Positions 1 to 64,000 of a stretch of 64,000 nucleotides of DNA are shown piece by piece. Position numbers and translations under genes: made by a program. Numbering within the stretch: position 1 is the first letter of the stretch; the number at the start of each line of letters is the position of its first letter. The notes under the pieces were generated by a model. That model was given only the letters and a program-made list of their open reading frames with translations. It made no database searches and had not been told where the DNA came from. The DNA lies in NCBI RefSeq assembly GCF_013408305.1, contig NZ_JACBZS010000001.1:1054001-1118000 (forward strand), read 5' to 3'. This DNA is from Naumannella cuiyingiana. GTDB taxonomy: Bacteria > Actinomycetota > Actinomycetes > Propionibacteriales > Propionibacteriaceae.

Positions 1-55
1 CGATGGGCTACCGGCCGGGCCTGCTGGAAACCGTGTGGAGCAAGCGGCTTTCTGG

Positions 56-97
56 GGTGTGATTCGAGGTGTGATCGTGACGCATCCGTGGCATGAT
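56..97 (+). promoter_or_regulatory. Putative promoter/autoregulatory region of the Xre-RES module
   Basis: The octamer GGTGTGAT occurs twice (56-63 and 68-75), 12 bp apart, about one helical turn. A -10-like CATGAT (92-97) ends 6 nt before the antitoxin ATG at 104, which would give a leaderless transcript. Antitoxins of this class usually repress their own operon, so the direct repeat is a candidate operator. The first 55 bases of the window hold no gene I can assign. Confidence 0.35.
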
Positions 98-103
98 GGG
101 GGC

Positions 104-481
104 ATGGTCACCACTCTGGACCAGCGGGCCCACAAGGAATCCGTCACACTTCCGGTCGCAAGCCTCACCGAGGAGCTCCGGGACCGGCTCGGCGCCACCC
201 TCGTCGCATATATCGCGGGGGTGAAGGAAACGCGCGCGGTTCGGCAGTGGGCCCACGGCGAACGCGAGCCGAGCGCAGCGGTGGTACAGCGACTTCGCCT
301 CAGCCACCAGATCAGCACCATCCTCGGTGACCGCCACGGCTCCCGAGTCGTCCAGGCCTGGATGCAAGGACTCAACCCGGATCTCGGTGACATCGCGCCC
401 GCACGAATTCTCCGCGAGAGCGATATCGACGAGATCGGTGAGCGCGTCCTTGGCGCGGCCCGCCATTTCGCCGCTGCCTGA
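104..481 (+). CDS. Xre/MbcA/ParS-type antitoxin
   Basis: A 125-residue protein with an N-terminal helical region and a C-terminal segment (about residues 78-110, around WMQGLNPDLG and PARILRE) typical of the Xre/MbcA/ParS toxin-binding domain (DUF2384). In this family the antitoxin blocks the active site of a RES-domain toxin and represses the operon. The ATG at 104 is preferred to an upstream in-frame start at 35, because a -10-like CATGAT lies 6 nt upstream and the N-terminus before it looks non-conserved. The RES gene follows 7 nt after the stop, so the two are co-transcribed. The assignment rests on both the C-terminal motif and the partner. Confidence 0.75.
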   Translation: MVTTLDQRAHKESVTLPVASLTEELRDRLGATLVAYIAGVKETRAVRQWAHGEREPSAAVVQRLRLSHQISTILGDRHGSRVVQAWMQGLNPDLGDIAPARILRESDIDEIGERVLGAARHFAAA

Positions 482-488
482 GGCCTGG

Positions 489-1250
489 ATGCCCCTCACT
501 CTCGCCGAACCGGCCGAGCAGGGCATCTGGCGCGTCGGCTACGCCCCGGATCCGTGGGCATGGACGGACTGGAAGTGGGCGACCGGGCACCACTTCGACG
601 GGCGCTGGGACGATCTCGACGGCACCTTCCGGTCGATCTATGCCGGCGCGAGCCTCTATTCCTGCTTCGTCGAACTGCTCGCGCCATTACGTCCAGATCC
701 ACAGCTCGCCGAGGAAATCGCGGCCATCGTCGCCGATCCAGAGGATGTCGAGCAGTTTCCGACGACACCCGCGGGCGATGTCGATCCTTCTTGGCTCGAC
801 AACCGAGTCGCCGGAACCGCTACCCTCACCGGAGCCTTCTGCGATGTCACGACCTCGACCACCATCGCGACCCTGCGCCCCTCCTTCGCAACCAGAGCGA
901 CTGAACTGGGATTGAACGATTTCGACGTATCCGCGCTCAACGACGCCGCAGCCCGGCCCCTGACCCAAGCGATCGCCACTCGTCTGTGCCGCTCAACTGA
1001 TCTTGACGGAATCCGCTACACCTCGCGGCACGGCAGCGACCTCACCCTCTGGGCCATTTTCGAACGAAGCATCAATCGGCCGCCACGTTGCATTGATCAG
1101 CAGCAAGCGCTCGATCTGACGCCGACCCACCCCGAACTTCTCGCCGCGTTCGCCACACTCGGATTGCGCTGGCTCCTCCCAGATGCCGACCTGCCTGCGC
1201 CGACCATCGATGGGCCAGGCATTGAAGGTGTGGAACGAGGTCTTTTCTGA
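489..1250 (+). CDS. RES-domain toxin (putative NAD-consuming enzyme)
   Basis: A 253-residue protein with the hallmarks of the RES domain: Arg39 in GRWDD, Glu62 in the YAGASLYSCFVELLA stretch and Ser179 in DGIRYTSRHG, the Arg-Glu-Ser residues after which the family is named. RES toxins such as MbcT of M. tuberculosis degrade NAD+ by phosphorolysis or hydrolysis and are neutralised by the DUF2384 antitoxin encoded just upstream. The ATG at 489 starts 7 nt after the antitoxin stop. Earlier in-frame starts would run antisense to known conservation and overlap the antitoxin. The reading frame is intact, so the module may be active. Confidence 0.75.
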   Translation: MPLTLAEPAEQGIWRVGYAPDPWAWTDWKWATGHHFDGRWDDLDGTFRSIYAGASLYSCFVELLAPLRPDPQLAEEIAAIVADPEDVEQFPTTPAGDVDPSWLDNRVAGTATLTGAFCDVTTSTTIATLRPSFATRATELGLNDFDVSALNDAAARPLTQAIATRLCRSTDLDGIRYTSRHGSDLTLWAIFERSINRPPRCIDQQQALDLTPTHPELLAAFATLGLRWLLPDADLPAPTIDGPGIEGVERGLF

Positions 1251-1328
1251 CGCGCGAGCCAACCTGACCTGAACGGCGCGCCTAGGCGTAGTCGCGCTCG
1301 GCGCCCGAACCCAGCAGAATCGGCCCTC

Positions 1329-2276
1329 GTGAACACTTCCGAGGGGCCGCGCGAGGGCGAGCGGCTGGCGGTCTTCGACATCGGCGGCACCGACGTCAAG
1401 GCCGGCCTGCTGACCGACGCGGGCCTGTCGGGGGTACGCCGGGTGCCCACGCCGGGCGTACCGGGCACCGACCGCGCCACAGACCTGACCGCGCTGATCG
1501 CCGAGCTGGCCGCCGACGCCGACGCCATCAGCGTCGTGGTGCCCGGGATCGTCGACGAGGCGGCAGGCGTGGTCCGGTTCGCCGCCAACCTCGGCCTGCG
1601 CGAGGAGCCGCTGCGTGACCGGCTCGCGGCCGCCACCGGATTGCCCGTCGCGCTCGGCCACGACATCGCGGCGGTCGGCGTCGCGGAGCGCCGACTCGGC
1701 GCGGCGCGCGGCGTCGACAACGTGCTGGTCCTGCCGATCGGCACCGGCATCGCCGGGGTCGCGTTCGTGGACGGGCACCGCCTGCGCGCGGGCGGGTACG
1801 CCGGGGAGATCGGCCACGCCCCCGTCCCGGGCGGCGGCCCCTGCAGTTGCGGCGCCACCGGCTGCCTGGAGACGGTGGCCTCGGCCGCGGCGATCGCCCG
1901 CCGGTTCAGCGCGGAGTCCGGCATCGCGGCCGCCGGGGCACGCGAGGTGGCGGCCCTGCTCGACGATCCCCGCGCCGGTGCCGCCGCGCGCCGCGCCTGG
2001 GACGCGGCCATCGATGCCCTGACCCACGCCCTTCGGCACTGTGTTGCCGTGCTCGGTCCGGAACTGATCGTGATCGGCGGCGGCCTCGCCGCGGCCGGCC
2101 CGGCGCTGCTCGACCCGCTGACCGCGCGGCTGCACGGCGCCCTCTCCTTCCATCGCCGGCCAGCGGTCGTCGCGGCGCAACTCGGGCCGGATGCCGGGTT
2201 GTGGGGCGCGGCGATCCTCGGCACTGATTTGCTTGGCCTGACCGCACTGCCACGCAAGGATCGGGGGCCGACGTGA
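1329..2276 (+). CDS. ROK-family sugar kinase
   Basis: A 315-residue ROK protein that phosphorylates a sugar or amino sugar with ATP. The N-terminal phosphate loop is FDIGGTDVKAGLL. The catalytic Asp112 lies in GHDIAAVGVAE. A structural zinc site is formed by His163, Cys172, Cys174 and Cys179 in the GHAP-CSCGATGC motif. There is no N-terminal helix-turn-helix, so it is an enzyme and not a ROK repressor. The GTG start at 1329 is the first one compatible with the fold. Its stop overlaps the start of the next kinase by 4 nt (GTGA). With the PfkB kinase and class II aldolase downstream it forms a sugar-phosphate catabolic trio. The substrate cannot be read from sequence; glucose or N-acetyl-hexosamines are the family norm. 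Confidence 0.82.
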   Translation: MNTSEGPREGERLAVFDIGGTDVKAGLLTDAGLSGVRRVPTPGVPGTDRATDLTALIAELAADADAISVVVPGIVDEAAGVVRFAANLGLREEPLRDRLAAATGLPVALGHDIAAVGVAERRLGAARGVDNVLVLPIGTGIAGVAFVDGHRLRAGGYAGEIGHAPVPGGGPCSCGATGCLETVASAAAIARRFSAESGIAAAGAREVAALLDDPRAGAAARRAWDAAIDALTHALRHCVAVLGPELIVIGGGLAAAGPALLDPLTARLHGALSFHRRPAVVAAQLGPDAGLWGAAILGTDLLGLTALPRKDRGPT

Positions 2277-3205
2277 ACGGGGTGTTGACGCTGACGCCGA
2301 ATCCGGCCGTCGACGAGACCTATCAGGTCGCGCTGCGCCCGGGCGAGACGCACCGGGTGCGCGCCCCCGAGGTACGCGCGGGCGGCAAGGGCCTGAACGT
2401 CGCGCGGGTGGTGGCGCGCGCGGGGCGCCCGGTGGTCGCCATCGCGCCGGTCGACGAGTTGCACCTGGCCCAGTTCGGCGACCAGCTCCGCGCCAGCGGC
2501 GTCACCCCGGAGCTGGTCCAGGTCACCGGCCCCACCCGGCGCAGCATCGCGCTGGTGGACACGGCGGCCGACCAGGCGACGGTGCTCAACGAGTACGGCG
2601 TACCGATCAGCCGGGCCGAGTGGGCCAAGCTGGACGACTGCCTGAAGTGGTCCATGGCCAAGTACGCCCCGCGGGTGGTGGTGGTCTCGGGCAGCCTGCC
2701 GCCCGATCCCCCGCGCAACCTGTTTCCCGAGATCATCAAGTACGCCCGCGCCTCCCGCGCCCGCTGCATCGTCGACACCTCCGGGCCGGCGCTGCTGGAC
2801 GCCGTCGCCGCGGGCGCGGACCTGGTCAAGCCGAACGCCGAGGAGGTACGCGAGGCCACAGGCGAGTCGGACCTGGCGACGGCCGTCCGGGCGTTGCTGG
2901 ACCGCTCACCGGACGAGGGCGCGCGGGCGCTCGTCTCGGCCGGGCCGGACGGGCTGGCGCTGTTCACCAAGGGACGGCGGGGCGCGCTGGTGGCCCGGCC
3001 GCCGGAGCGGCTGCGCGGCAACCCGACCGGCGCCGGGGACGCCGCGGTGGCGGCCGCCGCGGTGGCGCTGTGCTCGGACTGGGACGACGAGCGGCTGGCC
3101 CGCACGGCGGTGCAGTGGTCGTCGGCCGCGGTGCTCGCGCCCGTGGCCGGCGAGCTCGGCCCGCTGACCGCCCCCGCCCGGATCCGCGTTGTCGAGGAGA
3201 ACTGA
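2273..3205 (+). CDS. PfkB-family phosphosugar kinase (1-phosphofructokinase / tagatose-6-phosphate kinase type)
   Basis: A 310-residue ribokinase-fold enzyme of the hexose-phosphate subgroup. It opens with LTLTPNPAVDETY, typical of 1-phosphofructokinase and LacC-like kinases. It has the AGGKGLNVARVV substrate/nucleotide element near residues 37-48 and the C-terminal NPTGAGDA signature that carries the catalytic Asp. It would make a ketose bisphosphate for the aldolase encoded 3 nt downstream. The GTG start overlaps the ROK kinase stop, so translation is coupled. FruK and tagatose-6-phosphate kinase cannot be told apart here. No PTS gene is nearby, which slightly disfavours a classic fructose operon. 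Confidence 0.8.
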   Translation: MNGVLTLTPNPAVDETYQVALRPGETHRVRAPEVRAGGKGLNVARVVARAGRPVVAIAPVDELHLAQFGDQLRASGVTPELVQVTGPTRRSIALVDTAADQATVLNEYGVPISRAEWAKLDDCLKWSMAKYAPRVVVVSGSLPPDPPRNLFPEIIKYARASRARCIVDTSGPALLDAVAAGADLVKPNAEEVREATGESDLATAVRALLDRSPDEGARALVSAGPDGLALFTKGRRGALVARPPERLRGNPTGAGDAAVAAAAVALCSDWDDERLARTAVQWSSAAVLAPVAGELGPLTAPARIRVVEEN

Positions 3206-3208
3206 CCG

Positions 3209-4060
3209 ATGCCCCTGCGACCGACCCTCGAGTTGATCAACGCCGCCCGCGCACAGGGCGCGGGGATCGGCGCGTTCAACGTCTTGCACCTGGAGTCAGC
3301 GGAGGCGCTGGTCGCGGGTGCGGAGTCTGCCGGCCTGCCGGTGATCCTGCAGATCTCGGAGAACTGCGTGAAGTACCACGGCGGACGGTTGGCGCCGATC
3401 GCACTGGCCACGCTGGAGGTCGCGCGGGAGGCGGGGGCGGATGTCGCCGTCCATCTTGATCATGCAGAGGACGAGGCGCTGGCCCGGGCCGGGGTGGCCG
3501 CCGGGTTCGGCTCGGTGATGTATGACGGGTCGCGGCTGCCGCACGCCGACAACCTCGCCGCGACGGCCCGGGTGGTGGACCTCGCCCATGATCACGGCGT
3601 CGCCGTCGAGGCGGAGCTGGGCGAGGTCGGCGGCAAGGATCTGCCGGGGCGCAGCGCGCACGAGCCGGGGGTGTTGACCGATCCGGACCAGGCGCGCGAG
3701 TTCGTGGCGGCGACCGGGGTGGACGCGCTCGCCGTCGCCGTCGGCAGCAGGCACGCGATGACCGAGCGCAGCGCGGTGCTCGATCTGGAGCTGATCGGCC
3801 GGCTGCGCGAGGCGGCCGGCGTACCGCTGGTGCTGCACGGCTCGTCCGGCGTACCCGACGAGACGCTGGTCGCGGCGATCCGGGCGGGAATGACCAAGAT
3901 CAACGTCTCGACGCACCTGAACAAGGTGTTCACCGGTGCGGTACGCGAGACGCTGGCGGGCAACCCCGAGCTGGTGGACTCCCGCAAGTACCTCGGCCCG
4001 GCCCGCGACGCAATGGCCGCGGAGACGGCGCGGCTGCTGGCCCTGTTCCGCGGCGCCTGA
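3209..4060 (+). CDS. Class II (zinc) ketose-bisphosphate aldolase
   Basis: A 283-residue class II aldolase that cleaves fructose- or tagatose-1,6-bisphosphate into two triose phosphates. The motif VHLDHAED gives the catalytic Asp84 and zinc ligand His85. EAELGEVGGKD supplies Glu134. LHGSSGVPD and KINVSTHLN match the phosphate-binding part of the family. It is the last gene of the kinase-kinase-aldolase set. GatY/KbaY-like tagatose aldolases and short FbaA enzymes share this architecture, so the exact ketose is open. The arrangement suggests use of a specific hexose or aminohexose rather than central glycolysis. Confidence 0.82.
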   Translation: MPLRPTLELINAARAQGAGIGAFNVLHLESAEALVAGAESAGLPVILQISENCVKYHGGRLAPIALATLEVAREAGADVAVHLDHAEDEALARAGVAAGFGSVMYDGSRLPHADNLAATARVVDLAHDHGVAVEAELGEVGGKDLPGRSAHEPGVLTDPDQAREFVAATGVDALAVAVGSRHAMTERSAVLDLELIGRLREAAGVPLVLHGSSGVPDETLVAAIRAGMTKINVSTHLNKVFTGAVRETLAGNPELVDSRKYLGPARDAMAAETARLLALFRGA

Positions 4061-4145
4061 GCGGCGTCTCGGCGCGCGACCCGGACCGCGCGGTGCGTCG
4101 GGCCCGGAGTAGCGTGGAGGCCGACCAACCGCCACGGAGGGGACG

Positions 4146-5606
4146 ATGACGACACCGACGGCAGTCACCAAGCTCAACACGGACCTGTTCATCGACGGGA
4201 CGTGGGTGCCCGCGCAATCGGGCAAGACGTTCGAGGTGATCAATCCCGCGACCGAGGAGGTGCTGGCGAGTGTCGCCGACGGTGGCGCCGAGGACGCCCG
4301 GGCCGCGCTGGACGCGGCGGCGGCCAAGCAGCAGGCGTGGGCGGCGACGGCGCCGCGCGAGCGCGGGGAGATCCTGCGCCGGGCGTACGAGCTGCTGATC
4401 GAGCGCGCCGACGACATCGCGGCGATCATGACCGCCGAGATGGGCAAGCCGCTGGCCGAGGCGAAGGGCGAGGTCGTCTACGGCGCGGAGTTCTTCCGGT
4501 GGTTCTCCGAGGAGGCGGTGCGCATCTCGGGCGACCAGACGCTCTCCCCCGACGGCAAGACGCGGTTCCTCGTGCAGCGCCAGCCGGTCGGGCCCTGCGT
4601 ACTCGTGACGCCGTGGAACTTCCCGCTGGCGATGGGTACGCGCAAGATCGGCCCGGCGGTGGCGGCCGGTTGCACGATGGTGTTCAAGCCGGCGGACCTG
4701 ACGCCGCTGACCTCGCTCGCGCTGGTCGAGGTCCTGGTCGAGGCGGGCCTGCCCGAGGGCGTACTCAATGTCGTGAACACCACCGACCCGGGCTCGGTGG
4801 TGACGGCGTGGATGGAGAGCGGCAAGGCGCGCAAGGTCAGCTTCACCGGCTCGACCGCGGTCGGCAAGCACCTGCTCGGCCAGGCCGCGCAGAACGTGAT
4901 GCGTGCGTCGATGGAGTTGGGCGGCAATGCGCCGTTCATCGTGTTCGACGACGCCGATCTTGATGTCGCCGTCGAGGGTGCGATGGCGGCGAAGATGCGC
5001 AACATGGGCGAGGCGTGCGTGGCCGCGAACCGGATCTATGCCCAGGCGGGCATCGCCGAGGAGTTCTCCAGGCGGGTCGCGGAGCGGATGCAGCAGTTGA
5101 AGGTGGGCGACGGGTCGGCCGAGGGTACGCAGGTGGGCCCCCTGGTCGAGCGCAAGGCGCTGGACAAGGTCGAGACGCTGGTCACCGACGCGATCGACAA
5201 GGGCGCGAAGGTGATCACCGGCGGCGATCGCCCCGAGGGCAAGGGTTTCTTCTACAACCCGACCGTGCTGTCCGGGGTGAGCAAGGACGCCGAGCTGATG
5301 GAGACCGAGATCTTCGGCCCCGTTGCGGCGGTGATCCCGTTCGAGACCGAGGACGAGGTGATCACGATGGCCAATGCCACCCCGTACGGGCTGGCGGGTT
5401 ATCTGTTCACCACCGACGTCGCACGCGCCTTCCGGGTCAGCGATGCGATGGAGGTCGGCATGGTCGGCCTGAACACGGGCATGGTGTCCAACCCGTCCGC
5501 GCCGTTCGGCGGGATCAAGCAGTCCGGCCTGGGCCGCGAGGGCGGCAAGGAGGGCATCGAGGAGTTCCTCGAGGTGAAGCTGCTCGCAATGCCGCAGCCC
5601 GGCTGA
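4146..5606 (+). CDS. gabD: NAD(P)-dependent succinate-semialdehyde-type aldehyde dehydrogenase
   Basis: A 486-residue aldehyde dehydrogenase of the GabD group. VTPWNFPLAMGTRKIGPA and KPADLTPL form the cofactor site, SFTGSTAVGK follows, Glu257 in MELGGNAPF is the general base, and the catalytic Cys291 lies in NMGEACVAANR. GabD oxidises succinate semialdehyde to succinate. Close relatives act on other semialdehydes, including aspartate semialdehyde made during ectoine or diaminobutyrate breakdown, which fits the aminotransferase operon 2 kb downstream, but that link is inference. A strong Shine-Dalgarno (GGAGGGG) precedes the ATG at 4146. Confidence 0.8.
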   Translation: MTTPTAVTKLNTDLFIDGTWVPAQSGKTFEVINPATEEVLASVADGGAEDARAALDAAAAKQQAWAATAPRERGEILRRAYELLIERADDIAAIMTAEMGKPLAEAKGEVVYGAEFFRWFSEEAVRISGDQTLSPDGKTRFLVQRQPVGPCVLVTPWNFPLAMGTRKIGPAVAAGCTMVFKPADLTPLTSLALVEVLVEAGLPEGVLNVVNTTDPGSVVTAWMESGKARKVSFTGSTAVGKHLLGQAAQNVMRASMELGGNAPFIVFDDADLDVAVEGAMAAKMRNMGEACVAANRIYAQAGIAEEFSRRVAERMQQLKVGDGSAEGTQVGPLVERKALDKVETLVTDAIDKGAKVITGGDRPEGKGFFYNPTVLSGVSKDAELMETEIFGPVAAVIPFETEDEVITMANATPYGLAGYLFTTDVARAFRVSDAMEVGMVGLNTGMVSNPSAPFGGIKQSGLGREGGKEGIEEFLEVKLLAMPQPG

Positions 5607-5664
5607 TCGGGAGACTCGGCCGCTCCTCGCGCGCCACCATCGGGGACGCTGACGAGAGGACACC

Positions 5665-6510
5665 ATGACCGAGACCACGGCCCCCTACGCCGCTCCCGAG
5701 CCGCCCGCCCCCGCGCGCCGGGTGCGGCTGCGCCACCTGCAGGAGCTGAAGGAGCGCGGCGAGAAGTGGGCGATGCTCACCTCCTACGACACCTACACCG
5801 CGGCGATCTTCGACGACGCCGGCATCCCGGCCCTGCTGGTCGGCGACTCGGCCGGGAACAACGTCTACGGCCACGACAGCACCCTCGCGATCACCGTCGA
5901 CGAGCTGATCCCGCTGGCCCGCGCCGTCAGCCGCTCCGCCTCCCGGGCGCTGGTGATCGCCGATCTGCCCTTCGGGTCCTACCAGGCCTCACCGGAGCAG
6001 GCCCTGCGCACCGCCACCCGATTCATGAAGGAGGCCGGCGTACATGCCGTGAAGCTGGAGGGCGGGGTCGAGATCGCCGACCACGTCGACCTGCTGTCCC
6101 GCTCCGGCATCCCCGTCATGGCACACATCGGCTTCACACCGCAGAAGGAGCACGCCCTGAGCGGCTATCGCGTACAGGGACGCGGCCAGGACCGCGCGGA
6201 CGAGCTCGTGCAGAGCGCCCGCACCCTGGAGCGCGCAGGCGCCTTCGCTGTGGTGCTGGAGATGGTCCCCGGCGAGGTCGGCGCCGCCGTCACGCAGGCC
6301 CTGACCATCCCCACCGTCGGGATCGGCGCCGGCAACGGCTGCGACGCCCAGGTGCTCGTCTGGCAGGACATGGCCGGTCTGCGCAGCGGGCGCCTGCCCC
6401 GGTTCGTCAAGCAGTACGCCGATCTGCACTCCACCCTGCACGCTGCCGCGCGGGCCTACGCCGCCGATGTCGCGGCCGGCACCTTCCCCGACCGCGAGCA
6501 CACCTTCTAG
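5665..6510 (+). CDS. panB: 3-methyl-2-oxobutanoate hydroxymethyltransferase
   Basis: A 281-residue PanB, which makes ketopantoate from 2-oxoisovalerate and 5,10-methylene-THF in pantothenate/CoA synthesis. Diagnostic stretches are [25 protein letters not shown] (metal and substrate site), [25 protein letters not shown] and [17 protein letters not shown]. It has a PanB-specific tail with the metal-binding residues at the expected spacing. It is preceded by 58 nt and an AGAGGACACC leader. It is not next to panC or panD. Its TAG stop lies in a CTAG tetramer that also holds the stop of the convergent dehydrogenase. Confidence 0.92.
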
Positions 6511-7475
6511 CGCGGGTCGCGCCGCACGTAGCCCGCGGCCTTGTCGACCACCCCGGCCAGGGGCTCCCCGGCAAGCCAGCGGCGCAGGTTGGCCTCGAAC
6601 TGCTCCGCCAGGCCGGTACGCCAACCGCGCACGTCGCCGGACAGGTGCGGGCTCACGCGCACATTCGGCATCGCCCACAGCGGGCTCTCCGCGGGCAGCG
6701 GCTCGACGGCGAACACGTCCAGCGCGGCGCAGATCCGGCCCCTCGCCAGCTCGGTGATCAGCGCCGCCTCGTCGATCAGCTCGCCCCGACCGATGTTGAT
6801 CAACTGCGCGCCGGACGGCAGCGCCGCCAGCACGCCCGCGTCGACCATCCCCCGGGTACCGGCCGTCAACGGCGCCGCCAGCACCAGGTGATCGACGCCG
6901 TCGACCGCGGCGGCAAGATCATCGGAGGCCACCACCTCGCCGAAGTCGGGATCCTCAGCGCGCGCCACGCGACCGACGCCGCGCACCTCCATCCCCAGCG
7001 CGCGCAACAGCCGCGCGCAGGCCCGGCCGATGCCGCCGGTGCCGACGACCAGCGCGCGCCGCCCGCCGACCCGATCGGTCTCCCGGTGCTCCCAGCGTCG
7101 CTCGGACTGGAGCTCGGCGTTCAGGTACAACTGCTTGGTCTCGGCGAGCACCTGGGCGGCGACGAACTCGGCGATGGGCTGGTCGAAGAACCCGGCCGCA
7201 TTGGTCAACACCACCGACGAATCCCGCAGCTCGTCGAACAGGATCGCGTCCACCCCCGCCGCGGCGACGTGCACCCACGCCAGCCGGTCGGCCCGCGGCC
7301 ACGCCGCCCGCAGCGCCGGGGAGAAGAAGTCCCACAGGAAACAGACCTCCGCGCCCGCGATCGCGCCGGGCAGCTCCTCGGCCGTGGCGTACCTCAGCTC
7401 GACCAGTTCGGACAGGGCGGCCTCGTTCGGCGGCGGGCCCAGATCGGGGCGCGTCAGCACGACTGCGGTGGTCAC
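6507..7475 (-). CDS. D-2-hydroxyacid dehydrogenase family protein
   Basis: A 322-residue NAD-dependent oxidoreductase of the formate/glycerate/phosphoglycerate dehydrogenase superfamily. The Rossmann motif is [15 protein letters not shown]. Catalytic residues are Arg in NIGRGELID, Glu in DVFAVEPLP and His in VSPHLSGD. It would interconvert a 2-oxoacid and a D-2-hydroxyacid; the substrate is unknown. It is convergent with panB and both genes stop in the same CTAG palindrome. Its start at 7475 faces away from the aminotransferase operon, with about 60 nt between, where the first GntR-type operator sits. Confidence 0.8.
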
Positions 7476-7494
7476 CCGGGCACCGTAACAGCTT

Positions 7495-7528
7495 GATTGT
7501 TGACAATCTGCAATTGCCCCCGGACGAT
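7495..7528 (+). promoter_or_regulatory. FCD-GntR-type operator and leaderless promoter of the aminotransferase operon
   Basis: GATTGTTGACAATC (7495-7508) is a palindrome of the form ATTGT-NN-ACAAT. A perfect TTGACA -35 box (7500-7505) is embedded in it. A -10-like GACGAT (7523-7528) follows with a 17-bp spacer, then 6 nt, then the ATG at 7535. There is no Shine-Dalgarno, so the transcript is probably leaderless. A repressor bound here would cover the -35 box. The same palindrome occurs at 19630-19643 and 22268-22281. Confidence 0.75.
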
Positions 7529-7534
7529 GGCGGC

Positions 7535-8806
7535 ATGGCCGCCCTCAGTCCTCTCCTCAAGCAGGCAACCCCCGTCGTCGTGGACCACGCCCAGGGCAGT
7601 TGGATCCACGGCACGGACGGTCGCGACTACCTCGACTTCACCACCGGCATCGGCGTCACCAGCACTGGCCACTGCCACCCCGATGTCGTCGCGGCCGCCC
7701 GCGAACAGGTCGGCAAGATCATCCACGCCCAGTACACGACGGTGATGCACCAGCCGCTGCTCGAGCTGACCGAGAAGCTGGGCGAGGTGCTGCCGGCCGG
7801 GCTCGACTCGGTCTTCTACGCCAACTCCGGCTCCGAGGCCGTCGAGGCCTCGATCCGGCTGGCCCGGATGGCGACCGGCCGGCCCAACATCGTCGTCTTC
7901 CAGGGCGGCTTCCACGGGCGGACGGCCGCCGCCTCCAGCCTGACCACCGCCGGCACCAAGTTCTCCGCCGGCTGGTCGCCGCTGATGCCGGGCGTGCACA
8001 TGGCGCCCTTCCCCTACGCCTACCGCTACGGCTGGGACACCGACACCGCGGTGGAGTTCGCGCTGCGCGAGCTGGACTACCTGCTGGCCACCCGCACCGC
8101 GCCGGCCGACACCGCCGGGATGTTGATCGAGCCCGCGCTCGGCGACGGCGGCTACCTGCCGACCCCGCCCGCGTTCCTCGAGGGCCTGCGCGAGCGCGCC
8201 GACACCCACGGCATCGTGTTGATCATCGACGAGGTGCAGACCGGCGTCGGGCGGACCGGGAAGTTCTGGGGCCACCAGTACTCGACCGCGGCCCCGGACA
8301 TCCTGATCACCGCCAAGGGCATCGCCTCCGGCTTCCCGATCTCCGCGATCGCCGCGCCGGAATCCCTGATGAGCAAGGGCTGGCCGGGCTCCCAGGGCGG
8401 CACCTACGGCGGCAATGCCGTCTCGGCCGCCGCGGGCGTCGCGACGCTGCGGGTGATCGAACGAGACGGCCTGGTCGAGAACGCCCGGGTCCGCGGCGAG
8501 GAGCTGCTCGCGGGGGTACGCAAGCTCGCCGAGGACTACCCGATCAAGGCCGGCCGCGGCATCGGCGACGTGCGCGGCCTCGGGCTGATGCTCGGCGTCG
8601 AGTTCAGCAACGACGACGGCAGCCCGGACGCGGAGACCGCGCTCGCCGTGCAGCAGGCCACCACCGGCCACGGGTTGTTGTCGCTCACCTGCGGGCCCCA
8701 GGGCAACGTGGTCCGGCTGATCCCCGCGCTGGTGGTGAGTTCCGACGAGATCGCGACGGGCGTCGAGCGCTTCGGCGCGGCGCTCGCCGACGTGCTCGGC
8801 AAATGA
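7535..8806 (+). CDS. Class III PLP aminotransferase (GABA/diaminobutyrate type)
   Basis: A 423-residue fold-type I, class III aminotransferase. It has YANSGSEAVEASIRLAR for phosphate binding, IIDEVQTGVGRTG with the PLP-contacting Asp, and the Schiff-base Lys261 in LITAKGIASGFP. The family transfers the omega-amino group of GABA, ornithine or 2,4-diaminobutyrate to 2-oxoglutarate. The downstream ring hydrolase and deacetylase suggest diaminobutyrate to aspartate semialdehyde (DoeD role), which is inference. I chose the ATG at 7535 and not an in-frame start at 7493 because the operator/promoter occupies 7495-7528. Its stop overlaps the next start (ATGA), so the operon is translationally coupled. 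Confidence 0.8.
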   Translation: MAALSPLLKQATPVVVDHAQGSWIHGTDGRDYLDFTTGIGVTSTGHCHPDVVAAAREQVGKIIHAQYTTVMHQPLLELTEKLGEVLPAGLDSVFYANSGSEAVEASIRLARMATGRPNIVVFQGGFHGRTAAASSLTTAGTKFSAGWSPLMPGVHMAPFPYAYRYGWDTDTAVEFALRELDYLLATRTAPADTAGMLIEPALGDGGYLPTPPAFLEGLRERADTHGIVLIIDEVQTGVGRTGKFWGHQYSTAAPDILITAKGIASGFPISAIAAPESLMSKGWPGSQGGTYGGNAVSAAAGVATLRVIERDGLVENARVRGEELLAGVRKLAEDYPIKAGRGIGDVRGLGLMLGVEFSNDDGSPDAETALAVQQATTGHGLLSLTCGPQGNVVRLIPALVVSSDEIATGVERFGAALADVLGK

Positions 8807-9978
8807 ACCTCTACACCTTCAGCGACGCGGAGTACTCCGCGCGGATGGCCGCGGTCCGGCGGCGGATGGCCGACACCGGACTGGACGTGTTGTTGATCAG
8901 CGACCCGGCCAACCTGTTCTACCTGATCGGCTACGACGCGTGGTCGTTCTACACCCCGCAATTGCTCTACGTGCCGCTGGACGGCGACACGATCTTCTAC
9001 GCGCGCGCGATGGATGCCCACGGCGCCACCCGGACGAGCTGGCTTCCCGCCGATCAGGTGGTCGGCTACCCGGAGGGCTACGTCCACCGCGACGCCGAGC
9101 ACCCGTTCGACTGGGTCGGCGAGCGGCTCGCGGCCGACATCGCGCCCGGCTCGCGGATCGGCCTCGAGCTCGACACCCACTTCTTCAGCCCGAAGGCCTA
9201 CCTCGCGCTGCGCGCCGCGCTGCCCGGCCGCGAGCTGGTCGACTCCGCCGAGTTGGTCAACTGGGTACGCGTGATCAAGTCCGACACCGAGATCGACGTG
9301 CTGCGCCGCGCCGCACAGATCACCACCGCGGCGATGACCGCCGCGCTCGAGGCGATCGACGTCGGCGTACCGCAACACCGCGTCGCGGCGGCGATCAGCG
9401 CCGCCCAGATCGGCGGCACCGACGAGGTCTGGGGCGACTATCCCGCCATCGTGCCGATGCTGCCGACCAGCGAGGCCGCCGACACCCCGCACCTGACCTG
9501 GACCGACCGCCGCTTCGCCGCCGACGACGCGGTGGCCATCGAGCTGGCCGGCGCGCACCGGCGCTACCACGTTCCGCTGGCCCGCACGATCGTCCTGGGC
9601 CGCGCGTCGGACCGGATTCGCCAGACCGAGGAGGCGGTCGCCGAGGGCCTGGCCGCCGTGCTCGACACGATGGCGGCCGGCGTGCCGGTCCGCGACGTGT
9701 CCGAGGCCTGGAACGCGGTCCTGCGCCGGCGCGGGCTGGCCAAGGAGAGCCGCCTCGGCTACTCGATCGGCATCGCGTACCCACCGGACTGGGGCGAGCG
9801 GACCGTCAGCATCCGCCCCTCCGACGACACCGTGCTGGCGCACAACATGACCTTCCACGTGATCTGCGGGATGTGGATGAAGGGCTACGGATACGAGGCC
9901 TCGGAATCGGTACGCGTGACCGACGACGGCGTGGAATGTTTCACCGACTTCCCCCGCGGCCTACTGACGAAGGAGTGA
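8803..9978 (+). CDS. doeA: M24-fold hydrolase, EutD/DoeA (ectoine hydrolase)-like
   Basis: A 391-residue creatinase/Xaa-Pro-peptidase-fold protein. The motifs DPANLFYLIGYDAWSFY, LTWTDRRF, IELAGAHRRYH-PLART, GIAYPPDWGERTVS and MTFHVICGMW match my recollection of ectoine hydrolases (EutD/DoeA) far better than prolidases. In that family the canonical dinuclear metal ligands are largely lost and an active-site Glu forms a covalent intermediate; Glu247 in IELAG is the candidate. Expected reaction: opening of ectoine to N-acetyl-diaminobutyrate. It overlaps the aminotransferase stop by ATGA and is followed 2 nt later by another aminotransferase. Other M24 amidinohydrolases remain possible. Confidence 0.72.
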   Translation: MNLYTFSDAEYSARMAAVRRRMADTGLDVLLISDPANLFYLIGYDAWSFYTPQLLYVPLDGDTIFYARAMDAHGATRTSWLPADQVVGYPEGYVHRDAEHPFDWVGERLAADIAPGSRIGLELDTHFFSPKAYLALRAALPGRELVDSAELVNWVRVIKSDTEIDVLRRAAQITTAAMTAALEAIDVGVPQHRVAAAISAAQIGGTDEVWGDYPAIVPMLPTSEAADTPHLTWTDRRFAADDAVAIELAGAHRRYHVPLARTIVLGRASDRIRQTEEAVAEGLAAVLDTMAAGVPVRDVSEAWNAVLRRRGLAKESRLGYSIGIAYPPDWGERTVSIRPSDDTVLAHNMTFHVICGMWMKGYGYEASESVRVTDDGVECFTDFPRGLLTKE

Positions 9979-9980
9979 TC

Positions 9981-11255
9981 ATGGCATCGAAGCGACGCAC
10001 CGACGACCGCGCCGACGGGCCCGCCCGCGGCGTCGATCCCCGGATCCCCCTCGCCGACCGGGCCGGCCAGCTCGTCGGCTCCGTGATCGACTCCTCCACC
10101 TCGCTGCTCGCCGCGCAGAGCCACGACATCGTGCGGTTCGCGATGGGCGCGCCGGCCGACGAGGCGATGCCGGTCAAGGAGTTCATCGACGCCGCCGGCA
10201 GCGCCTGGGACGCGTCGTCGTTCACCTACGGCGCGACCGAGGGCGAGCCAGCGCTGATCGAGGCGGTCTCCGACGGCCTCGGCGCCGAGGTCGACCCCGA
10301 GCGGATCGTGATCACCTCCGGCGGCATGCAGGGCCTGGACCTCGCCGGCAAGCTGTTCATCACCCCCGGTGATCTTGTCGTGGTCGAGTCGCCCACCTAC
10401 ACCAACGGCTCGGCCACCGCGCTGTCCTACGGCGCCGAGCTGCTGGAGGCGCCGATGGATGCCGACGGGCTCGACGTGGATGCACTGGCCGAGGCGGTCG
10501 AGCGCGCCGGGCGTACCCCCGCAGCGATCTACACCATCCCCAACTTCCAGAACCCGTCCGGGGTGACCTTGTCGGTCGCCCGCCGCGAACGGCTGATCGA
10601 GCTGGCGCGCGAGTGGGGCGCGGTGATCATCGACGACGATCCCTACGGCCTGTTGCGCTTCGCCGGAGAGGACCTGCCGGGCTTCGGCGAGCTGTCGGGC
10701 AACGACCCGCTGGTGTTCTCCGTGCGTACCTTCTCCAAGATCCTTGCGCCCGGGCTGCGAGTCGGCTGGGTCGAGGCCGATCCGTCGCTGCGGCAGTTGT
10801 TGATCAACGCCAAGCAGGCGATGGACACCTGCACGAACGTGCCCAACCAGCACCTGGTCGCCGACTTCATCGGTCGCGGCGGGCTGTCCGATCACCTGCA
10901 GCGACTGAAGATCACCTACGCCGAGCGCCTTGCCGCGCTGCGCGGCGCGCTCGCCGAGCGACTCGGCGACCGGATCACCGTGACCGAACCCGAGGGTGGG
11001 TTCTTCTGCTGGGTGACGCTGCAGGGTGCCGACGCCGAGATCGAGGCGAACCGGCTGTTCGAGATCGCGCTGGCCGAGGGGGTGGCCTACATCCCCGGGC
11101 CGGCGTTCTCCCCCGCCGGGCGGTTCGGCGACGCCCTGCGCCTGTGCTTCGCCTCCACCACCCCCGAACGCATCGTCGAGGGCGTCGACCGGCTGACGAC
11201 GGCGCTCGACCGGGCGCGCGCCGAGCTGGACGAGCGGCCCGGGCGGGTGGGATGA
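9981..11255 (+). CDS. Class I/II PLP aminotransferase (LysN/MocR-catalytic type)
   Basis: A 424-residue fold-type I aminotransferase. It has VITSGGMQGLDLAGK, the NFQNPSGVT loop, IIDDDPYG and the PLP Lys253 in TFSKILAPGLRVGW, close to 2-aminoadipate/valine-pyruvate aminotransferases and to the catalytic half of MocR regulators. There is no winged helix at the N-terminus (only about 25 residues of charged leader), so it is an enzyme and not an EnuR/MocR regulator. A clean GAAGGAG Shine-Dalgarno (9969-9975) fixes the ATG at 9981. It overlaps the M20 gene by ATGA. It could deaminate an amino acid released by the pathway. Confidence 0.78.
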   Translation: MASKRRTDDRADGPARGVDPRIPLADRAGQLVGSVIDSSTSLLAAQSHDIVRFAMGAPADEAMPVKEFIDAAGSAWDASSFTYGATEGEPALIEAVSDGLGAEVDPERIVITSGGMQGLDLAGKLFITPGDLVVVESPTYTNGSATALSYGAELLEAPMDADGLDVDALAEAVERAGRTPAAIYTIPNFQNPSGVTLSVARRERLIELAREWGAVIIDDDPYGLLRFAGEDLPGFGELSGNDPLVFSVRTFSKILAPGLRVGWVEADPSLRQLLINAKQAMDTCTNVPNQHLVADFIGRGGLSDHLQRLKITYAERLAALRGALAERLGDRITVTEPEGGFFCWVTLQGADAEIEANRLFEIALAEGVAYIPGPAFSPAGRFGDALRLCFASTTPERIVEGVDRLTTALDRARAELDERPGRVG

Positions 11256-12370
11256 CCGAGCCGCTGGTCGAGCTGACGCGCAGCCTGATCACCGCCGGCG
11301 GGGAGAACCCGGGCGGCACGGAGGCGGAGACGGTACGCGTGCTCGCCGATGCCTGCGCCGCGCGCGGGATCGACGTCGAGCTGATCGAGGTGGCGCCCGG
11401 GCGCCCGAACCTGATCGCCACCCTGCCCGGCGGCGACGGCCCCGGGCTGTTGTTCCTCGGCCACTCCGATGTCGTGCCCGCCGGGCCCGGTTGGACGCGC
11501 GAGCCGTTCGGCGGCGAGGTGGCCGGCGGGCGGATCTTCGGCCGCGGCGCGACCGACATGAAGGGTGGCCTGGCAGCGGTGATCACCGCGATGGACCGGT
11601 TGCGCGGCGCCGGGCTGTCGGGCCCGGTCACCCTCGCCTGCACCGTCGATGAGGAGGACACCGGCCTCGGCATCCGGGCGCTGGTGCGGCGCGGCTTGTC
11701 GGGCAGCTATCTCGGCTGTGTGGTCGCCGAACCGACCGATCTGGAGACGGTGATCGCCTGCCGCGGCGACAGCTATCTCGACGTGCGGATCACCGGCGTA
11801 CCCGCGCATTCCGGGCGCCCCAGCGACGGGCGCAATGCCATCGACGCCGCCGGCCGGGTGCTGGCGCTGGTCGCCGAGGACCAGCGCCGGCTGGCCGCAT
11901 CGCCCGACCCGCTGCTCGGTCACGGCACCTGGAGCAGCGGCATGATCAGCGGCGGCCGAGGCGTCTCCATCGTCGCCCCCGACTGCCTGCTGCAGCTCGA
12001 CCGGCGGCTGATGCCGGACGAGGACGCCGGCGTGCTCGCCGCCGAGCTGGCGGACCGGATCGATGGGGCCGGGATCACCGGCGACGGGATCGGCGTCGAG
12101 GTCGGTGTCGCGATGGAGATGCCGGGGTTCCGGACGGCGGCCGATCATCCGCTGGTACGGCTCGCGGGTGGTACGCCGGGCGCTTGGAGCGCGGCCTGCG
12201 ACGGCGGCTTCGTCGCCCGCGACCTCGGCATCGACTGCATCATCCTCGGCCCCGGCGGGCTCAACGACCAGGCGCACCAGATCGATGAGTCCGTCGGCAT
12301 CGCCGAGCTGGTCGAGGCCACCGATCGCTACGAGCGGCTGGCCCGCGAGCTGCTGGGCGGCGCCCGCTAG
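11252..12370 (+). CDS. M20-family metallo-deacylase (ArgE/DapE/DoeB2-like)
   Basis: A 372-residue M20 amidohydrolase. Metal-site and catalytic residues are visible: His71 and catalytic Asp73 in FLGHSDVVP, Asp102 in GRGATDMKGG, and catalytic Glu134 and Glu135 in VDEEDTG. A lid/dimerisation domain begins near VPAHSGRPSDGRNAI and a C-terminal His lies in QAHQIDES. The family removes acyl groups from N-acylated amino acids. As the last gene of the coupled operon after the EutD-like hydrolase, it is the natural candidate for N-acetyl-diaminobutyrate deacetylation, replacing the AstE-type EutE found in many ectoine clusters. Acetylornithine deacetylase is the main alternative. Confidence 0.78.
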   Translation: MTEPLVELTRSLITAGGENPGGTEAETVRVLADACAARGIDVELIEVAPGRPNLIATLPGGDGPGLLFLGHSDVVPAGPGWTREPFGGEVAGGRIFGRGATDMKGGLAAVITAMDRLRGAGLSGPVTLACTVDEEDTGLGIRALVRRGLSGSYLGCVVAEPTDLETVIACRGDSYLDVRITGVPAHSGRPSDGRNAIDAAGRVLALVAEDQRRLAASPDPLLGHGTWSSGMISGGRGVSIVAPDCLLQLDRRLMPDEDAGVLAAELADRIDGAGITGDGIGVEVGVAMEMPGFRTAADHPLVRLAGGTPGAWSAACDGGFVARDLGIDCIILGPGGLNDQAHQIDESVGIAELVEATDRYERLARELLGGAR

Positions 12371-12400
12371 GTCGCCGGGAGGACGGGCTGTCTGTCCCAT

Positions 12401-12503
12401 CCGCGAACCCAACCGGCACCCGCGAACCCAACCGGCACCCGCGAACCCAACCGGCACCCGCGAACCCAACCGGCACCCGCGAACCCAACCGGCACCCGCG
12501 AAC
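12401..12503. repeat. 19-bp tandem repeat, about 5.4 copies
   Basis: Five exact copies of CCGCGAACCCAACCGGCAC start at 12401, 12420, 12439, 12458 and 12477, and a sixth breaks off at 12503. The array fills the gap between the M20 gene and the convergent WYL regulator. The unit is not a multiple of three, so it is not a conserved coding repeat. Perfect copy identity suggests recent slippage and possible copy-number variation. Confidence 0.9.
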
Positions 12504-12555
12504 GATACTCAGCCCGCACCTGCCGGTTCGGCCCGCGCCTGCGGTACGCCGCGAC

Positions 12556-13506
12556 TCACGATCGCTCGGCGGCCTCGAGCATCCGGGCGGCCAGGCGTCG
12601 CAACTCATGCACCAGCTCTGGCGGCTCGATCACCCGGAAGCCGACGCCGAGGGCGACCAGATGCATCGCCTCCCAACCAAGATCGAGCCGGCCGAGAACC
12701 AGCTCGCAGTGCCCGTCGTCGATGGGCGTGATGGTGCCGGAGCGCGGAGGAACCAGGGCGGCGCCGCGCTCGGCCGAACAGTCGAGGATGACCCGGATCT
12801 GTTGCGGATAAGGGCTTTCGGCGACGGAATGGCGCACCCACTCCAGCGGGTCCGGATGATCACGCGCCGGGAACTGCCAGGTGGTCACCCGGATCGCGCC
12901 GACCCGGTCCAGCCGGAAGGTACGCCAGTCGTCGCGATCGCGGTCGAAGGCCATCAGGTACCAGTAGCCCGAGAGGTCGACCAGCCGGATGGGTTCGACC
13001 TCGCGGTCGGACTCGGTCCCGTCGCGGGCCGTGTAGCCGAATCGCACCCGCAGGCGCTCCCGGCACGCCCGCGCCAGCGCCAGCAGGTCGTCGGCGTCGA
13101 TGCGGGCGGCGACCGGGTGCACACTGGTCGCCTCCGAGATCGCCCGCACCTGGGCCCGCAGCCGCGGCGGGAGCACCTGGTCCAGCTTCCCGAGCGCGCC
13201 GACCGCGCCCTCGCCGGCCCCGGCGACGCTGCCGCCCGCGGTCTGGGCGAGCGCCACGGCAACGGCGACGGCCTCGGCATCGTCCAGCAGCAGCGGCGGC
13301 AGGGTGCGCCCGCGACCGAGCTGGTAGCCCCCGGCCGCGCCGTGCGCGGCGTGCACCGGGTAACCCAGCTCGCGCAGCCGCGTCACGTCGCGCCGGATGC
13401 AGCGGGTGGTGACCCCGAGCCGTTCGGCCAGCTCGGGGCCGGACCAGACGGGACGCTGTTGCAGCAGCCCGAGCAGTTGCAGGACGCGCTCGGTGGTGCG
13501 GGCCAT
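12556..13506 (-). CDS. WYL-domain transcriptional regulator (YafY type)
   Basis: A 316-residue protein with an N-terminal DeoR-like winged helix (residues 1-60; LAERLGVTTRCIRRDVTRLRELGYPV is the recognition region). A linker is followed by a WYL domain around RLVDLSGYWYLMAFDRDRDDWRTFRLDRV and a C-terminal WCX region. WYL regulators sense nucleic acids or small ligands and often control stress or defence genes. It is divergent from a DinB-family gene 60 nt away, its most likely target besides itself. The start at 13506 gives a standard N-terminus (MARTTERVLQLLGLL). Confidence 0.85.
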   Translation of the reverse strand: MARTTERVLQLLGLLQQRPVWSGPELAERLGVTTRCIRRDVTRLRELGYPVHAAHGAAGGYQLGRGRTLPPLLLDDAEAVAVAVALAQTAGGSVAGAGEGAVGALGKLDQVLPPRLRAQVRAISEATSVHPVAARIDADDLLALARACRERLRVRFGYTARDGTESDREVEPIRLVDLSGYWYLMAFDRDRDDWRTFRLDRVGAIRVTTWQFPARDHPDPLEWVRHSVAESPYPQQIRVILDCSAERGAALVPPRSGTITPIDDGHCELVLGRLDLGWEAMHLVALGVGFRVIEPPELVHELRRLAARMLEAAERS

Positions 13507-13566
13507 GCAGCCAACCTAGCCGCCGTGCGGACCGAATCAGTCCTGTTGGCGCGGCACGATCGGACC

Positions 13567-14127
13567 ATGAGCAACGTGAACGCGACACTGCGCGAACAAC
13601 TGGACTGGCACTGGACCAACCAGCTCCGCCCGCGGCTGGCGGGGCTCACCGACGAGGAGTACCTGTTCGAGCCCGCGCCGGGCGCCTGGACCGTCCACCC
13701 CCGCGAACAGGACCGCACGCCGATGCAGGCCGGCAGCGGCGCATGGGTGATCGACTTCGCCCTCCCCGAGCCGAGCCCGCCGCCGCTGACCACCATCGCG
13801 TGGCGCCTCGGGCACCTGATCGTCGGCGTCTTCGGCATGCGCAACGCTGGGCACTTCGGCGGGCCGCCGGCGGACTACTTCGGCTGGGACTACGCTCCCG
13901 ATGCCGCGACCGCGCTGGACCAGCTCGACGAGGGGTACGCCCGGTGGCAGGCGGGCGTCGCCGGCCTCGGCGAGGAGGGCCTGTGGCGGCCGGCCGGCGA
14001 GACCGAGGGGCCGCATGCCGACCAGACCATGGCCACGCTGGTGCTGCACATCAACCGCGAGGTCATCCACCACGGCGCGGAAATCGCGCTGCTGCGCGAC
14101 CTGTGGACGCATCGGAAGAAGAACTGA
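13567..14127 (+). CDS. DinB-superfamily protein
   Basis: A 186-residue DinB/YfiT-like four-helix protein, a putative metal-dependent thiol S-transferase or hydrolase. Likely metal ligands are His in AWRLGHLIVG and the two His of HINREVIHHGAEIALLRDL. Actinobacterial relatives use mycothiol, but this cannot be seen in the sequence. A -10-like CACGAT (13555-13560) ends 6 nt before the ATG at 13567, so it may be leaderless. It is divergent from the WYL regulator and followed 2 nt later by the broken VOC gene. Confidence 0.75.
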   Translation: MSNVNATLREQLDWHWTNQLRPRLAGLTDEEYLFEPAPGAWTVHPREQDRTPMQAGSGAWVIDFALPEPSPPPLTTIAWRLGHLIVGVFGMRNAGHFGGPPADYFGWDYAPDAATALDQLDEGYARWQAGVAGLGEEGLWRPAGETEGPHADQTMATLVLHINREVIHHGAEIALLRDLWTHRKKN

Positions 14128-14129
14128 TC

Positions 14130-14491
14130 ATGGGCGTCGAGGTACAGGTCACCTTCGATTGCGCCGACCCGGGCGCACTCGTGGAGTTCTGGGCGTACGC
14201 CGTGGGCGGCACGGTCCAGCCGCCGCCCGACGGCTTCGCCTCCTGGGCCGAGGCGCTCACCGCCTGGGGCGTACCGATATCCGAGCACAACTCCCGCTCC
14301 GCGGTGATCGATCCCGGCGGGGTGACGCCGCGCCTGTTCTTCCAGCGGGTGCCCGAGCCGAAGACGGCCAAGAACCGCGTGCACCTCGACCTGCGGGCCG
14401 CGCCCGGACTGACCGGCGCGAGCCGGACGGGTTCGGCCTGGGCCACTTGATCATGCGCGACCCCGAGGGCAACGAGTTCTGCCTGGACTGA
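14130..14491 (+). pseudogene. Frameshifted VOC (glyoxalase-like) domain gene
   Basis: From the ATG at 14130 the frame reads MGVEVQVTFDCADPGALVEFW through HLDLRAAPGLTG, typical of the glyoxalase-like VOC family, then goes off with ASRTGSAWAT and stops at 14450. The conserved family ending (EPDGFGLGHL, then MRDPEGNEFCLD) is present in another frame and stops at 14491. The helix normally found between these parts is missing, so this looks like an internal deletion plus a frameshift near 14415-14430. It is co-oriented with dinB and the product is probably non-functional. Confidence 0.8.
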
Positions 14492-15352
14492 TCAGTTCGT
14501 CAGGTGCAGCCAGCGCCCGAGGTCGGCGAGCAGGCCGCGCAGCTCGTCCCCCGGCTCGCGGCCGGTGATCAGCGACACCCGCACCCGGGCGGCGAACGGC
14601 AGCTCGCTGATCACCTCGCCCTCGTGCAGGTCGTGAGCGAGCGCGCTGCGCGGCACCACCCCGAGGCAGCCGCGCCAGCGCACCATCGCCAGCGTGGTCG
14701 GCAGCGTCGCGCCCGGCTCGGCGTCGGCGCCCAGCCCGATCAGCCGCTCCTGCACCACCGGCCCCATCCGGTCGTAGGTGCTGTGCACGACGCGATGGCC
14801 GCGGTACGCCCGGCGCCCGCGACCCGGCGGCGGCGTACCGGCCGCGCGGAGCAGCACCAACCGGTCCTCGCCGAGCCGGTGGCTGATCACCCGCCTGGGC
14901 AGCGTGACCTGGTCGGCGATCGCGACGATGGCGGCATCGAGGCATTCCTCGGCGACCAGCTCGATCAGCCGCGGACCATGATCGACCAAGGGAGTGATCG
15001 GCCGGCCGAGCAGGCTCTCGAACGACGGGATCACGCTCGGGGCCATCGCGGCGATCGCGCCGATCCTGGGGCGCCGATCGGCCGCGGCCCCGAGCGCCGC
15101 GGCATAGGCCCCGTCCAGTTCGCCGAGCACCCGGTTCGCGAGCGCAGCCAGCTCGGCCCCCGCCGCGGTGGCGCTCGCCCCGGTCGCATCGCGGGTGAAC
15201 AGCAACGCCCCGCACCGCCGCTCGATCCGCGCGAGTCGCTGGCTGGCCGAGGGTTGCGCGATGCGCAGCATGCGGGCCGCCGCGCCGATCGACCCCGTCT
15301 CGGCGATCGACGCGATCAGCCGCAGGTCATCCACGCTCGGCGTCGCGCTCAT
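14492..15352 (-). CDS. LysR-family transcriptional regulator
   Basis: A 286-residue LysR regulator. The N-terminal winged helix (residues 8-65) includes ETGSIGAAARMLRIAQPSASQRLARIERRCG. The effector-binding domain follows from about residue 90. It is divergent from the methyltransferase gene; a perfect 17-bp palindrome (15350-15366) spans its own start codon and is a likely autoregulatory site. A -10-like TAGGAT lies 6 nt before the ATG, so the mRNA may be leaderless. Its stop abuts that of the VOC pseudogene in TGATCA. Confidence 0.85.
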   Translation of the reverse strand: MSATPSVDDLRLIASIAETGSIGAAARMLRIAQPSASQRLARIERRCGALLFTRDATGASATAAGAELAALANRVLGELDGAYAAALGAAADRRPRIGAIAAMAPSVIPSFESLLGRPITPLVDHGPRLIELVAEECLDAAIVAIADQVTLPRRVISHRLGEDRLVLLRAAGTPPPGRGRRAYRGHRVVHSTYDRMGPVVQERLIGLGADAEPGATLPTTLAMVRWRGCLGVVPRSALAHDLHEGEVISELPFAARVRVSLITGREPGDELRGLLADLGRWLHLTN

Positions 15353-15366
15353 AGGACGATCCTATG
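15350..15366. promoter_or_regulatory. Palindromic operator over the lysR start codon
   Basis: CATAGGA-CGA-TCCTATG is a perfect inverted repeat. Its left three bases are the reverse complement of the LysR ATG, and the minus-strand TAGGAT inside it is the likely -10 box. Binding here would block lysR transcription and could also influence the divergent methyltransferase promoter 60 bp away. Confidence 0.6.
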
Positions 15367-15425
15367 GCCGGTACGCCAGATGTCCGAGCTACCGCCCTGG
15401 TGCGGCCCCGGACAGGATGGTCGCC

Positions 15426-16205
15426 ATGACGCAGACGATCACGCAGCTGTCCCCCGACCGGGCCCGCGCCTGGCTCGACCGCTGGGACGCCCAGCAGGCC
15501 ACCTTCTTCGCCGACCGGGAGGAGCGCTTCGCCGTGATCGGCGACGTTCTCGCCCACGCGATCGAGCGTCCCGATCCGTTGATCATCGACCTCGGTGTCG
15601 GCCCCGGCTCGCTCGCGGCGCGGCTGCTGCGTCGGCTGCCGAGCGCCCAGGTGATCGGCATCGACCAGGACCCGCTGCTGCTGGGGCTGGCCGAGGCGGC
15701 GTACCGCGACGAGTTCGGCGGGCGTTTCCGCGCGGTCACAGGCGACCTGGGCGAGGCGGGGCGGCTCGACCGGCTCGGGCTGCACCGCGCGCCCGACGCC
15801 TTCGTCTCCACCACCGCGCTGCACTGGCTGGACCCGACCGCCCTGCGCGAACTGCTCGGCACCGCTGCCGGGGCGCTCGCGCCCGGCGGGGTGTTCGTCG
15901 ACGGCGACCACCTCTACGAGCGGACCGACCGCTTCGACGCACTGCTCCGCGAGGTCGGCGCGACGGCCCGCACGCGCCGCGGCGAGCAGCCGGGCGAGGG
16001 CTGGCAGGAGTGGTGGCAGGCGGCCTCGGAGGCGCCGGAGCTGGCCGAGCTGTGGGCGGCGCGCGAGCGTACCGACCTCGGCCATCACGTCTCGTCGCCC
16101 GCGACCGTCGGCGACTACCTGGCGGCGCTGCGCGAGGGCGGCTGCGCCGAGGTCGGCCAGGTCTGGCAGTGCGGCGACGACCGGGTGATCGTCGGCATCC
16201 GCTGA
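15426..16205 (+). CDS. Class I SAM-dependent methyltransferase
   Basis: A 259-residue protein with a Rossmann-like SAM fold. Motif I is LIIDLGVGPGSLAARLL (about residues 52-68), the acidic loop is VIGIDQDPLLL, motif IV-like STTALHWLDP follows, and motif V-like LAPGGVFVDGDH comes next. The substrate is unknown. A CAGGAT -10-like box (15413-15418) lies 7 nt before the ATG at 15426. It is divergent from LysR and may be under its control. It ends just before a repeat-rich intergenic region. Confidence 0.8.
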   Translation: MTQTITQLSPDRARAWLDRWDAQQATFFADREERFAVIGDVLAHAIERPDPLIIDLGVGPGSLAARLLRRLPSAQVIGIDQDPLLLGLAEAAYRDEFGGRFRAVTGDLGEAGRLDRLGLHRAPDAFVSTTALHWLDPTALRELLGTAAGALAPGGVFVDGDHLYERTDRFDALLREVGATARTRRGEQPGEGWQEWWQAASEAPELAELWAARERTDLGHHVSSPATVGDYLAALREGGCAEVGQVWQCGDDRVIVGIR

Positions 16206-16320
16206 CCCCTCCGATCCGCCCCCCCTCCCCTCCGACCGCGCCACCTCCCCTCCGATCCGCCCCCTCCCCTCCGACCGCGCCACCTCCCCTCCGACCTCGC
16301 CACCTCCCCCCACCTCCCCC
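16206..16320. repeat. Pyrimidine-rich degenerate tandem repeat
   Basis: At least four 19-20-bp units begin CCTCCCCTCCGA and alternate the endings CCGCGCCA and TCCGCCC, decaying into CACCTCCCCC. The strand is almost purine-free. It forms the left part of a 334-nt gene-free interval between the methyltransferase and ehuA. Confidence 0.75.
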
Positions 16321-16325
16321 AGCCG

Positions 16326-16386
16326 ATTGTTTCCGTAGTTATGCCCGCTATCCGTGCCGGATAGCGGGCATAACTACGGAAACAAT
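16326..16386. repeat. 28-bp perfect inverted repeat, 5-nt loop
   Basis: The arms (16326-16353 and 16359-16386, beginning ATTGTTTCCGTAGTTATG on each strand) are perfectly complementary around the loop GTGCC. The arms are far more AT-rich than the surroundings. It lies between two convergent transcription units and could act as a bidirectional terminator-like hairpin, but there is no T-tract, and the long arms look more like a palindromic repeat element. Confidence 0.85.
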
Positions 16387-16395
16387 TCGAGGCGA

Positions 16396-16523
16396 GGGTG
16401 CAGCGACGGAGAGCCCGGGTGCGGCGGCGGGAAGCCCCGGGTGCGGCGACGGGAAGCCCCGGGTGCGGCGACGGGAAGCCCGGGTGCGGCGACGGAGAGC
16501 CCGGGTGCGGCGGCGGGGAGCCC
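16396..16523. repeat. 21-22-bp tandem repeat, six copies
   Basis: Six consecutive units of the form GGGTGCGGCGACGGGAAGCCC begin at 16396, 16417, 16439, 16461, 16482 and 16503. They differ by a few A/G changes and by one extra C in two units. The array ends 16 bp before the stop codon of ehuA. It encodes nothing recognisable in any frame. Confidence 0.85.
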
Positions 16524-16539
16524 GGGGCGGCGGGGAGGC

Positions 16540-17295
16540 TCAGGCCTCCAGCACGGCGTGCAGGAACTGGCGGGTTCGCTCCTGGGTCGGGTTGCCGAAG
16601 ATCTGCGACGGCGGGCCGTCCTCGATGGCGGCGCCGTGGTCGAACATCACCACACGATCGGAGATCTCCTGGGCGAACCGCATCTCGTGGGTGACCAGCA
16701 GCATCGTCATGTCGGTGCTGTGGGCAAGATCGCGGATCACGTTCAGCACGCCGCCGACCAGCTCGGGGTCGAGCGCGGAGGTGGGTTCGTCGAAGAGCAT
16801 CACCCGCGGCTGCAGCGCCATCGCCCGCGCGATGGCGACCCGCTGCTGCTGGCCGCCGGACAACTGACCGGGCCGCTTGCGGGCATGCTCGCTCAGGCCG
16901 ACCATCTCCAACAGCTCCATGGCGCTCGATGTGGCCTCGGCCTTCGGCTTGCCCTGGACGTGCACCGGCGCCTCGATCACGTTCTCCAGGGCGGTCATGT
17001 GCGGGAAGAGATTGAACTGCTGGAAGACCATCCCGATCCGGCTGCGGGTACGCCGCATCGCCGCGGTCTCGCGCGGCTTCTGGCCGGCCCGCAGGTTCCA
17101 CAGCTCGTCGCCGTCGACGCGTACCTGCCCGCTGGTCGGCGACTCCAACGTCATCAGGATCCGCAGGATGGTGGTCTTGCCCGACCCGGACGGGCCGATG
17201 ATCGACACCTTCTCCCCCGGCGCGACGGTGAAATCGAGTTCGTTCAGCACGACATGCTGGCCAAATGCCTTGGTCACGTTGGAGAAGCTGATCAT
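16540..17295 (-). CDS. ehuA: EhuA-like ABC transporter ATP-binding protein
   Basis: A 251-residue ATPase of the polar amino-acid/ectoine importer family. It has Walker A GPSGSGKTT, the Q-loop in GMVFQQFNLFPHM, the signature LSGGQQQR, Walker B MLFDEPTSALDP and the His switch in VTHEM. The phrases ALENVIEAPVHVQGK and LVGGVLNVIRDLAH and the ending QERTRQFLHAVLEA match EhuA of ectoine/hydroxyectoine importers as I remember it. I chose the ATG at 17295, preceded by CCGGAGAACCG, over an in-frame ATG at 17346 inside the permease 3' end. Last gene of the minus-strand ehuBCDA operon. Confidence 0.8.
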   Translation of the reverse strand: MISFSNVTKAFGQHVVLNELDFTVAPGEKVSIIGPSGSGKTTILRILMTLESPTSGQVRVDGDELWNLRAGQKPRETAAMRRTRSRIGMVFQQFNLFPHMTALENVIEAPVHVQGKPKAEATSSAMELLEMVGLSEHARKRPGQLSGGQQQRVAIARAMALQPRVMLFDEPTSALDPELVGGVLNVIRDLAHSTDMTMLLVTHEMRFAQEISDRVVMFDHGAAIEDGPPSQIFGNPTQERTRQFLHAVLEA

Positions 17296-17329
17296 CGGTT
17301 CTCCGGCCGCGGGCCCACGCGCTGCTCGG

Positions 17330-17986
17330 TCATTGTTGGGTGGCAAGGCGGGCCTCCAGTCGATTGACGATCAGCGAGGACGGATAGCTGACCAGGAAGT
17401 ACAAGATGGCGGCGATGGTGAACGGCTCGAGGTAGCGGAACTCGCTGATACCGATCCGCTGCGCCGTCGCCATCAGCTCGATGACCGTGATCGCCGACAG
17501 CACGGCCGAGTCCTTGAACATCATGATCAGGTAGTTGCCGAGCATCGGCACCACCGTGCGGAAGGCCTGCGGCAGCACGATCCGGAACCACACCCTGGCC
17601 CGCGGCAGGTTGAGCGCGGTCGCCGCCTCCCACTGCCCCTTGGCCACCGACTCGATACCGGCGCGATACACCTCGGCCAGGTAGGCGCTGTAGTTGATCC
17701 CGATCACCAGCACCCCGGTGACGAGCGCGGAGAACGAGATGCCGAAGTTCGGCAGCACGAAGAAGGCGAAGTACGCCTGGACCAGCAGCGGCGTACCCCG
17801 GACGAACAACACACCGAACGTCAACACCTGACTGAGCACCGGGATCCGCAGGTAGCGCAGAATGGCGACGACCAGGCCGAGCACCGCGGCCAGCGCCGTG
17901 CCGAGCAGGGTGATCTGCACGGTGGTGACCAGCCCGCGCAGCAGCGTGGGGATGATCGAGATCGCGAACTGGTTGTCCCAGATCAT
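17330..17986 (-). CDS. ehuD: EhuD-like ABC transporter permease
   Basis: A 218-residue integral membrane permease of the HisMQ type with about five membrane spans. The EAA loop is GQWEAATALNLPRARVWFRIVLPQAFRTVVP. The N-terminus (WDNQFAISIIPTLLRGLVTTVQIT) and FRYLEPFTIAAILYF near the C-terminus resemble EhuD. It overlaps the upstream permease gene by 4 nt and forms the heterodimeric channel with it. Confidence 0.78.
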   Translation of the reverse strand: MIWDNQFAISIIPTLLRGLVTTVQITLLGTALAAVLGLVVAILRYLRIPVLSQVLTFGVLFVRGTPLLVQAYFAFFVLPNFGISFSALVTGVLVIGINYSAYLAEVYRAGIESVAKGQWEAATALNLPRARVWFRIVLPQAFRTVVPMLGNYLIMMFKDSAVLSAITVIELMATAQRIGISEFRYLEPFTIAAILYFLVSYPSSLIVNRLEARLATQQ

Positions 17987-18687
17987 GGCGCGACCGTCCG
18001 GTTGCGGCCCAGCACGTCGAGCAGGCGCACCTTGGGGATGTCGCGCCGGTCGAGGGAGAACCGGCGCTCGAGCATCGCGGTGAGCGCGCTGATCAGCATG
18101 CTGAGCAGGAAGTAGACGACCAGGATCACGCCGAAGACGGTCAACGACTCACCGGTGGAGGTCCGCACCTGCTGGGCGGCGAAGGTCAGGTCGAGAACGG
18201 TGATCAACGAGACCAGCGAGGTGTTCTTCAACAGATCGACCATCACATTGCCCATCGGCGGCAACATGATCGGGACGGCCTGCGGGATCAGGATCCGTCG
18301 CATCCGCTTGCCGGCCGGCATGCCACAGGCGATCGCCGCCTCGGTCTGCCCCTTGGGCAGCGACTTGATCGCCCCCCGGACGACCTCGGAGGCATACGCG
18401 CCCTCGTTCAGGCCGAGCACCAGCACGGCCGCGGTCAACGGGGCGAGCTGGATGCCGAAGAACGGCAGGGCGAAGAAGAACCAGAACAACTGCACCAGCA
18501 TCGAGGTGCCGCGAAACACCTCCACGAACACGCCGGCCGGAATCCTGACCCACGCGTGTGACGACAGCCGGGCGAGGCCGGCGGTGAACGCGACGATGAT
18601 CGTCAGGATCCCGCCGAGCACGGTGATCAGCAGGGTCATCCCGAGGCCGCGCAACAGCAGCGGCAGGTATTCGAGCACGACGCTCAT
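17983..18687 (-). CDS. ehuC: EhuC-like ABC transporter permease
   Basis: A 234-residue permease of the polar amino-acid family with about five membrane helices. It has a FVEVFRGTSMLVQLFWFFFALP segment and the EAA loop KGQTEAAIACGMPAGKRMRRILIPQAVP. The N-terminus VLEYLPLLLRGLGMTLLIT resembles EhuC. It starts 9 nt after the binding-protein stop and overlaps the second permease by 4 nt, so subunits are made together. Confidence 0.78.
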   Translation of the reverse strand: MSVVLEYLPLLLRGLGMTLLITVLGGILTIIVAFTAGLARLSSHAWVRIPAGVFVEVFRGTSMLVQLFWFFFALPFFGIQLAPLTAAVLVLGLNEGAYASEVVRGAIKSLPKGQTEAAIACGMPAGKRMRRILIPQAVPIMLPPMGNVMVDLLKNTSLVSLITVLDLTFAAQQVRTSTGESLTVFGVILVVYFLLSMLISALTAMLERRFSLDRRDIPKVRLLDVLGRNRTVAP

Positions 18688-18696
18688 GGCGTCGCG

Positions 18697-19578
18697 TCAC
18701 CCCTCGTTTCGGCAGAGCTCTTCTGCGGTGACACCCTCGACGGCGGCCGGGTCGAAGCCCCACTTCTCCTCGATCTGGGCGAACTCGGGCGTCGCCTTGA
18801 ACTCGGCGAGCTTCTCGTTGTAGGCCTGCTGGAACGCGGCATCGGCCTTCCGGAACGCCGCACCGGAGCCGGTCCGCGGGGCGTCGGCGATCGGTTCGGT
18901 GATGTCGAATGCCGCATCCTCGCCGATCAGGGACTCCAGCGACAATGTGGGCAACAAGAAGGCGTCGCAGCGCTTGGCCTTGAGCGCCTCGACCCCGGAT
19001 CGTCCGTCGTCGACCTGGACCTGCTGGGACTCCGGCACCTTGGCCGACTTCAGGATGCCTTCCTCGAACCCGCCCGGAATGACGCCGATCTTGAGATCGG
19101 GATTGGCATTGATGTCGGCGATGGTCGTGATGTTCTTCGGGTTTCCCGACGGTACGCCGAAGGACTCGGTCGAGACGATCACCGGCTCGGAGTAGAGCAC
19201 CTCCGCGCAGCGCGACTGTTTCATGAACAGGCCTGCGGCGATCACGTCCCAGCGGTTCGCCTGCAGGCCCGGAATCATCGACTCGTACGGGGTGACGATG
19301 CCCTGGATCTCCGGGATGTCCAGCAGCTTGGCGACCGCGCGCAGCACGTCCGGCTCGCAGCCGGTCACGCTGCCGTCGGCCTCCAGCTTGGTGTAGGGCG
19401 GTTCATTGCCGATCGCCACCCGGAGGAAACCCTGCTTGCGCGCGGTTTCCAGAAGATCACCGGCCGGCTGGCCGGCGGGGCCACCCGGGGTGGTGGTCGT
19501 ACAGGCGCCCAGTGCGCCCGCAGCCGCGACGCCCGCGCTCACGGCGAAGAGCGTGCGACGGCTCAGAAAGATCGACAT
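18697..19578 (-). CDS. ehuB: EhuB-like substrate-binding lipoprotein
   Basis: A 293-residue solute-binding protein. The N-terminus carries a lipoprotein signal with lipobox LGAC (Cys26). The binding fold contains FLRVAIGNEPPYTKLEADG, then IPGLQANRWDVIAAGLF and SRCAEVLYSEP, and ends VEGVTAEELC. This pattern, in particular RVA-NE-PY, IPGL-A-R-D-IAAG, the GNPKN stretch and the final AEELC, resembles EhuB, the ectoine/hydroxyectoine receptor, more than glutamine- or histidine-binding proteins. Start at ATG 19578 with GAGGGGG 7 nt upstream. The promoter carries a GntR-type operator (19630-19643). Confidence 0.8.
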   Translation of the reverse strand: MSIFLSRRTLFAVSAGVAAAGALGACTTTTPGGPAGQPAGDLLETARKQGFLRVAIGNEPPYTKLEADGSVTGCEPDVLRAVAKLLDIPEIQGIVTPYESMIPGLQANRWDVIAAGLFMKQSRCAEVLYSEPVIVSTESFGVPSGNPKNITTIADINANPDLKIGVIPGGFEEGILKSAKVPESQQVQVDDGRSGVEALKAKRCDAFLLPTLSLESLIGEDAAFDITEPIADAPRTGSGAAFRKADAAFQQAYNEKLAEFKATPEFAQIEEKWGFDPAAVEGVTAEELCRNEG

Positions 19579-19603
19579 TGAGTGCCCCCTCGTAGTCGGC
19601 TGT

Positions 19604-19643
19604 CAGGAAACCTACGGAGCACCGCGACTGATTGTCAACAATC
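19604..19643 (-). promoter_or_regulatory. FCD-GntR-type operator and promoter of ehuBCDA
   Basis: GATTGTCAACAATC (19630-19643) is the same palindrome as at 7495 and 22268. On the minus strand it contains TTGACA as -35, followed after 18 bp by TAGGTT as -10. A leader with a Shine-Dalgarno GAGGGGG then precedes ehuB. Repressor binding would occlude the -35 box. Confidence 0.75.
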
Positions 19644-19670
19644 TGATGTTAGGAAGATGTTTCGATCAGG

Positions 19671-20327
19671 TCACCGTTCCGTCTCGCCCAGGACGCGCTG
19701 CATCCCGTCCTCCATGTGGGCGGCGAGCAGGGTCTTGGCCTGTTCGAGGTCGCCGGCCAGCACGGCTCGCGCGATGGCGTCGTGCTCGGCCACCCGCTTC
19801 TCGTTGTCGTCATAGGTTCCCTGCATCCGGGTCAGGCACAGGCGGGTCTCGGTCAGCAGGGTCTCGTGCATCCTGAGCAACCGGGGGCTGGCGGCCAACG
19901 CGACCAGCCGCTCGTGGAAGCGCAGGTCGGCCTCGGACATCTCGGTGGAATTCGGGGCGCCCGCCAACTCGCGCATCTCGGCGACCACGTCGAGCAGGCT
20001 CTCGGCGCTGGCGCCTCCGTCGTTGATCAACAGCTCGACCGCCGCCCGCTCGATCGCCGTGCGCGCCAGGTAGATGTCGCGCACCGCCTGGGGGTCGAGG
20101 TCCATCACGAACAACCCGCGATTGCGATGACTGACCAGCAATCCCTCCTGGGTGAGTCGCTGCATCGCCTCGCGCAGCGGGCCCCGGCTGACGCCCAGCT
20201 CGCGGGCCAGCTCGGCCTCGGCAAGCTGCTGCCCGGGCGCGAATCGCCCGTCGGCAATCGCCGCGCGCAACTGCCGGGCGATCAGTGACGGGGTCGACTC
20301 GCGAACCACCGGACGCAGCGTGCTCAT
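19671..20327 (-). CDS. GntR-family regulator, FCD subfamily
   Basis: A 218-residue regulator. The N-terminal winged helix (residues 10-75) has ELARELGVSRGPLREAMQRLTQEGLL. The all-helical FCD ligand domain (80-210) carries the metal-ligand set Asp134, His138, His182 and His204 (DLRFH, AEHDA, AAHME). FCD regulators bind carboxylates or amino-acid derivatives and recognise palindromes of the TTGTNNACAA kind, which is what lies upstream of three operons here. Its ATG overlaps the DUF3830 stop by 1 nt (TGATG). It is thus the third gene of the amidase operon and probably autoregulated. Classic ectoine clusters use EnuR (MocR type) instead. Confidence 0.88.
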   Translation of the reverse strand: MSTLRPVVRESTPSLIARQLRAAIADGRFAPGQQLAEAELARELGVSRGPLREAMQRLTQEGLLVSHRNRGLFVMDLDPQAVRDIYLARTAIERAAVELLINDGGASAESLLDVVAEMRELAGAPNSTEMSEADLRFHERLVALAASPRLLRMHETLLTETRLCLTRMQGTYDDNEKRVAEHDAIARAVLAGDLEQAKTLLAAHMEDGMQRVLGETER

Positions 20328-20830
20328 CAGTCCTCCCAGCGTTCGAAGTACAGCTCCTCGCCCCGTGCACCGCCCATCCAGACGTCCTGACAGGCGGCCG
20401 CGAGCTCGTCCAATCCCTCGACGATCGTGCCGAAGACATTGCCCGGCACCCAGCCCACATCACCGTTGATCAACAAGTTGTTCCGTCCGTAGAAGACGGC
20501 CAGGTCGATCACGGTCGCGTGCTCGCGGGCGGCGGAGGCGTCCTCGTAGCCGTAGGCCGGGTTGCCGAGATCACCGGCGAAGGTGAAGTAGCAAAGATCA
20601 CCCGGGATCGGTGTGATCGTGGTGTTCTCGGGCCCGGGCTCGCCCTCGGCGAACTTCGGGAACAACGCATAGATTTCGTTACGGGCGTACTTGCCGTGAT
20701 AGACCTGCCCGCCCAGCGGCAAGGCATCCCAGACCGCCCGTGCGGTACGCGGTGCCGCCTCGTCCAGCAGCAGCGCGCGGCAACTCACGCCGCGATTGCG
20801 CAGCCCGACGCGAAGATAACGATCGGCCAT
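20327..20830 (-). CDS. DUF3830 family protein (cyclophilin-like fold)
   Basis: A 167-residue protein recognised as DUF3830 by its overall pattern: an LDEAAPRTARAVWDALPLGG start and HGKYARNEIYALFP in the first half, TPIPGDLCYFTF in the middle, and FYGRNNLLINGDVGW-PGNVFGTIVEGL near the end. Members have a cyclophilin-like barrel and often lie in catabolic operons with amidases and racemases; no reaction is established. GGGGAGGGGAG precedes the ATG at 20830. It starts 1 nt after the amidase stop and overlaps gntR by 1 nt. Confidence 0.72.
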   Translation of the reverse strand: MADRYLRVGLRNRGVSCRALLLDEAAPRTARAVWDALPLGGQVYHGKYARNEIYALFPKFAEGEPGPENTTITPIPGDLCYFTFAGDLGNPAYGYEDASAAREHATVIDLAVFYGRNNLLINGDVGWVPGNVFGTIVEGLDELAAACQDVWMGGARGEELYFERWED

Positions 20831-20831
20831 C

Positions 20832-22244
20832 TCAGCTCCCCTCCCCGGGCTCGGGCGGCCGCACCGGCCCGAGATCGGCATTTCGTTCGTAGGCATCGGC
20901 AACCCGCAGCACAAGATCATCGCGATGCCGGGCGCCCACCACCTGCAGCCCGACCGGCAGGCCGTCGACCAGCCCGCAGGGCACGGTGATCGCCGGCTGC
21001 TGGGTCAGGTTGAACGGATACGTGTAGGGCGTCCACGAGGTCCAGTCCTGACTCGCCGATCCCTCCGGCACGTCGACGCCGGCCTCGAAGGCCACCCGCG
21101 GCAACGTCGGGGTGACCAGGACGTCGTGATCGCGATGCAGCCGGCCCATCCGCTGGCCGAGATCCATCCGGCGGGCATTCGCCGCGATGTAGTCGTCCGC
21201 GCTGAACGGGCCGTGCCGCCCCAGCGCAGCCCTGATCTTGGGGTCGATCCGCTCCTCGGCCCCCGGTCCGTAGCCCGCCACCACCTGCCGCGCACCGCTG
21301 AACCACAAGACGTGGAAGGCATCCGCGGGATCGTCCCAGCCCAGCTCGACCTGCTCGACACTCGCGCCGAGGTCGGCGAGCCGCGCCACGGCCCGCTCGA
21401 CCGCTGCCTGCACCCCGGGCTCGTTGCGCCCATAGCCGAGGTCCGGGCTGTACGCCACGCGCACCCCGGCAAGATCATCGGCCCCGAGGGCATCGGTGAA
21501 ACTGGTCGCCGGGGTCGGCATCGCCGACCAGTCGCGATGATCGAATCCGGTGATCACATCGAGCGCCACGGCGGCGTCGGCGACGCTGCGGGTCATCGGT
21601 CCGGCGTGGCTGAGCGTACCGAACGGGCTGGCGGGCCACAGCGGGATCAGGCCGTAGGTCGGCTTCATCGCGACGATGCCGCAGAACGCGCCGGGAATGC
21701 GTACCGATCCGCCGCCGTCCGTGCCGATCGACAACGGGCCGATGCCCTGCGCGACGGCCGACGCCGACCCGCCGGACGAGCCGCCCGAGGTGCGGGTGCG
21801 GTCCCAGGGGTTGGTCGTGACGCCGGTGCGCGGGCTGTCGGTGACGCCCTTCCAGCCGAACTCCGGTGTCGTCACCTTGCCCAGCAGCACCGCGCCCGCC
21901 TCGCGGAGCCGGGCGACCGCCGGGGCATCCTCGGTCCAGGGCTCGGACTCCGGCGTGATCAACTCCGAGCCGCGCAGCGTCGGCCAGCCGGCGGTGTAGA
22001 GCAGGTCCTTGATCGACACCGGTACGCCGTCCAGCGGCCCGGCCGACGTACCCGCCGCGAACCGGTCGCGCGCGGCGGCGGCCTGTGCCAGCGTCTCGTC
22101 GCGATCGATCAGGCAGAACGCATTGGTGCCGTCGGCCTCGGCCAGGTCGAGCAGCGCGGCCGCCACCTCGACGGGGTCGAGCCGCCGCGACCGGTACGCC
22201 TCGGCCAGCTCACCAGCACCGAGCCAGCGCAGCTCCTGGGTCAT
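20832..22244 (-). CDS. Amidase-signature family amidohydrolase
   Basis: A 470-residue amidase with the Ser-cisSer-Lys triad: Lys79 in VPVSIKDLL, the cis-Ser in TSGGSSGGSASAVAQG (about 156/157) and nucleophile Ser180 in GTDGGGSVRIP. It hydrolyses an amide whose identity is not readable; a role on a cyclic amide or amide intermediate of the local pathway is inference. The ATG at 22244 has GGGAAGG 7 nt upstream, and longer in-frame extensions would cover the shared operator. First gene of the amidase-DUF3830-gntR operon, divergent from the EutA-like gene. Confidence 0.85.
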   Translation of the reverse strand: MTQELRWLGAGELAEAYRSRRLDPVEVAAALLDLAEADGTNAFCLIDRDETLAQAAAARDRFAAGTSAGPLDGVPVSIKDLLYTAGWPTLRGSELITPESEPWTEDAPAVARLREAGAVLLGKVTTPEFGWKGVTDSPRTGVTTNPWDRTRTSGGSSGGSASAVAQGIGPLSIGTDGGGSVRIPGAFCGIVAMKPTYGLIPLWPASPFGTLSHAGPMTRSVADAAVALDVITGFDHRDWSAMPTPATSFTDALGADDLAGVRVAYSPDLGYGRNEPGVQAAVERAVARLADLGASVEQVELGWDDPADAFHVLWFSGARQVVAGYGPGAEERIDPKIRAALGRHGPFSADDYIAANARRMDLGQRMGRLHRDHDVLVTPTLPRVAFEAGVDVPEGSASQDWTSWTPYTYPFNLTQQPAITVPCGLVDGLPVGLQVVGARHRDDLVLRVADAYERNADLGPVRPPEPGEGS

Positions 22245-22267
22245 CTGTGAACCTTCCCACACACCTT

Positions 22268-22298
22268 TATTGTCAACAATCGACCAGCCAGTGACACT
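22268..22298. promoter_or_regulatory. FCD-GntR-type operator between divergent amidase and eutA-like genes
   Basis: TATTGTCAACAATC (22268-22281) is the third copy of the ATTGT-NN-ACAAT palindrome. For the plus-strand gene, TTGTCA (22270-22275), a 17-bp spacer and GACACT (22293-22298) end 6 nt before the ATG at 22305, the same geometry as at 7500-7535 and again leaderless. On the minus strand TTGACA lies in the same palindrome ahead of the amidase. One bound repressor could silence both directions. Confidence 0.72.
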
Positions 22299-22304
22299 GT
22301 AACC

Positions 22305-23009
22305 ATGACCAGGCGGATCGCGATGCTCTACCCCGGCCACAGCGCCGAGGACGACTACCCCGTGCTGGCCGAGCGGCTGGGCGTCGACCTGCCCGTCACC
22401 CACACCTGGGAGGGCCCCACGCTGCACGACGTCGAGTCGTTGCGGGCGCTCGGCACGGACGATCAGTTGCATCCGGCGGCCGCTGCCGCGGGAGCGGCGG
22501 ACACGGTCATGTGGGCCTGCACCTCGGGCAGCTTCGTCTACGGCTGGGACGGCGCCCGCGCGCAGGCGGATCGACTCGCGGTCGCGGCCGGCGTACCCGC
22601 ATCCTCGACATCGCTGGCCTTCGCCGCCGCGCTGGCCCGGCTGGCCATCGACCGGGTCGCCGTGGCGGCGACCTATCCGGCGGACGTGGCGGCGGCCTTC
22701 ACCGACTTTCTCGGCGGCGCCGGGGTCGCGGTCACCGCGCTGACCAGCCACGACATCCCCTCGGGCGAGGACGCCGGACGGGTCGGCGACGCGGGGGTAC
22801 GCGAGCTGGCGCGCAGCGTCGACCGCGCCGGCGCCGACGCCCTGCTGCTGCCGGACACGGCGCTGCGCACCGCGCGCCTGATCGACGAGCTGGAGGACGA
22901 GCTCGGGACCACCGTGCTGACCGCCAACCAGGTCACCGCCTGGCAGGGGATGGTGCTGGCCGGCGTCGAGGCCCCCGACACGGGCCCCGGGCGGCTGTTC
23001 CGCGGCTGA
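22305..23009 (+). CDS. EutA / maleate isomerase-like protein, single-cysteine form
   Basis: A 234-residue protein of the Asp/Glu racemase-maleate isomerase-arylmalonate decarboxylase superfamily, the group that includes EutA of ectoine utilisation. The first catalytic cysteine is present (Cys72 in WACTSGSFVYG). The second, normally near residue 184, is replaced by Asp184 in LLPDTALRT, so two-cysteine racemisation is unlikely and a decarboxylase- or lyase-like chemistry is possible. It is divergent from the amidase under the shared operator and convergent with the paralogue at 23016 (6 nt between stops). Confidence 0.7.
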   Translation: MTRRIAMLYPGHSAEDDYPVLAERLGVDLPVTHTWEGPTLHDVESLRALGTDDQLHPAAAAAGAADTVMWACTSGSFVYGWDGARAQADRLAVAAGVPASSTSLAFAAALARLAIDRVAVAATYPADVAAAFTDFLGGAGVAVTALTSHDIPSGEDAGRVGDAGVRELARSVDRAGADALLLPDTALRTARLIDELEDELGTTVLTANQVTAWQGMVLAGVEAPDTGPGRLFRG

Positions 23010-23015
23010 CCCGGC

Positions 23016-23702
23016 TCAGAGCCCGGCGGCGACGGGCAACGGGCCGGCGGCCGCGCGGACCGCCCCGTCGATGGTCACCTGATTGGCCGTCAGCACCGGC
23101 TTGCCGAGCTCGCTCGACAGGTCGTCGACGATCGCGCGCGTCGGCAGGTTGGTGCAACTGACGAAGATCGCCTCGGCGAGGTCGTTGTCGGCCGCGCGGA
23201 TCAGGTCGGCCGTCGTGGCGTACGGGACGTTCCAGATGTCGCGATCCAGGCCCAGCCCGCGCGAATCGACCACCCGGTGTCCGGCCTCGACCAGGAAGGC
23301 CGCCAGCAGGTCGCTGAGTTCGGCACGATAGGGGGTGACGACCGACAGCGAGCTGATCCGGCGGACGGCCAGCTCCTCGAGCAGTGCACCGGACGTGGTC
23401 ACCGCGGGTACGCCGACCGCCTCGCTGATCACCCGGGAGATCCGCCGCTCGCCGGCCACGCCGCCGACGAAGCTGCCGGAGGTGCAGGCATAGGCATACG
23501 CCACCGGCGCCACCGCCGCGATGCTGCGCGCGGCGACCACCAGGTCATCGGTGTCGCTGAGCTCGCTGACCATGGCCAGGTCGACGACATGGCTGCGCTC
23601 CGGCAACCGCGTCAGGTGCAGCAGTACGCTCGCCGGGGCGTACTCCCACAGCTCGCGGTCCAGCGCCATGTCGTGGGGGCTGATCACTCCGATCCTGATC
23701 AT
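23016..23702 (-). CDS. EutA / maleate isomerase-like protein, two-cysteine form
   Basis: A 228-residue paralogue of the convergent gene. Both catalytic cysteines are present: Cys73 in YACTSGSFVGG and Cys183 in VSCTNLPTRA, the pattern of maleate cis-trans isomerases and racemases. EutA proteins of unknown reaction in hydroxyectoine breakdown belong to the same family. It lies 21 nt downstream of the class III aminotransferase and is probably co-transcribed with it. It ends SSELGKPVLTANQVT, the conserved C-terminal phosphate/carboxylate loop. Confidence 0.72.
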   Translation of the reverse strand: MIRIGVISPHDMALDRELWEYAPASVLLHLTRLPERSHVVDLAMVSELSDTDDLVVAARSIAAVAPVAYAYACTSGSFVGGVAGERRISRVISEAVGVPAVTTSGALLEELAVRRISSLSVVTPYRAELSDLLAAFLVEAGHRVVDSRGLGLDRDIWNVPYATTADLIRAADNDLAEAIFVSCTNLPTRAIVDDLSSELGKPVLTANQVTIDGAVRAAAGPLPVAAGL

Positions 23703-23723
23703 GTCGCACCCGCATCCCCTCGC

Positions 23724-24950
23724 TCAGCCCAGCACTGTCTGCAGCCCGGCGACGAGCTCGTCGAGATCGTCGTCGGTGAAGATCAACGGCGGCGAGATCT
23801 GCAACGCGCCGACGCCGATCGGCCGGGCGATCACCCCCGCGTCGCGCAGCTCGCGCGAGACGGCGGCCGCGGTCGCCGGGTCGGCCAGTTGCACCGAGGC
23901 GAGCGCGCCCACGCCGCCGCGGATCTCCGCCACCGCGTCCAGCTCGCCGATCGGGGCCAGCCGCTGCATCAGCTTCGCCTCCAGGCCGAGCGCCGATTCC
24001 AGCAGATTCTCCCGCTCGATGATCGCCAGATTGGCGAGCCCGGCGGCGGCGGATGCGGCGTGCCCGGAGTAGGTGTAGCCGTGCCGGAACCACGCCTGCC
24101 CGGTGAAGAACGGCTCGGCGACCCGGGGCGCGACGAGCACCGCCCCCATCGGCAGGTAGCCCGAGGTCAGGCCCTTGGCCGTGGTGATCAGGTCCGGCTC
24201 CAGCCCGAAACGGGTGGAGGCGAACCACGACCCGCCGATCCGGCCGTAGCCGGTGATCACCTCGTCGGCGATGAACAACACGTCCAGCTCGGCGCAGATC
24301 TTGCGCGCTCGCAGCAGATAGTCCTCCGGCGGCGGATAGACCCCGCCGGCACCGATCACCGGCTCGCAGAAGAAGGCGGCCACATTCTCCGCGCCGACCT
24401 GCTCGATCGTGCCGCGCAGGCTCTCCGGATCGTCCCAGGAGACGTGGGCGACATCGGGCAGCAACGGGCCGCCGAGGCCCTCCTGGTTGGGCGGGATCCC
24501 GCCGAGCGCCGTCCCCGCCCAGTGGCTGCCGTGGTAGGCCTTCTGCCGCCCGATGATCGTGTGCCGGCCGGGCTGGCCGATCTCGGCCCAGTAGCGGCGG
24601 GCCAGCTTGGCGGCGGTCTCGATCGAGTCCGAACCGCCGGAGGTGAAGAAGATCTTGGAGCCGGGCACCGGGGCGATCCCGGCGAGCCGCTCGGCAAGCT
24701 GCTCGGTGACATCGGTCGCGAAGTCCCCGAACCCCGTGTAGGCGGCGATCCTCGACATCTGGTCGGCCACCGCCTCGGCGATCTCGGTACGCCCGTGCCC
24801 GACATTGGCGTACCACAGCGCGGCGGTGGCATCGAGGTAGCGCCTGCCCTCGGCGTCGAAGACGTGACTGCCCTCGCCGCGCGCGACGACGAACGCGCCG
24901 TCGCGTTCGACCGCGCCCATCTGCGCGAACGGATGCCACAGACTGCCCAT
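23724..24950 (-). CDS. Class III PLP aminotransferase (omega-amino acid type)
   Basis: A 408-residue class III aminotransferase. It has FFTSGGSDSIETAAKLARRYW for phosphate binding, FIADEVITGYGRIG with Asp229 contacting the PLP ring, and the Schiff-base Lys259 in TTAKGLTSGYLP. The opening MGSLWHPFAQMGAV is typical of beta-alanine/pyruvate and putrescine-type omega-transaminases. It is a second class III enzyme in the region, not closely similar to the one at 7535. It heads a two-gene operon with the two-cysteine EutA-like protein. No GntR-type palindrome is visible upstream, so it may be regulated differently. Confidence 0.8.
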   Translation of the reverse strand: MGSLWHPFAQMGAVERDGAFVVARGEGSHVFDAEGRRYLDATAALWYANVGHGRTEIAEAVADQMSRIAAYTGFGDFATDVTEQLAERLAGIAPVPGSKIFFTSGGSDSIETAAKLARRYWAEIGQPGRHTIIGRQKAYHGSHWAGTALGGIPPNQEGLGGPLLPDVAHVSWDDPESLRGTIEQVGAENVAAFFCEPVIGAGGVYPPPEDYLLRARKICAELDVLFIADEVITGYGRIGGSWFASTRFGLEPDLITTAKGLTSGYLPMGAVLVAPRVAEPFFTGQAWFRHGYTYSGHAASAAAGLANLAIIERENLLESALGLEAKLMQRLAPIGELDAVAEIRGGVGALASVQLADPATAAAVSRELRDAGVIARPIGVGALQISPPLIFTDDDLDELVAGLQTVLG

Positions 24951-25027
24951 CTCGCCACCCTTCGACGTTGGTTCCGGACGACGCTAGCACCGCGATCGGG
25001 CGGCGACAGGGGCGGAGCTGCGATACC

Positions 25028-25876
25028 TCAGTCGGCGAGCGGGCCGAACGGCAGGCCGAGGCGCTCCAGCATGGCCGCCCCGCCGTCCTCGGCGGTGAGC
25101 ACCCACAGCCCGTCGGCGGTGACGGAGATCGTGTGCTCCCAGTGGCAGGCCCAGGATCCGTCGCGGGTGACCATGGTCCAGTCGTCGTCCAGGGTCGCGG
25201 TGACCGGCGTACCGAGCGTCAGCATCGGCTCGATGGCGAGCGCCATCCCCTCGACGACCCGCGGCCCGCGGCCCGGCTTGCCCTCGTTCGGCACGTTCGG
25301 CTCCATGTGCATCTGCGAGCCGATGCCGTGACCGACCAGGTTCTCGGCGATGCCGTAGTCGACGTCGCGGGAGCGGACCAGGCCCTCGATGGCGGCGCTG
25401 ATGTCGGTCACCCGGCCGCCGAGCTTCGCCGCGCCGATCCCGGCCCACAAGGCATCGTGGGTGACCCGGCACAGTTCGGCCGCCTCGGCGGTCGCGGGCT
25501 GGCCGACGAAGACGCTGCGCGCGGCGTCGCCGTGCCAGCCGTCGACGATGGCGCCGCAGTCGATCGAGACCAGATCCCCCTCGCGCAACACCCGGTCGCC
25601 GGGAATCCCGTGCACGACCTCGTCGTTCACGGAGACGCAGATCACGCCCGGGAAGCCGCCCTCGCCGTGCTCCTCCCCGTAGTTGAGGAAGGACGGCGTG
25701 GCTCCCGCCGAGGCGATCACGCCGGCAGCGATGGCATCCAGCTCGCCGGTGGTGATGCCGGGGCGTACCTCCGCCGTGGTCGCCATCAGGGCCTGGGCCA
25801 CGACCTTGCCGGCCCGCCGCATCGCGAGCAGTTGCTCGGGTGTCTTGATCTCCACCCGGCGTCCGCCGAACATCAC
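25028..25876 (-). CDS. map: Methionine aminopeptidase, type I
   Basis: A 282-residue type Ia methionine aminopeptidase, which removes the initiator Met from nascent proteins. The five metal ligands are visible: Asp in SIDCGA, Asp in GDAARS, His in LVGHGIGSQMH, Glu in LAIEPML and Glu in EHTISV. It has a short N-terminus, with no SH3-binding extension. It follows adk by 9 nt, in the standard secY-adk-map order. infA, rpmJ and the alpha operon, which usually come next, are absent; the catabolic genes start 78 nt beyond. Confidence 0.95.
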   Translation of the reverse strand: MMFGGRRVEIKTPEQLLAMRRAGKVVAQALMATTAEVRPGITTGELDAIAAGVIASAGATPSFLNYGEEHGEGGFPGVICVSVNDEVVHGIPGDRVLREGDLVSIDCGAIVDGWHGDAARSVFVGQPATAEAAELCRVTHDALWAGIGAAKLGGRVTDISAAIEGLVRSRDVDYGIAENLVGHGIGSQMHMEPNVPNEGKPGRGPRVVEGMALAIEPMLTLGTPVTATLDDDWTMVTRDGSWACHWEHTISVTADGLWVLTAEDGGAAMLERLGLPFGPLAD

Positions 25877-25885
25877 AACCCCCGG

Positions 25886-26455
25886 TCAGCCCCGAGCGTC
25901 CAGGGCGTCCGCGATCCGCTGCCCGACCTCGTCGACGGACCCCAGACCGTCGATGCGGATCAACAGCCCGCGCTCGGCGTAGGCATCGAGCAGCGGCGCG
26001 GTCTCGTCGGCATAGACCTGCTGGCGTACCCGGATCGCCTCCTCCGAGTCGTCGGCGCGGCCCTCGGACTCGGCCCGCTTCACCAGCCGCGCGACCAGCT
26101 CGTCCCGGTCGGCCTCCAGGCAGATCACCGCATCGAGCTGCGCCGAGCGCGCGGTGAGCAACTCGTCCAGCGCGGCGACCTGGGCGACGGTACGCGGGTA
26201 GCCGTCGAGCAGGAATCCGTGGCGCGCGTCCTCCTCGGCGAGGCGGTCGGCGACGATCTGGTTGGTGATGTCGTCGCCCACATAGCCGCCGGCGTGCATG
26301 ATCCGCTCCACCTCCAGGCCGAGCGGCGTGCGCTGGGCGACATTGCTGCGGAAGATGTCACCGGTGGAGATTGCCGGTACGCCGTAGCGCTCCGCGATGC
26401 CCTTCGCCTGTGTGCCCTTGCCGGCCCCGGGCGGGCCCATGATCAGCAGACGCAT
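25886..26455 (-). CDS. adk: Adenylate kinase (short form)
   Basis: A 189-residue adenylate kinase that equilibrates ATP, ADP and AMP. P-loop [12 protein letters not shown]-binding STGDIFRSN, and [10 protein letters not shown] are present. The LID is the short, zinc-free form common in actinobacteria, which accounts for the length. It sits between secY and map in the spc-type order, 52 nt after secY. Confidence 0.96.
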
Positions 26456-26507
26456 CCGTGCGTCCCCTCTCTCTCGGTGACCGGCCGCAGCCGGTGGTGT
26501 TGCGGGA

Positions 26508-27833
26508 TCATCGCAGGAAGCCCTCGTAGTTGCGCTGCTGCAGTCGGCTCTCGATCTGCTTCACGGTATCGATGCCGACGCCGACGATGATCAGCAACGA
26601 CGTGCCGCCGAAGGGGAAGTTCTGGTTGGCGCCGGGCAGGAACGCGAAGGCGAAGGTCGGCAGCAGCGCGATGACGGCCAGATAGAGCGAGCCGGGGGCG
26701 GTCAGCCGGCTCAGCACATAGCCGAGGTAGCGAGCGGTCGGCGCGCCGGCGCGGATGCCGGGGATGAAGCCGCCGTACTTCTTCATGTTGTCGGCGACCT
26801 CTTCGGGGTTGAAGGTGATCGAGACATAGAAGTAGGCGAAGGCGATGATCAGGACGAAGAAGACCGCCATGTAGATCGGGTGATTGCCCTGCACCAGGTT
26901 GTTCTGCACCCAGCTCGAGACCGGCCCCGTGGGATCGAACTGGGAGTAGAGCACCGGGATGTAGAGCAGCGAGGAGGCGAAGATGACCGGGATGACGCCG
27001 GCCTGGTTCACCTTGATCGGGATGTAGGTGGAGGTGCCGCCGAACATCCGCGTGCCGACCATTCGCTTGGCGTAGTGCACCGGGATCCGGCGCTGCGCCA
27101 GCTCGATGTAGACGACGGCCGACATCACCAGCAGGCCGATCGCGACGACCAGCACCAGAGTCACCCAGCCGGCCTGCCCCGGCTGGGCCTCCTTGATGGC
27201 CCACAGCGCGCTCGGGAAGGTCGCGGCAACCTGGGTGAAGATCAGGATCGACATGCCGTTGCCGATGCCCTTCTCGGTGATCAGCTCGCCGAGCCACATC
27301 ACCAGGCCCGTTCCGGCGGTCATCGTCATCACCATCACGATGATCGGGAACAGCGAGGTCTCATAGACCAGCCCGTCGCAACCGGGGAACAGCCCGCCGC
27401 TCACGGCGAGCGAGACGAACGCGGTGGAGTTGAGGATGGCGAGGACGATCGTCAGGTAGCGGGTGTACTGGGTGATCTTGGTCTGCCCGGCCGCCCCCTC
27501 CTTCTTGATCTCGTCCAGCTTGGGAATGACCACGGTCATCAACTGCAAGATGATGGACGCCGTGATGTAGGGCATGATGCCGAGCGCGAAAACGGCCAGT
27601 TGCAGCAGCGCGCCCCCGGAGAACAGGTTGATCAGCGAATAGATCTGCTGACTGCCCTCTCCGCCGATGCCGCCGGTCATGCCGAGCTGCCGACACTCGT
27701 TCAGGCGCTGGATGTTGACATTGGGCACCGGGATGACCGAGCCGAGCCGGAAGATGGCAACAATGCCGAGCGTGAACAGGATCTTGATCCGCAGATCAGG
27801 CGACCTGAACGCGTTCGCGAAGGCGGATAGCAC
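26508..27833 (-). CDS. secY: Preprotein translocase subunit SecY
   Basis: A 441-residue, ten-helix SecY, the channel of the Sec translocon. Recognisable elements are the N-terminal [21 protein letters not shown], the plug/TM2 region around [23 protein letters not shown], the cytosolic loop [16 protein letters not shown], and [14 protein letters not shown]. The GTG at 27833 is chosen: upstream in-frame sequence is arginine-rich and non-conserved, and GAGGAGAGGG sits just ahead. In most bacteria secY directly follows rplO; here 7.7 kb of other genes intervene, so it must have its own promoter. Confidence 0.95.
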
Positions 27834-27968
27834 CGAGCCCTCTCCTCGTTGGCAGTCGTGGCGCGCCGTGCGGCGTGCCTGTCGTTCGGACGGCGGCCGC
27901 ATGCGGGCACGCGGCAACCCGGGCGAGACTATCAAGCCCTGGCCGACCGCCCACAATCCGCGGGAGGC

Positions 27969-29042
27969 TCAGCCGGTCAGCACCTCCATGGTGTCGAAGG
28001 TCGGCACCGGCGGCCGGGCGGCGACGGGGGCATCGAGATAGAAGAACGCCGTGGAGGCGATGTCATCGCGCAGCGGCAGGTAGCGCTCGCCGCTGCGCCA
28101 GCCGAGCGCCTGGACGTCGACGCGGATGTCGGCCCGGAAGCGGATCGGGTCCGGGATGTGCCAGCGATACATGCCGAACCGCTGCTGGGAGCGGTACAGG
28201 CCGTCCGGGCGGATGACCTGGGGCAGACCGAGGTAGGGACTGTTGTACTCGGTGTAGCCCTGCCCGGGAACGTCGAAGTTCCACGCACCCCCGAAATAGT
28301 CCTCGGTGCCGGTGCCGCAGATGGTCGGGAACTCGTCGTCGCCGTCGAGGAAGAACTTCAGCTCACCCTCGCCCCACCAGCCCGGGCTGTTCACGCCCCA
28401 CGCCAGGTAGGTGCCGACATAGTGTCCGCGGCCGCTGATCGGGCCGAGAATCGGGTGCAGTTCGGCGTACGGCAGCGGATTGCTCCGGCGCCACTGGGCG
28501 TGCAGCCGCGACGGGCCGGGATCGCCGATCTCGATCTCGTAGTCGATCTGGTAGAAGACCATGGCGTCCTTCTCGCCGGTGTTCTCCAGGGTCAGCCGGG
28601 CCGAGGCGAACGGCATCGGCCAGTAGCTGTTGAAGCCGCCGTGCGGGTTGACGGCCACCGGCTCGGAGCTGATCTGGGCGAAGATGCCCCAGCCCTGGGC
28701 GAAGAAGTCCCCGTAGGGCACCTCGATCGCCGGCTCGTCGGCACCGTCCCAGTACGCCCGGAGCACCAGCGCGCGCCAGTGCTCCGGGTGCGTGGTCGCC
28801 CAGAGGTGAGTGATCCGACCGGGCTCGTCGATCACCCCGAGCTCGGCGGTCTGTCCCGCGTTCAGCATGATCGACGGGGAGACCTTCCAGCCCTGTCCCA
28901 GGTCGCGGGCGGCATGGGCCAGGGTGCCCTCGGTGGCCCGGCCGCCGCCGCCGCGGGATCCGTCGAAGTTCTCCGGGCTGATCGACCGGCTCTGCGCGGT
29001 ACTCAGCTCGGCCAGACGGGACAACGAAGAACCTGCGGGCAC
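27969..29042 (-). CDS. DUF2961 / GH172-like protein
   Basis: A 357-residue protein of the DUF2961 family, now partly classed as glycoside hydrolase family 172 (difructose-anhydride and D-arabinofuranosyl-active enzymes). Family motifs are RITHLWATT, YWDGADEPAIEVPYGDFF, PMPFASARLTLEN, WWGEGELKFFLDGDDEFPT and GTGTEDYFGGAWNF. The acidic residues in the last two are the best catalytic candidates. There is no signal peptide, so it is probably cytoplasmic. GTG start at 29042 with AGGAGG 7 nt upstream. The substrate is inferred only from the family. Confidence 0.75.
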   Translation of the reverse strand: MPAGSSLSRLAELSTAQSRSISPENFDGSRGGGGRATEGTLAHAARDLGQGWKVSPSIMLNAGQTAELGVIDEPGRITHLWATTHPEHWRALVLRAYWDGADEPAIEVPYGDFFAQGWGIFAQISSEPVAVNPHGGFNSYWPMPFASARLTLENTGEKDAMVFYQIDYEIEIGDPGPSRLHAQWRRSNPLPYAELHPILGPISGRGHYVGTYLAWGVNSPGWWGEGELKFFLDGDDEFPTICGTGTEDYFGGAWNFDVPGQGYTEYNSPYLGLPQVIRPDGLYRSQQRFGMYRWHIPDPIRFRADIRVDVQALGWRSGERYLPLRDDIASTAFFYLDAPVAARPPVPTFDTMEVLTG

Positions 29043-29113
29043 GAGCGGGCCTCCTGGTCGATGATCGGATGGAACCTAGGAGCACCGCGCACCCGTGTCA
29101 ACGCGGCCTGCGG

Positions 29114-31573
29114 TCAGCCGCGTCGCCGCCCGATCAGGGCCGCGCCCGCGCCGAGCGCCACCACCGCACCGGCCAGGACGCCGACCGGCAACAGCGCACC
29201 GGTGTCGGCCAGCGGCTGGCCGCCGCCCGGTGCGGGAGCGCCGGGGTCCTCGCTCGGACCCGTCGTGGCAGCACCAGTCGGGCTGGCCGGGCTGGTCGGG
29301 CTGGTCGACGGGTCGTCGCTCGGGCTGGTCGACGGATCGTCGCTCGGGCTGGCCGACGGGTCGTCGCTCGGGCTGGCCGAGGGACCGTCCGGCGCACAGT
29401 CGCCGACGGCCGCGACCGCGAGGTCTGGCTGGTCGGAGAACACGACATCCAGACCGGCGCCCACGAAGGCGCAGATCTCGCCGGCCAGGTCGCCGGCCTC
29501 GGCCGGGTTGTCACTCGAGCGGAACTGGGCGGGCAGGAACTGGTTCTCGGCGCGGAAGGTCCACCCGACCGTCTCCAGGCCGGCGGCCTCGGCATCGGCG
29601 ATCACCGGGCTGGGGCTGAGCAACCTGCCCGCCTCGTCCCGCGGAATCATCACGTCCTTGCACAGCCCGATCTGGTCGGCGTAGCCGGCGATCTCGGCCA
29701 GCCCCTCGGGGGTGACCAGCTCGGTGTAGGGGCGCTCCGGCTGATCGGCCGGTGCTCCCGAGCAGTTGATCAACTGGGCCAGTTCGACGTCGACCAGACC
29801 GTTCAGCTCGACCAGGTTGCCCACCTCGAAGCTCTGGATCGTGACCAGGTCGGCCGCGTCGGCGAGCCCGTGCTCGGTGAGATCCTCGACCACCTTCTCC
29901 TCCTGGGAGAGGCCGATCGAGTCGAAGTAGCTGCCGTGCTTGATCTCGGGGACGATCTCGACCGGCTTCCCGGTGCAGGTACGCGAGTTCTGGGCGAACT
30001 CGATCACCTCGTCGAAGGTCGGCACCTCATACAGCCCGTCGAACTCCGCGCTGCCCGGCCGCAGCTCCGGCAGCCGCTCCTTCGCCCGCAGGGTGCGCAG
30101 CTCGGCCAGGGTGAAGTCCTCGGTGAACCAGCCGGTCACCTCGGCGCCGTCGATCGTCTTGGTGGCCTTGCGGTCGGCGAACTCGGGGCGGTCGGCGACA
30201 TCGGTGGTGCCCGAGATCTCGTTCTCGTGCCGGTCGACCAGGACGCCGTCGGCGGTCGAGACCAGGTCGGGCTCGATGGCGTCGGCGCACTGCTGGATCG
30301 CCAGCTCGTAGGCGGCCAGGGTGTGCTCCGGGCGGTAGCCGCTGGCGCCGCGGTGGGCGATCACCTTGTTCGGGTTGGCCTGCGCGGTGACGGGCTCGGC
30401 GGCGATCGTGATCAGCTCGACATCGTCGGGGCGGCCCGGCCGGCGCGCGTCGTCGAAGGGGAAGTTGTTGTCGTTGGCGATCAGCACCTGACCGTCGGAC
30501 AGCTCGATCGCCACCTCGACGGAGACGAAGCCGAACGCGAACGGGTCGCCGGTCCCCCAGCCGTCGCCCGCGCCGATCTTGTCGGGGTTGTCGATCTTCA
30601 GCAGGTCGAAGCGCAGCTCCTTGGACAAGGTGTCGTCGGCGGCGGCCGATGCGAAGCCGGGCAGCGCGTACAGCCGCTTGACCACGGCGGCCGCGCCGTC
30701 GAAGTTGTCGCGCTCCAGGATGACCGGGATCCCGTCGGCGCCGACATAGGCGTCCGCGACGAAGTCGTCGGCGCGGTCGGTGCGGTAGGTCCAGGTGTTG
30801 TCGGTGTACTCACCGCTGGTGGGATCGAACTCGAAGATCGTCCGCGACCGGGAGTCCTGGCCGGTCGTGGCCTTCTCCAGGATCGGGTACAGGAACCCGC
30901 CCCGGGCGAACATCGCCTCGAAGCCCCCGCTCTGCGGAAGGTTCGGCTCGCCGTCGAGGAGCGGGTTCTGCGGCGAGGCGACGCCCGGCAGCGGCACGGG
31001 GTCCTGCAGCACCTTGCCGTCGGCGTCGACGTGCAGCAGGAACGGCCCGAACTCCTCGCCGATCCAGAAGCTGCCGTCGCCCTGGCGCTGGACCGACTCG
31101 ATGTCGAAGTCGGCGCCGGTCAGCGCCCGCTCGCCGTCGGGGTTGGTGATCTCGAAGTCCAGCACGCGATCCGGGTCGGACAGTGTGATGAACCGGATGA
31201 TCTCGGTCTCACCCGTGGTGAAGTCGGGCCGGATCAGGTACAGGCGGAGCAGGAAGTCCGCCGAGTTGTCCTTGGCACCGAAGCCGTTGTCCGGCATCCC
31301 CCAGAACGTGCCGTCGCCGTTGTCGACGATCGCGGAGAATCCGGGGATCGGCTGACCGTCGAACGGCCCACTGACGCCCGTGTCGTCGGAGGAGACCTCC
31401 GCCCCCGAGCGCGGGCCCTCGGCCAGGTAGTCCGAGCCGATCGTGGCCCGCCCGGTCAGGGCCGGCTGCGTCGGTTCGGGGGCTGCGGCGGCGCGGCCGG
31501 CGAACTGCGGGACGACCGCTGTGCCGGCGGCGAGGGCGGCCGCGGCGGCGGCCAGAGCGAGGCGACGGATCAT
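29114..31573 (-). CDS. Cell-wall-anchored phytase-like esterase / glycerophosphodiesterase fusion
   Basis: An 819-residue secreted protein in four parts. First, a signal peptide (about 1-31). Second, an esterase-like phytase-family domain (about 35-400, with FWGMPDNGFGAKDNS and FWIGEEFGPFLLHVD). Third, a GDPD domain (about 405-735, with HRGASGYRPEHTLAAYELA holding the catalytic His, and EPD and EIKHG acidic residues). Fourth, a Ser-Asp-Pro linker with SPSDDP repeats, ending in a sorting signal LADTG (788-792), a hydrophobic helix and RRR. LAxTG is the class E sortase motif of high-GC actinobacteria. It probably hydrolyses phosphodiesters at the cell surface for phosphate or glycerol scavenging. 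Confidence 0.82.
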   Translation of the reverse strand: MIRRLALAAAAAALAAGTAVVPQFAGRAAAAPEPTQPALTGRATIGSDYLAEGPRSGAEVSSDDTGVSGPFDGQPIPGFSAIVDNGDGTFWGMPDNGFGAKDNSADFLLRLYLIRPDFTTGETEIIRFITLSDPDRVLDFEITNPDGERALTGADFDIESVQRQGDGSFWIGEEFGPFLLHVDADGKVLQDPVPLPGVASPQNPLLDGEPNLPQSGGFEAMFARGGFLYPILEKATTGQDSRSRTIFEFDPTSGEYTDNTWTYRTDRADDFVADAYVGADGIPVILERDNFDGAAAVVKRLYALPGFASAAADDTLSKELRFDLLKIDNPDKIGAGDGWGTGDPFAFGFVSVEVAIELSDGQVLIANDNNFPFDDARRPGRPDDVELITIAAEPVTAQANPNKVIAHRGASGYRPEHTLAAYELAIQQCADAIEPDLVSTADGVLVDRHENEISGTTDVADRPEFADRKATKTIDGAEVTGWFTEDFTLAELRTLRAKERLPELRPGSAEFDGLYEVPTFDEVIEFAQNSRTCTGKPVEIVPEIKHGSYFDSIGLSQEEKVVEDLTEHGLADAADLVTIQSFEVGNLVELNGLVDVELAQLINCSGAPADQPERPYTELVTPEGLAEIAGYADQIGLCKDVMIPRDEAGRLLSPSPVIADAEAAGLETVGWTFRAENQFLPAQFRSSDNPAEAGDLAGEICAFVGAGLDVVFSDQPDLAVAAVGDCAPDGPSASPSDDPSASPSDDPSTSPSDDPSTSPTSPASPTGAATTGPSEDPGAPAPGGGQPLADTGALLPVGVLAGAVVALGAGAALIGRRRG
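29303..29390. repeat. 24-bp coding repeats for the SPSDDP linker
   Basis: Four consecutive 24-nt units encode the Ser-Pro-Ser-Asp-Asp-Pro-Ser repeat in the wall-spanning linker of the sortase substrate. They differ at only a few positions, so copy number may vary between strains. Confidence 0.7.
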
Positions 31574-31645
31574 GAGGGGTAGCCCATCGGTCGACGGCGA
31601 CGCCCGGATGGCCCGGGAGTGACGACCTCGTGAATGTTGCGTTGA

Positions 31646-33085
31646 TCAACCGGATGAGGGGTCGTCTCGTGGCCGCCCCTCGCCGAGGACGGTCCCGGCA
31701 TGTTCGCCGAGCAGTCGGCGTTGCAGTTCCTCGGCCGGCCGGCGGGGCCGGGTGATCGCGAACAGCACCGCACCGAGGACCACCCAGCCCAGCAGCGTGA
31801 GGTGCTCGGCCGGCCAGACCAGCGACAGGTCGGTGCCGGGCCACAGGGCGAACCCGATCACCGCAAGGGCACCGATCGCCCCGACCACGGGGAGCAGGCC
31901 GAGCGCCGATGCCGGCCGCCGCAGGTTCGGGAACCGCCGGGGCAGGATCAGGTACGCGGCGACGACGAGCACCCAGACCAACCCGAGGAACACCCCACCG
32001 GCGTCGAGGAACCAGGTGATCGCCCCGGGCCCGAGCAGGCCGAGGACGACGGTCACCACGGCGATGAAGACACACGCATTGCGGGGTACGCCGGAGCGCG
32101 CATCGATCCGGCCGAGCGCCGGGGGCAGCAGCTCGGCGCGCGCCAACGCCAGCACGATTCGGGTGCTCGCCACGAAGAGCCCGATGAAGCTGGTCAGCAG
32201 CCCCAGCACCGCGATGCCGAGCGCCGCCCAGCCCAGGGCGGGAAATCCCGCGTCGGTGAACGCGGTGATGGTGCCGAGTTTCCCCGCCGCCGTCTGCTCC
32301 CACGGTGACACCCAGGCCGTGGCCGCCAGCACGACGACATAGAAGGCCACCGCTCCCACGACCGTGATCACGACGGCACGACCGATCAACCGCGGCGCCA
32401 CCCGCGCCTCCTCCGCCATGATCGCGACGAGCGAGAAGCCCGCCAGATAGGTGATCCCCGGAACCACCATGCGTACCGTGCTACCGAGGGGATCCTGGTC
32501 GGCGCGCCAGGCCGGGAACAGGTTGTCCGGCGTACCGGTCGCGAATCCGGTCACGGCGAGCGCCAGCCCGATCGCCAGCATCGCGGCGAACAGAACCACC
32601 TGGACCTGCCCGCCGAGCTGCACCCCGCGCCAGTTCAGGCCGAAGATCACCGCGGTCAGCACGATGCCGAGCGCCAGTACCGGCAGATGCACCGGCTCGT
32701 CGTTGATCGTCCAGAGCGGGATCGTCTGCAGGCCGGGGAAGGCCTTGGCGAGCACGGTTCCGAAGGCCGTGACATAGAACGCGAGCGAGGCGATGTAGGC
32801 CCCGATGTGCAGCCAGCCGGTGGCGAATCCGAACGGACGGCCGAGCGCGGTATAGGTCCACACCACCTCGCCGCCGGCGCGCGGGATCGTCGCGGTCAGT
32901 CGGCCGTACGCCAGCGCGATGCAGGCGGCGAGCACCGCACCGCCGATCAGCCCGAGGATCATCCCGCCCGCGCCATAGCTGTCGAAGAACACCGACGAGG
33001 TGTAGATCCAGCTCGAACCGACCACTCCGGCGACGCCCAGCGCGATCAGGGTCGGCAGGCCCAGGCTCTTGCGCAGTTCCGACAT
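31646..33085 (-). CDS. APC-family amino acid/amine permease
   Basis: A 479-residue transporter with about twelve membrane helices. The N-terminal helix (LGLPTLIALGVAGVVGSSWIY) has the GxG substrate loop of APC transporters. FSLVAIMAEEARVAPRLIGRAV matches the TM6 unwound segment and following loop. The cytosolic tail is basic and acidic. The ATG at 33085 is favoured over a TTG four codons upstream. The substrate is unknown. It is divergent from the EEP-family gene. Confidence 0.82.
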   Translation of the reverse strand: MSELRKSLGLPTLIALGVAGVVGSSWIYTSSVFFDSYGAGGMILGLIGGAVLAACIALAYGRLTATIPRAGGEVVWTYTALGRPFGFATGWLHIGAYIASLAFYVTAFGTVLAKAFPGLQTIPLWTINDEPVHLPVLALGIVLTAVIFGLNWRGVQLGGQVQVVLFAAMLAIGLALAVTGFATGTPDNLFPAWRADQDPLGSTVRMVVPGITYLAGFSLVAIMAEEARVAPRLIGRAVVITVVGAVAFYVVVLAATAWVSPWEQTAAGKLGTITAFTDAGFPALGWAALGIAVLGLLTSFIGLFVASTRIVLALARAELLPPALGRIDARSGVPRNACVFIAVVTVVLGLLGPGAITWFLDAGGVFLGLVWVLVVAAYLILPRRFPNLRRPASALGLLPVVGAIGALAVIGFALWPGTDLSLVWPAEHLTLLGWVVLGAVLFAITRPRRPAEELQRRLLGEHAGTVLGEGRPRDDPSSG

Positions 33086-33224
33086 GGACCCAGTCAACCC
33101 GATTGCGCCGACCGGGCCACCAACCGGTCACGCCGGGTTCACCGAGCGGCCACCCGCCGGCATCGTGGCGTACCTAGGTTGAGGGAAACCCCAGCCCGAC
33201 GGCCCCCAGCCCAAGGAGACAGAC

Positions 33225-34151
33225 GTGCCCCCCATCAATCGTCGCGGTGTCCTGATCGGCGCCGGCATCGCCGCCGGCGCGGCCGCGCTGAACGCACCGA
33301 CCACACCGGCACACGCCCGGGGCGGCCGGCCGCTGATCGGCAAGGCCGTGCGACCGCCCCGGATCCACCTGATGACGTACAACATCCGCTACGACACCGG
33401 GCGGACCACGCCCGGGCAGGATGATCACTGGCCCGAGCGCGAGCCGCTGCTGGTCGACCTGCTGCGGACCGAGCGGCCGGCCCTGCTCGGCATCCAGGAG
33501 GGCCTGTTCCACCAGCTTCGCGCGATCGAACGGGCGCTGCCCGATCACCGGACGATCGGTTACGGGCGGGCCGGCGGCAGCCGCGGTGAGTACTCGGCGA
33601 TCTACTACGCAGGTGATCGCTTCGACCTGCTCGAATGGGACCAGTTCTGGCTGTCGGACACTCCGCTGCTGATCGGCTCGGCCGACTGGGGCAACCGGGT
33701 CACCCGGATCGTCGTCTGGGCCCGGTTCACCGATCGTCGGACGGGCACGGAATTCGTGATGATCAACACCCATTTCGATCATCAGTCCGAGCCGGCGCGG
33801 GTCAGGAGCGCCACCACCATCGACGCGCTGGTCCGCAATCAGTTCGCCGACCTTCCCGTGCTGGTGACGGGTGACTTCAATGTGCCCGCCCTCGACTCCG
33901 AGGCGTACCGGATCCTGGTCAGCGACGGGCGGCTGGCCGACACCTGGACCGCCGCCGACGAGCGCCTCACCGAGGAGTGGAACACCTTCAACGGCTATCG
34001 CGCGCCGGTGGTCGAGGGCACCCGCATCGACTGGGTGCTGGCGAGCCCCGGGGTGCGGGTCCACACCGCGGCCATCAACCCCTACCGGCCGGGCGGGCGC
34101 TTCCCATCCGACCACTTCCCCGTCCAGGCCGTCGTCGAACTCCCCCGCTGA
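33225..34151 (+). CDS. Secreted endonuclease/exonuclease/phosphatase-family protein
   Basis: A 308-residue EEP-fold phosphoesterase. NRRGVLIGAGIAAGAAALNAP is a Tat-like export signal (twin Arg6-Arg7). Catalytic motifs follow in order: MTYNIRYD, GIQEG with the metal-binding Glu, NTHFDHQ, TGDFNVP, and SDHFPVQAVVEL with the terminal His. Relatives hydrolyse nucleic acids, inositol phosphates or sphingomyelin, and the substrate is not predictable. The GTG at 33225 has a Shine-Dalgarno AAGGAG. Confidence 0.82.
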   Translation: MPPINRRGVLIGAGIAAGAAALNAPTTPAHARGGRPLIGKAVRPPRIHLMTYNIRYDTGRTTPGQDDHWPEREPLLVDLLRTERPALLGIQEGLFHQLRAIERALPDHRTIGYGRAGGSRGEYSAIYYAGDRFDLLEWDQFWLSDTPLLIGSADWGNRVTRIVVWARFTDRRTGTEFVMINTHFDHQSEPARVRSATTIDALVRNQFADLPVLVTGDFNVPALDSEAYRILVSDGRLADTWTAADERLTEEWNTFNGYRAPVVEGTRIDWVLASPGVRVHTAAINPYRPGGRFPSDHFPVQAVVELPR

Positions 34152-34166
34152 CCTGGCCGGCGGCCG

Positions 34167-34985
34167 CTACTGCAGGTCGAGGACCCTGAGCACCTCGCGG
34201 GCGTACCGCGCCGGATGGGTGAGATTTCCGTTGTGCCCACCGGGGAACGTCGACACCGGGCGGTTGACGACTGCGCTCAGCGCCAGTGCGCACCGGTAGT
34301 CATGGACGGTTCGCGGGGTGGCCTGTCCGACCGCGGGAATGATGCGGGTGCCGGAATCTGCCAGCGAGCCGGCATCGAGGTCGTCGGCGATCGCTGCGGC
34401 GACATCGTGGCGGAGGAAATGGTCGAAATTGCGGATCCGGTTCTCATCCATCGGGAAATCGGTCCGCCCCGGCTCGCCCTCGGCGGCAGCCGGCCGGATG
34501 CCGAGCGTGTCCGCGAGGTAGGTGATGGCCGCGCCGAGCCCGTCCGACTCGTAGCGGTGGCGGATCTCCGCAAGCTCGGCACGGTGGCGTTTCGCCTCGT
34601 CGTCGGGCAGCAGCCAGGGCGCGATCGGCTCGTGGGCGATCAGGGTCGCCAATTGGCCCGGATGGGCGACCGCCAGGTGTAGCCCGATCACCGCGCCGAG
34701 GCTGCAACCGAGCAGGATCGCCGGGCGGTCGGTTGCCGCGGCGAGCAGGTGATGCAGGTCGCTCGCGTGATCGGCGATCGATGCCGGGGGCGTACCCGCG
34801 CGGCCCGAGCTGCGGGAGAGTCCCCGGCGGTCGTAGGTGAGGACGCGGTAGCGCCCGGCGAGATGCGGGATCAGATCCGCGCTGCGGTCGGCATCGCCCT
34901 CCCCGCTCTGGCTGATGGCCAACAGCGGGCCGGTTCCGGTGAGCTGGTAGTGGAGGGTGGCTTCTGGCGTGGTCAGCGTGGGCAT
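34167..34985 (-). CDS. Alpha/beta-hydrolase
   Basis: A 272-residue alpha/beta-hydrolase. It has an oxyanion-side strand, the DRRGLSRSSG loop, the nucleophile elbow LLGCSLGAVIG with Ser, and a C-terminal catalytic His in FPGGHNGNLTHP. Esterase or haloperoxidase-like activity is possible. A TATATT -10 (34992-34997) lies 6 nt before the ATG, suggesting a leaderless mRNA. It is divergent from the MarR gene 61 nt away, the usual arrangement for a MarR-controlled detoxifying enzyme. Confidence 0.8.
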   Translation of the reverse strand: MPTLTTPEATLHYQLTGTGPLLAISQSGEGDADRSADLIPHLAGRYRVLTYDRRGLSRSSGRAGTPPASIADHASDLHHLLAAATDRPAILLGCSLGAVIGLHLAVAHPGQLATLIAHEPIAPWLLPDDEAKRHRAELAEIRHRYESDGLGAAITYLADTLGIRPAAAEGEPGRTDFPMDENRIRNFDHFLRHDVAAAIADDLDAGSLADSGTRIIPAVGQATPRTVHDYRCALALSAVVNRPVSTFPGGHNGNLTHPARYAREVLRVLDLQ

Positions 34986-34991
34986 GAGGAG

Positions 34992-35039
34992 AATATATAT
35001 CCAAACAGATGCATCCAGCTAGATCGAGATTGGTATCGT
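34992..35039. promoter_or_regulatory. Divergent promoters of the hydrolase and marR genes
   Basis: The 61-nt gap is unusually AT-rich. Minus strand: TATATT at 34992-34997, 6 nt before the hydrolase ATG. Plus strand: TATCGT at 35034-35039, 7 nt before the marR ATG at 35047. Both look leaderless. A MarR dimer binding in the gap would control both. Confidence 0.6.
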
Positions 35040-35046
35040 GGGTGCC

Positions 35047-35496
35047 ATGAACGGAGTCGATCTGTTTCTCCTCGGCCGGGTGCTGATGAGGGTGGCCGAG
35101 GAGTCGCTGCCGGCCGATGGGCGTACCGGCGACGTCCGGGTGGGATTGATCGTGGCGAGCGACATCGCCGACCACCCGGGGACCAGCGCGAGCGAGATCG
35201 TTGCCCGCACCGGGCTGCCGCAGAGCCGGGTGTCCGGCGCGATCACGCGCCTCAGGACCGCGGGAGCGATCGACGCGAGCCCCGATCCCGCCGACGGGCG
35301 ACGCATTCTGATCAGCCCGGCGCAGACGATCTCGAAGCGGGTCGCCGAGGTCCGTGCCACGTCCATCGCCGCCGCACTGTCCGAGGCGATGGGCGACCCC
35401 GATCCGGACCAGGTCGCCGACGCGATTGCCATGCTCGAGCAGCTCGGCCGGGCGCTGCTGCGACAGCGGCGCGCTGGCCCGGGCGAGCAGGGTTGA
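35047..35496 (+). CDS. MarR-family transcriptional regulator
   Basis: A 149-residue winged-helix protein. The DNA-binding part contains TSASEIVARTGLPQSRVSGAITRLRTAGAIDASPDPADGRRILI, the MarR recognition helix and beta-wing (Asp-Arg containing). Flanking helices would dimerise. ATG 35047 is preferred to GTG 35038 because a TATCGT -10 box ends 7 nt upstream of the former. It probably represses the divergent alpha/beta-hydrolase and itself. Confidence 0.8.
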   Translation: MNGVDLFLLGRVLMRVAEESLPADGRTGDVRVGLIVASDIADHPGTSASEIVARTGLPQSRVSGAITRLRTAGAIDASPDPADGRRILISPAQTISKRVAEVRATSIAAALSEAMGDPDPDQVADAIAMLEQLGRALLRQRRAGPGEQG

Positions 35497-35511
35497 CCGT
35501 CAGTCGGTACG

Positions 35512-35551
35512 CGACGAGGCCCGCCCCCTCAGATGGGAGCGGGCCTCGTCG
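35512..35551. terminator. Bidirectional hairpin terminator between marR and rplO
   Basis: CGACGAGGCCCGC (35512-35524) pairs perfectly with GCGGGCCTCGTCG (35539-35551) across a 14-nt loop. It lies between the convergent marR and rplO genes. It marks the end of the spc ribosomal unit on the secY side. Confidence 0.8.
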
Positions 35552-35567
35552 ACCGGACGGGTACGCC

Positions 35568-36008
35568 TCAGAGCTGCGTCGCCGAGCCTCCGGCGGCCTC
35601 GATCTTGGCCTTGGCCGAGCCGGAGAACGCATGCGCGCTGACCTGCACGGCGACGGAGATCTCGCCGTTGCCGAGGACCTTCACGAGCTCGCCGTCGCGG
35701 ACCGCGCCCTTGGCCACCAGATCGGCCACGCCGACTTCGCCGCCGTCGGGGAACAGGTCCGCGATGCGGGCCACGTTGACGACCTGGTACTCGGTGCGGA
35801 ACGGGTTGGTGAAGCCGCGCAGCTTCGGCACCCGCATGTGCATCGGCATCTGGCCGCCCTCGAAGTTCTCGGGGGTGTTCTTCCGCGCGCCGGTGCCCTT
35901 GGTGCCACGGCCGGCGGTCTTGCCCTTGGAGCCCTCACCGCGACCCACGCGGGTCTTCGCGGTCTTGGCGCCCGGGGCGGGGCGAAGGTGATGGACCTTC
36001 AGTGCCAT
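35568..36008 (-). CDS. rplO: 50S ribosomal protein L15
   Basis: A 146-residue uL15. It has the basic N-terminal extension [34 protein letters not shown], and the globular region [13 protein letters not shown]. It helps late 50S assembly. ATG 36008 with GAGGAGG upstream, 1 nt after the rpmD stop. It is the last gene of this ribosomal segment, followed by a hairpin terminator and not secY. Confidence 0.97.
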
Positions 36009-36009
36009 G

Positions 36010-36192
36010 TCAGTCAACCTCCTCGACGCTGACCAGGTGCGTGACCGAGTCGAGCATTCCTCGGATCTCGGGACGATCCTCCTTGACGGCGACGTCGCCG
36101 ATCCGCTTCAGACCGATGCTGCGCAGGGTCTCGCGCTGGTTCTGCTTGCTGCCGATGCCGGACTTGATCTGGGTGACCTTCAGCCGTGCCAT
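36010..36192 (-). CDS. rpmD: 50S ribosomal protein L30
   Basis: A 60-residue uL30, of the usual bacterial length: [14 protein letters not shown] at the start and [12 protein letters not shown] in the middle. The start codon overlaps the rpsE stop by 1 nt (TGATG type), so it is coupled. Confidence 0.97.
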
Positions 36193-36794
36193 CAGGATCC
36201 GACCTCCTGCTTCTCGCGCGCGGCCTTCAGCAGCGCCGCCGGGGCGACGTCCTCGACCGGCTTGCCGCGGCGGGCCGCGACCTGCTCCGGCTCCTCCAGC
36301 ATCTGCAGGGCCGCGACCGTGGCGTGCACCACGTTGATCGCGTTCGGCGAGCCGAGCGACTTCGCCAGCACGTCGTGGATGCCGGCGCACTCGAGCACCG
36401 CGCGGACCGCGCCGCCGGCGATCACACCGGTACCGGGCGACGCCGGGCGCAGCAGCACCACGCCGGCGGCCTTCTCGCCCTGCACCGGGTGCGGGACGGT
36501 GCCCTGGATGCGCGGGACACGGAAGAAGTTCTTCTTCGCCTCCTCGACACCCTTGGCGATCGCCGCCGGCACCTCCTTGGCCTTGCCGTAGCCGACGCCG
36601 ACCATGCCGTCGCCGTCACCGACCACGACCAGCGCGGTGAAGCTGAACCGGCGACCGCCCTTGACCACCTTGGCAACCCGGTTGATCGCTACCACGCGCT
36701 CGACAAAATTGCTCTTCTCGGCGTCCCGGCCACGACGATCGTCCCGGCCGCGACGCTCGCCCCCGCGGCCGCCGCCGCGCTGGGTTCCACTCAT
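36192..36794 (-). CDS. rpsE: 30S ribosomal protein S5
   Basis: A 200-residue uS5. The N-terminal Gly/Arg-rich leader (residues 1-27) is followed by the double-stranded RNA-binding fold ([23 protein letters not shown]) and the [17 protein letters not shown] segment where ram and spectinomycin-resistance mutations map in other species. It lies 22 nt after rplR. Confidence 0.97.
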
Positions 36795-36816
36795 CGCTGT
36801 AGTTCCTCTCGTCGTT

Positions 36817-37200
36817 TCAGAAGTCCAGGCCGCCGGAGCGCGCGCCATCGGCGAGCGCGGCGAGCCGCCCGTGGTACTTGTTGCCGGCGCGGTCGAAGAC
36901 GACCGCCCCGACACCCTTGGCCTTCGCCCGCTCGGCAACCAACTCGCCGACGCGCTTGGCCTTGGCGGACTTGTCGCCGTCGGTGCCGCGCAGGTCGGCC
37001 TCCATGGTCGACGCCGAGGCCAGCGTGACGCCGGCGACATCGTCGACCACCTGGACCAGGATGTGGCGCGCGGAGCGGGTGACCACCAGGCGCGGGCGAT
37101 CCGGGGAGCCGAAGATCCGCTTCCGGCCGCGCACCTGGCGCCGCCGGCGGGATGCGGTGGTCGATGCGGTGTGCTTGCCCGCGGAGAGCGAGATACCCAT
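36817..37200 (-). CDS. rplR: 50S ribosomal protein L18
   Basis: A 127-residue uL18, the 5S-rRNA-binding protein: [22 protein letters not shown] near the start and [23 protein letters not shown] at the end. ATG 37200 is chosen over an in-frame GTG two codons upstream. It starts 2 nt after the rplF stop. Confidence 0.97.
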
Positions 37201-37202
37201 CG

Positions 37203-37745
37203 TCACTTACCAGCCTTTCCAACCTTGCGGCGCACGTGCTCGCCGGCGTACCGCACGCCCTTGCCCTTGTAGGGCTCCGGCTTGCGGATCTTGCGGATGT
37301 TCGCGGCGACCTCACCGACGGCCTGCTTGTCGATGCCCTGGACGCTGAACTTGGTCGGGTTCTCCACCGCGAAGGTGATGCCCTCGGGCGCCTTCACGTT
37401 GACCGGGTGGCTGAAGCCGAGGTTGAACTCCAGCTCGGCCGGGCCCTTGGAGATCACGCGGTAGCCGACGCCGACGATCTCGAGCTTCTTCTCATAGCCC
37501 TCGGTGACACCGGCGACCATGTTGGCCACCAGGGTCCGGGTGAGCCCGTGCAGCGACTTGCTGACTCGCTCGTCGTCGGGGCGGCTGACGGCGATCTCGC
37601 CGTTGTCGGAACGCTCGACGGTGATCGGCTCGGCGATGGTGTGGCTCAGGGTGCCCTTCGGGCCCTTCACCTCCACGTGCCGGCCGTCGATCTTGACCTC
37701 GACCCCGGACGGGACGGTGATCGGGAGCTTGCCAATACGCGACAT
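37203..37745 (-). CDS. rplF: 50S ribosomal protein L6
   Basis: A 180-residue uL6: [17 protein letters not shown] at the start, then [24 protein letters not shown], and [12 protein letters not shown] at the conserved C-terminus contacting the sarcin-ricin region. The length is standard. It lies 27 nt after rpsH. Confidence 0.97.
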
Positions 37746-37772
37746 GTTCTGTCTCCTACCTTTCCGTCCGGT

Positions 37773-38180
37773 TCACCACACGTAGGCGAGGATCTCCCCG
37801 CCCACGTTCTTGGTCGTCGCGTCCCGGTCGGTCAGCAGACCGTGGGACGTCGAGATGATCGCGATACCGAGGCCGCCGAGGACCTTCGGCAGCTCGTTGC
37901 TCTTGGCGTACACCCGCAAGCCGGGCTTGCTGATCCGGCGCACGCCGGCGATCGAGCGCTCGCGGTTCTGCCCGTACTTCAAGGTGATGTCGAGCGACTT
38001 GCCGACCTCGCCCTCGGCGGGCTCGCGCACCTCGTAGGAGTCGATGTAGCCCTCCTGGCGCAGGATCTCGGCGATGCCGACCTTGATCTTGGAGTGCGGC
38101 ATCGTGGTGGAGTCGTGGTACGCCTGGTTGGCGTTGCGCAGACGGGTCAGCATGTCTGCGATCGGGTCAGTCATGGTCAT
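37773..38180 (-). CDS. rpsH: 30S ribosomal protein S8
   Basis: A 135-residue uS8: [18 protein letters not shown] at the start and [36 protein letters not shown] towards the end. It binds 16S helix 21 and in enterobacteria represses the spc operon. The start may be 38180 or the ATG two codons downstream (38174). Confidence 0.97.
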
Positions 38181-38266
38181 GGCTGAGTTGCTTCTTTCTC
38201 GGAATGGTTTCCCGCGGCTCGGCGATCCGGCCCGGGACCTTCCCCGTTCGGTTCAGAGGGTGGTGG

Positions 38267-38452
38267 TCACCACGAGGACTTGGTGACGCCGGGCAGCTCG
38301 CCGCGGTGGGCCAGGTCGCGCAGGCAGATCCGGCACAGGCCGAACTTGCGGAACACGGCCTTGGGTCGGCCACAGCGGTTGCACCGGGTGTAGCCCCGGA
38401 CACCGAACTTCGGCTTGCGGGACTGCTTGACCTTGAGTGCGGTCTTCGCCAT
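38267..38452 (-). CDS. rpsN: 30S ribosomal protein S14, zinc (type Z) form
   Basis: A 61-residue uS14. The two CxxC pairs in [26 protein letters not shown] make it the zinc-binding C+ form. Many actinobacteria also have a zinc-independent C- copy under Zur control elsewhere. It sits in the canonical rplE-rpsN-rpsH position. Confidence 0.97.
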
Positions 38453-38459
38453 CAGTTGA

Positions 38460-39077
38460 TCACTTCCGTCGTGCGTAGGCCGGGCCGCGGCGGGCCTTGG
38501 CCGGCTTCGGGTTGTCGTTGAAGGGGAAGCCCAGGTTCTTCAGCAGGGCCCGGCCTTCGTCATCATTGGTCGCCGAGGTGACGAAGGTGATGTCCATCCC
38601 CCGCGCCCGGTCGATCTTGTCGGGATCGATCTCGTGGAACATGACCTGCTCCGTGAGACCGAAGGTGTAGTTGCCCTGGCCGTCGAACTGGTGGGAGTTC
38701 AGACCACGGAAGTCGCGGATCCGGGGCAGCGCCAGGCTGAGCAGCCGGTCGGCGAATTCCCACATCCGGTTGCCGCGCATGGTGACGTGGGCGCCGATCG
38801 GCTGACCCTCACGCAGCTTGAACTGGGCGATCGACTTGCGGGCCTTGGTGACCTGCGGCTTCTGCCCGGTGATCGTCGTCAGGTCGCGGATCGCGCCGTC
38901 GATGATCTTGGAATCCCGGGCCGCCTCGCCGACGCCCATGTTGACGATGATCTTGACCAGGCCGGGGACCTGCATCACGTTGGGATAGTTGAACTCGTTC
39001 TGCAGCGCCGGCACGACCTCGGAGCGGTAGCGCTCCTTCAGTCGCGGCAGCGTGCGCTCGGTGACATCTGCGCTCAT
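38460..39077 (-). CDS. rplE: 50S ribosomal protein L5
   Basis: A 205-residue uL5, which contacts 5S rRNA and the P-site t[49 protein letters not shown], and [20 protein letters not shown]. It has a short hydrophilic tail ([15 protein letters not shown]). It shares 1 nt with rplX. Confidence 0.97.
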
Positions 39078-39448
39078 CAGATTTCCTCTCCGGTCTTCTT
39101 CGCGATCCGGACGCTGCGGAAGGCCGGGTACTCGGTGCCGTCGGGGCGACGCTTGGTGACCTCGCGGCGCTCGTGGCCGATCCGGGTGACGACCTCCTCG
39201 CCGTCGACCTTCACCACCAACTGGACATTGGAGGCGTGGATCGGGGCCTCGGAGCTGATGATCCCGCCCTCGACCTTCTTGCCCTGCGGGGTCGCGGTCT
39301 CGCGGACGTGCCGCTTGACGACATTCACGCCCTGGACGGTGACCTTGTTGGCCTCGGGGTAGACGGCGATGATCTCGCCGACCAGGCCCTTGTCCTTGCC
39401 GGCGACCACCTTGACGCGGTCGCCCTTCTTCACATGCAGGCTGTTCAT
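39077..39448 (-). CDS. rplX: 50S ribosomal protein L24
   Basis: A 123-residue uL24 with a KOW motif ([26 protein letters not shown]), an early 50S-assembly protein. It overlaps rplE by 1 nt and follows rplN by 19 nt. Confidence 0.97.
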
Positions 39449-39467
39449 CTCAGACCACCAAACGCTT

Positions 39468-39836
39468 TCAGATGACTTCCGGGGCGAGCGAGACGATGCG
39501 CATGAAGCGCTTCTCGCGCAGCTCCCGGCCGACGGGGCCGAAGATGCGCGTACCGCGCGGCTCGCCGTTGTTGTTCAGAATGACGGCCGCGTTCTCGTCG
39601 AACTTGATGTAGGAACCGTCGGCGCGGCGACGCTCCTTGACGGTGCGCACGATGACGGCCTTGACGACCTCGCCGCGCTTCACGTTGCCGCCGGGGATCG
39701 CGTCCTTGACGGTGGCCACGATGGTGTCACCGACGCCGGCGTAGCGGCGACCCGAGCCACCGAGAACACGGATGCAGAGAATCTCCTTGGCACCCGTGTT
39801 GTCGGCGACCTTCAGTCGCGACTCCTGCTGGATCAT
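39468..39836 (-). CDS. rplN: 50S ribosomal protein L14
   Basis: A 122-residue uL14 of exact family length: [18 protein letters not shown] at the start, then [30 protein letters not shown], and [25 protein letters not shown]. It is the first gene of the rplN-rplO unit; rpsQ, normally directly upstream, is 3.5 kb away. Confidence 0.97.
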
Positions 39837-40115
39837 GTGTTGTGTCTCCTGGTTGTCTCACCGGTTCCCACCGAACGCGCGCAGACGACGCGGCCCTGGC
39901 AGGCCTGGTGGAACGGACGATGTGGTGCGCTGCCCAGAAAAGGTCCCCGTCGGCGTGAGATTCCACGGGCACAGTCCTGCGCAACCGGTACAGCGTAACC
40001 CACCGCGGCGGCCGGGACGAAATCGCGGCCGGACGCTCGGCCGGCGGGGGCCCGAGACGCACCTGCCGGCGCGGGCGGGCGGCCTAGGCTAGCGGTGGCG
40101 AGCAGAGGGAGAACC
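39837..40115. promoter_or_regulatory. Divergent intergenic region with the presumed rplN operon promoter
   Basis: 279 nt separate rplN (minus) from the AraC gene (plus). Since rplN is cut off from rpsQ, the promoter for the ten-gene ribosomal unit must lie here. I cannot place a convincing -35/-10 pair by eye. AGAGGGAGA ahead of the AraC ATG is its Shine-Dalgarno. No other gene is visible. Confidence 0.5.
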
Positions 40116-41015
40116 ATGGGAGACGACGCCTTCGACCGGTTGCTGCTGGGCCTGGACTGGACATTCGTCGCGGGCGAGGACCATCAGCTCGGCGCGGGAT
40201 CGTGGCTGGGGTTGCGTGAGCCCGGTGTGCTGCAGGTACGCGCGGGCCTGGTCCGGGTGCGCGGCACCGCCGGGTCCCGCACCGATCTCGCGGCGGGCGA
40301 TCTGCTCTTCACGCCGACGGGGGTACGCCACGAGGTCCACGCCCTGGCCCCGACTGAGCTGCGCCTGGCCCGGCTCGGTGCCAACCACACCCCCGCCGCC
40401 GCGGGCCAACTGCCGGACCGGATCGTGCTGACCGACCTGGCCCGCGACGAGCCGCTGGCCGTCGACCTGCTGGCCGACATCGTGACCAATGTGGCCGAGC
40501 GGCCGGCCAATCCGGTCTGCGACCGGGCCACCACGCTGCTGTGCTCGATGCTGCTGCGGGCCTGGCGTGAGCGCGGCTGCGCGCCGGATCGCTGGCTGCT
40601 CCGGCTGAGCGATCCCGACATCGCGCGGGCGTTGGCGGCGCTGCACGAGACGCCGGGCGCGGAGTGGACCGTCGCAGCGCTGGCCCGGGTGGCGCTCAGC
40701 TCGCGGTCCGGCTTCGCCGAGCGCTTCCGCGCCGCCGTCGGCGTACCGCCGTTGCGTTATCTCGCGGAGGTCCGGATGCGCTGGGCGGAGTCGCTGCTGC
40801 GGCGCGAGGAACTGACGATCGGGCAGATCGCCCGCGAGGTCGGCTACGGCTCGACGGCCGCGTTCGGGCGGGCGTTCGACCGGCACCGCGGCACCACGCC
40901 GCAGCGCTGGCGCGAGGCTCAGCGGGCCGGCGCCGGCTCGGTCGCCCGGGCCGCGGCGAGCGAGCCCACGAGCAGCACGGCGCCGAGCACGCCGGCCGCC
41001 GCGGCGATCAGGTAG
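40116..41015 (+). CDS. AraC-family transcriptional regulator (cupin-type N-terminus)
   Basis: A 299-residue protein with an N-terminal cupin-like sensor (residues 1-170; GLVRVRGTAGSRTDLAAGDLLFTPTGVRHEVH). The C-terminal double helix-turn-helix (190-270) has WTVAALARVALSSRSGFAERFRAAVGVPPLRYLAEVRM and LTIGQIAREVGYGSTAAFGRAFDRHRGTTPQRWRE. About 30 low-complexity residues follow, encoded antisense to the end of the convergent MFS gene. The AraC-MFS pair is typical of a regulator and its drug-exporter target. ATG 40116 has AGAGGGAGA upstream. Confidence 0.85.
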   Translation: MGDDAFDRLLLGLDWTFVAGEDHQLGAGSWLGLREPGVLQVRAGLVRVRGTAGSRTDLAAGDLLFTPTGVRHEVHALAPTELRLARLGANHTPAAAGQLPDRIVLTDLARDEPLAVDLLADIVTNVAERPANPVCDRATTLLCSMLLRAWRERGCAPDRWLLRLSDPDIARALAALHETPGAEWTVAALARVALSSRSGFAERFRAAVGVPPLRYLAEVRMRWAESLLRREELTIGQIAREVGYGSTAAFGRAFDRHRGTTPQRWREAQRAGAGSVARAAASEPTSSTAPSTPAAAAIR

Positions 41016-42082
41016 CTGCCGACCGGCCCGATCATGTCGACGCCGAGGCCGCCGAGCGCCGACCCCGCCACGATGGCGAGCTGGAAGGAGCCCGTGGCGG
41101 CGGCATTGGCCGGCTCGACCCGGTCGGGGGCGAGCCTCGTCACCCAGGCCGAGATCACGTTGATCACGCTGCCGAAGGCGACGCCCCAGACGACGGCGAC
41201 GAGCACCGCGACCGCCTGACCGCGCAGCAGCGCCAGCGCGACCAGAGCGGACGCGATGGTCAGCGGCACCACGGCCACGATCACCCGTAGCCAGCGATCG
41301 GTGATCCAGCCGATCACGACGTTGCCGATCAGCGCACCGATGCCGAAGGCCGTCAGCACCCCGGCGGCGAACGCCTCCGACGGATCGGCGGCCAGCGCGA
41401 TCGCCGGCCGCAGGTAGGTGTAGCCGGCGAAGTGCGCGCCCACCGACGCCACGATCCCGAGCAGGCCGACGGCCAGACCCGGTACGCCGAACACGCGCCG
41501 CAGCGCCGCCCATCCCGTGCCGGGTGCCGGGGCGACTGCCGGCAGCGCCAGCGCCAGCACGACCGCGGCGAGCGCGCACAGCGCGGCCGCCAGCCCGAAG
41601 GTCGCCCGCCAGCCGAGCGCGCCGCCGACCAGCACGCCGAGCGGTACGCCGGCCACGGTGGCGACCATCGTCCCCGCATTCACCACCAGCATTCCGCGGC
41701 CGATCCGATCGGCGGCGACGATGCGGCTGACCACCACCAGCGCCAGCGACCAGAAGCCACCCACCGCGACGCCGAGCAGCAGCCGGGCACCGATCAGCAC
41801 CACGACATTCGGCGCGATCGCGACGATCGTGTCGGAGACCGCGGCAAGCGCGGCCAGGCCGACCAGCAGCCGCCGCCGGTCCAGCCGCGGCAGCAACGAG
41901 CCGAGGCCGATCGCCGAGACCAGCGCCGTCAGTGCGGTGGCGCTGACCGACAGCCCGAGGACGCCCTCGCTGGTGTCGAGGTCGCCCGCCATCGCCGTCA
42001 GCAGGCCGGGCGGCAGGAACTCCGAACAGACCAGCGAGAAACTGCCGAGGAACAGCGCCGCGAGCGCACGTCGATCACCCAT
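40919..42082 (-). CDS. MFS transporter (drug:H+ antiporter-1-like)
   Basis: A 387-residue, twelve-helix major facilitator. Motif C-like GMLVVNAGTMVATVAGVPLGVLVGGALGWRATF identifies an antiporter of the AraJ/PbuE (DHA1) type. The start MGDRRALAALFLGSFSLVCSEFLPPGLL resembles AraJ-like exporters. It is convergent with the AraC regulator and overlaps it by 97 bp at the 3' ends. The substrate is unknown. Confidence 0.83.
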   Translation of the reverse strand: MGDRRALAALFLGSFSLVCSEFLPPGLLTAMAGDLDTSEGVLGLSVSATALTALVSAIGLGSLLPRLDRRRLLVGLAALAAVSDTIVAIAPNVVVLIGARLLLGVAVGGFWSLALVVVSRIVAADRIGRGMLVVNAGTMVATVAGVPLGVLVGGALGWRATFGLAAALCALAAVVLALALPAVAPAPGTGWAALRRVFGVPGLAVGLLGIVASVGAHFAGYTYLRPAIALAADPSEAFAAGVLTAFGIGALIGNVVIGWITDRWLRVIVAVVPLTIASALVALALLRGQAVAVLVAVVWGVAFGSVINVISAWVTRLAPDRVEPANAAATGSFQLAIVAGSALGGLGVDMIGPVGSYLIAAAAGVLGAVLLVGSLAAARATEPAPAR

Positions 42083-42195
42083 GCCACCAGCGTTGTCCCG
42101 GGCCGGGTGCCGATGGTTGACCCGCCATCCGGACGCATTGATCGAAACGCCGGGTTCCTCCCGGACCGGCCCCGGCCCGGGCCCACGGACGTCGG

Positions 42196-43131
42196 TCAGT
42201 CGATGACGCCGAACTCGTAGCCGTCGGAGCGCAGGTCCTCGATGATCGTGGGCAGCGCGCCGATGGTCAGGTCGTTGTCCTTGTAGTCGTGCAGCAAGAC
42301 GACGGCCACGCCCGGGTTGCCGGACTCGGCAAGGGTGGACGACACCAGCTCGGCGGCCGCCTCCGACGATGCCGGCGCCTCCGCGTCGCCGTCCCCGTCG
42401 AGGGCGTTCCACTCGATCCAGTAGCGATCCTTCTTGGCCATCGCCGCGTCGGCCTCGTCCAGGCCCTTCCACGACTGGTGCCCGCCCGGGTACCGATAGC
42501 CGTGCACCGCATAGTCGGGGCCGAGCACCTTGCGTATCGCCGCCAACGCCTTCTCGTTGTCCGCCACCACCTGCTTGGCGTTCCCACGCCCGCCGGGGTA
42601 CAGCTCGCTGTAGTCGTGGGAGTAGCTGTGGATGTCGATCGCGTGCCCCTCGGCGATGGTGCGCCTGACCAGCGACTTGTCGGCCTTGCCGAGGGCCTTC
42701 GGGCCGGCGATGTAGAAGAAGGTCGCCGGGACCTTCTCCTTCTTCAAGATGTCCAGCACCCGCGGCGTCGAGCTGTTCGTCGGCCCGTCGTCGAAGGTCA
42801 GGAACGCGATCTTGTTCCTGGGATAGCCCGCCGCCTTCTCGCCCTCGACCAGCCAGCGGTTGACGTCCTTCGCCGAGTAGACGTACGCCGAGGCGGCGTT
42901 GTTGTGATTCGCGCCCGGCTTGAGCTTTGTCGGGTCGGCGCTCGGCGTCGGGCTCGGTGTGGGCGCCGGGCTCGATGAACCGGCCGACGAGCCGCTCGGC
43001 GACCCCGCCGAAGGCCCGGTCGCCGCGGGCGGGTCGCTGGCCTGCGTCGGGGCCCCGGGCGGCGACCCGCAGCCGACCAACCCGAGCACGCTCAGCCCGC
43101 CCGCTACGACCCAACGCCACGAGTGCCGCAC
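42196..43131 (-). CDS. Polysaccharide deacetylase (CE4) lipoprotein
   Basis: A 311-residue secreted protein. The lipoprotein signal has Cys21 in LGLVGCGS. A Ser/Pro/Thr-rich linker (25-68) precedes the NodB/CE4 domain, with Asp114-Asp115 in LTFDDGPT, metal His168 and His172 in HSYSHDY, and the late motif VVLLHDYKDN. It probably removes acetyl groups from peptidoglycan or a surface glycan. The start codon is GTG (43131). It ends about 110 nt before the MFS start, and the rpsQ terminator lies upstream of it. Confidence 0.85.
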   Translation of the reverse strand: MRHSWRWVVAGGLSVLGLVGCGSPPGAPTQASDPPAATGPSAGSPSGSSAGSSSPAPTPSPTPSADPTKLKPGANHNNAASAYVYSAKDVNRWLVEGEKAAGYPRNKIAFLTFDDGPTNSSTPRVLDILKKEKVPATFFYIAGPKALGKADKSLVRRTIAEGHAIDIHSYSHDYSELYPGGRGNAKQVVADNEKALAAIRKVLGPDYAVHGYRYPGGHQSWKGLDEADAAMAKKDRYWIEWNALDGDGDAEAPASSEAAAELVSSTLAESGNPGVAVVLLHDYKDNDLTIGALPTIIEDLRSDGYEFGVID

Positions 43132-43242
43132 ATCCCCTCCTCATGGGTTCGTCCCTCACGCACAGCTCGACCCGCTAAGCCTATTGGCCCGCCCCGGGCG
43201 CGCCGGCCGGTCGCGCCGATGATCATCGGCGGGTACGCGAAA

Positions 43243-43269
43243 GGCCCGCCTCCGATCGGGAGGCGGGCC
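43243..43269. terminator. Hairpin terminator after rpsQ
   Basis: GGCCCGCCTCC (43243-43253) and GGAGGCGGGCC (43259-43269) form a perfect 11-bp stem with a 5-nt loop, 36 nt past the rpsQ stop on the minus strand. It closes the S10-type transcription unit (rpsJ to rpsQ). There is no long T-tract, as usual in high-GC actinobacteria. Confidence 0.8.
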
Positions 43270-43304
43270 CTGCGCGTACGTCGGTCAACCGGTGCGGGCC
43301 TCGA

Positions 43305-43598
43305 TCACTTGGCCTTCTCGCGGATGTCCAACAGGCGCCAGCGCTTGGACTTGCTCAGCGGACGGGTCTCGACGATCCGCACCCGGTCGCCGAGGCCGGC
43401 GTCGTTGTTCTCGTCGTGGGCCTTGAGCCGGACGGTCTGCCGCAGCACCTTGCCGTAGAGGGCGTGCTTCTTGCGGTCCTCGACGGCGACCACGATGGTC
43501 TTGTCCATCTTGTCGCTGACCACATAGCCGGTACGCACCTTGCGCGCGGTGCGCTCCGGCGCGGTCCCCTCGCTCTGCTCGGTCGTCGCTTCGCTCAT
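43305..43598 (-). CDS. rpsQ: 30S ribosomal protein S17
   Basis: A 97-residue uS17. A variable acidic N-terminus (1-22) is followed by [70 protein letters not shown], the OB-fold body. ATG 43598 is chosen because GAGAAGG lies 7 nt upstream; an ATG two codons earlier is possible. It is the last gene of the S10 unit. Confidence 0.96.
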
Positions 43599-43600
43599 GA

Positions 43601-43852
43601 TCATGCCTTCTCGGTGGTCGTGGTCTCGGACTCGGCGGGCTCGGCGACGATGCCGAGGTTGCGCTCCTGGAGGACCGTGTAGATCCGCGCGATGTCCTTG
43701 CGGACGGCGCGCAGCCGGCCGTGTGACTCGAGCTGACCGGTCGCGGCGGCGAAGCGGAGCGTGAACAGCTCCTCCTTCAGCTCGGACACCTTGTCGTTCA
43801 GGGCATCCCGGTTCAGGCCGCGCAGGTCCGCGGCAACAAGCGACTTCGCCAT
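43601..43852 (-). CDS. rpmC: 50S ribosomal protein L29
   Basis: An 83-residue uL29, a two-helix protein at the exit tunnel: [50 protein letters not shown]. The 12-residue Thr/Glu-rich tail is longer than in E. coli but normal in actinobacteria. The start overlaps the rplP stop by 1 nt. Confidence 0.96.
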
Positions 43853-44271
43853 CAGGCGTCACCTCCCTCGCGCGTCACGAAGCGCGCCTTCATCGGCAGC
43901 TTGTGGATCGCGAGCCGCATGGCCTCGCGGGCCACGGACTCGTCCACACCGGACAGCTCGAACATCACCCGTCCGGGCTTGACATTGGCGACCCACCACT
44001 CGGGCGAGCCCTTGCCCGACCCCATCCGGGTCTCGGCCGGCTTCTTGGTCAGCGGGCGGTCGGGGTAGATGTTGATCCAGACCTTGCCGCCACGCTTGAT
44101 GTGCCGGGTCATCGCGATACGCGCGGACTCGATCTGCCGGTTGGTGACATAGGCGGGCTCGAGGGCCTGGATGCCGTAGTCGCCGAACGCCAGCTCGGTG
44201 CCGCCCTTGGCCATGCCGCGGCGCTTGGGGTGGTGCTGCTTGCGGAACTTCACCTTGCGGGGAACCAGCAT
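43852..44271 (-). CDS. rplP: 50S ribosomal protein L16
   Basis: A 139-residue uL16: [24 protein letters not shown] at the start, then [39 protein letters not shown], ending [13 protein letters not shown]. It sits near the A-site tRNA elbow. It starts 4 nt after rpsC. Confidence 0.97.
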
Positions 44272-44275
44272 GTCC

Positions 44276-45130
<855 letters not shown>

Positions 45131-45132
45131 GC

Positions 45133-45585
45133 TCAGGCCTCCTTCTGCTCGTCGGTGGACTTGTCGGTCTTCTTGCGGCCCTGCGCGGTACGCGCCTCCT
45201 TGGGCTCGACCACCACGGTGATGTGGCTGCCGCGCTTCATGATCCGGCTCGCCGAGCCCTTGGCGCGCGGGCGGATCCGGCGCAGGGTGACGCCCTCGTC
45301 CACGAACACCTGGGAGACGAACAGGTCGTCGGCGGCCAGGTCGTCGGTGTCGGCCGCGTTGGCGGCGGCGCTCGCGACGACCTTGTAGACGGGTTCGCTC
45401 GCGGCCTGCGGCGCGAACTTCAGCACGTCGAGGGCCTCGGTGACATCCATCCCGCGGACCACATCGGCGACCCGGCGTACCTTCGTCGGCGACATCCGGA
45501 CGTGCCGCGCGATGGCGAAGCTCCCCGGCCGATCTCCGAGCAGCGCAGCGCGTCGGCTGGGCCGGGCTTGCGTATCAGTACTCAT
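45133..45585 (-). CDS. rplV: 50S ribosomal protein L22
   Basis: A 150-residue uL22: [32 protein letters not shown] at the start and the tunnel beta-hairpin [25 protein letters not shown], site of macrolide-resistance changes in other species; the hairpin looks ordinary. N- and C-terminal extensions are hydrophilic. Confidence 0.97.
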
Positions 45586-45600
45586 CTTCTGCTTCCTCGA

Positions 45601-45882
45601 TCAGCGGCGACGCGACTTGCGGTCGTCCTTGATGTGGCCCCGGAAGGTACGCGTGGGCGCGAACTCCCCGAGCTTGTGGCCGATCATGGCCTCGGTCACG
45701 AAGACCGGGACATGCTTGCGACCGTCGTGCACGGCGATGGTGTGCCCGAGCATGTCCGGCACGATCATCGAACGGCGCGACCAGGTCTTGATCACGTTCT
45801 TGGTGCCCTTCTCGTTCTGCACGTCCACCTTCTTCATCAGGTGGTCGTCGACGAACGGGCCCTTCTTCAAGCTGCGTGGCAT
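45601..45882 (-). CDS. rpsS: 30S ribosomal protein S19
   Basis: A 93-residue uS19: [20 protein letters not shown] at the start and [41 protein letters not shown]. It is of standard length and position between rplB and rplV. Confidence 0.97.
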
Positions 45883-45899
45883 CTCTCAGTGACTCCTGC

Positions 45900-46736
<837 letters not shown>

Positions 46737-46767
46737 GAGGTCTCCAGTCCTGTCTCTCTACCCCGGC

Positions 46768-47079
46768 TCAGGCGCCGGCCTGGCCGAAGATGTCGATCCG
46801 CTCACCGTCGGCGACCGTGACGATCGCGCGCTTGGTGTCGGGGCGCTTGCCCGTGCCGAAGCGGGTCCGGCGGGCCTTGCCCTTGCGGTTCTGGGTGTTG
46901 ACCCGGGTGACCTTCACGCCGAACACCTTCTCGACGGCGATCTTGATCTCGGTCTTGTTGGCATCGGGAGCGACGACGAAGGTGTAGCTGTTCTCGTCGA
47001 TCAGCCCGTAGCTCTTCTCGCTGACGACCGGCGCGAGCAGGATGTCGCGGTGGTCGCGGATCTTCAGCGCGTCAGTCAC
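46768..47079 (-). CDS. rplW: 50S ribosomal protein L23
   Basis: A 103-residue uL23, the exit-tunnel docking site for trigger factor and [61 protein letters not shown]. It overlaps the rplD stop by 4 nt. Confidence 0.97.
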
Positions 47080-48056
47080 TTGTCGTCCTCCGAGTCATCG
47101 GTCGCAGCGACCGCATTGACGAATCCGGCGCGCTCGGCGGCCTCGGCGCTGGCGAACCAGACCTCGGCGATCGTCCGGGCGTACCACGGCGAGTCGGGGG
47201 CGTGGAACTTCATCGAGTCCTCGTTGCCCTTGATGTCGAACCCGGCCGGCGGGTTCGCACCGCGGTAGGAGCCCTCACCGAACGGCGCATCGGCCTCGTC
47301 GGCCGTGGTGTCGGCCACGGTGGCCCCGGCAGCGCCTGAGCTCGCCTCGCTCTCCCGAGCGGTGGCCTTCGCGCCCTTGCCGGTCTGCGGGCCGGCGACG
47401 AACTGCTCCAGCGCACCCTCGGTGAAGACCACCGAGTCGCCGACCAGCACGTCGTAGGCGTTCAGTTGGTCGACGGCCAGCGGGTGCACGTCGGCAACGT
47501 TGCGCAGCGACAGGTACGCCACGTCCTCGTCGCGGGTCAGCACCACGAGCACCTTGCCCGCGCCGGCGACCGCGCGGACGGCGGCCACGGCGGCCTTGGT
47601 GTTCGGGGTCTCCCCGGCCAGGCCGGAGACGACGTGGATGCGGCCGTCGCGGGCCCGGTCGGACAGCACACCGCGCAGGGCGGCGGCGACCATCTTCTTC
47701 GGGGTCCGCTGGCTGTAGCCGTGCGGGGTCGGGCCGTGCACGACACCGCCGCCGGTCCACTGCGGGGCGCGGCGCGAACCCTGGCGGGCGCGGCCGGTGC
47801 CCTTCTGCCGCCACGGCTTGGCGCCACCGCCGCGGACCTCGCCGCGGGTCTTGGTGTCGTGGGTGCCCTGGCGACCGGCGGCGAGCTGGGCCACCACGAC
47901 CTGGTGGATCAGCGGGATGTTGGTCTGGGTGTCGAAGATCGCGCCCGGCAGTTCGGCGGTGCCGGACTTCTTGCCCGCGACGTCGACGATGTCGACGCTC
48001 ACGTCGGTCCGGGTGCCCGCCGTCTCGGTGGCGCGCTCGTCAATGTTGGCGGTCAT
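47076..48056 (-). CDS. rplD: 50S ribosomal protein L4 with an extra C-terminal domain
   Basis: A 326-residue uL4, about 110 residues longer than usual. Residues 1-220 are a complete L4, including the tunnel loop [24 protein letters not shown] and the ending [20 protein letters not shown] linker (221-270) leads to a compact extra domain (271-313): [39 protein letters not shown]. This resembles a small module seen appended to other actinobacterial proteins (I recall the label sunset domain), with an Ada-like G-N-S-YH pattern. The extension is in frame, with no sequencing-error signature. Genomic position of the module: 47118-47246. Confidence 0.95.
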
Positions 48057-48733
48057 GCCCCGCTACCTCCGTTCACAACGTCTCCCTTCTTGGCGGCGCT
48101 GCGCAGGACAACGAGGCCACCCTTGGCCCCGGGCACCGCGCCCTTGACCAGGATCAGGCCGCGCTCGGGATCGACCGAGTGCACCTGCAGGTTCTGCACG
48201 GTCACGCGGTCGACGCCCATCCGGCCGGCCATCCGCAGGCCCTTGAACACCCGGCCCGGGGTGGCGCAGCCGCCGATGGAGCCCGGCGAGCGGTGCTTGC
48301 GGTGCACACCGTGCGAGGCGCGCAGGCCGGCGAAGCCGTGCCGCTTCATGACACCGGCGGTGCCCTTGCCGCGGCTGACACCGGTCACGTCGACGATCTC
48401 GGCCGGCTCGAAGACCTCGGCGGTCAGCTCCTGGCCCGGCTCGTAGTCGGCGGCATCGGTGGTGCGCAGCTCGACCAGGTGCTTGCGCGGCGTGACGCCG
48501 GCGGCGCCGAAGTGGCCGGCGTCGGGCTTGTTCACGCGCTTGGGCTTCACGGCGCCGAAGCCGAGCTGGACCGCGGAGTAGCCGTCCTTCTCCGGCGTGC
48601 GGACCTGGGTGACCACACAGGGCCCGGCCTGGATCACGGTCACGGGCACGACCTGGTTGTTCTCGTCCCAGAGCTGGGTCATGCCGAGCTTGGTGCCCAG
48701 CAGACCCTTCACCTTGCGTTCGGTAGTCGTCAT
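48053..48733 (-). CDS. rplC: 50S ribosomal protein L3
   Basis: A 226-residue uL3: [32 protein letters not shown] at the start and the W-finger/central extension region [42 protein letters not shown]. It overlaps rplD by 4 nt. Confidence 0.97.
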
Positions 48734-48747
48734 CTTGGCGTCGTTCC

Positions 48748-49056
48748 TCAGAGCTTGATCTCGATGTCCACGCCCGCCGGCAGGTCGAGGCGCATCAGCG
48801 AGTCGACCGTCTTCGGGGTGGGATCGATGATGTCGATCAGTCGCTTGTGCGTACGCATCTCGAAGTGCTCGCGGCTGTCCTTGTACTTGTGCGGCGAACG
48901 GATCACGCAGTACACGTTCTTCTCCGTCGGCAGCGGCACCGGCCCGGCGACCGTCGCACCGGTACGCGTGACCGTGTCGACGATCTTGCGCGCCGAGGTG
49001 TCGATGACCTCGTGGTCATAGGCCTTCAGCCTGATGCGGATCTTCTGTCCCGCCAC
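48748..49056 (-). CDS. rpsJ: 30S ribosomal protein S10
   Basis: A 102-residue uS10 (NusE): [75 protein letters not shown] start at 49056 with GAGGAC ahead. First gene of the rpsJ-rpsQ unit; tuf, often just upstream, is 13.4 kb away. Confidence 0.97.
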
Positions 49057-49463
49057 AGTTCGTCCTCTTCTCGTCCCTGCACGTGTCTCCGCCGACCACC
49101 CGGGGGCGATCCGTCGCGGCGCTCGTTGTCCGAGTGCCTCGCTGTTCTCGAGTCACTTGTACGTTGGCCGGGCACCGCGGTGCCGACCGCGTTGCTCCGA
49201 CCCCCGCGGTCGGGCGTGTCGCAGGCCCTGGACGCACGACAAGCACGGAAATCCCTGCTCGTTGATTGTGTCCGGCCGGCGGGATCTTGCGATCCGCTCC
49301 GCCCTGTGCGGTTGATCTCTCGGTGCGGCGTACCCCGCGCAGCGCTCTCCCGGGGGAGCTCGTCGGCGCACGGCACGCCCCGGCGACCTTGTCGAGGCAA
49401 CCCGTAGATTCTGGCAGACATCGCCCGCGAGGCCAAATCCGGCGGCGGGCTATCGTTGAGGAC
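49057..49463. promoter_or_regulatory. S10-operon leader and divergent promoter region
   Basis: A 407-nt gene-free interval. It must hold the promoter of the eleven-gene rpsJ-rpsQ operon (minus strand) and that of the small membrane protein (plus strand; TATCGT at 49451-49456, 7 nt before its ATG). The long leader may be regulatory, but I see no conserved fold such as the E. coli S10/L4 leader, and short open frames in it look like noise. Confidence 0.5.
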
Positions 49464-49877
49464 ATGAGCAGCCCGGCCGAGCCCGTTTCCGCCGCTGCCC
49501 CGCGCCGGGCCGCTCCCGCGCGCGCCTCGGTCTCGCTGATCGTCGGCACCGTCTGCGCATTCGTCTCCTGTGCCGGGCTCGGCACCGCGATCATCGGCTA
49601 CCTGACCGGCCAGTTGCCGATGGCAATCGCGGCATCGGTGGCGCTGGTCGGGGCGCTGGCCACCGTGGTCCTGCTCTGCCTGGCCCTCGATGCGAAGAGC
49701 GACCCGAATCTGCTCTGGCTGCGGATCGGCTCCGGCATCGCGATCGTCGGCGGCGGCGCCGCGCTGGCCGCCTTCCTGCTCCTCGCACCATTCGACTTCG
49801 TCGTGCCGGTGGCGCTGGGCGTCAGCATCGTCGCCCAACTGCTGATCCTCGTCGCGAGCTTCACCCACTACCGCTGA
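49464..49877 (+). CDS. Small four-helix membrane protein of unknown function
   Basis: A 137-residue protein. After a 20-residue Ala/Pro-rich N-terminus it has four predicted membrane helices (roughly 22-45, 50-75, 85-108 and 113-135) and a short His-Tyr-Arg end. No catalytic motif is visible and I do not recognise a family. A TATCGT -10 box 7 nt upstream points to a leaderless mRNA. It is divergent from rpsJ and 65 nt ahead of treY; it may be its own unit. Confidence 0.6.
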   Translation: MSSPAEPVSAAAPRRAAPARASVSLIVGTVCAFVSCAGLGTAIIGYLTGQLPMAIAASVALVGALATVVLLCLALDAKSDPNLLWLRIGSGIAIVGGGAALAAFLLLAPFDFVVPVALGVSIVAQLLILVASFTHYR

Positions 49878-49942
49878 GCCCGCGTCGGACCCCGAATCGC
49901 GGGCCACTCCCCCGGCCGGGCCGCCCGCACTAGGGTCGGCGT

Positions 49943-52219
49943 GTGCGCGCACCCACGTCGACCTATCGGCTGCAACTGAACGCCAACTTCACGCTGTTCG
50001 ACGCGGCAGCGACGGTCCCGTACCTGGCCGAGCTGGGCGTCGGCGCGGTCTACGTCTCGCCCGTGCTCGCGGCGACCCCCGGCTCGACCCACGGCTACGA
50101 CGTGGTCGACCCGACCCGGATCGATCCCGAGCGCGGCGGCGAGGCCGGCTGGCGGGCGCTGGTCGAGGCGACCCGGAGTGCCGGCCTCGGCCTGGTCGTC
50201 GACATCGTGCCGAACCACCTCGGCGTCGCCGATCCCGCGCAGAACCCGTCGTGGTGGAGCGTGCTGCGCCTCGGCCAGGACTCCCCGAGTGCCGACTGGT
50301 ACGACATCGACTGGGCGGCCGGCCCACTGTTGCTGCCCGTGCTGGGCGACGATGCCGACCCCGGCGACCTGCGCCTGGTCCCGACCGAGGACGGCGGCGA
50401 GGTGCGCTACTTCGACCACCGGTTCCCGCTCGCGCCGGGGACCTGGCAGCCGGGCGACTCACTCAGCGCGGTGCTGGAACGCCAGGCGTACCGACTGATC
50501 AACTGGCGGCGCGGCGACGCCGAGTTGCGACACCGACGCTTCTTCACGATCACCTCGTTGGCCGGCATACGCCAGGAGGATCCCGAGGTCTTCGACGCCA
50601 CCCACGAACGGGTCGCCCGCTGGGTCGGGCGCGCCGAGATCAGCGGGCTGCGGGTCGACCACCCCGACGGCCTGGCCGACCCGGCGGACTATTTCGGCCG
50701 GCTGTCCGCGCTCGCGCCCGATGCCTGGCTGGTGGCCGAGAAGATCCTCGAGCCCGGCGAGCAGTTGCCGCCCTGGCCGGTCGCCGGCACCACCGGCTAC
50801 GACGCGCTGAACGAGTTCACCGGCGTCCTGGTCGACGCCTCGGCGGCCGCGGGGCTCGACCGCGTCTACCGGGAGCTGACCGATGATCAACTGTCCGCGC
50901 GCGCCCACGTCCGGGAGGGCAAGCGGCGCGCGGCGAGCGAGTTGCTGCGCGCGGAGCTGAACCGGATGACCCGGTTGACCCCGGAGTTCGATCCGGGGCA
51001 GCTCACGGAGCTGTTGATCATGCTGGCGGTGGAGTTCGAGGCGTACCGATCCTATCTGCCGCGCGGACGCGAGCTGCTCGATGCGGCGGCCGGTGCCATC
51101 GACCACCCGCTGCGCGACCGGGTGCTGGCCCGGTTGACCGATCCCGACGACGAGCTCGCCGTGCGGTTCCAGCAGTTCACCGGCGCGGTGATGGCCAAGG
51201 GCACCGAGGACACCGCGTTCTACCGGTACGCCCGATTCGTCGCGCTGAACGAGGTCGGCGGCGACGCCGGCCGCTTCGGCCTGCCGACCGACGCGTTCCA
51301 CGCCGCACAGGTACGCCGGCAGCGCGACTGGCCCGAGGCGATGACCGCCCTGTCCACGCATGACACGAAGCGCGGCGAGGACGTCCGCGCGCGGCTGGCG
51401 GTGCTGTCGGAGCTGGGCGAGCACTGGACGCGGTTCGCCGAGGCGTACCTGACCACGACCGGGATCAGGGACCGCCCGCTGGGGTACCTGCTCGCCCAGG
51501 TGATCATCGGGCTCGGACCGGACCGCGACGATCCGGGGGCGCGCGAGCGGCTGCGGGCCTATGCCGAGAAGGCGATGCGCGAGGCCGCGGTGCACACGAG
51601 CTGGACCGACCCCGACGCCGACTTCGAGGCCGGTGTGCTGGCCGCCGTCGATGCGGTGTTCGACAACGCCGGCCTGGCCGACGAGCTGGCCCGCCTCGAG
51701 ACACTGGTCGAACAGCCCGGCTGGTCCAATGCCCTGGCCCAGAAGCTGATCCAGCTCACGGCGCCCGGCGTACCCGACGTCTATCAGGGCACCGAACTGT
51801 GGGACGACTCGCTGGTCGATCCCGACAATCGGCGGCCGGTGGACTACCAGCGCCGACGCGCTCGACTGGCGGGGCTGAACGCCGCCCCGCCGGTCGACGA
51901 CTCGGGCGCGGCGAAGCTGTGGGTGACCCGGCAGGCGCTGCGGCTGCGCCGCGACCGGCCCGAGCTGTTCAGCGGCTACCGGCCGGTGGTCGCGAACGGT
52001 CCCGCGGCGACGCATCTGCTGGGCTTCGACCGGGGCGGGGCGATCACTCTGGTCACCCGGCTTCCCTATTCCCTCGGCGAGACGGGCTGGGACGAGACCG
52101 CGGTGACCCTGCCCGACGGGACGTGGCGCGACGAGCTGACCGGTGCCGAGCACGCCGGGCAGGTCGCCGTGACCGAGCTGTTCGCGCGGTTGCCGGTCGC
52201 ACTGCTGACCCGGAGCTGA
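49943..52219 (+). CDS. treY: Malto-oligosyltrehalose synthase
   Basis: A 758-residue GH13 enzyme that converts the reducing-end alpha-1,4 bond of malto-oligosaccharides to the alpha,alpha-1,1 bond of trehalose. It has the TreY start PTSTYRLQLNANFTLFDAAATVPYLAELGVGAVYVSPVLAA, then GLGLVVDIVPNHLGV and GLRVDHPDGL with the nucleophile Asp. LVAEKIL carries the acid/base Glu, and LSTHDTKRGEDVR the third acidic residue. It usually pairs with treZ and treX; neither is in the window. GTG start. A hairpin terminator follows the stop. Confidence 0.92.
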   Translation: MRAPTSTYRLQLNANFTLFDAAATVPYLAELGVGAVYVSPVLAATPGSTHGYDVVDPTRIDPERGGEAGWRALVEATRSAGLGLVVDIVPNHLGVADPAQNPSWWSVLRLGQDSPSADWYDIDWAAGPLLLPVLGDDADPGDLRLVPTEDGGEVRYFDHRFPLAPGTWQPGDSLSAVLERQAYRLINWRRGDAELRHRRFFTITSLAGIRQEDPEVFDATHERVARWVGRAEISGLRVDHPDGLADPADYFGRLSALAPDAWLVAEKILEPGEQLPPWPVAGTTGYDALNEFTGVLVDASAAAGLDRVYRELTDDQLSARAHVREGKRRAASELLRAELNRMTRLTPEFDPGQLTELLIMLAVEFEAYRSYLPRGRELLDAAAGAIDHPLRDRVLARLTDPDDELAVRFQQFTGAVMAKGTEDTAFYRYARFVALNEVGGDAGRFGLPTDAFHAAQVRRQRDWPEAMTALSTHDTKRGEDVRARLAVLSELGEHWTRFAEAYLTTTGIRDRPLGYLLAQVIIGLGPDRDDPGARERLRAYAEKAMREAAVHTSWTDPDADFEAGVLAAVDAVFDNAGLADELARLETLVEQPGWSNALAQKLIQLTAPGVPDVYQGTELWDDSLVDPDNRRPVDYQRRRARLAGLNAAPPVDDSGAAKLWVTRQALRLRRDRPELFSGYRPVVANGPAATHLLGFDRGGAITLVTRLPYSLGETGWDETAVTLPDGTWRDELTGAEHAGQVAVTELFARLPVALLTRS

Positions 52220-52231
52220 CGCCGAGACGGC

Positions 52232-52262
52232 GACGGCCCCCGGCTGCCCGCCGGGGACCGTC
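52232..52262. terminator. Hairpin terminator between treY and the convergent secreted-protein gene
   Basis: GACGGCCCCCGGC (52232-52244) pairs with GCCGGGGACCGTC (52250-52262) with one mismatch and a 5-nt loop. It lies 12 nt after the treY stop and 13 nt before the stop of the minus-strand gene, so it can serve both. Confidence 0.75.
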
Positions 52263-52275
52263 ACCGCTCGTCGGA

Positions 52276-52971
52276 TCAGTTCACCGACAGGTGCACGTGG
52301 TCGCGGTGGTTCTGGGTGTCCGAACCGCGATCCTCCATGTCGCGCCAGCCCTCGTCGGCGCGCTGGACGTTCCAGATCTGCTGCTGCCAGATCACGTAGC
52401 TGACGTCGTAGCGGTCGGCATTGTCGCGCAGGTACGCCGCGACGCGGTCGCCGAGCGCGCGCCCCTGCGCGGAGTCATAGTTCGGGATCATGATGTCGAG
52501 CGCCCGGCCGTCGTTGTGATCCGAGCCCGGGTCGTTGCGCACCCCGCCGATCGTGGAGATCTCCGGGAACTCCTCGCGGATGTCGTCGAGCGCGGCCTGC
52601 GCGTTGCCGCTCAGCCCGTTCGCGCCGCTGACGTCCGGGTCGCCGGTGGAGGCCTGGCGGGCGGCACCGGACGCCCCGCCGGAGCCGCCCGACCGGTGCT
52701 CGCCGGAACGCCCGCGGTCGCCGCTCGAGCGATCTCCGCGAGCTTCGTCACCGTTCTTGTTCGTGCCTCGCTCGCGGCCCTGCCCCGCCGAACGCTCGTC
52801 GCCGGAGTCCGCGGACCGTTCGAAGCTGTTGGCCTGCCGTGCCGTCTGCTGCTGGCAGTCCCGCTCCTCGCCGGTGGCGGCCTGGGCGATGCCGGCCGCG
52901 CCGGCCAGCAGGACGCCGGTCGTCGCGGCCGCGCCGACCGCGGTCCGCAGGACGATGCTTCGCTTGTTCAT
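52276..52971 (-). CDS. Secreted protein with ARB_07466-like C-terminal domain
   Basis: A 231-residue exported protein. The signal peptide (1-31) ends in IAQAA. A long Gly/Ser/Arg/Glu-rich disordered stretch (35-115) follows. The C-terminal domain contains GGVRNDPGSDHNDGRALDIMI and HRDHVHLSVN, a His/Asp pattern like D,D-carboxypeptidase (M15-like) zinc sites. Peptidoglycan hydrolysis is plausible, not shown. ATG 52971 is chosen with GGTGAGAAACCG upstream. A well-formed promoter lies about 60-90 nt upstream. Confidence 0.75.
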   Translation of the reverse strand: MNKRSIVLRTAVGAAATTGVLLAGAAGIAQAATGEERDCQQQTARQANSFERSADSGDERSAGQGRERGTNKNGDEARGDRSSGDRGRSGEHRSGGSGGASGAARQASTGDPDVSGANGLSGNAQAALDDIREEFPEISTIGGVRNDPGSDHNDGRALDIMIPNYDSAQGRALGDRVAAYLRDNADRYDVSYVIWQQQIWNVQRADEGWRDMEDRGSDTQNHRDHVHLSVN

Positions 52972-53324
52972 CGGTTTCTCACCCTTCGTCGGTGCTTGCG
53001 GGGGCCCTCGCGCCCCGCCGTCACCGCCCGAGGCTAAGAGCACACTGAGAGGTTCTCAAATGATCTTAAGGAATGCTTAGATGCCTGTGTGCCGGATGTG
53101 GCGCTGGATCAGCGCCCGGCGCGATCCGCACCTTCCTGGCGCCGAGCCCGCGACCGATCGACGGGAATCCCGCCGGCACGCGGTTCGGGCCGGCACGGGC
53201 GGCGCTCCCGGCCAAAAAAGTGCGGCTGGCCGGCCGCACCGCCCCGGTCGCGCGAAATAGGCCTCGCCCGCGCACGCGCGTAGGCTGACGCTGTTTCGCC
53301 CCGGCCAGCCAGGAGTTGCCCACA
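52972..53324. promoter_or_regulatory. Divergent intergenic region with promoter for the secreted protein
   Basis: On the minus strand, TTGAGA (at 53054-53059) and TAGCCT (53031-53036) are spaced 17 bp, a good promoter for the 52971 gene. The palindrome TGAGA-GGT-TCTCA (53046-53058) overlaps the -35. Just upstream, three similar elements (TCTCAAATG, TCTTAAGGAATG, GCTTAGATG; 53054-53084) recur about every 11-12 bp, as in response-regulator direct repeats. The rest (53090-53300) is GC-rich with no gene seen. Confidence 0.55.
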
Positions 53325-55265
53325 GTGCCCGAATCCGCCCGCCCGATCGGCTGGCCCGCCCTGCTCGGGGCCGCACTCATCGCCGGTCTCGGGGTCTGGT
53401 TGCGCCAGTCCGAACCGCCGCTGGACGGATTCACCGAACAGGAGTTGTTCACCCAGGTCGGCGCCGCGGCCTTCGGCCTGCTCGCGCTCGTCTGCGCGCT
53501 CGGCACCACCGGCAGCCTGCTGGAGGTGGCCCTGTTCTGGCGCCGGCCCGCGCGCTCGGAGACCGGCGCTCGCTGGGCCCTGTCCGACGCTGACGCCTAT
53601 CGCCTGCGCCGCGCCGGCATCTGGGCGCTCGGCTGGGGCCTGGTGGCGCTGGTCCAGACGCCGTTCGCCGGCGCGAACGGGCTCGGCGTACCCGTCCGCT
53701 ACGCCCTCGCCGACCCGGGCAGCTTCCTCGCCGCGACCCAGACCACCCCGACCTGGCTGTTCACCGCGCTCGCCGCGCTCGGGCTCGGCGCCGCCTGCCT
53801 GTTCGCCCGCTCCTGGCCCGCGGCGCTCGCCGGCACGGGCGTCGCGCTCGCCCTCAGCCTGCCGACGGTCGTCACCGCCCAGGTGTCGGTCGGCCGCGAT
53901 CACGATCTGGCGACCGACGCGGCGATCATCGGTACGCCCGCGCTGGCGCTGTTGCTCGGCACGCTGTGGGCCTACCTCCGCCGCGGCGACGACGACCCGG
54001 CCGCGGCCCGGCGCGTGCGGCGGATCGTGATCATCGCCGGCCTGGTCGCCCTCGCCTGCCGGGTCGGGGTGCTGATCTTCGAGCTCGCCGGCACCGCGCC
54101 GTGGCAGTCCAGATACGGGATGGTCGCCCTCGGCCTGGTGGCGCTGCTGGCGGTGCTGGTGATCATCTGCTGGCGGCCGACCCTCACCCGCGCGCGCGCA
54201 GCCCTCGGCATCGGCACGCTCGTCCTCGGCGCCCAGGTCGCGCTGCTCGCGCTCTTCCCGCCGCGTTTCCGCGTGCCGCAGTCCCCGCAGGACAACTACC
54301 TCGGCTACGAGGTGCCCACCGGCCCGGCCCTGCCCGACCTGCTGACGCCCGGCCGGCCCAACCTGCTGCTCGCCTCCGTCGCGGCGTTCGCGATCGTGGC
54401 GTACCTGATCGGGTACGCGCGGCTCCGCCGGCGAGGCGACGCCTGGCCGCTCGTCCGACCGATCAGTTGGACCGCCGGCTGGCTGATCGTCGGCTTCCTT
54501 GCCACCTCCCAGGTCTGGCAGTACGGCTCGACCAGCTTCCGCTACCACATGATCGTCCACATGACCCTGAACGTCATCGCTCCGGTGCTGCTGGTGCTCG
54601 GCGGGCCGCTGACGCTCTGCCTGCGGCTGTGGCGGCCGGCCGCGGCGGGGGCGCTCGGCAGTCCTCGGGACGCGGCGGAGTCGATCATGGGCTGGCGGGT
54701 GCTGCACGTGCTGGCCCACCCACTGCTGGTCTGGCTGCTGTTCGTCGGCTCGTTCTACCTGATCTACTTCTCGTCGCTGTTCGAGCTCGGCATGCGCTTC
54801 CACTGGGCGCACCAGTTGATGACCTTCCACTTCCTGCTGGTCGGCTTCTGGTTCTATGCGGTCGTGATCGGCGTCGACCAGCCACCGCGCTCGCTGCCGC
54901 ACATCGCCCGGCTGGGCTATGTCTTCGCCGCGATGCCCTTCCACGCGTTCTATGCGGTGATCGTGATGGGCGCGAGCGTGCTGATCGGCGCCAACTACTT
55001 CCTCTCGTTGGAGCTCGCCTGGGCACCAGACCTCGCCACCGACCAGGAGGTCGGCGGCCAGATCGCGTGGGCGATCGGCGAGATCCCCCTGCTCGCGGTG
55101 GTGATCATCTTGTTGGCCCAGTGGTTCCGCACCGACCGCCGCGAGGCCCGCCGCCGGGACCGGGCGATGGATGCCGGCCATGACGACGCCTATCAGGAGT
55201 ACCAGAAGATGCTGGCCGCGCTCGCCGAGCAGGATGCGCGTACCGACCAGCGAGGCGGATCGTGA
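53325..55265 (+). CDS. CopD / CtaG fusion membrane protein, copy 1
   Basis: A 646-residue polytopic protein. The N-terminal half is CopD-like (about eight helices); the C-terminal half is a caa3_CtaG domain, with WQYGSTSFRYHMIVHMTLNVIAPVLLVLGGPLTL, then HPLLVWLLFVGSFYLIYFSSLFELGM, HWAHQLMTFHFLLVGFW and the GQIAWAIGEIP loop. These proteins move copper across the membrane and help metallate cytochrome oxidase. The multiple membrane His and Met residues support that role. GTG 53325 with AGGAG upstream. Overlaps copA by GTGA. Confidence 0.85.
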   Translation: MPESARPIGWPALLGAALIAGLGVWLRQSEPPLDGFTEQELFTQVGAAAFGLLALVCALGTTGSLLEVALFWRRPARSETGARWALSDADAYRLRRAGIWALGWGLVALVQTPFAGANGLGVPVRYALADPGSFLAATQTTPTWLFTALAALGLGAACLFARSWPAALAGTGVALALSLPTVVTAQVSVGRDHDLATDAAIIGTPALALLLGTLWAYLRRGDDDPAAARRVRRIVIIAGLVALACRVGVLIFELAGTAPWQSRYGMVALGLVALLAVLVIICWRPTLTRARAALGIGTLVLGAQVALLALFPPRFRVPQSPQDNYLGYEVPTGPALPDLLTPGRPNLLLASVAAFAIVAYLIGYARLRRRGDAWPLVRPISWTAGWLIVGFLATSQVWQYGSTSFRYHMIVHMTLNVIAPVLLVLGGPLTLCLRLWRPAAAGALGSPRDAAESIMGWRVLHVLAHPLLVWLLFVGSFYLIYFSSLFELGMRFHWAHQLMTFHFLLVGFWFYAVVIGVDQPPRSLPHIARLGYVFAAMPFHAFYAVIVMGASVLIGANYFLSLELAWAPDLATDQEVGGQIAWAIGEIPLLAVVIILLAQWFRTDRREARRRDRAMDAGHDDAYQEYQKMLAALAEQDARTDQRGGS

Positions 55266-57541
55266 CGGCCCCGGCGACCAGCCGCAGCGAACAGGCCGCC
55301 CGCATCGAGCTCGAGCTCGGCGGGATGACCTGTGCTGCCTGCGCGAATCGGATCGAGAAGAAGCTGAACAAGGTCGACGGCGCCCACGCCGTGGTCAACT
55401 TCGCGACGGAGCGCGCGGTGATCACCGGGCTGCCGGCCGCGCGCACCCCCGATCTCGTCGCCGCCGTCGAGAGGGCCGGCTACCACGCCGCGCCGGTCGC
55501 GGCCGATGCCGACCCCAACGAGACCTCGGCCCCCGACCGGGCGCGGATGCTGCTGCGTCGGCTGGCGGTGGCGGCGGTGCTGACCGTGCCGCTCGGCAAT
55601 CTCGCGATCGTGCTGGCGCTGGTCCCCGGCCTGCGCTTTCCCGGCTGGGAGTGGCTGTGCGTCGCGCTGGCGATCCCGGTCGTCTTCTGGTCGGCGTGGC
55701 CGTTCCACGCGGCGACCATCCGCAACCTGCGGCACGGGGCGTTCAGCATGGACACGCTGGTCTCGCTCGGCGTCCTCGCCGCGTTTTTCTGGTCGGTGAT
55801 CTCGCTCCTGCTGGGCTCGCCGGCGCAGCCCGGATACTGGCTCGGCTACGGCGTGACGCCGGCGGGCGCGGACGCGATCTATCTGGAGGTGGCGGCAGCG
55901 GTCACCACCTTCCTGCTGGCGGGACGCTATTTCGAGGCGAAGGCCCGCCGCTCGGCCCACGACGTGCTGACCGCGCTGACCCGGCTGGCGGCGAGCGAGG
56001 CGCGCGTGATCGACGCCGACGGCACCGAGCGGGCGGTCCCGGCGGCGTCGCTGCGTCCGGGTGATCGTTTCGCGGTACGCCCCGGCGAGAAGCTCGCCGC
56101 GGACGGGCTGGTGCTCACCGGCCGCTCGGCCGTCGACACGGCCATGATGACGGGCGAGCCCGTCCCGGCCGAGGTCGAACCGGGCAGCCAGGTGCTCGGC
56201 GGGACGATCAATCTGACCGGCGCCCTGATCATCGAGGCGCAGCGCACCGGCGAGCGCACCCAGCTCGCCCAGATGGCCGCTCTCGCCGAACAGGCGCAGG
56301 CCCGCAAGGCCAATGTGCAGCGGCTGGTCGACCGCGTGGTGTCGGTCTTCGTGCCGATCGTGCTGCTGATCGCGGCCGGTACGCTCGCCGGCTGGCTGCT
56401 CACCGGACACGGTGCGCGCGACGCGTTCAATGCCGCGCTGTCGGTGCTGATCATCGCCTGCCCGTGCGCCCTCGGTCTCGCGACGCCGACCGCGCTGATG
56501 GTCGGCATCGGCCGCGCGGGTCAGCTCGGCATCGTGATCAAGGGGCCGGACGCGCTGGAGGCCTCCGGGGTGATCGACACGGTCGTGCTCGACAAGACGG
56601 GCACCGTGACCAGCGGTGAGATGACCGTCGAGCAGGTGCTGCCGCTCGGGGTCGCCCGGGCGGAGTTGTTGGCCATCGCCGCGGCCGCCGAGCGGCACTC
56701 CGAGCACCCGATCGGCCGGGCGATCGCCGCCGCTCATCCGGGCGAGGCGCCGACCGCGGTCGGGCACCGGGCGCTGCCCGGCCTCGGTGCCGCCGCCACG
56801 GTGGACGGCTCGGAGGTGCTGATCGGCAGCGCGGCGCTGCTGGACGAGCGCGGCATCGGCGTACCCCCCGCGGCCGAGGCCGCGGTCGCCGAGGGCGAGG
56901 CGGCCGCGCGTACCTGCGTCTTCGTCGTCCGCGACGGCGCCGTGATCGGCGTGCTCGGGGTCGCGGATGAGGTCGTCGACTCGGCGCCGGAGGCCGTCGC
57001 CGAACTGCGGGCGTTGGGCCTGACCACGGTGCTGCTCACCGGTGACCGGGCGATCGCCGCCGAGCGGGTCGGCCGCGACCTCGGCGTCGACCGGGTGATC
57101 GGCGATGTCCTGCCCACCGGGAAGGTCGACGCGGTACGCGCGCTGCAGGATGCCGGGCACCGGGTCGCGATGGTCGGCGACGGGATCAACGATGCGGCCG
57201 CTCTCGCCTCCGCCGACCTGGGGCTGGCCGTGCTGCACGGCACCGATCTGGCGGTGAAGTCGGCCGACATGATCCTGGTCCGCCGGCATCTGTCGGTGAT
57301 CGCCGACGCGATCGGTCTGGCCCGCGCGAGCCTGCGGACGATCCGCGGCAACCTGGTGTGGGCCTTTGCCTACAACGTGGCTGCCATCCCGCTCGCCGCG
57401 GCCGGGCTGTTGAACCCGCTGATCGCCGGCGTGGCGATGTCGCTGTCGTCGGTCTTCGTGGTCGGCAACAGCCTGCGGCTGCGGCGCTATCCGCGCCGGC
57501 GCGCGACCGATACGGCCCGGGGGAATCCGCCGATCTCGTGA
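55262..57541 (+). CDS. copA: Copper-translocating P1B-type ATPase
   Basis: A 759-residue P1B-ATPase. It has an N-terminal heavy-metal domain with GMTCAACANRIEKKLN, then the actuator loop MTGEPVPAE. The ion-site CPC in IIACPCALGLATP, phosphorylation DKTGTVTSGE, the P1B signature SEHPIG and hinge MVGDGINDAAAL follow. CPC with the N-terminal CxxC indicates Cu(I) export. It is coupled to the CopD-CtaG gene (4-nt overlap), so the two likely act together in copper supply or detoxification. GTG start. Confidence 0.93.
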   Translation: MTAPATSRSEQAARIELELGGMTCAACANRIEKKLNKVDGAHAVVNFATERAVITGLPAARTPDLVAAVERAGYHAAPVAADADPNETSAPDRARMLLRRLAVAAVLTVPLGNLAIVLALVPGLRFPGWEWLCVALAIPVVFWSAWPFHAATIRNLRHGAFSMDTLVSLGVLAAFFWSVISLLLGSPAQPGYWLGYGVTPAGADAIYLEVAAAVTTFLLAGRYFEAKARRSAHDVLTALTRLAASEARVIDADGTERAVPAASLRPGDRFAVRPGEKLAADGLVLTGRSAVDTAMMTGEPVPAEVEPGSQVLGGTINLTGALIIEAQRTGERTQLAQMAALAEQAQARKANVQRLVDRVVSVFVPIVLLIAAGTLAGWLLTGHGARDAFNAALSVLIIACPCALGLATPTALMVGIGRAGQLGIVIKGPDALEASGVIDTVVLDKTGTVTSGEMTVEQVLPLGVARAELLAIAAAAERHSEHPIGRAIAAAHPGEAPTAVGHRALPGLGAAATVDGSEVLIGSAALLDERGIGVPPAAEAAVAEGEAAARTCVFVVRDGAVIGVLGVADEVVDSAPEAVAELRALGLTTVLLTGDRAIAAERVGRDLGVDRVIGDVLPTGKVDAVRALQDAGHRVAMVGDGINDAAALASADLGLAVLHGTDLAVKSADMILVRRHLSVIADAIGLARASLRTIRGNLVWAFAYNVAAIPLAAAGLLNPLIAGVAMSLSSVFVVGNSLRLRRYPRRRATDTARGNPPIS

Positions 57542-57670
57542 TCGTGCTACAAACTCCGGAGCCGATCGCCAGGGCGACCGGGACGCCGTGACGGCCGCCC
57601 GCTTGCCACCCCGGAAGGCGCCCGCAGCACCGCGGGCCCACCATTCGTCATCATCCGGAGGAATCTTCAC
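57542..57670. other. Intergenic leader before the FecB-like gene
   Basis: 129 nt with several GC-rich short inverted repeats, such as CCCGC-AGCACC-GCGGG near 57630, and a Shine-Dalgarno GGAGGAA just before 57671. A short stretch recalls a B12-box but the remaining riboswitch parts are missing. No gene is seen. Confidence 0.4.
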
Positions 57671-58714
57671 ATGCGTCTGCGTCCCGCCCTGTTGGCCGGC
57701 GTCCTGATCCTTGCCCCGCTCGCCGGCTGCGCGTCCGCCGGCACCGGCCCGACCCCCATGGACACGCCCATGCCATCCGGCGGCATGGACATGGGCGGCG
57801 GCAAGGGCGGCGATGGTAAGGGCGGTGACGGGGGAATGGACATGGGCGGCGCGCCGCAGTGCCCCCCGCCGGCGGCGGACGGGCCCGCGCCGGAGCGGAT
57901 CGTCACCATGGATTCGGGCGCGGCGGCGTTCCTGGTCGAGCTGGGCCAGGCCGACCGGATCGTCGGCACTGCGGCGCCCGACTTCACCGAGGCGTTCGAC
58001 GGCGAGCTGCGGCGCGAGCTGGATCGGATCAAGGTGATCGACCCCGGCCGCGGCAACCGCGAGCGGGTCCTGGCGGCCGAGCCCGATCTGGTGACCGGCA
58101 TCTCGCTGTACGAGTTCGGCGCCTTCGACGGTACGCCGACCCTGGAGCAGCTTGCCGAGAACGGCGCGCGGGTCGTCGTCGCCTGTGACACCGCGGCGGG
58201 CCGGGCCAGCACCGGGATCGACGACACCTACCGCTACGTCGACGAGCTGGGCCGGGTGCTCGGCGTACCCGACGAGGCCGCGGCGCTGAACGATCGACTG
58301 CGCGGGGAGCTGCCGCGCATCGATCCCGGGGCGGAGCCAGTACGCGTCCTCGGGCTGTCGGCGGCGCCGACGGGCGGGCAGGGCGTGAAGACGCAGGGCG
58401 CGTCGAGCCTGGCCAACGGCATCTACACGCTGGCCGGCGGGGAGAACATCGCCGGTTCGGTGAACGCCGACTTCGCCGACCTGTCGGCGGAGGAGGTGGC
58501 GACCCGAGACCCCCAGCTCATCGTGGCGGTGACCGGACTCGGGCCCGAGTCGCCCGAGGATCTGGTCGCGGCGATCAAGGCCTCGCCGCTGCTCGCGAAC
58601 ACCACCGCGGTCCGCGAGGATCGGATCGTCGCCGTGCCGCAGAGCATCCTGCTCTCCCCCAGCGTGCTGAATCCCCGTGCCGCGAAGCTGATCAACGAGG
58701 CCGCGACCCGCTGA
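57671..58714 (+). CDS. FecB/BtuF-type substrate-binding lipoprotein with Met-rich linker
   Basis: A 347-residue ABC receptor of the helical-backbone class III type. The lipobox is LAPLAGC. After it comes an unusual Met/Gly/Lys/Asp-rich linker (residues 25-62, with MDTPMPSGGMDMGGG and a second MDMGG). The binding fold then begins with PERIVTMDSGAAAFLVELGQADRIVGTA. Such receptors bring ferric siderophores, haem, cobalamin or other metallophores to a FecCD transporter, encoded next. Met-rich tracts commonly bind Cu(I), and copA precedes it. The ligand is therefore uncertain between iron-type chelates and copper. Confidence 0.8.
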   Translation: MRLRPALLAGVLILAPLAGCASAGTGPTPMDTPMPSGGMDMGGGKGGDGKGGDGGMDMGGAPQCPPPAADGPAPERIVTMDSGAAAFLVELGQADRIVGTAAPDFTEAFDGELRRELDRIKVIDPGRGNRERVLAAEPDLVTGISLYEFGAFDGTPTLEQLAENGARVVVACDTAAGRASTGIDDTYRYVDELGRVLGVPDEAAALNDRLRGELPRIDPGAEPVRVLGLSAAPTGGQGVKTQGASSLANGIYTLAGGENIAGSVNADFADLSAEEVATRDPQLIVAVTGLGPESPEDLVAAIKASPLLANTTAVREDRIVAVPQSILLSPSVLNPRAAKLINEAATR

Positions 58715-58727
58715 GGCCGCCGATCCG

Positions 58728-59816
58728 ATGGCCAATCCCGATGGCTGGCGCGCCCGGCCGCTGCTGCCGAGCCGACCCGGCGCGCTCTGGGCCGGACTGC
58801 CGCTGCCGCTCGTGCTGCTCGCCGGGTCGGTGCTGCTGGTCTGCTGCGCCGCCTTCGCGGTGACGGTCGGCGCGGTCCGGATCCCGCTGACGGAGGTGAT
58901 CGGCTCGGTGGGCGCGCATCTCTCCGGCCGTCCGGGCGCGGGCCCGCTGGACTACATCGTCTGGGAGTTGCGGGTACCGCGCGTCGCGCAGGCGCTGGTG
59001 GTCGGGGCGGGCCTCGCGGCCGGCGGGGCGGTGATCCAGGCATTGGTCCGCAATCCGCTGGCGGACCCGTATGTGCTGGGCCTGTCGTCCGGCGCCAGCG
59101 TGGGCGCGGTGATCGTATTGACCACCCTCGGTGCGACGGCGGCCGGGCAGCTCACCCTGCCGTTCGCGGCGTTCCTGGGCAGTGCCGCCACCGGGATCGC
59201 GGTCTTCGCGCTGGCCCGCCGGCACGGCCGGCTGCTGCCGGGGAGGCTGATCATGATCGGCGTGGCGGCCGGTCACCTGCTGGCGGGCATCACCTCGTAC
59301 CTGTTGCTCCGCGGCAATTCCGCGGACGCCACCCGTCAGGTCATGTTCTGGCTGCTGGGCAGCCTGTCCGGGGCGCAATGGCCGCTGCTGGTGATCAGCT
59401 CGGTGATCGTGATCCCGCTGCTGGGCGTGATCTTGCTGCTCGCCGGCCGGCTGAACGCGCTCTCGCTCGGCGACGACGCCGCCGTCTCGCTCGGAGTCTC
59501 CCCCACCGTCGCCCGGCTGATCTTCTTCGTCCTGGCTTCGCTGGTGATCGGCACCGTCGTCTCGGTCTGTGGGCCGGTCGGATTCGTGGGTCTCGTGGTG
59601 CCGAACCTGGCCCGGATCCTGGTCGGCGCCGACCATCGCCGCTCGCTGCCGGTGTCGCTGCTGCTGGGGGCGTTCCTGGTGCTCGCCGCCGACACCGCCG
59701 CCCGCACCCTGCTGTCGCCGATCGAGATCCCGATCGGGATCATGACCGCCCTGGTCGGTGCGCCCGCCTTCGTGATCGCGGTACGCCGCAGCGCGACCGG
59801 CCAGGTGAGCCTGTGA
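58728..59816 (+). CDS. FecCD-family ABC transporter permease
   Basis: A 362-residue permease with about ten helices. Family motifs are ELRVPRVAQALVVGAGLAAGGAVIQALVRNPLADPYVLGLSSGAS at the start, MIGVAAGHLLAGITSYL in the middle and VCGPVGFVGLVVPNLARILVGADHRRSLPVS for the coupling region. It follows the binding protein by 13 nt and overlaps the ATPase gene by 4 nt. Confidence 0.88.
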   Translation: MANPDGWRARPLLPSRPGALWAGLPLPLVLLAGSVLLVCCAAFAVTVGAVRIPLTEVIGSVGAHLSGRPGAGPLDYIVWELRVPRVAQALVVGAGLAAGGAVIQALVRNPLADPYVLGLSSGASVGAVIVLTTLGATAAGQLTLPFAAFLGSAATGIAVFALARRHGRLLPGRLIMIGVAAGHLLAGITSYLLLRGNSADATRQVMFWLLGSLSGAQWPLLVISSVIVIPLLGVILLLAGRLNALSLGDDAAVSLGVSPTVARLIFFVLASLVIGTVVSVCGPVGFVGLVVPNLARILVGADHRRSLPVSLLLGAFLVLAADTAARTLLSPIEIPIGIMTALVGAPAFVIAVRRSATGQVSL

Positions 59817-60586
59817 GCACCGGGCGGCTGGTGATCGATGGGCTCGTCGCGGGCTTCGTCGACCCGATCCTGCACGGGATCGACCTCAGGATCGGGACCG
59901 GCGAGGTGTGCGCCGTGGTGGGCCCGAACGGCTCGGGCAAGTCGACGCTGCTCCGGGCGATCTACGGCGCCCTGCGCCCGAGCGCCGGTTCCGCGGTGCT
60001 CGACGGCGATGATCTTGCCCGGCTGCCGCGCGCGGAGGCGGCGCGACGGGTGGGGGTCGTCGGTCAGGCCGCCGGCGGGGGTTTCGACTTCACCGCCCGC
60101 GAGATGGTGCTGCTCGGGCGTACCCCGCACCTGGGCACGTTCGACCGTCCCGGTCCGGCCGACCACGCCATTGCCGAGGACGCGATGCGGCGCACCGGGT
60201 GTGCGCAGTTCGCGGACCGGCCCCTGTCGACGCTGTCGGGCGGCGAGGCGCAACGGGTGCTGATCGCTCGCGCGCTGGCCCAGCAGCCGATCTTGTTGTT
60301 GCTGGACGAGCCGACCAATCATCTCGATCCGCGTCACCAGCTCGAACTGCTGACCCTGCTGCGGGGCTCCGGGCCGACGGTGCTGGTCGCCCTGCACTCG
60401 CTCGACCTGGCGGCGCAGTACGCCGATCAGCTCGCGATCATGGACTCCGGACGGCTGGTGGACGCGGGGCCGCCGCACGCGGTGCTGACGGATGCGACCC
60501 TGCGCCGGGTCTTCGGCGTCTCCGGCGGCTTCGTCACCGACCCGGTGACCGGCGCCCCCCGGCTGCTGCTCCGACCGGCGGAGTGA
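59813..60586 (+). CDS. FecE/BtuD-type ABC ATPase
   Basis: A 257-residue ATPase of the iron-siderophore/B12 importer group: Walker A GPNGSGKST, the Q-loop region GVVGQAAGGGFDFTAREMV, signature LSGGEAQRV, Walker B LLLLDEPTNHLD and the H-loop in ALHSLDLAAQY. GTG start overlapping the permease stop. It completes the importer. It ends 24 nt from the convergent second CopD-CtaG gene. Confidence 0.87.
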   Translation: MSTGRLVIDGLVAGFVDPILHGIDLRIGTGEVCAVVGPNGSGKSTLLRAIYGALRPSAGSAVLDGDDLARLPRAEAARRVGVVGQAAGGGFDFTAREMVLLGRTPHLGTFDRPGPADHAIAEDAMRRTGCAQFADRPLSTLSGGEAQRVLIARALAQQPILLLLDEPTNHLDPRHQLELLTLLRGSGPTVLVALHSLDLAAQYADQLAIMDSGRLVDAGPPHAVLTDATLRRVFGVSGGFVTDPVTGAPRLLLRPAE

Positions 60587-60610
60587 CCCCGGCGGCCGCG
60601 ACGGGCGACG

Positions 60611-62311
60611 TCAGTCGCGGTCGTGGCGGGCGAGATCGGCATACATCTGCTGGATGGCCTCGTACGCCTCGTCCCGTCCGCTGGCGATGGCCTTGTCCCG
60701 TCGCCGAGCCTCCCGGCGGTCGGCGCGGTACCAGTGCACGAGCAGGATCAGGACGGTCGCCAGCAGGGGGATCTCGCCGATGAACCACGCGATCTGACCG
60801 GCGGCGGCCTGTTCGGCGACCGGGTCGAGCGGCGGCACCGGCGCCACGGCCGCGAAGTAGGCGGCGCCGATGATGGTCTCGGCGTCCATCACGATCACCG
60901 CGAAGAAGGAGTGGAACGGCATGGCGGCGAAGACGAACGCGAGCCGAGCCAGGTGCGGCAGTGGGCGCGGCGGTTGGTCCACGCCGATCACGACGGCGGA
61001 GAAGGCGTACCCCGTGAGCAGGAAGTGCAGGGTGATCAACTGGTGCGACCAGGGACGCGCCATCGCCAGTCCGAACAGCCCCGAGAAGTAGAGCAGGTAG
61101 AACGAGCCGACGAAGATCAACCAGATGACGACGGGGTGCGCGAGCACGCGCAGTGGCCGCCAGGTCATGATCGACTCGATCGCGTCCCGCGCGCTGCCAG
61201 CACCGCCGGCCCGCCCGGGCCGCAGGGCGCGCAGCGCCAGGGTGAGCGGACCGCCGAGCACCAGCAGCACGGGAGCGATCAGGTTCAGCACCATGTGCGC
61301 CAGCATGTGATAGCGGAAGCTGATGTCCCCGTACTGCCAGATCCGGGTCACCGCGACCGTGATCACGAGCAGCCAGCCCACCACCCAGGCGAGGGTCCGC
61401 CCCACCGGCCAGCGATCGCCCCGGCGGCGCAGCGCCCGGACCCCGGCCAGGTAGGCGATCACCGCGAGGACGGCGAGTCCGGCAAGTAGGAAGTTCGGGC
61501 GGCCCGGGAGCAGGAAGTTCGCCCCCGATGGCCCCGGTCCGATGCCGTAGCCGAGGACGAGGAGTTGCCCCGGACTGGCCCCCGCCGGCGCGGTGAGCGG
61601 GGCCAGCAGCGCCGCAGCCGCGGCGGCGGCCGCTGCTGTCCCGGCCCGGGCCGCGACCCGGCGCTGCCCCGCGATGGCCGCGGCGAGCGCCAGCACCGCC
61701 GCCGGCGCGGCCAGGCCGACGGCGTCGGTACGCAGGTCCGCGCCGGGACCGGGCGGCACCGCGAGGGCCGCGGCCGGGATGCAGGCGGCCAGCGCGAGAC
61801 AGAGCAGCGCGATGGCCCCGGCCCAGGTGCGAACACGCGCGAGCAGCGCGCCCGACAGCGCGGCCAGCGCCGCGGTGAGGGCCCAGCCGAGCGGGGCGGA
61901 GGTGATCGGCAGGTCGGCGCCGAGGCGGGCCAGGACCGCACCGAGCGGCCGGTCGGACTCTCCTGCCATGGCGAACGGTACGCCGAGCGCGGCGAACCCG
62001 GCCCAGGCAAGCGCCGGCGCAATGGCGGCCCGGGCCGCCGCGCGGGCGCCGGGCGTCAGTTCGTTGCGTACCGGGCCGGCGTTCTCGCCCCGCTCCGGCC
62101 GTCGCCAGCCGATCGCGCACAGCAGGCGGGACACCGTCAGCACCGCCGCGGCTCCCGCGGCGACGCCGAAGAGTCCGGCGCCGAGGACGGTGAGCGGGTC
62201 GGGAGCGGGGGCGGGCATCGCGTCGGGATGCAGCGCGACAGCCGCGAATACGATCATGAAAACCAGCCCGGCGAGCAGGACCGTCGCGGGCCGGGATGCT
62301 GTCGCGATCAT
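60611..62311 (-). CDS. CopD / CtaG fusion membrane protein, copy 2
   Basis: A 566-residue paralogue of the protein at 53325. An Ala-rich N-terminal CopD-like half is followed by the caa3_CtaG half (IWQYGDISFRYHMLAHMVLNLIAPVLLVLGGPLTLALRALR, HPVVIWLIFVGSFYLLYFSGLFGLAM, GQIAWFIGEIPLL, RADRREARRRDKAIASGRDEAYE). The C-terminal halves of the two copies are highly alike. The start may be ATG 62311 (used here) or GTG 62326. It lies in the opposite direction, so the two paralogues bracket copA and the metal importer. Confidence 0.83.
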   Translation of the reverse strand: MIATASRPATVLLAGLVFMIVFAAVALHPDAMPAPAPDPLTVLGAGLFGVAAGAAAVLTVSRLLCAIGWRRPERGENAGPVRNELTPGARAAARAAIAPALAWAGFAALGVPFAMAGESDRPLGAVLARLGADLPITSAPLGWALTAALAALSGALLARVRTWAGAIALLCLALAACIPAAALAVPPGPGADLRTDAVGLAAPAAVLALAAAIAGQRRVAARAGTAAAAAAAAALLAPLTAPAGASPGQLLVLGYGIGPGPSGANFLLPGRPNFLLAGLAVLAVIAYLAGVRALRRRGDRWPVGRTLAWVVGWLLVITVAVTRIWQYGDISFRYHMLAHMVLNLIAPVLLVLGGPLTLALRALRPGRAGGAGSARDAIESIMTWRPLRVLAHPVVIWLIFVGSFYLLYFSGLFGLAMARPWSHQLITLHFLLTGYAFSAVVIGVDQPPRPLPHLARLAFVFAAMPFHSFFAVIVMDAETIIGAAYFAAVAPVPPLDPVAEQAAAGQIAWFIGEIPLLATVLILLVHWYRADRREARRRDKAIASGRDEAYEAIQQMYADLARHDRD

Positions 62312-62363
62312 CCGGCCTGCAGCCACGCGGGCGACTCTACGCCGACGCGGCCCAGAATACGCA

Positions 62364-62399
62364 AAGGGCCCGGGGCTCCTTGCGGAGTCCCGGGCCCTT
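62364..62399. terminator. Hairpin terminator downstream of tuf
   Basis: AAGGGCCCGGGGCTCC (62364-62379) and GGAGTCCCGGGCCCTT (62384-62399) form a 16-bp stem with one G-U-type pair and a TTGC loop, about 80 nt past the tuf stop on the minus strand. It ends the fusA-tuf unit. Confidence 0.85.
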
Positions 62400-62416
62400 G
62401 CGCGGCCTCAGCCGAT

Positions 62417-62476
62417 GATCACTTCAGGATCGTTGATCGCGCAGCGATCACTTGAGGATCGTTGATCGCGCAGCGA

Positions 62477-62488
<12 letters not shown>
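62417..62488. repeat. 29-bp direct repeats duplicating the tuf 3' end
   Basis: Two full copies of GATCACTTGAGGATCGTTGA-CGCGCAGC (62417-62445 with one change, 62446-62474) run directly into the matching stop-codon region of tuf (62475-62488). Each copy carries the complement of the last tuf codons, CTC-AAG-TGA. The palindrome GATCGC-GCA-GCGATC is formed at 62435-62449 and 62464-62478. Confidence 0.9.
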
Positions 62489-63670
<1,182 letters not shown>

Positions 63671-63848
63671 TGGGGCTCCTTCTTCGATGATTGCCGCGCG
63701 GTAGCGGGCTGCTTGCGATGGTTACTGCTGGTCGGGCGTTGCGCTGCGCGCGGCGCAGGGCACCCGGCCAAGTTTTGTGCACGGACCCGTGACAGTCAAA
63801 CCGATCGGGTCTATCATCCCGGGCCCGTGCTGCCTCGGCGGGCGGGGA

Positions 63849-64000
63849 TCACTCCCCGCGTGCCTTGGCGATGATCTCGTCGGAGACCGTCTTCGGGGTC
63901 TCGGCGTAGGAGTCGAACTCCATCGAGTACGACGCCTGGCCCGAGGTCTTCGACCGCAGGTCGCCGACATAGCCGAACATCTCCGACAGCGGCACCAGCG
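63849..64000 (-). CDS. fusA: Elongation factor G, C-terminal end (partial)
   Basis: Only the last 49 codons are inside the window; the gene continues beyond 64000. The minus strand reads [33 protein letters not shown] and ends [10 protein letters not shown], the unmistakable domain V/C-terminus of EF-G. About 178 nt separate its stop from the tuf start; that gap likely holds the tuf ribosome-binding site and perhaps an internal promoter. Confidence 0.95.

Follow-up and report, generated by a model that had tools for sequence, protein, structure and literature searches.

Dispersed palindromes of Naumannella cuiyingiana belong to repeat families that flank genes for AbiEi/DUF559-like proteins

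Introduction

REPs are palindromes of 20-40 bp in which one end bears an unpaired tag, GTAG or CGTC, and in the REPtron and TIRtron layout a cognate gene lies between two repeats while solo repeats are dispersed over the genome (available parts of PMC3733652). Their copy number is usually above 100 per genome, as given in the accessible part of PMC2817692. REPs of the CGTC type are described as having no candidate agent (PMC3733652, same parts), and REPs were counted in Actinomycetota genomes in PMC12306157, the available text of which does not mention RAYT. Some dispersed palindromes have no candidate agent, and the protein family described here, bracketed by matching repeats, supplies a candidate pair of enzyme and substrate. 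It also gives AbiEi/DUF559-type proteins a possible role and may link a selfish element to replication initiation through a DnaA box.

We analysed a 64,000-nucleotide stretch of the Naumannella cuiyingiana genome (the window) around a palindrome at 16326-16386. Its repeat family resembles REPtrons and TIRtrons, as far as the available parts of PMC3733652 describe them, in that the palindromes are dispersed, intergenic and biased to gene 3' ends, the cognate gene is flanked by its own repeat, and one genome holds several repeat families, each with its own gene. Unlike REP/RAYT systems, the source genome carries no Y1/HUH tyrosine transposase by profile search and the cognate gene is AbiEi/DUF559-like. 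Compared with the REPs of those partly available sources, the palindrome is long (61 bp, with perfect 29-bp arms), its GTAG lies inside the paired stem, and the copies are few, with at least 18 sites for family A, 14 for family B and 5 for family D. Among the best-ranked titles and abstract openings of a literature search, none connected nuclease genes of the DUF559 or AbiEi type with palindromes, whether flanking or dispersed; no text containing both 'AbiEi' and 'DUF559' was found, and co-mentions of 'DUF559' and 'palindrom' looked unrelated. We conclude that the palindrome is probably a dispersed end-hairpin copy of a selfish element, whose gene encodes a protein with an AbiEi-like N-terminus and a DUF559/Vsr-like C-terminus of the PD-(D/E)XK type.

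Results

A perfect palindrome lies between convergent genes

The features of the locus are as follows.

15435..16205, + strand: methyltransferase-domain protein gene, convergent neighbour, start codon unsettled
16206..16309, no strand: C-rich tandem array left of the palindrome, 20-bp unit, 5.2 copies
16326..16386, no strand: palindrome, member of dispersed family A, arms 100% complementary, 16 and 18 genomic sites
16326..16354, + strand: left arm, 29 bp (inverted-repeat search)
16355..16357, no strand: loop, 3 nt (inverted-repeat search)
16358..16386, - strand: right arm, 29 bp (inverted-repeat search)
16396..16532, no strand: G-rich tandem array right of the palindrome, 21-bp unit, 6.5 copies
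16540..17346, - strand: ABC transporter ATPase gene, convergent neighbour

The 61-bp inverted repeat consists of two 29-bp arms, 100% complementary, around a 3-nt loop. An inverted-repeat search of the window (arms of at least 16 nt, spacing of at most 60 nt) returned 27 pairs; among the 25 listed this was the sole perfect one, and the other 24 were 71-94% complementary. The RNA fold of 16300-16410 reached -66 kcal/mol (z -9.94), and none of 200 shuffles was as stable. The earlier note, made from the sequence alone, had described a palindrome of perfectly complementary 28-bp arms around a 5-nt loop, ending in ATTG...CAAT, located between convergent genes in an AT-rich island. The palindrome proved real, and its ends, its perfect arms and its position between the + strand gene ending at 16205 and the - strand gene at 16540-17346 were as described; the sizes needed correction, since one further G:C pair closes the stem to give 29 bp and 3 nt. 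Low GC content was found as well (49% vs 71% for the window), and the island extends over just the 61 bp of the palindrome itself.

The missing T-tract was also borne out. No T run follows the palindrome, a terminator scan of the window gave no report at 16326-16386, and the GC-rich hairpin followed by a T run that marks an intrinsic terminator is not found there. The palindrome is thus like intrinsic terminators in being a strong hairpin between convergent genes, and unlike them in lacking the T run and belonging to a multi-copy family. An Rfam search of the region gave three matches at E <= 1, none of which reached the gathering score; two were to microRNA hairpins, at the palindrome, and one was to COG3860 RNA, at 16155-16208.

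Family A is dispersed in the source genome and keeps its arms paired

Blastn with a 73-base query found 16 family A sites in the source genome (32 hits, both strands per site). A covariance model built from these sites refound all of them and added C1:1606022 and 871173, giving 18 sites at E <= 1.6e-10; this is a lower bound, as the model scored 150 of the 2609 first-look candidates in the source genome. An extra hairpin at C1:989071 was found by pattern alone and is counted as family A solely in the table of copy contexts. The proposal of a dispersed palindromic element is therefore upheld, and the BLAST for copy number that the earlier note had suggested excluded a single genomic copy. Family A arms were found by blastn only within palindromes in the source genome. 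The outer 23 bp of the left arm read ATTGTTTCCGYAGTTATGCCCGC, a stretch that hardly varies in the canonical arm of the 16 aligned copies.

Some copies are symmetric, with both arms terminating ATTGTTTCC/GGAAACAAT, while in others one arm is of the ATTGTTTCC/GGAAACAAT type and the other terminates like GATCCCTCCCG. Arm changes are compensated: among nine of the more symmetric copies, 8 of the 29 pairs were altered on both sides. The covariation score of these nine copies was reached by 0 of 500 shuffles, in a comparison where related sequences may beat shuffles without structure, and 217 of 500 matched or exceeded the number of further pair types. In the partner-sliding control, paired cells fell from 95.3% to at most 45.2%.

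The copies are specific to the species where this was tested. A conservation check by blastn found no family A copy in the sister species (G001), where the covariance model detected weaker relatives of different sequence. The xerD-like and parA-like genes are adjacent in both species, with a family A palindrome between them in the source genome only; at this one syntenic comparison no clean empty site was seen, as the spacers do not align. No orthologue of the window methyltransferase was found in the sister species at E <= 1e-10. An exact 19-mer of the arm matched 0 records of a public genome collection, from which the source species is possibly missing. Copies L013 and L019 adjoin near-identical paralogous genes and may represent one event copied by segmental duplication.

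Palindromes of three families bracket nuclease-like genes

Two further families were followed in the source genome. Family B, with arms around GTGTCGTCAGTTATCGCCGCC, was also retrieved by the family A covariance model and has 14 sites (blastn, E <= 0.01), none of which had a blastn counterpart in the sister species; family D has 5 sites (E <= 1.2e-10).

Results showed that family A copies at C1:2507076 and 2508162, 1.1 kb apart, bracket a 318-codon gene (L106:1744-2700), and family B copies at 1240653 and 1241732, also 1.1 kb apart, bracket a 306-codon gene (L113:5298-6218) whose product is 59% identical to that of the first. The downstream copy is imperfect in both cases, overlaps the 3' end of the gene in family A, and was missed by the gapless hairpin finder in both. 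Near-perfect family D palindromes bracket a third, distant paralogue (C1:2091665). Every palindrome family that was followed (A, B and D here, and one in another genus described below) flanks a gene of this protein family.

Palindromes were present at both ends in 3 of the 4 family members examined in the source genome, a count that does not include the weak match C1:923714, C1:3448088 and a sixth match. The fourth member, L119 (C1:2733318), has no hairpin pair; its flanks hold, by eye, repeats of the CGGGCGAGTGGTCGG type in inverted orientation in place of hairpins. In the sister species, 3 of 3 homologues examined, out of six counted by profile, carry palindrome-like repeats at both ends according to visual inspection and folding; with the gapless finder, L115 had one hairpin, and L117 and L118 had none. 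The flank repeats of L117 resemble, by eye, palindromes dispersed in that genome.

Two other family B pairs lie further apart, at 3355205/3358198 (3 kb) and 1200717/1204677 (4 kb), with ordinary genes inside the 3-kb pair. Profile search found no nuclease homologue in the 64-kb window. A pattern search with the family B arm returned five records in unrelated taxa (L101-L105: two Labrys genomes, one acidobacterial MAG and two others); these hairpins, which carry partial B arms, are probably chance matches, and a profile search of their 8-kb loci found no nuclease homologue. Among viral contigs there were 8 pattern matches, and tblastn revealed no relative of the B protein in any of them.

The proteins combine AbiEi-like and nuclease-like regions

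PADLOC AbiEi models matched the N-terminal region of all seven proteins searched, with a best E of 6e-15, which likens this region to AbiEi, the antitoxin of the AbiE type IV toxin-antitoxin system. Unlike that antitoxin, the proteins have a nuclease-like C-terminus, and no AbiEii partner was noticed by eye among the ORFs beside the A and B genes. Across 45 sequences (E <= 0.01), the C-terminal region matched DUF559 in 11 and the MTES_1575 nuclease family in 9. The A protein itself gave an insignificant MTES_1575 match (E 0.24) and no Pfam match at 0.01; because of this, its predicted nuclease activity rests on homology.

Profile matches suggest a C-terminus akin to the DUF559 and MTES_1575 families and to Vsr-like (EDxHD) homing endonucleases, from which the proteins differ in the attached AbiEi-like N-terminus and the flanking palindromes. 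Matches to PDB profiles were weak, with E 0.013 for 3hrl ('Endonuclease-Like Protein') and E 0.25 for 3r3p ('Mobile intron protein'), an EDxHD homing enzyme; a PDB profile search with seven sequences gave a best E of 0.36. NCBIfam yielded three weak hits, each in a single member (best E 0.11), and PHROGs had no match to the protein family. Six residues are invariant in the 45 sequences (D152, E207, R211, D239, G253 and R268), a set compatible with a PD-(D/E)XK site. For the E-D-(E/D) catalytic residues expected of such nucleases, E207 and D239 are the candidates.

Most homologous genes examined across the taxonomic family are flanked by their own repeats

Within the same taxonomic family, 113 of 147 genomes had matches to a seven-sequence profile (E <= 1e-10). 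From the better of the listed matches we picked 40 loci by hand (L157-L196), one per genome, favouring long contigs and with the flanks unseen, and took up to 5 kb per side; two loci were shortened by contig ends. Of 58 gapless hairpins scoring at least 15, 39 stood no more than 500 bp from the gene; the other 18 bins of 500 bp shared the remaining 19. At least one strong hairpin was near the gene in 25 of the 40 loci, on both sides in 13, and none in 15; counted by side, a hairpin was upstream in 20 and downstream in 18.

Repeats shared by the two flanks were also scored with no hairpin required. When the 500 bp upstream were compared with the 500 bp downstream, the top-scoring repeat reached at least 16 in 31 of 40 loci, compared with 3 of 234 shifted control pairs, and stayed under the threshold in 9. 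Direct and inverted scores both reached 16 in 21 loci, as palindromic repeats would give. Not every flank repeat was palindromic: the top score of L189 came from a different direct repeat.

Palindrome similarity rose modestly with protein identity. Across 561 pairs the Spearman correlation was 0.17, a value attained in 3 of 2000 permutations; the pairs come from 34 of 47 loci, the remainder lacking a hairpin or falling outside the alignment. For pairs with at least 40% protein identity, the mean palindrome similarity was reached by 0 of 2000 permutations.

A genome of another genus (G057) repeated the arrangement of the source genome. The palindrome flanking its gene has 18 full-length sites, two of which flank the gene; full-length sites made up 36 of the 45 hits of the search and partial copies the other 9. 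The same palindrome had no match at E <= 1e-4 in five congener genomes, where the gene family is represented by other members.

By eye, the arms in L183, L189, L191, L192, L195 and L196 and in the D palindrome appear to contain an internal direct repeat of motif, spacer and motif, as in CGTTGATCC-N10-CGTTGATCC of L196. Such arms possibly provide four motif copies per palindrome as subsites for the protein.

DnaA-box motifs stand upstream of the genes

Counting the motif TTRTCCACA around the 40 genes gave 22 occurrences in the first 500 bp upstream, spread over 19 of 40 loci, and a single occurrence in the remaining flanking bins taken together. In the 300 nt upstream of 47 genes (the 40 and seven others), the best DnaA-box match was perfect in 23 and had one mismatch in 12; the corresponding numbers for 1082 control windows were 1 and 36. 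A perfect TTRTCCACA also stands upstream of the L106, L113, L118 and L119 genes, and in these and the 19 loci it lies about 40-225 bp from the gene. The sequence TTGTCCACA is a high-affinity DnaA box in Mycobacterium tuberculosis and Streptomyces coelicolor according to the available part of PMC4285127. Together with the GC content of 71%, a box of this type would point to an actinobacterium as the source. DnaA may bind these candidate upstream boxes, judging from their sequence.

A nuclease-encoding element as the proposed source of the palindromes

The data show that the palindromes are associated with the genes, dispersed, species-specific where compared and, in family A, covarying. On the best reading, a nuclease element other than a known transposase has REP-like palindromes as its ends and probably uses them as its substrate, and we infer that the nuclease spreads them. 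The AbiEi-like N-terminus would recognise the arm sequence, and the nuclease domain would cut DNA at or near the hairpins. Repair could then copy the palindrome to new sites between genes, for the most part on the 3' side of a gene, and on rare occasions carry along the entire unit of palindrome, gene and palindrome; arm symmetry would be restored when one arm is copied onto the other. The upstream DnaA box may couple expression or action of the gene to replication. Such an element would parallel a REP/RAYT pair in how it works, its enzyme being unrelated, and any terminator effect on neighbouring genes would be a by-product. Several points weigh against a selfish element: mobilisation was unobserved, neither a target-site duplication nor a clean empty site was seen, the downstream A and B copies are imperfect, the gapless finder gave few hairpins in the sister species, the nuclease assignment of the A protein and the PDB matches are weak, 9 of 40 loci had no flank repeat at the threshold and 15 no strong hairpin, the correlation with protein identity is modest, L119 lacks a hairpin pair, and the 3-kb B pair encloses ordinary genes.

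A wider proposal is put forward tentatively, as a possibility that we do not favour over its opposite: the elements may form a separate selfish class, in which AbiEi-DUF559 nucleases, unlike any known type of transposase or recombinase, bind a motif in their own long palindromes. They would spread the palindromes, with or without the gene, through cutting and templated repair that the DnaA box couples to replication, and palindromes particular to each gene lineage would seed related genomes in a species-specific way.

It is unlikely that the palindromes are instead operators or decoys of a self-regulating AbiEi-like regulator, with dispersed copies spread otherwise, by recombination or replication errors. 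The AbiEi-like N-terminus of 7/7 proteins and a palindrome at promoter distance upstream of the gene in 20 of 40 loci agree with such regulation, but the downstream copy (18 of 40 loci, and families A, B and D) is needless for an operator, and 18 dispersed sites in each of two genomes require a spreading mechanism.

Positions of the copies and the remaining explanations

Copies of families A and B were placed relative to genes with a home-made codon-usage gene caller, in counts that include the copies beside nuclease genes and enter composite loci twice. On this basis 32 of 33 copies lay outside predicted genes, the remaining one overlapping the end of a nuclease gene, and 31 of 33 adjoined at least one gene 3' end. 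The gaps were convergent in 17 cases, tandem in 14 and divergent in 2. For comparison, the 18 window gaps of at least 80 bp comprised 2 convergent ones, including that of the palindrome itself, 12 tandem and 4 divergent.

The excess of convergent over divergent gaps, the fold of -66 kcal/mol and the site between convergent genes would suit a strong bidirectional terminator or transcription barrier, kept under selection and protecting the ABC transporter gene. We regard this explanation as improbable: the site has no T run, and 14 of 33 copies have tandem genes on their two sides. Termination also leaves unexplained why the outer arms are nearly identical at 16 to 18 loci and why two copies stand around one gene.

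Very improbable is a REP-type family spread by a now-lost RAYT/Y1 transposase, in which the nuclease-like gene merely hitchhikes between copies. Intergenic position and the bias to 3' ends fit REPs as characterised in the available parts of PMC3733652, and the layout foreseen in the suggestion of REP-like repeats with a RAYT was indeed found. The enzyme was not: Y1_Tnp (PF01797) had 0 matches in the source genome in a search that was positive in 5 of 14 control genomes, and the gene flanked by two copies is AbiEi/DUF559-like. Flanking by their own repeats in 31 of 40 other loci also makes chance hitchhiking of the nuclease genes unlikely.

The palindrome is least probably of all a MITE of an ordinary insertion sequence with a DDE transposase and the arms as terminal repeats, for the genes inside the 1.1-kb A and B pairs are two nuclease-like genes and blastn found the arms only as palindrome parts, although a composite of about 190 bp at two loci is in its favour. 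In this composite an A hairpin and a B hairpin occupy opposite sides (L024, C1:2535511; L027, C1:598646), and the two loci have different neighbours and are 79% identical over 224 columns. It looks like a non-autonomous hybrid element, and to that extent the label 'MITE-like' was apt. Target-site duplication, a mark of MITEs, was not visible by eye at the 16 A sites, and no alignable empty site was found.

Tandem arrays and base composition around the palindromes

Tandem arrays, absent from the earlier note, adjoin the window palindrome on both sides (16206-16309 and 16396-16532). Around 33 palindromes, 18 arrays lay within 250 bp (12 of 33 loci), vs 2-5 per further 250-bp step, an enrichment that compares distance steps only and to which intergenic position may contribute. 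The flanks of 35 palindromes in the source genome were C-rich on the left and G-rich on the right (mean C-G +0.14 and -0.12). Both flanks had these signs at 20 of 35 palindromes, compared with 6 of 22 other intergenic midpoints, indicating a tendency to a C-to-G switch. In some copies (L002, L006 and L007) the flanks extend the stem.
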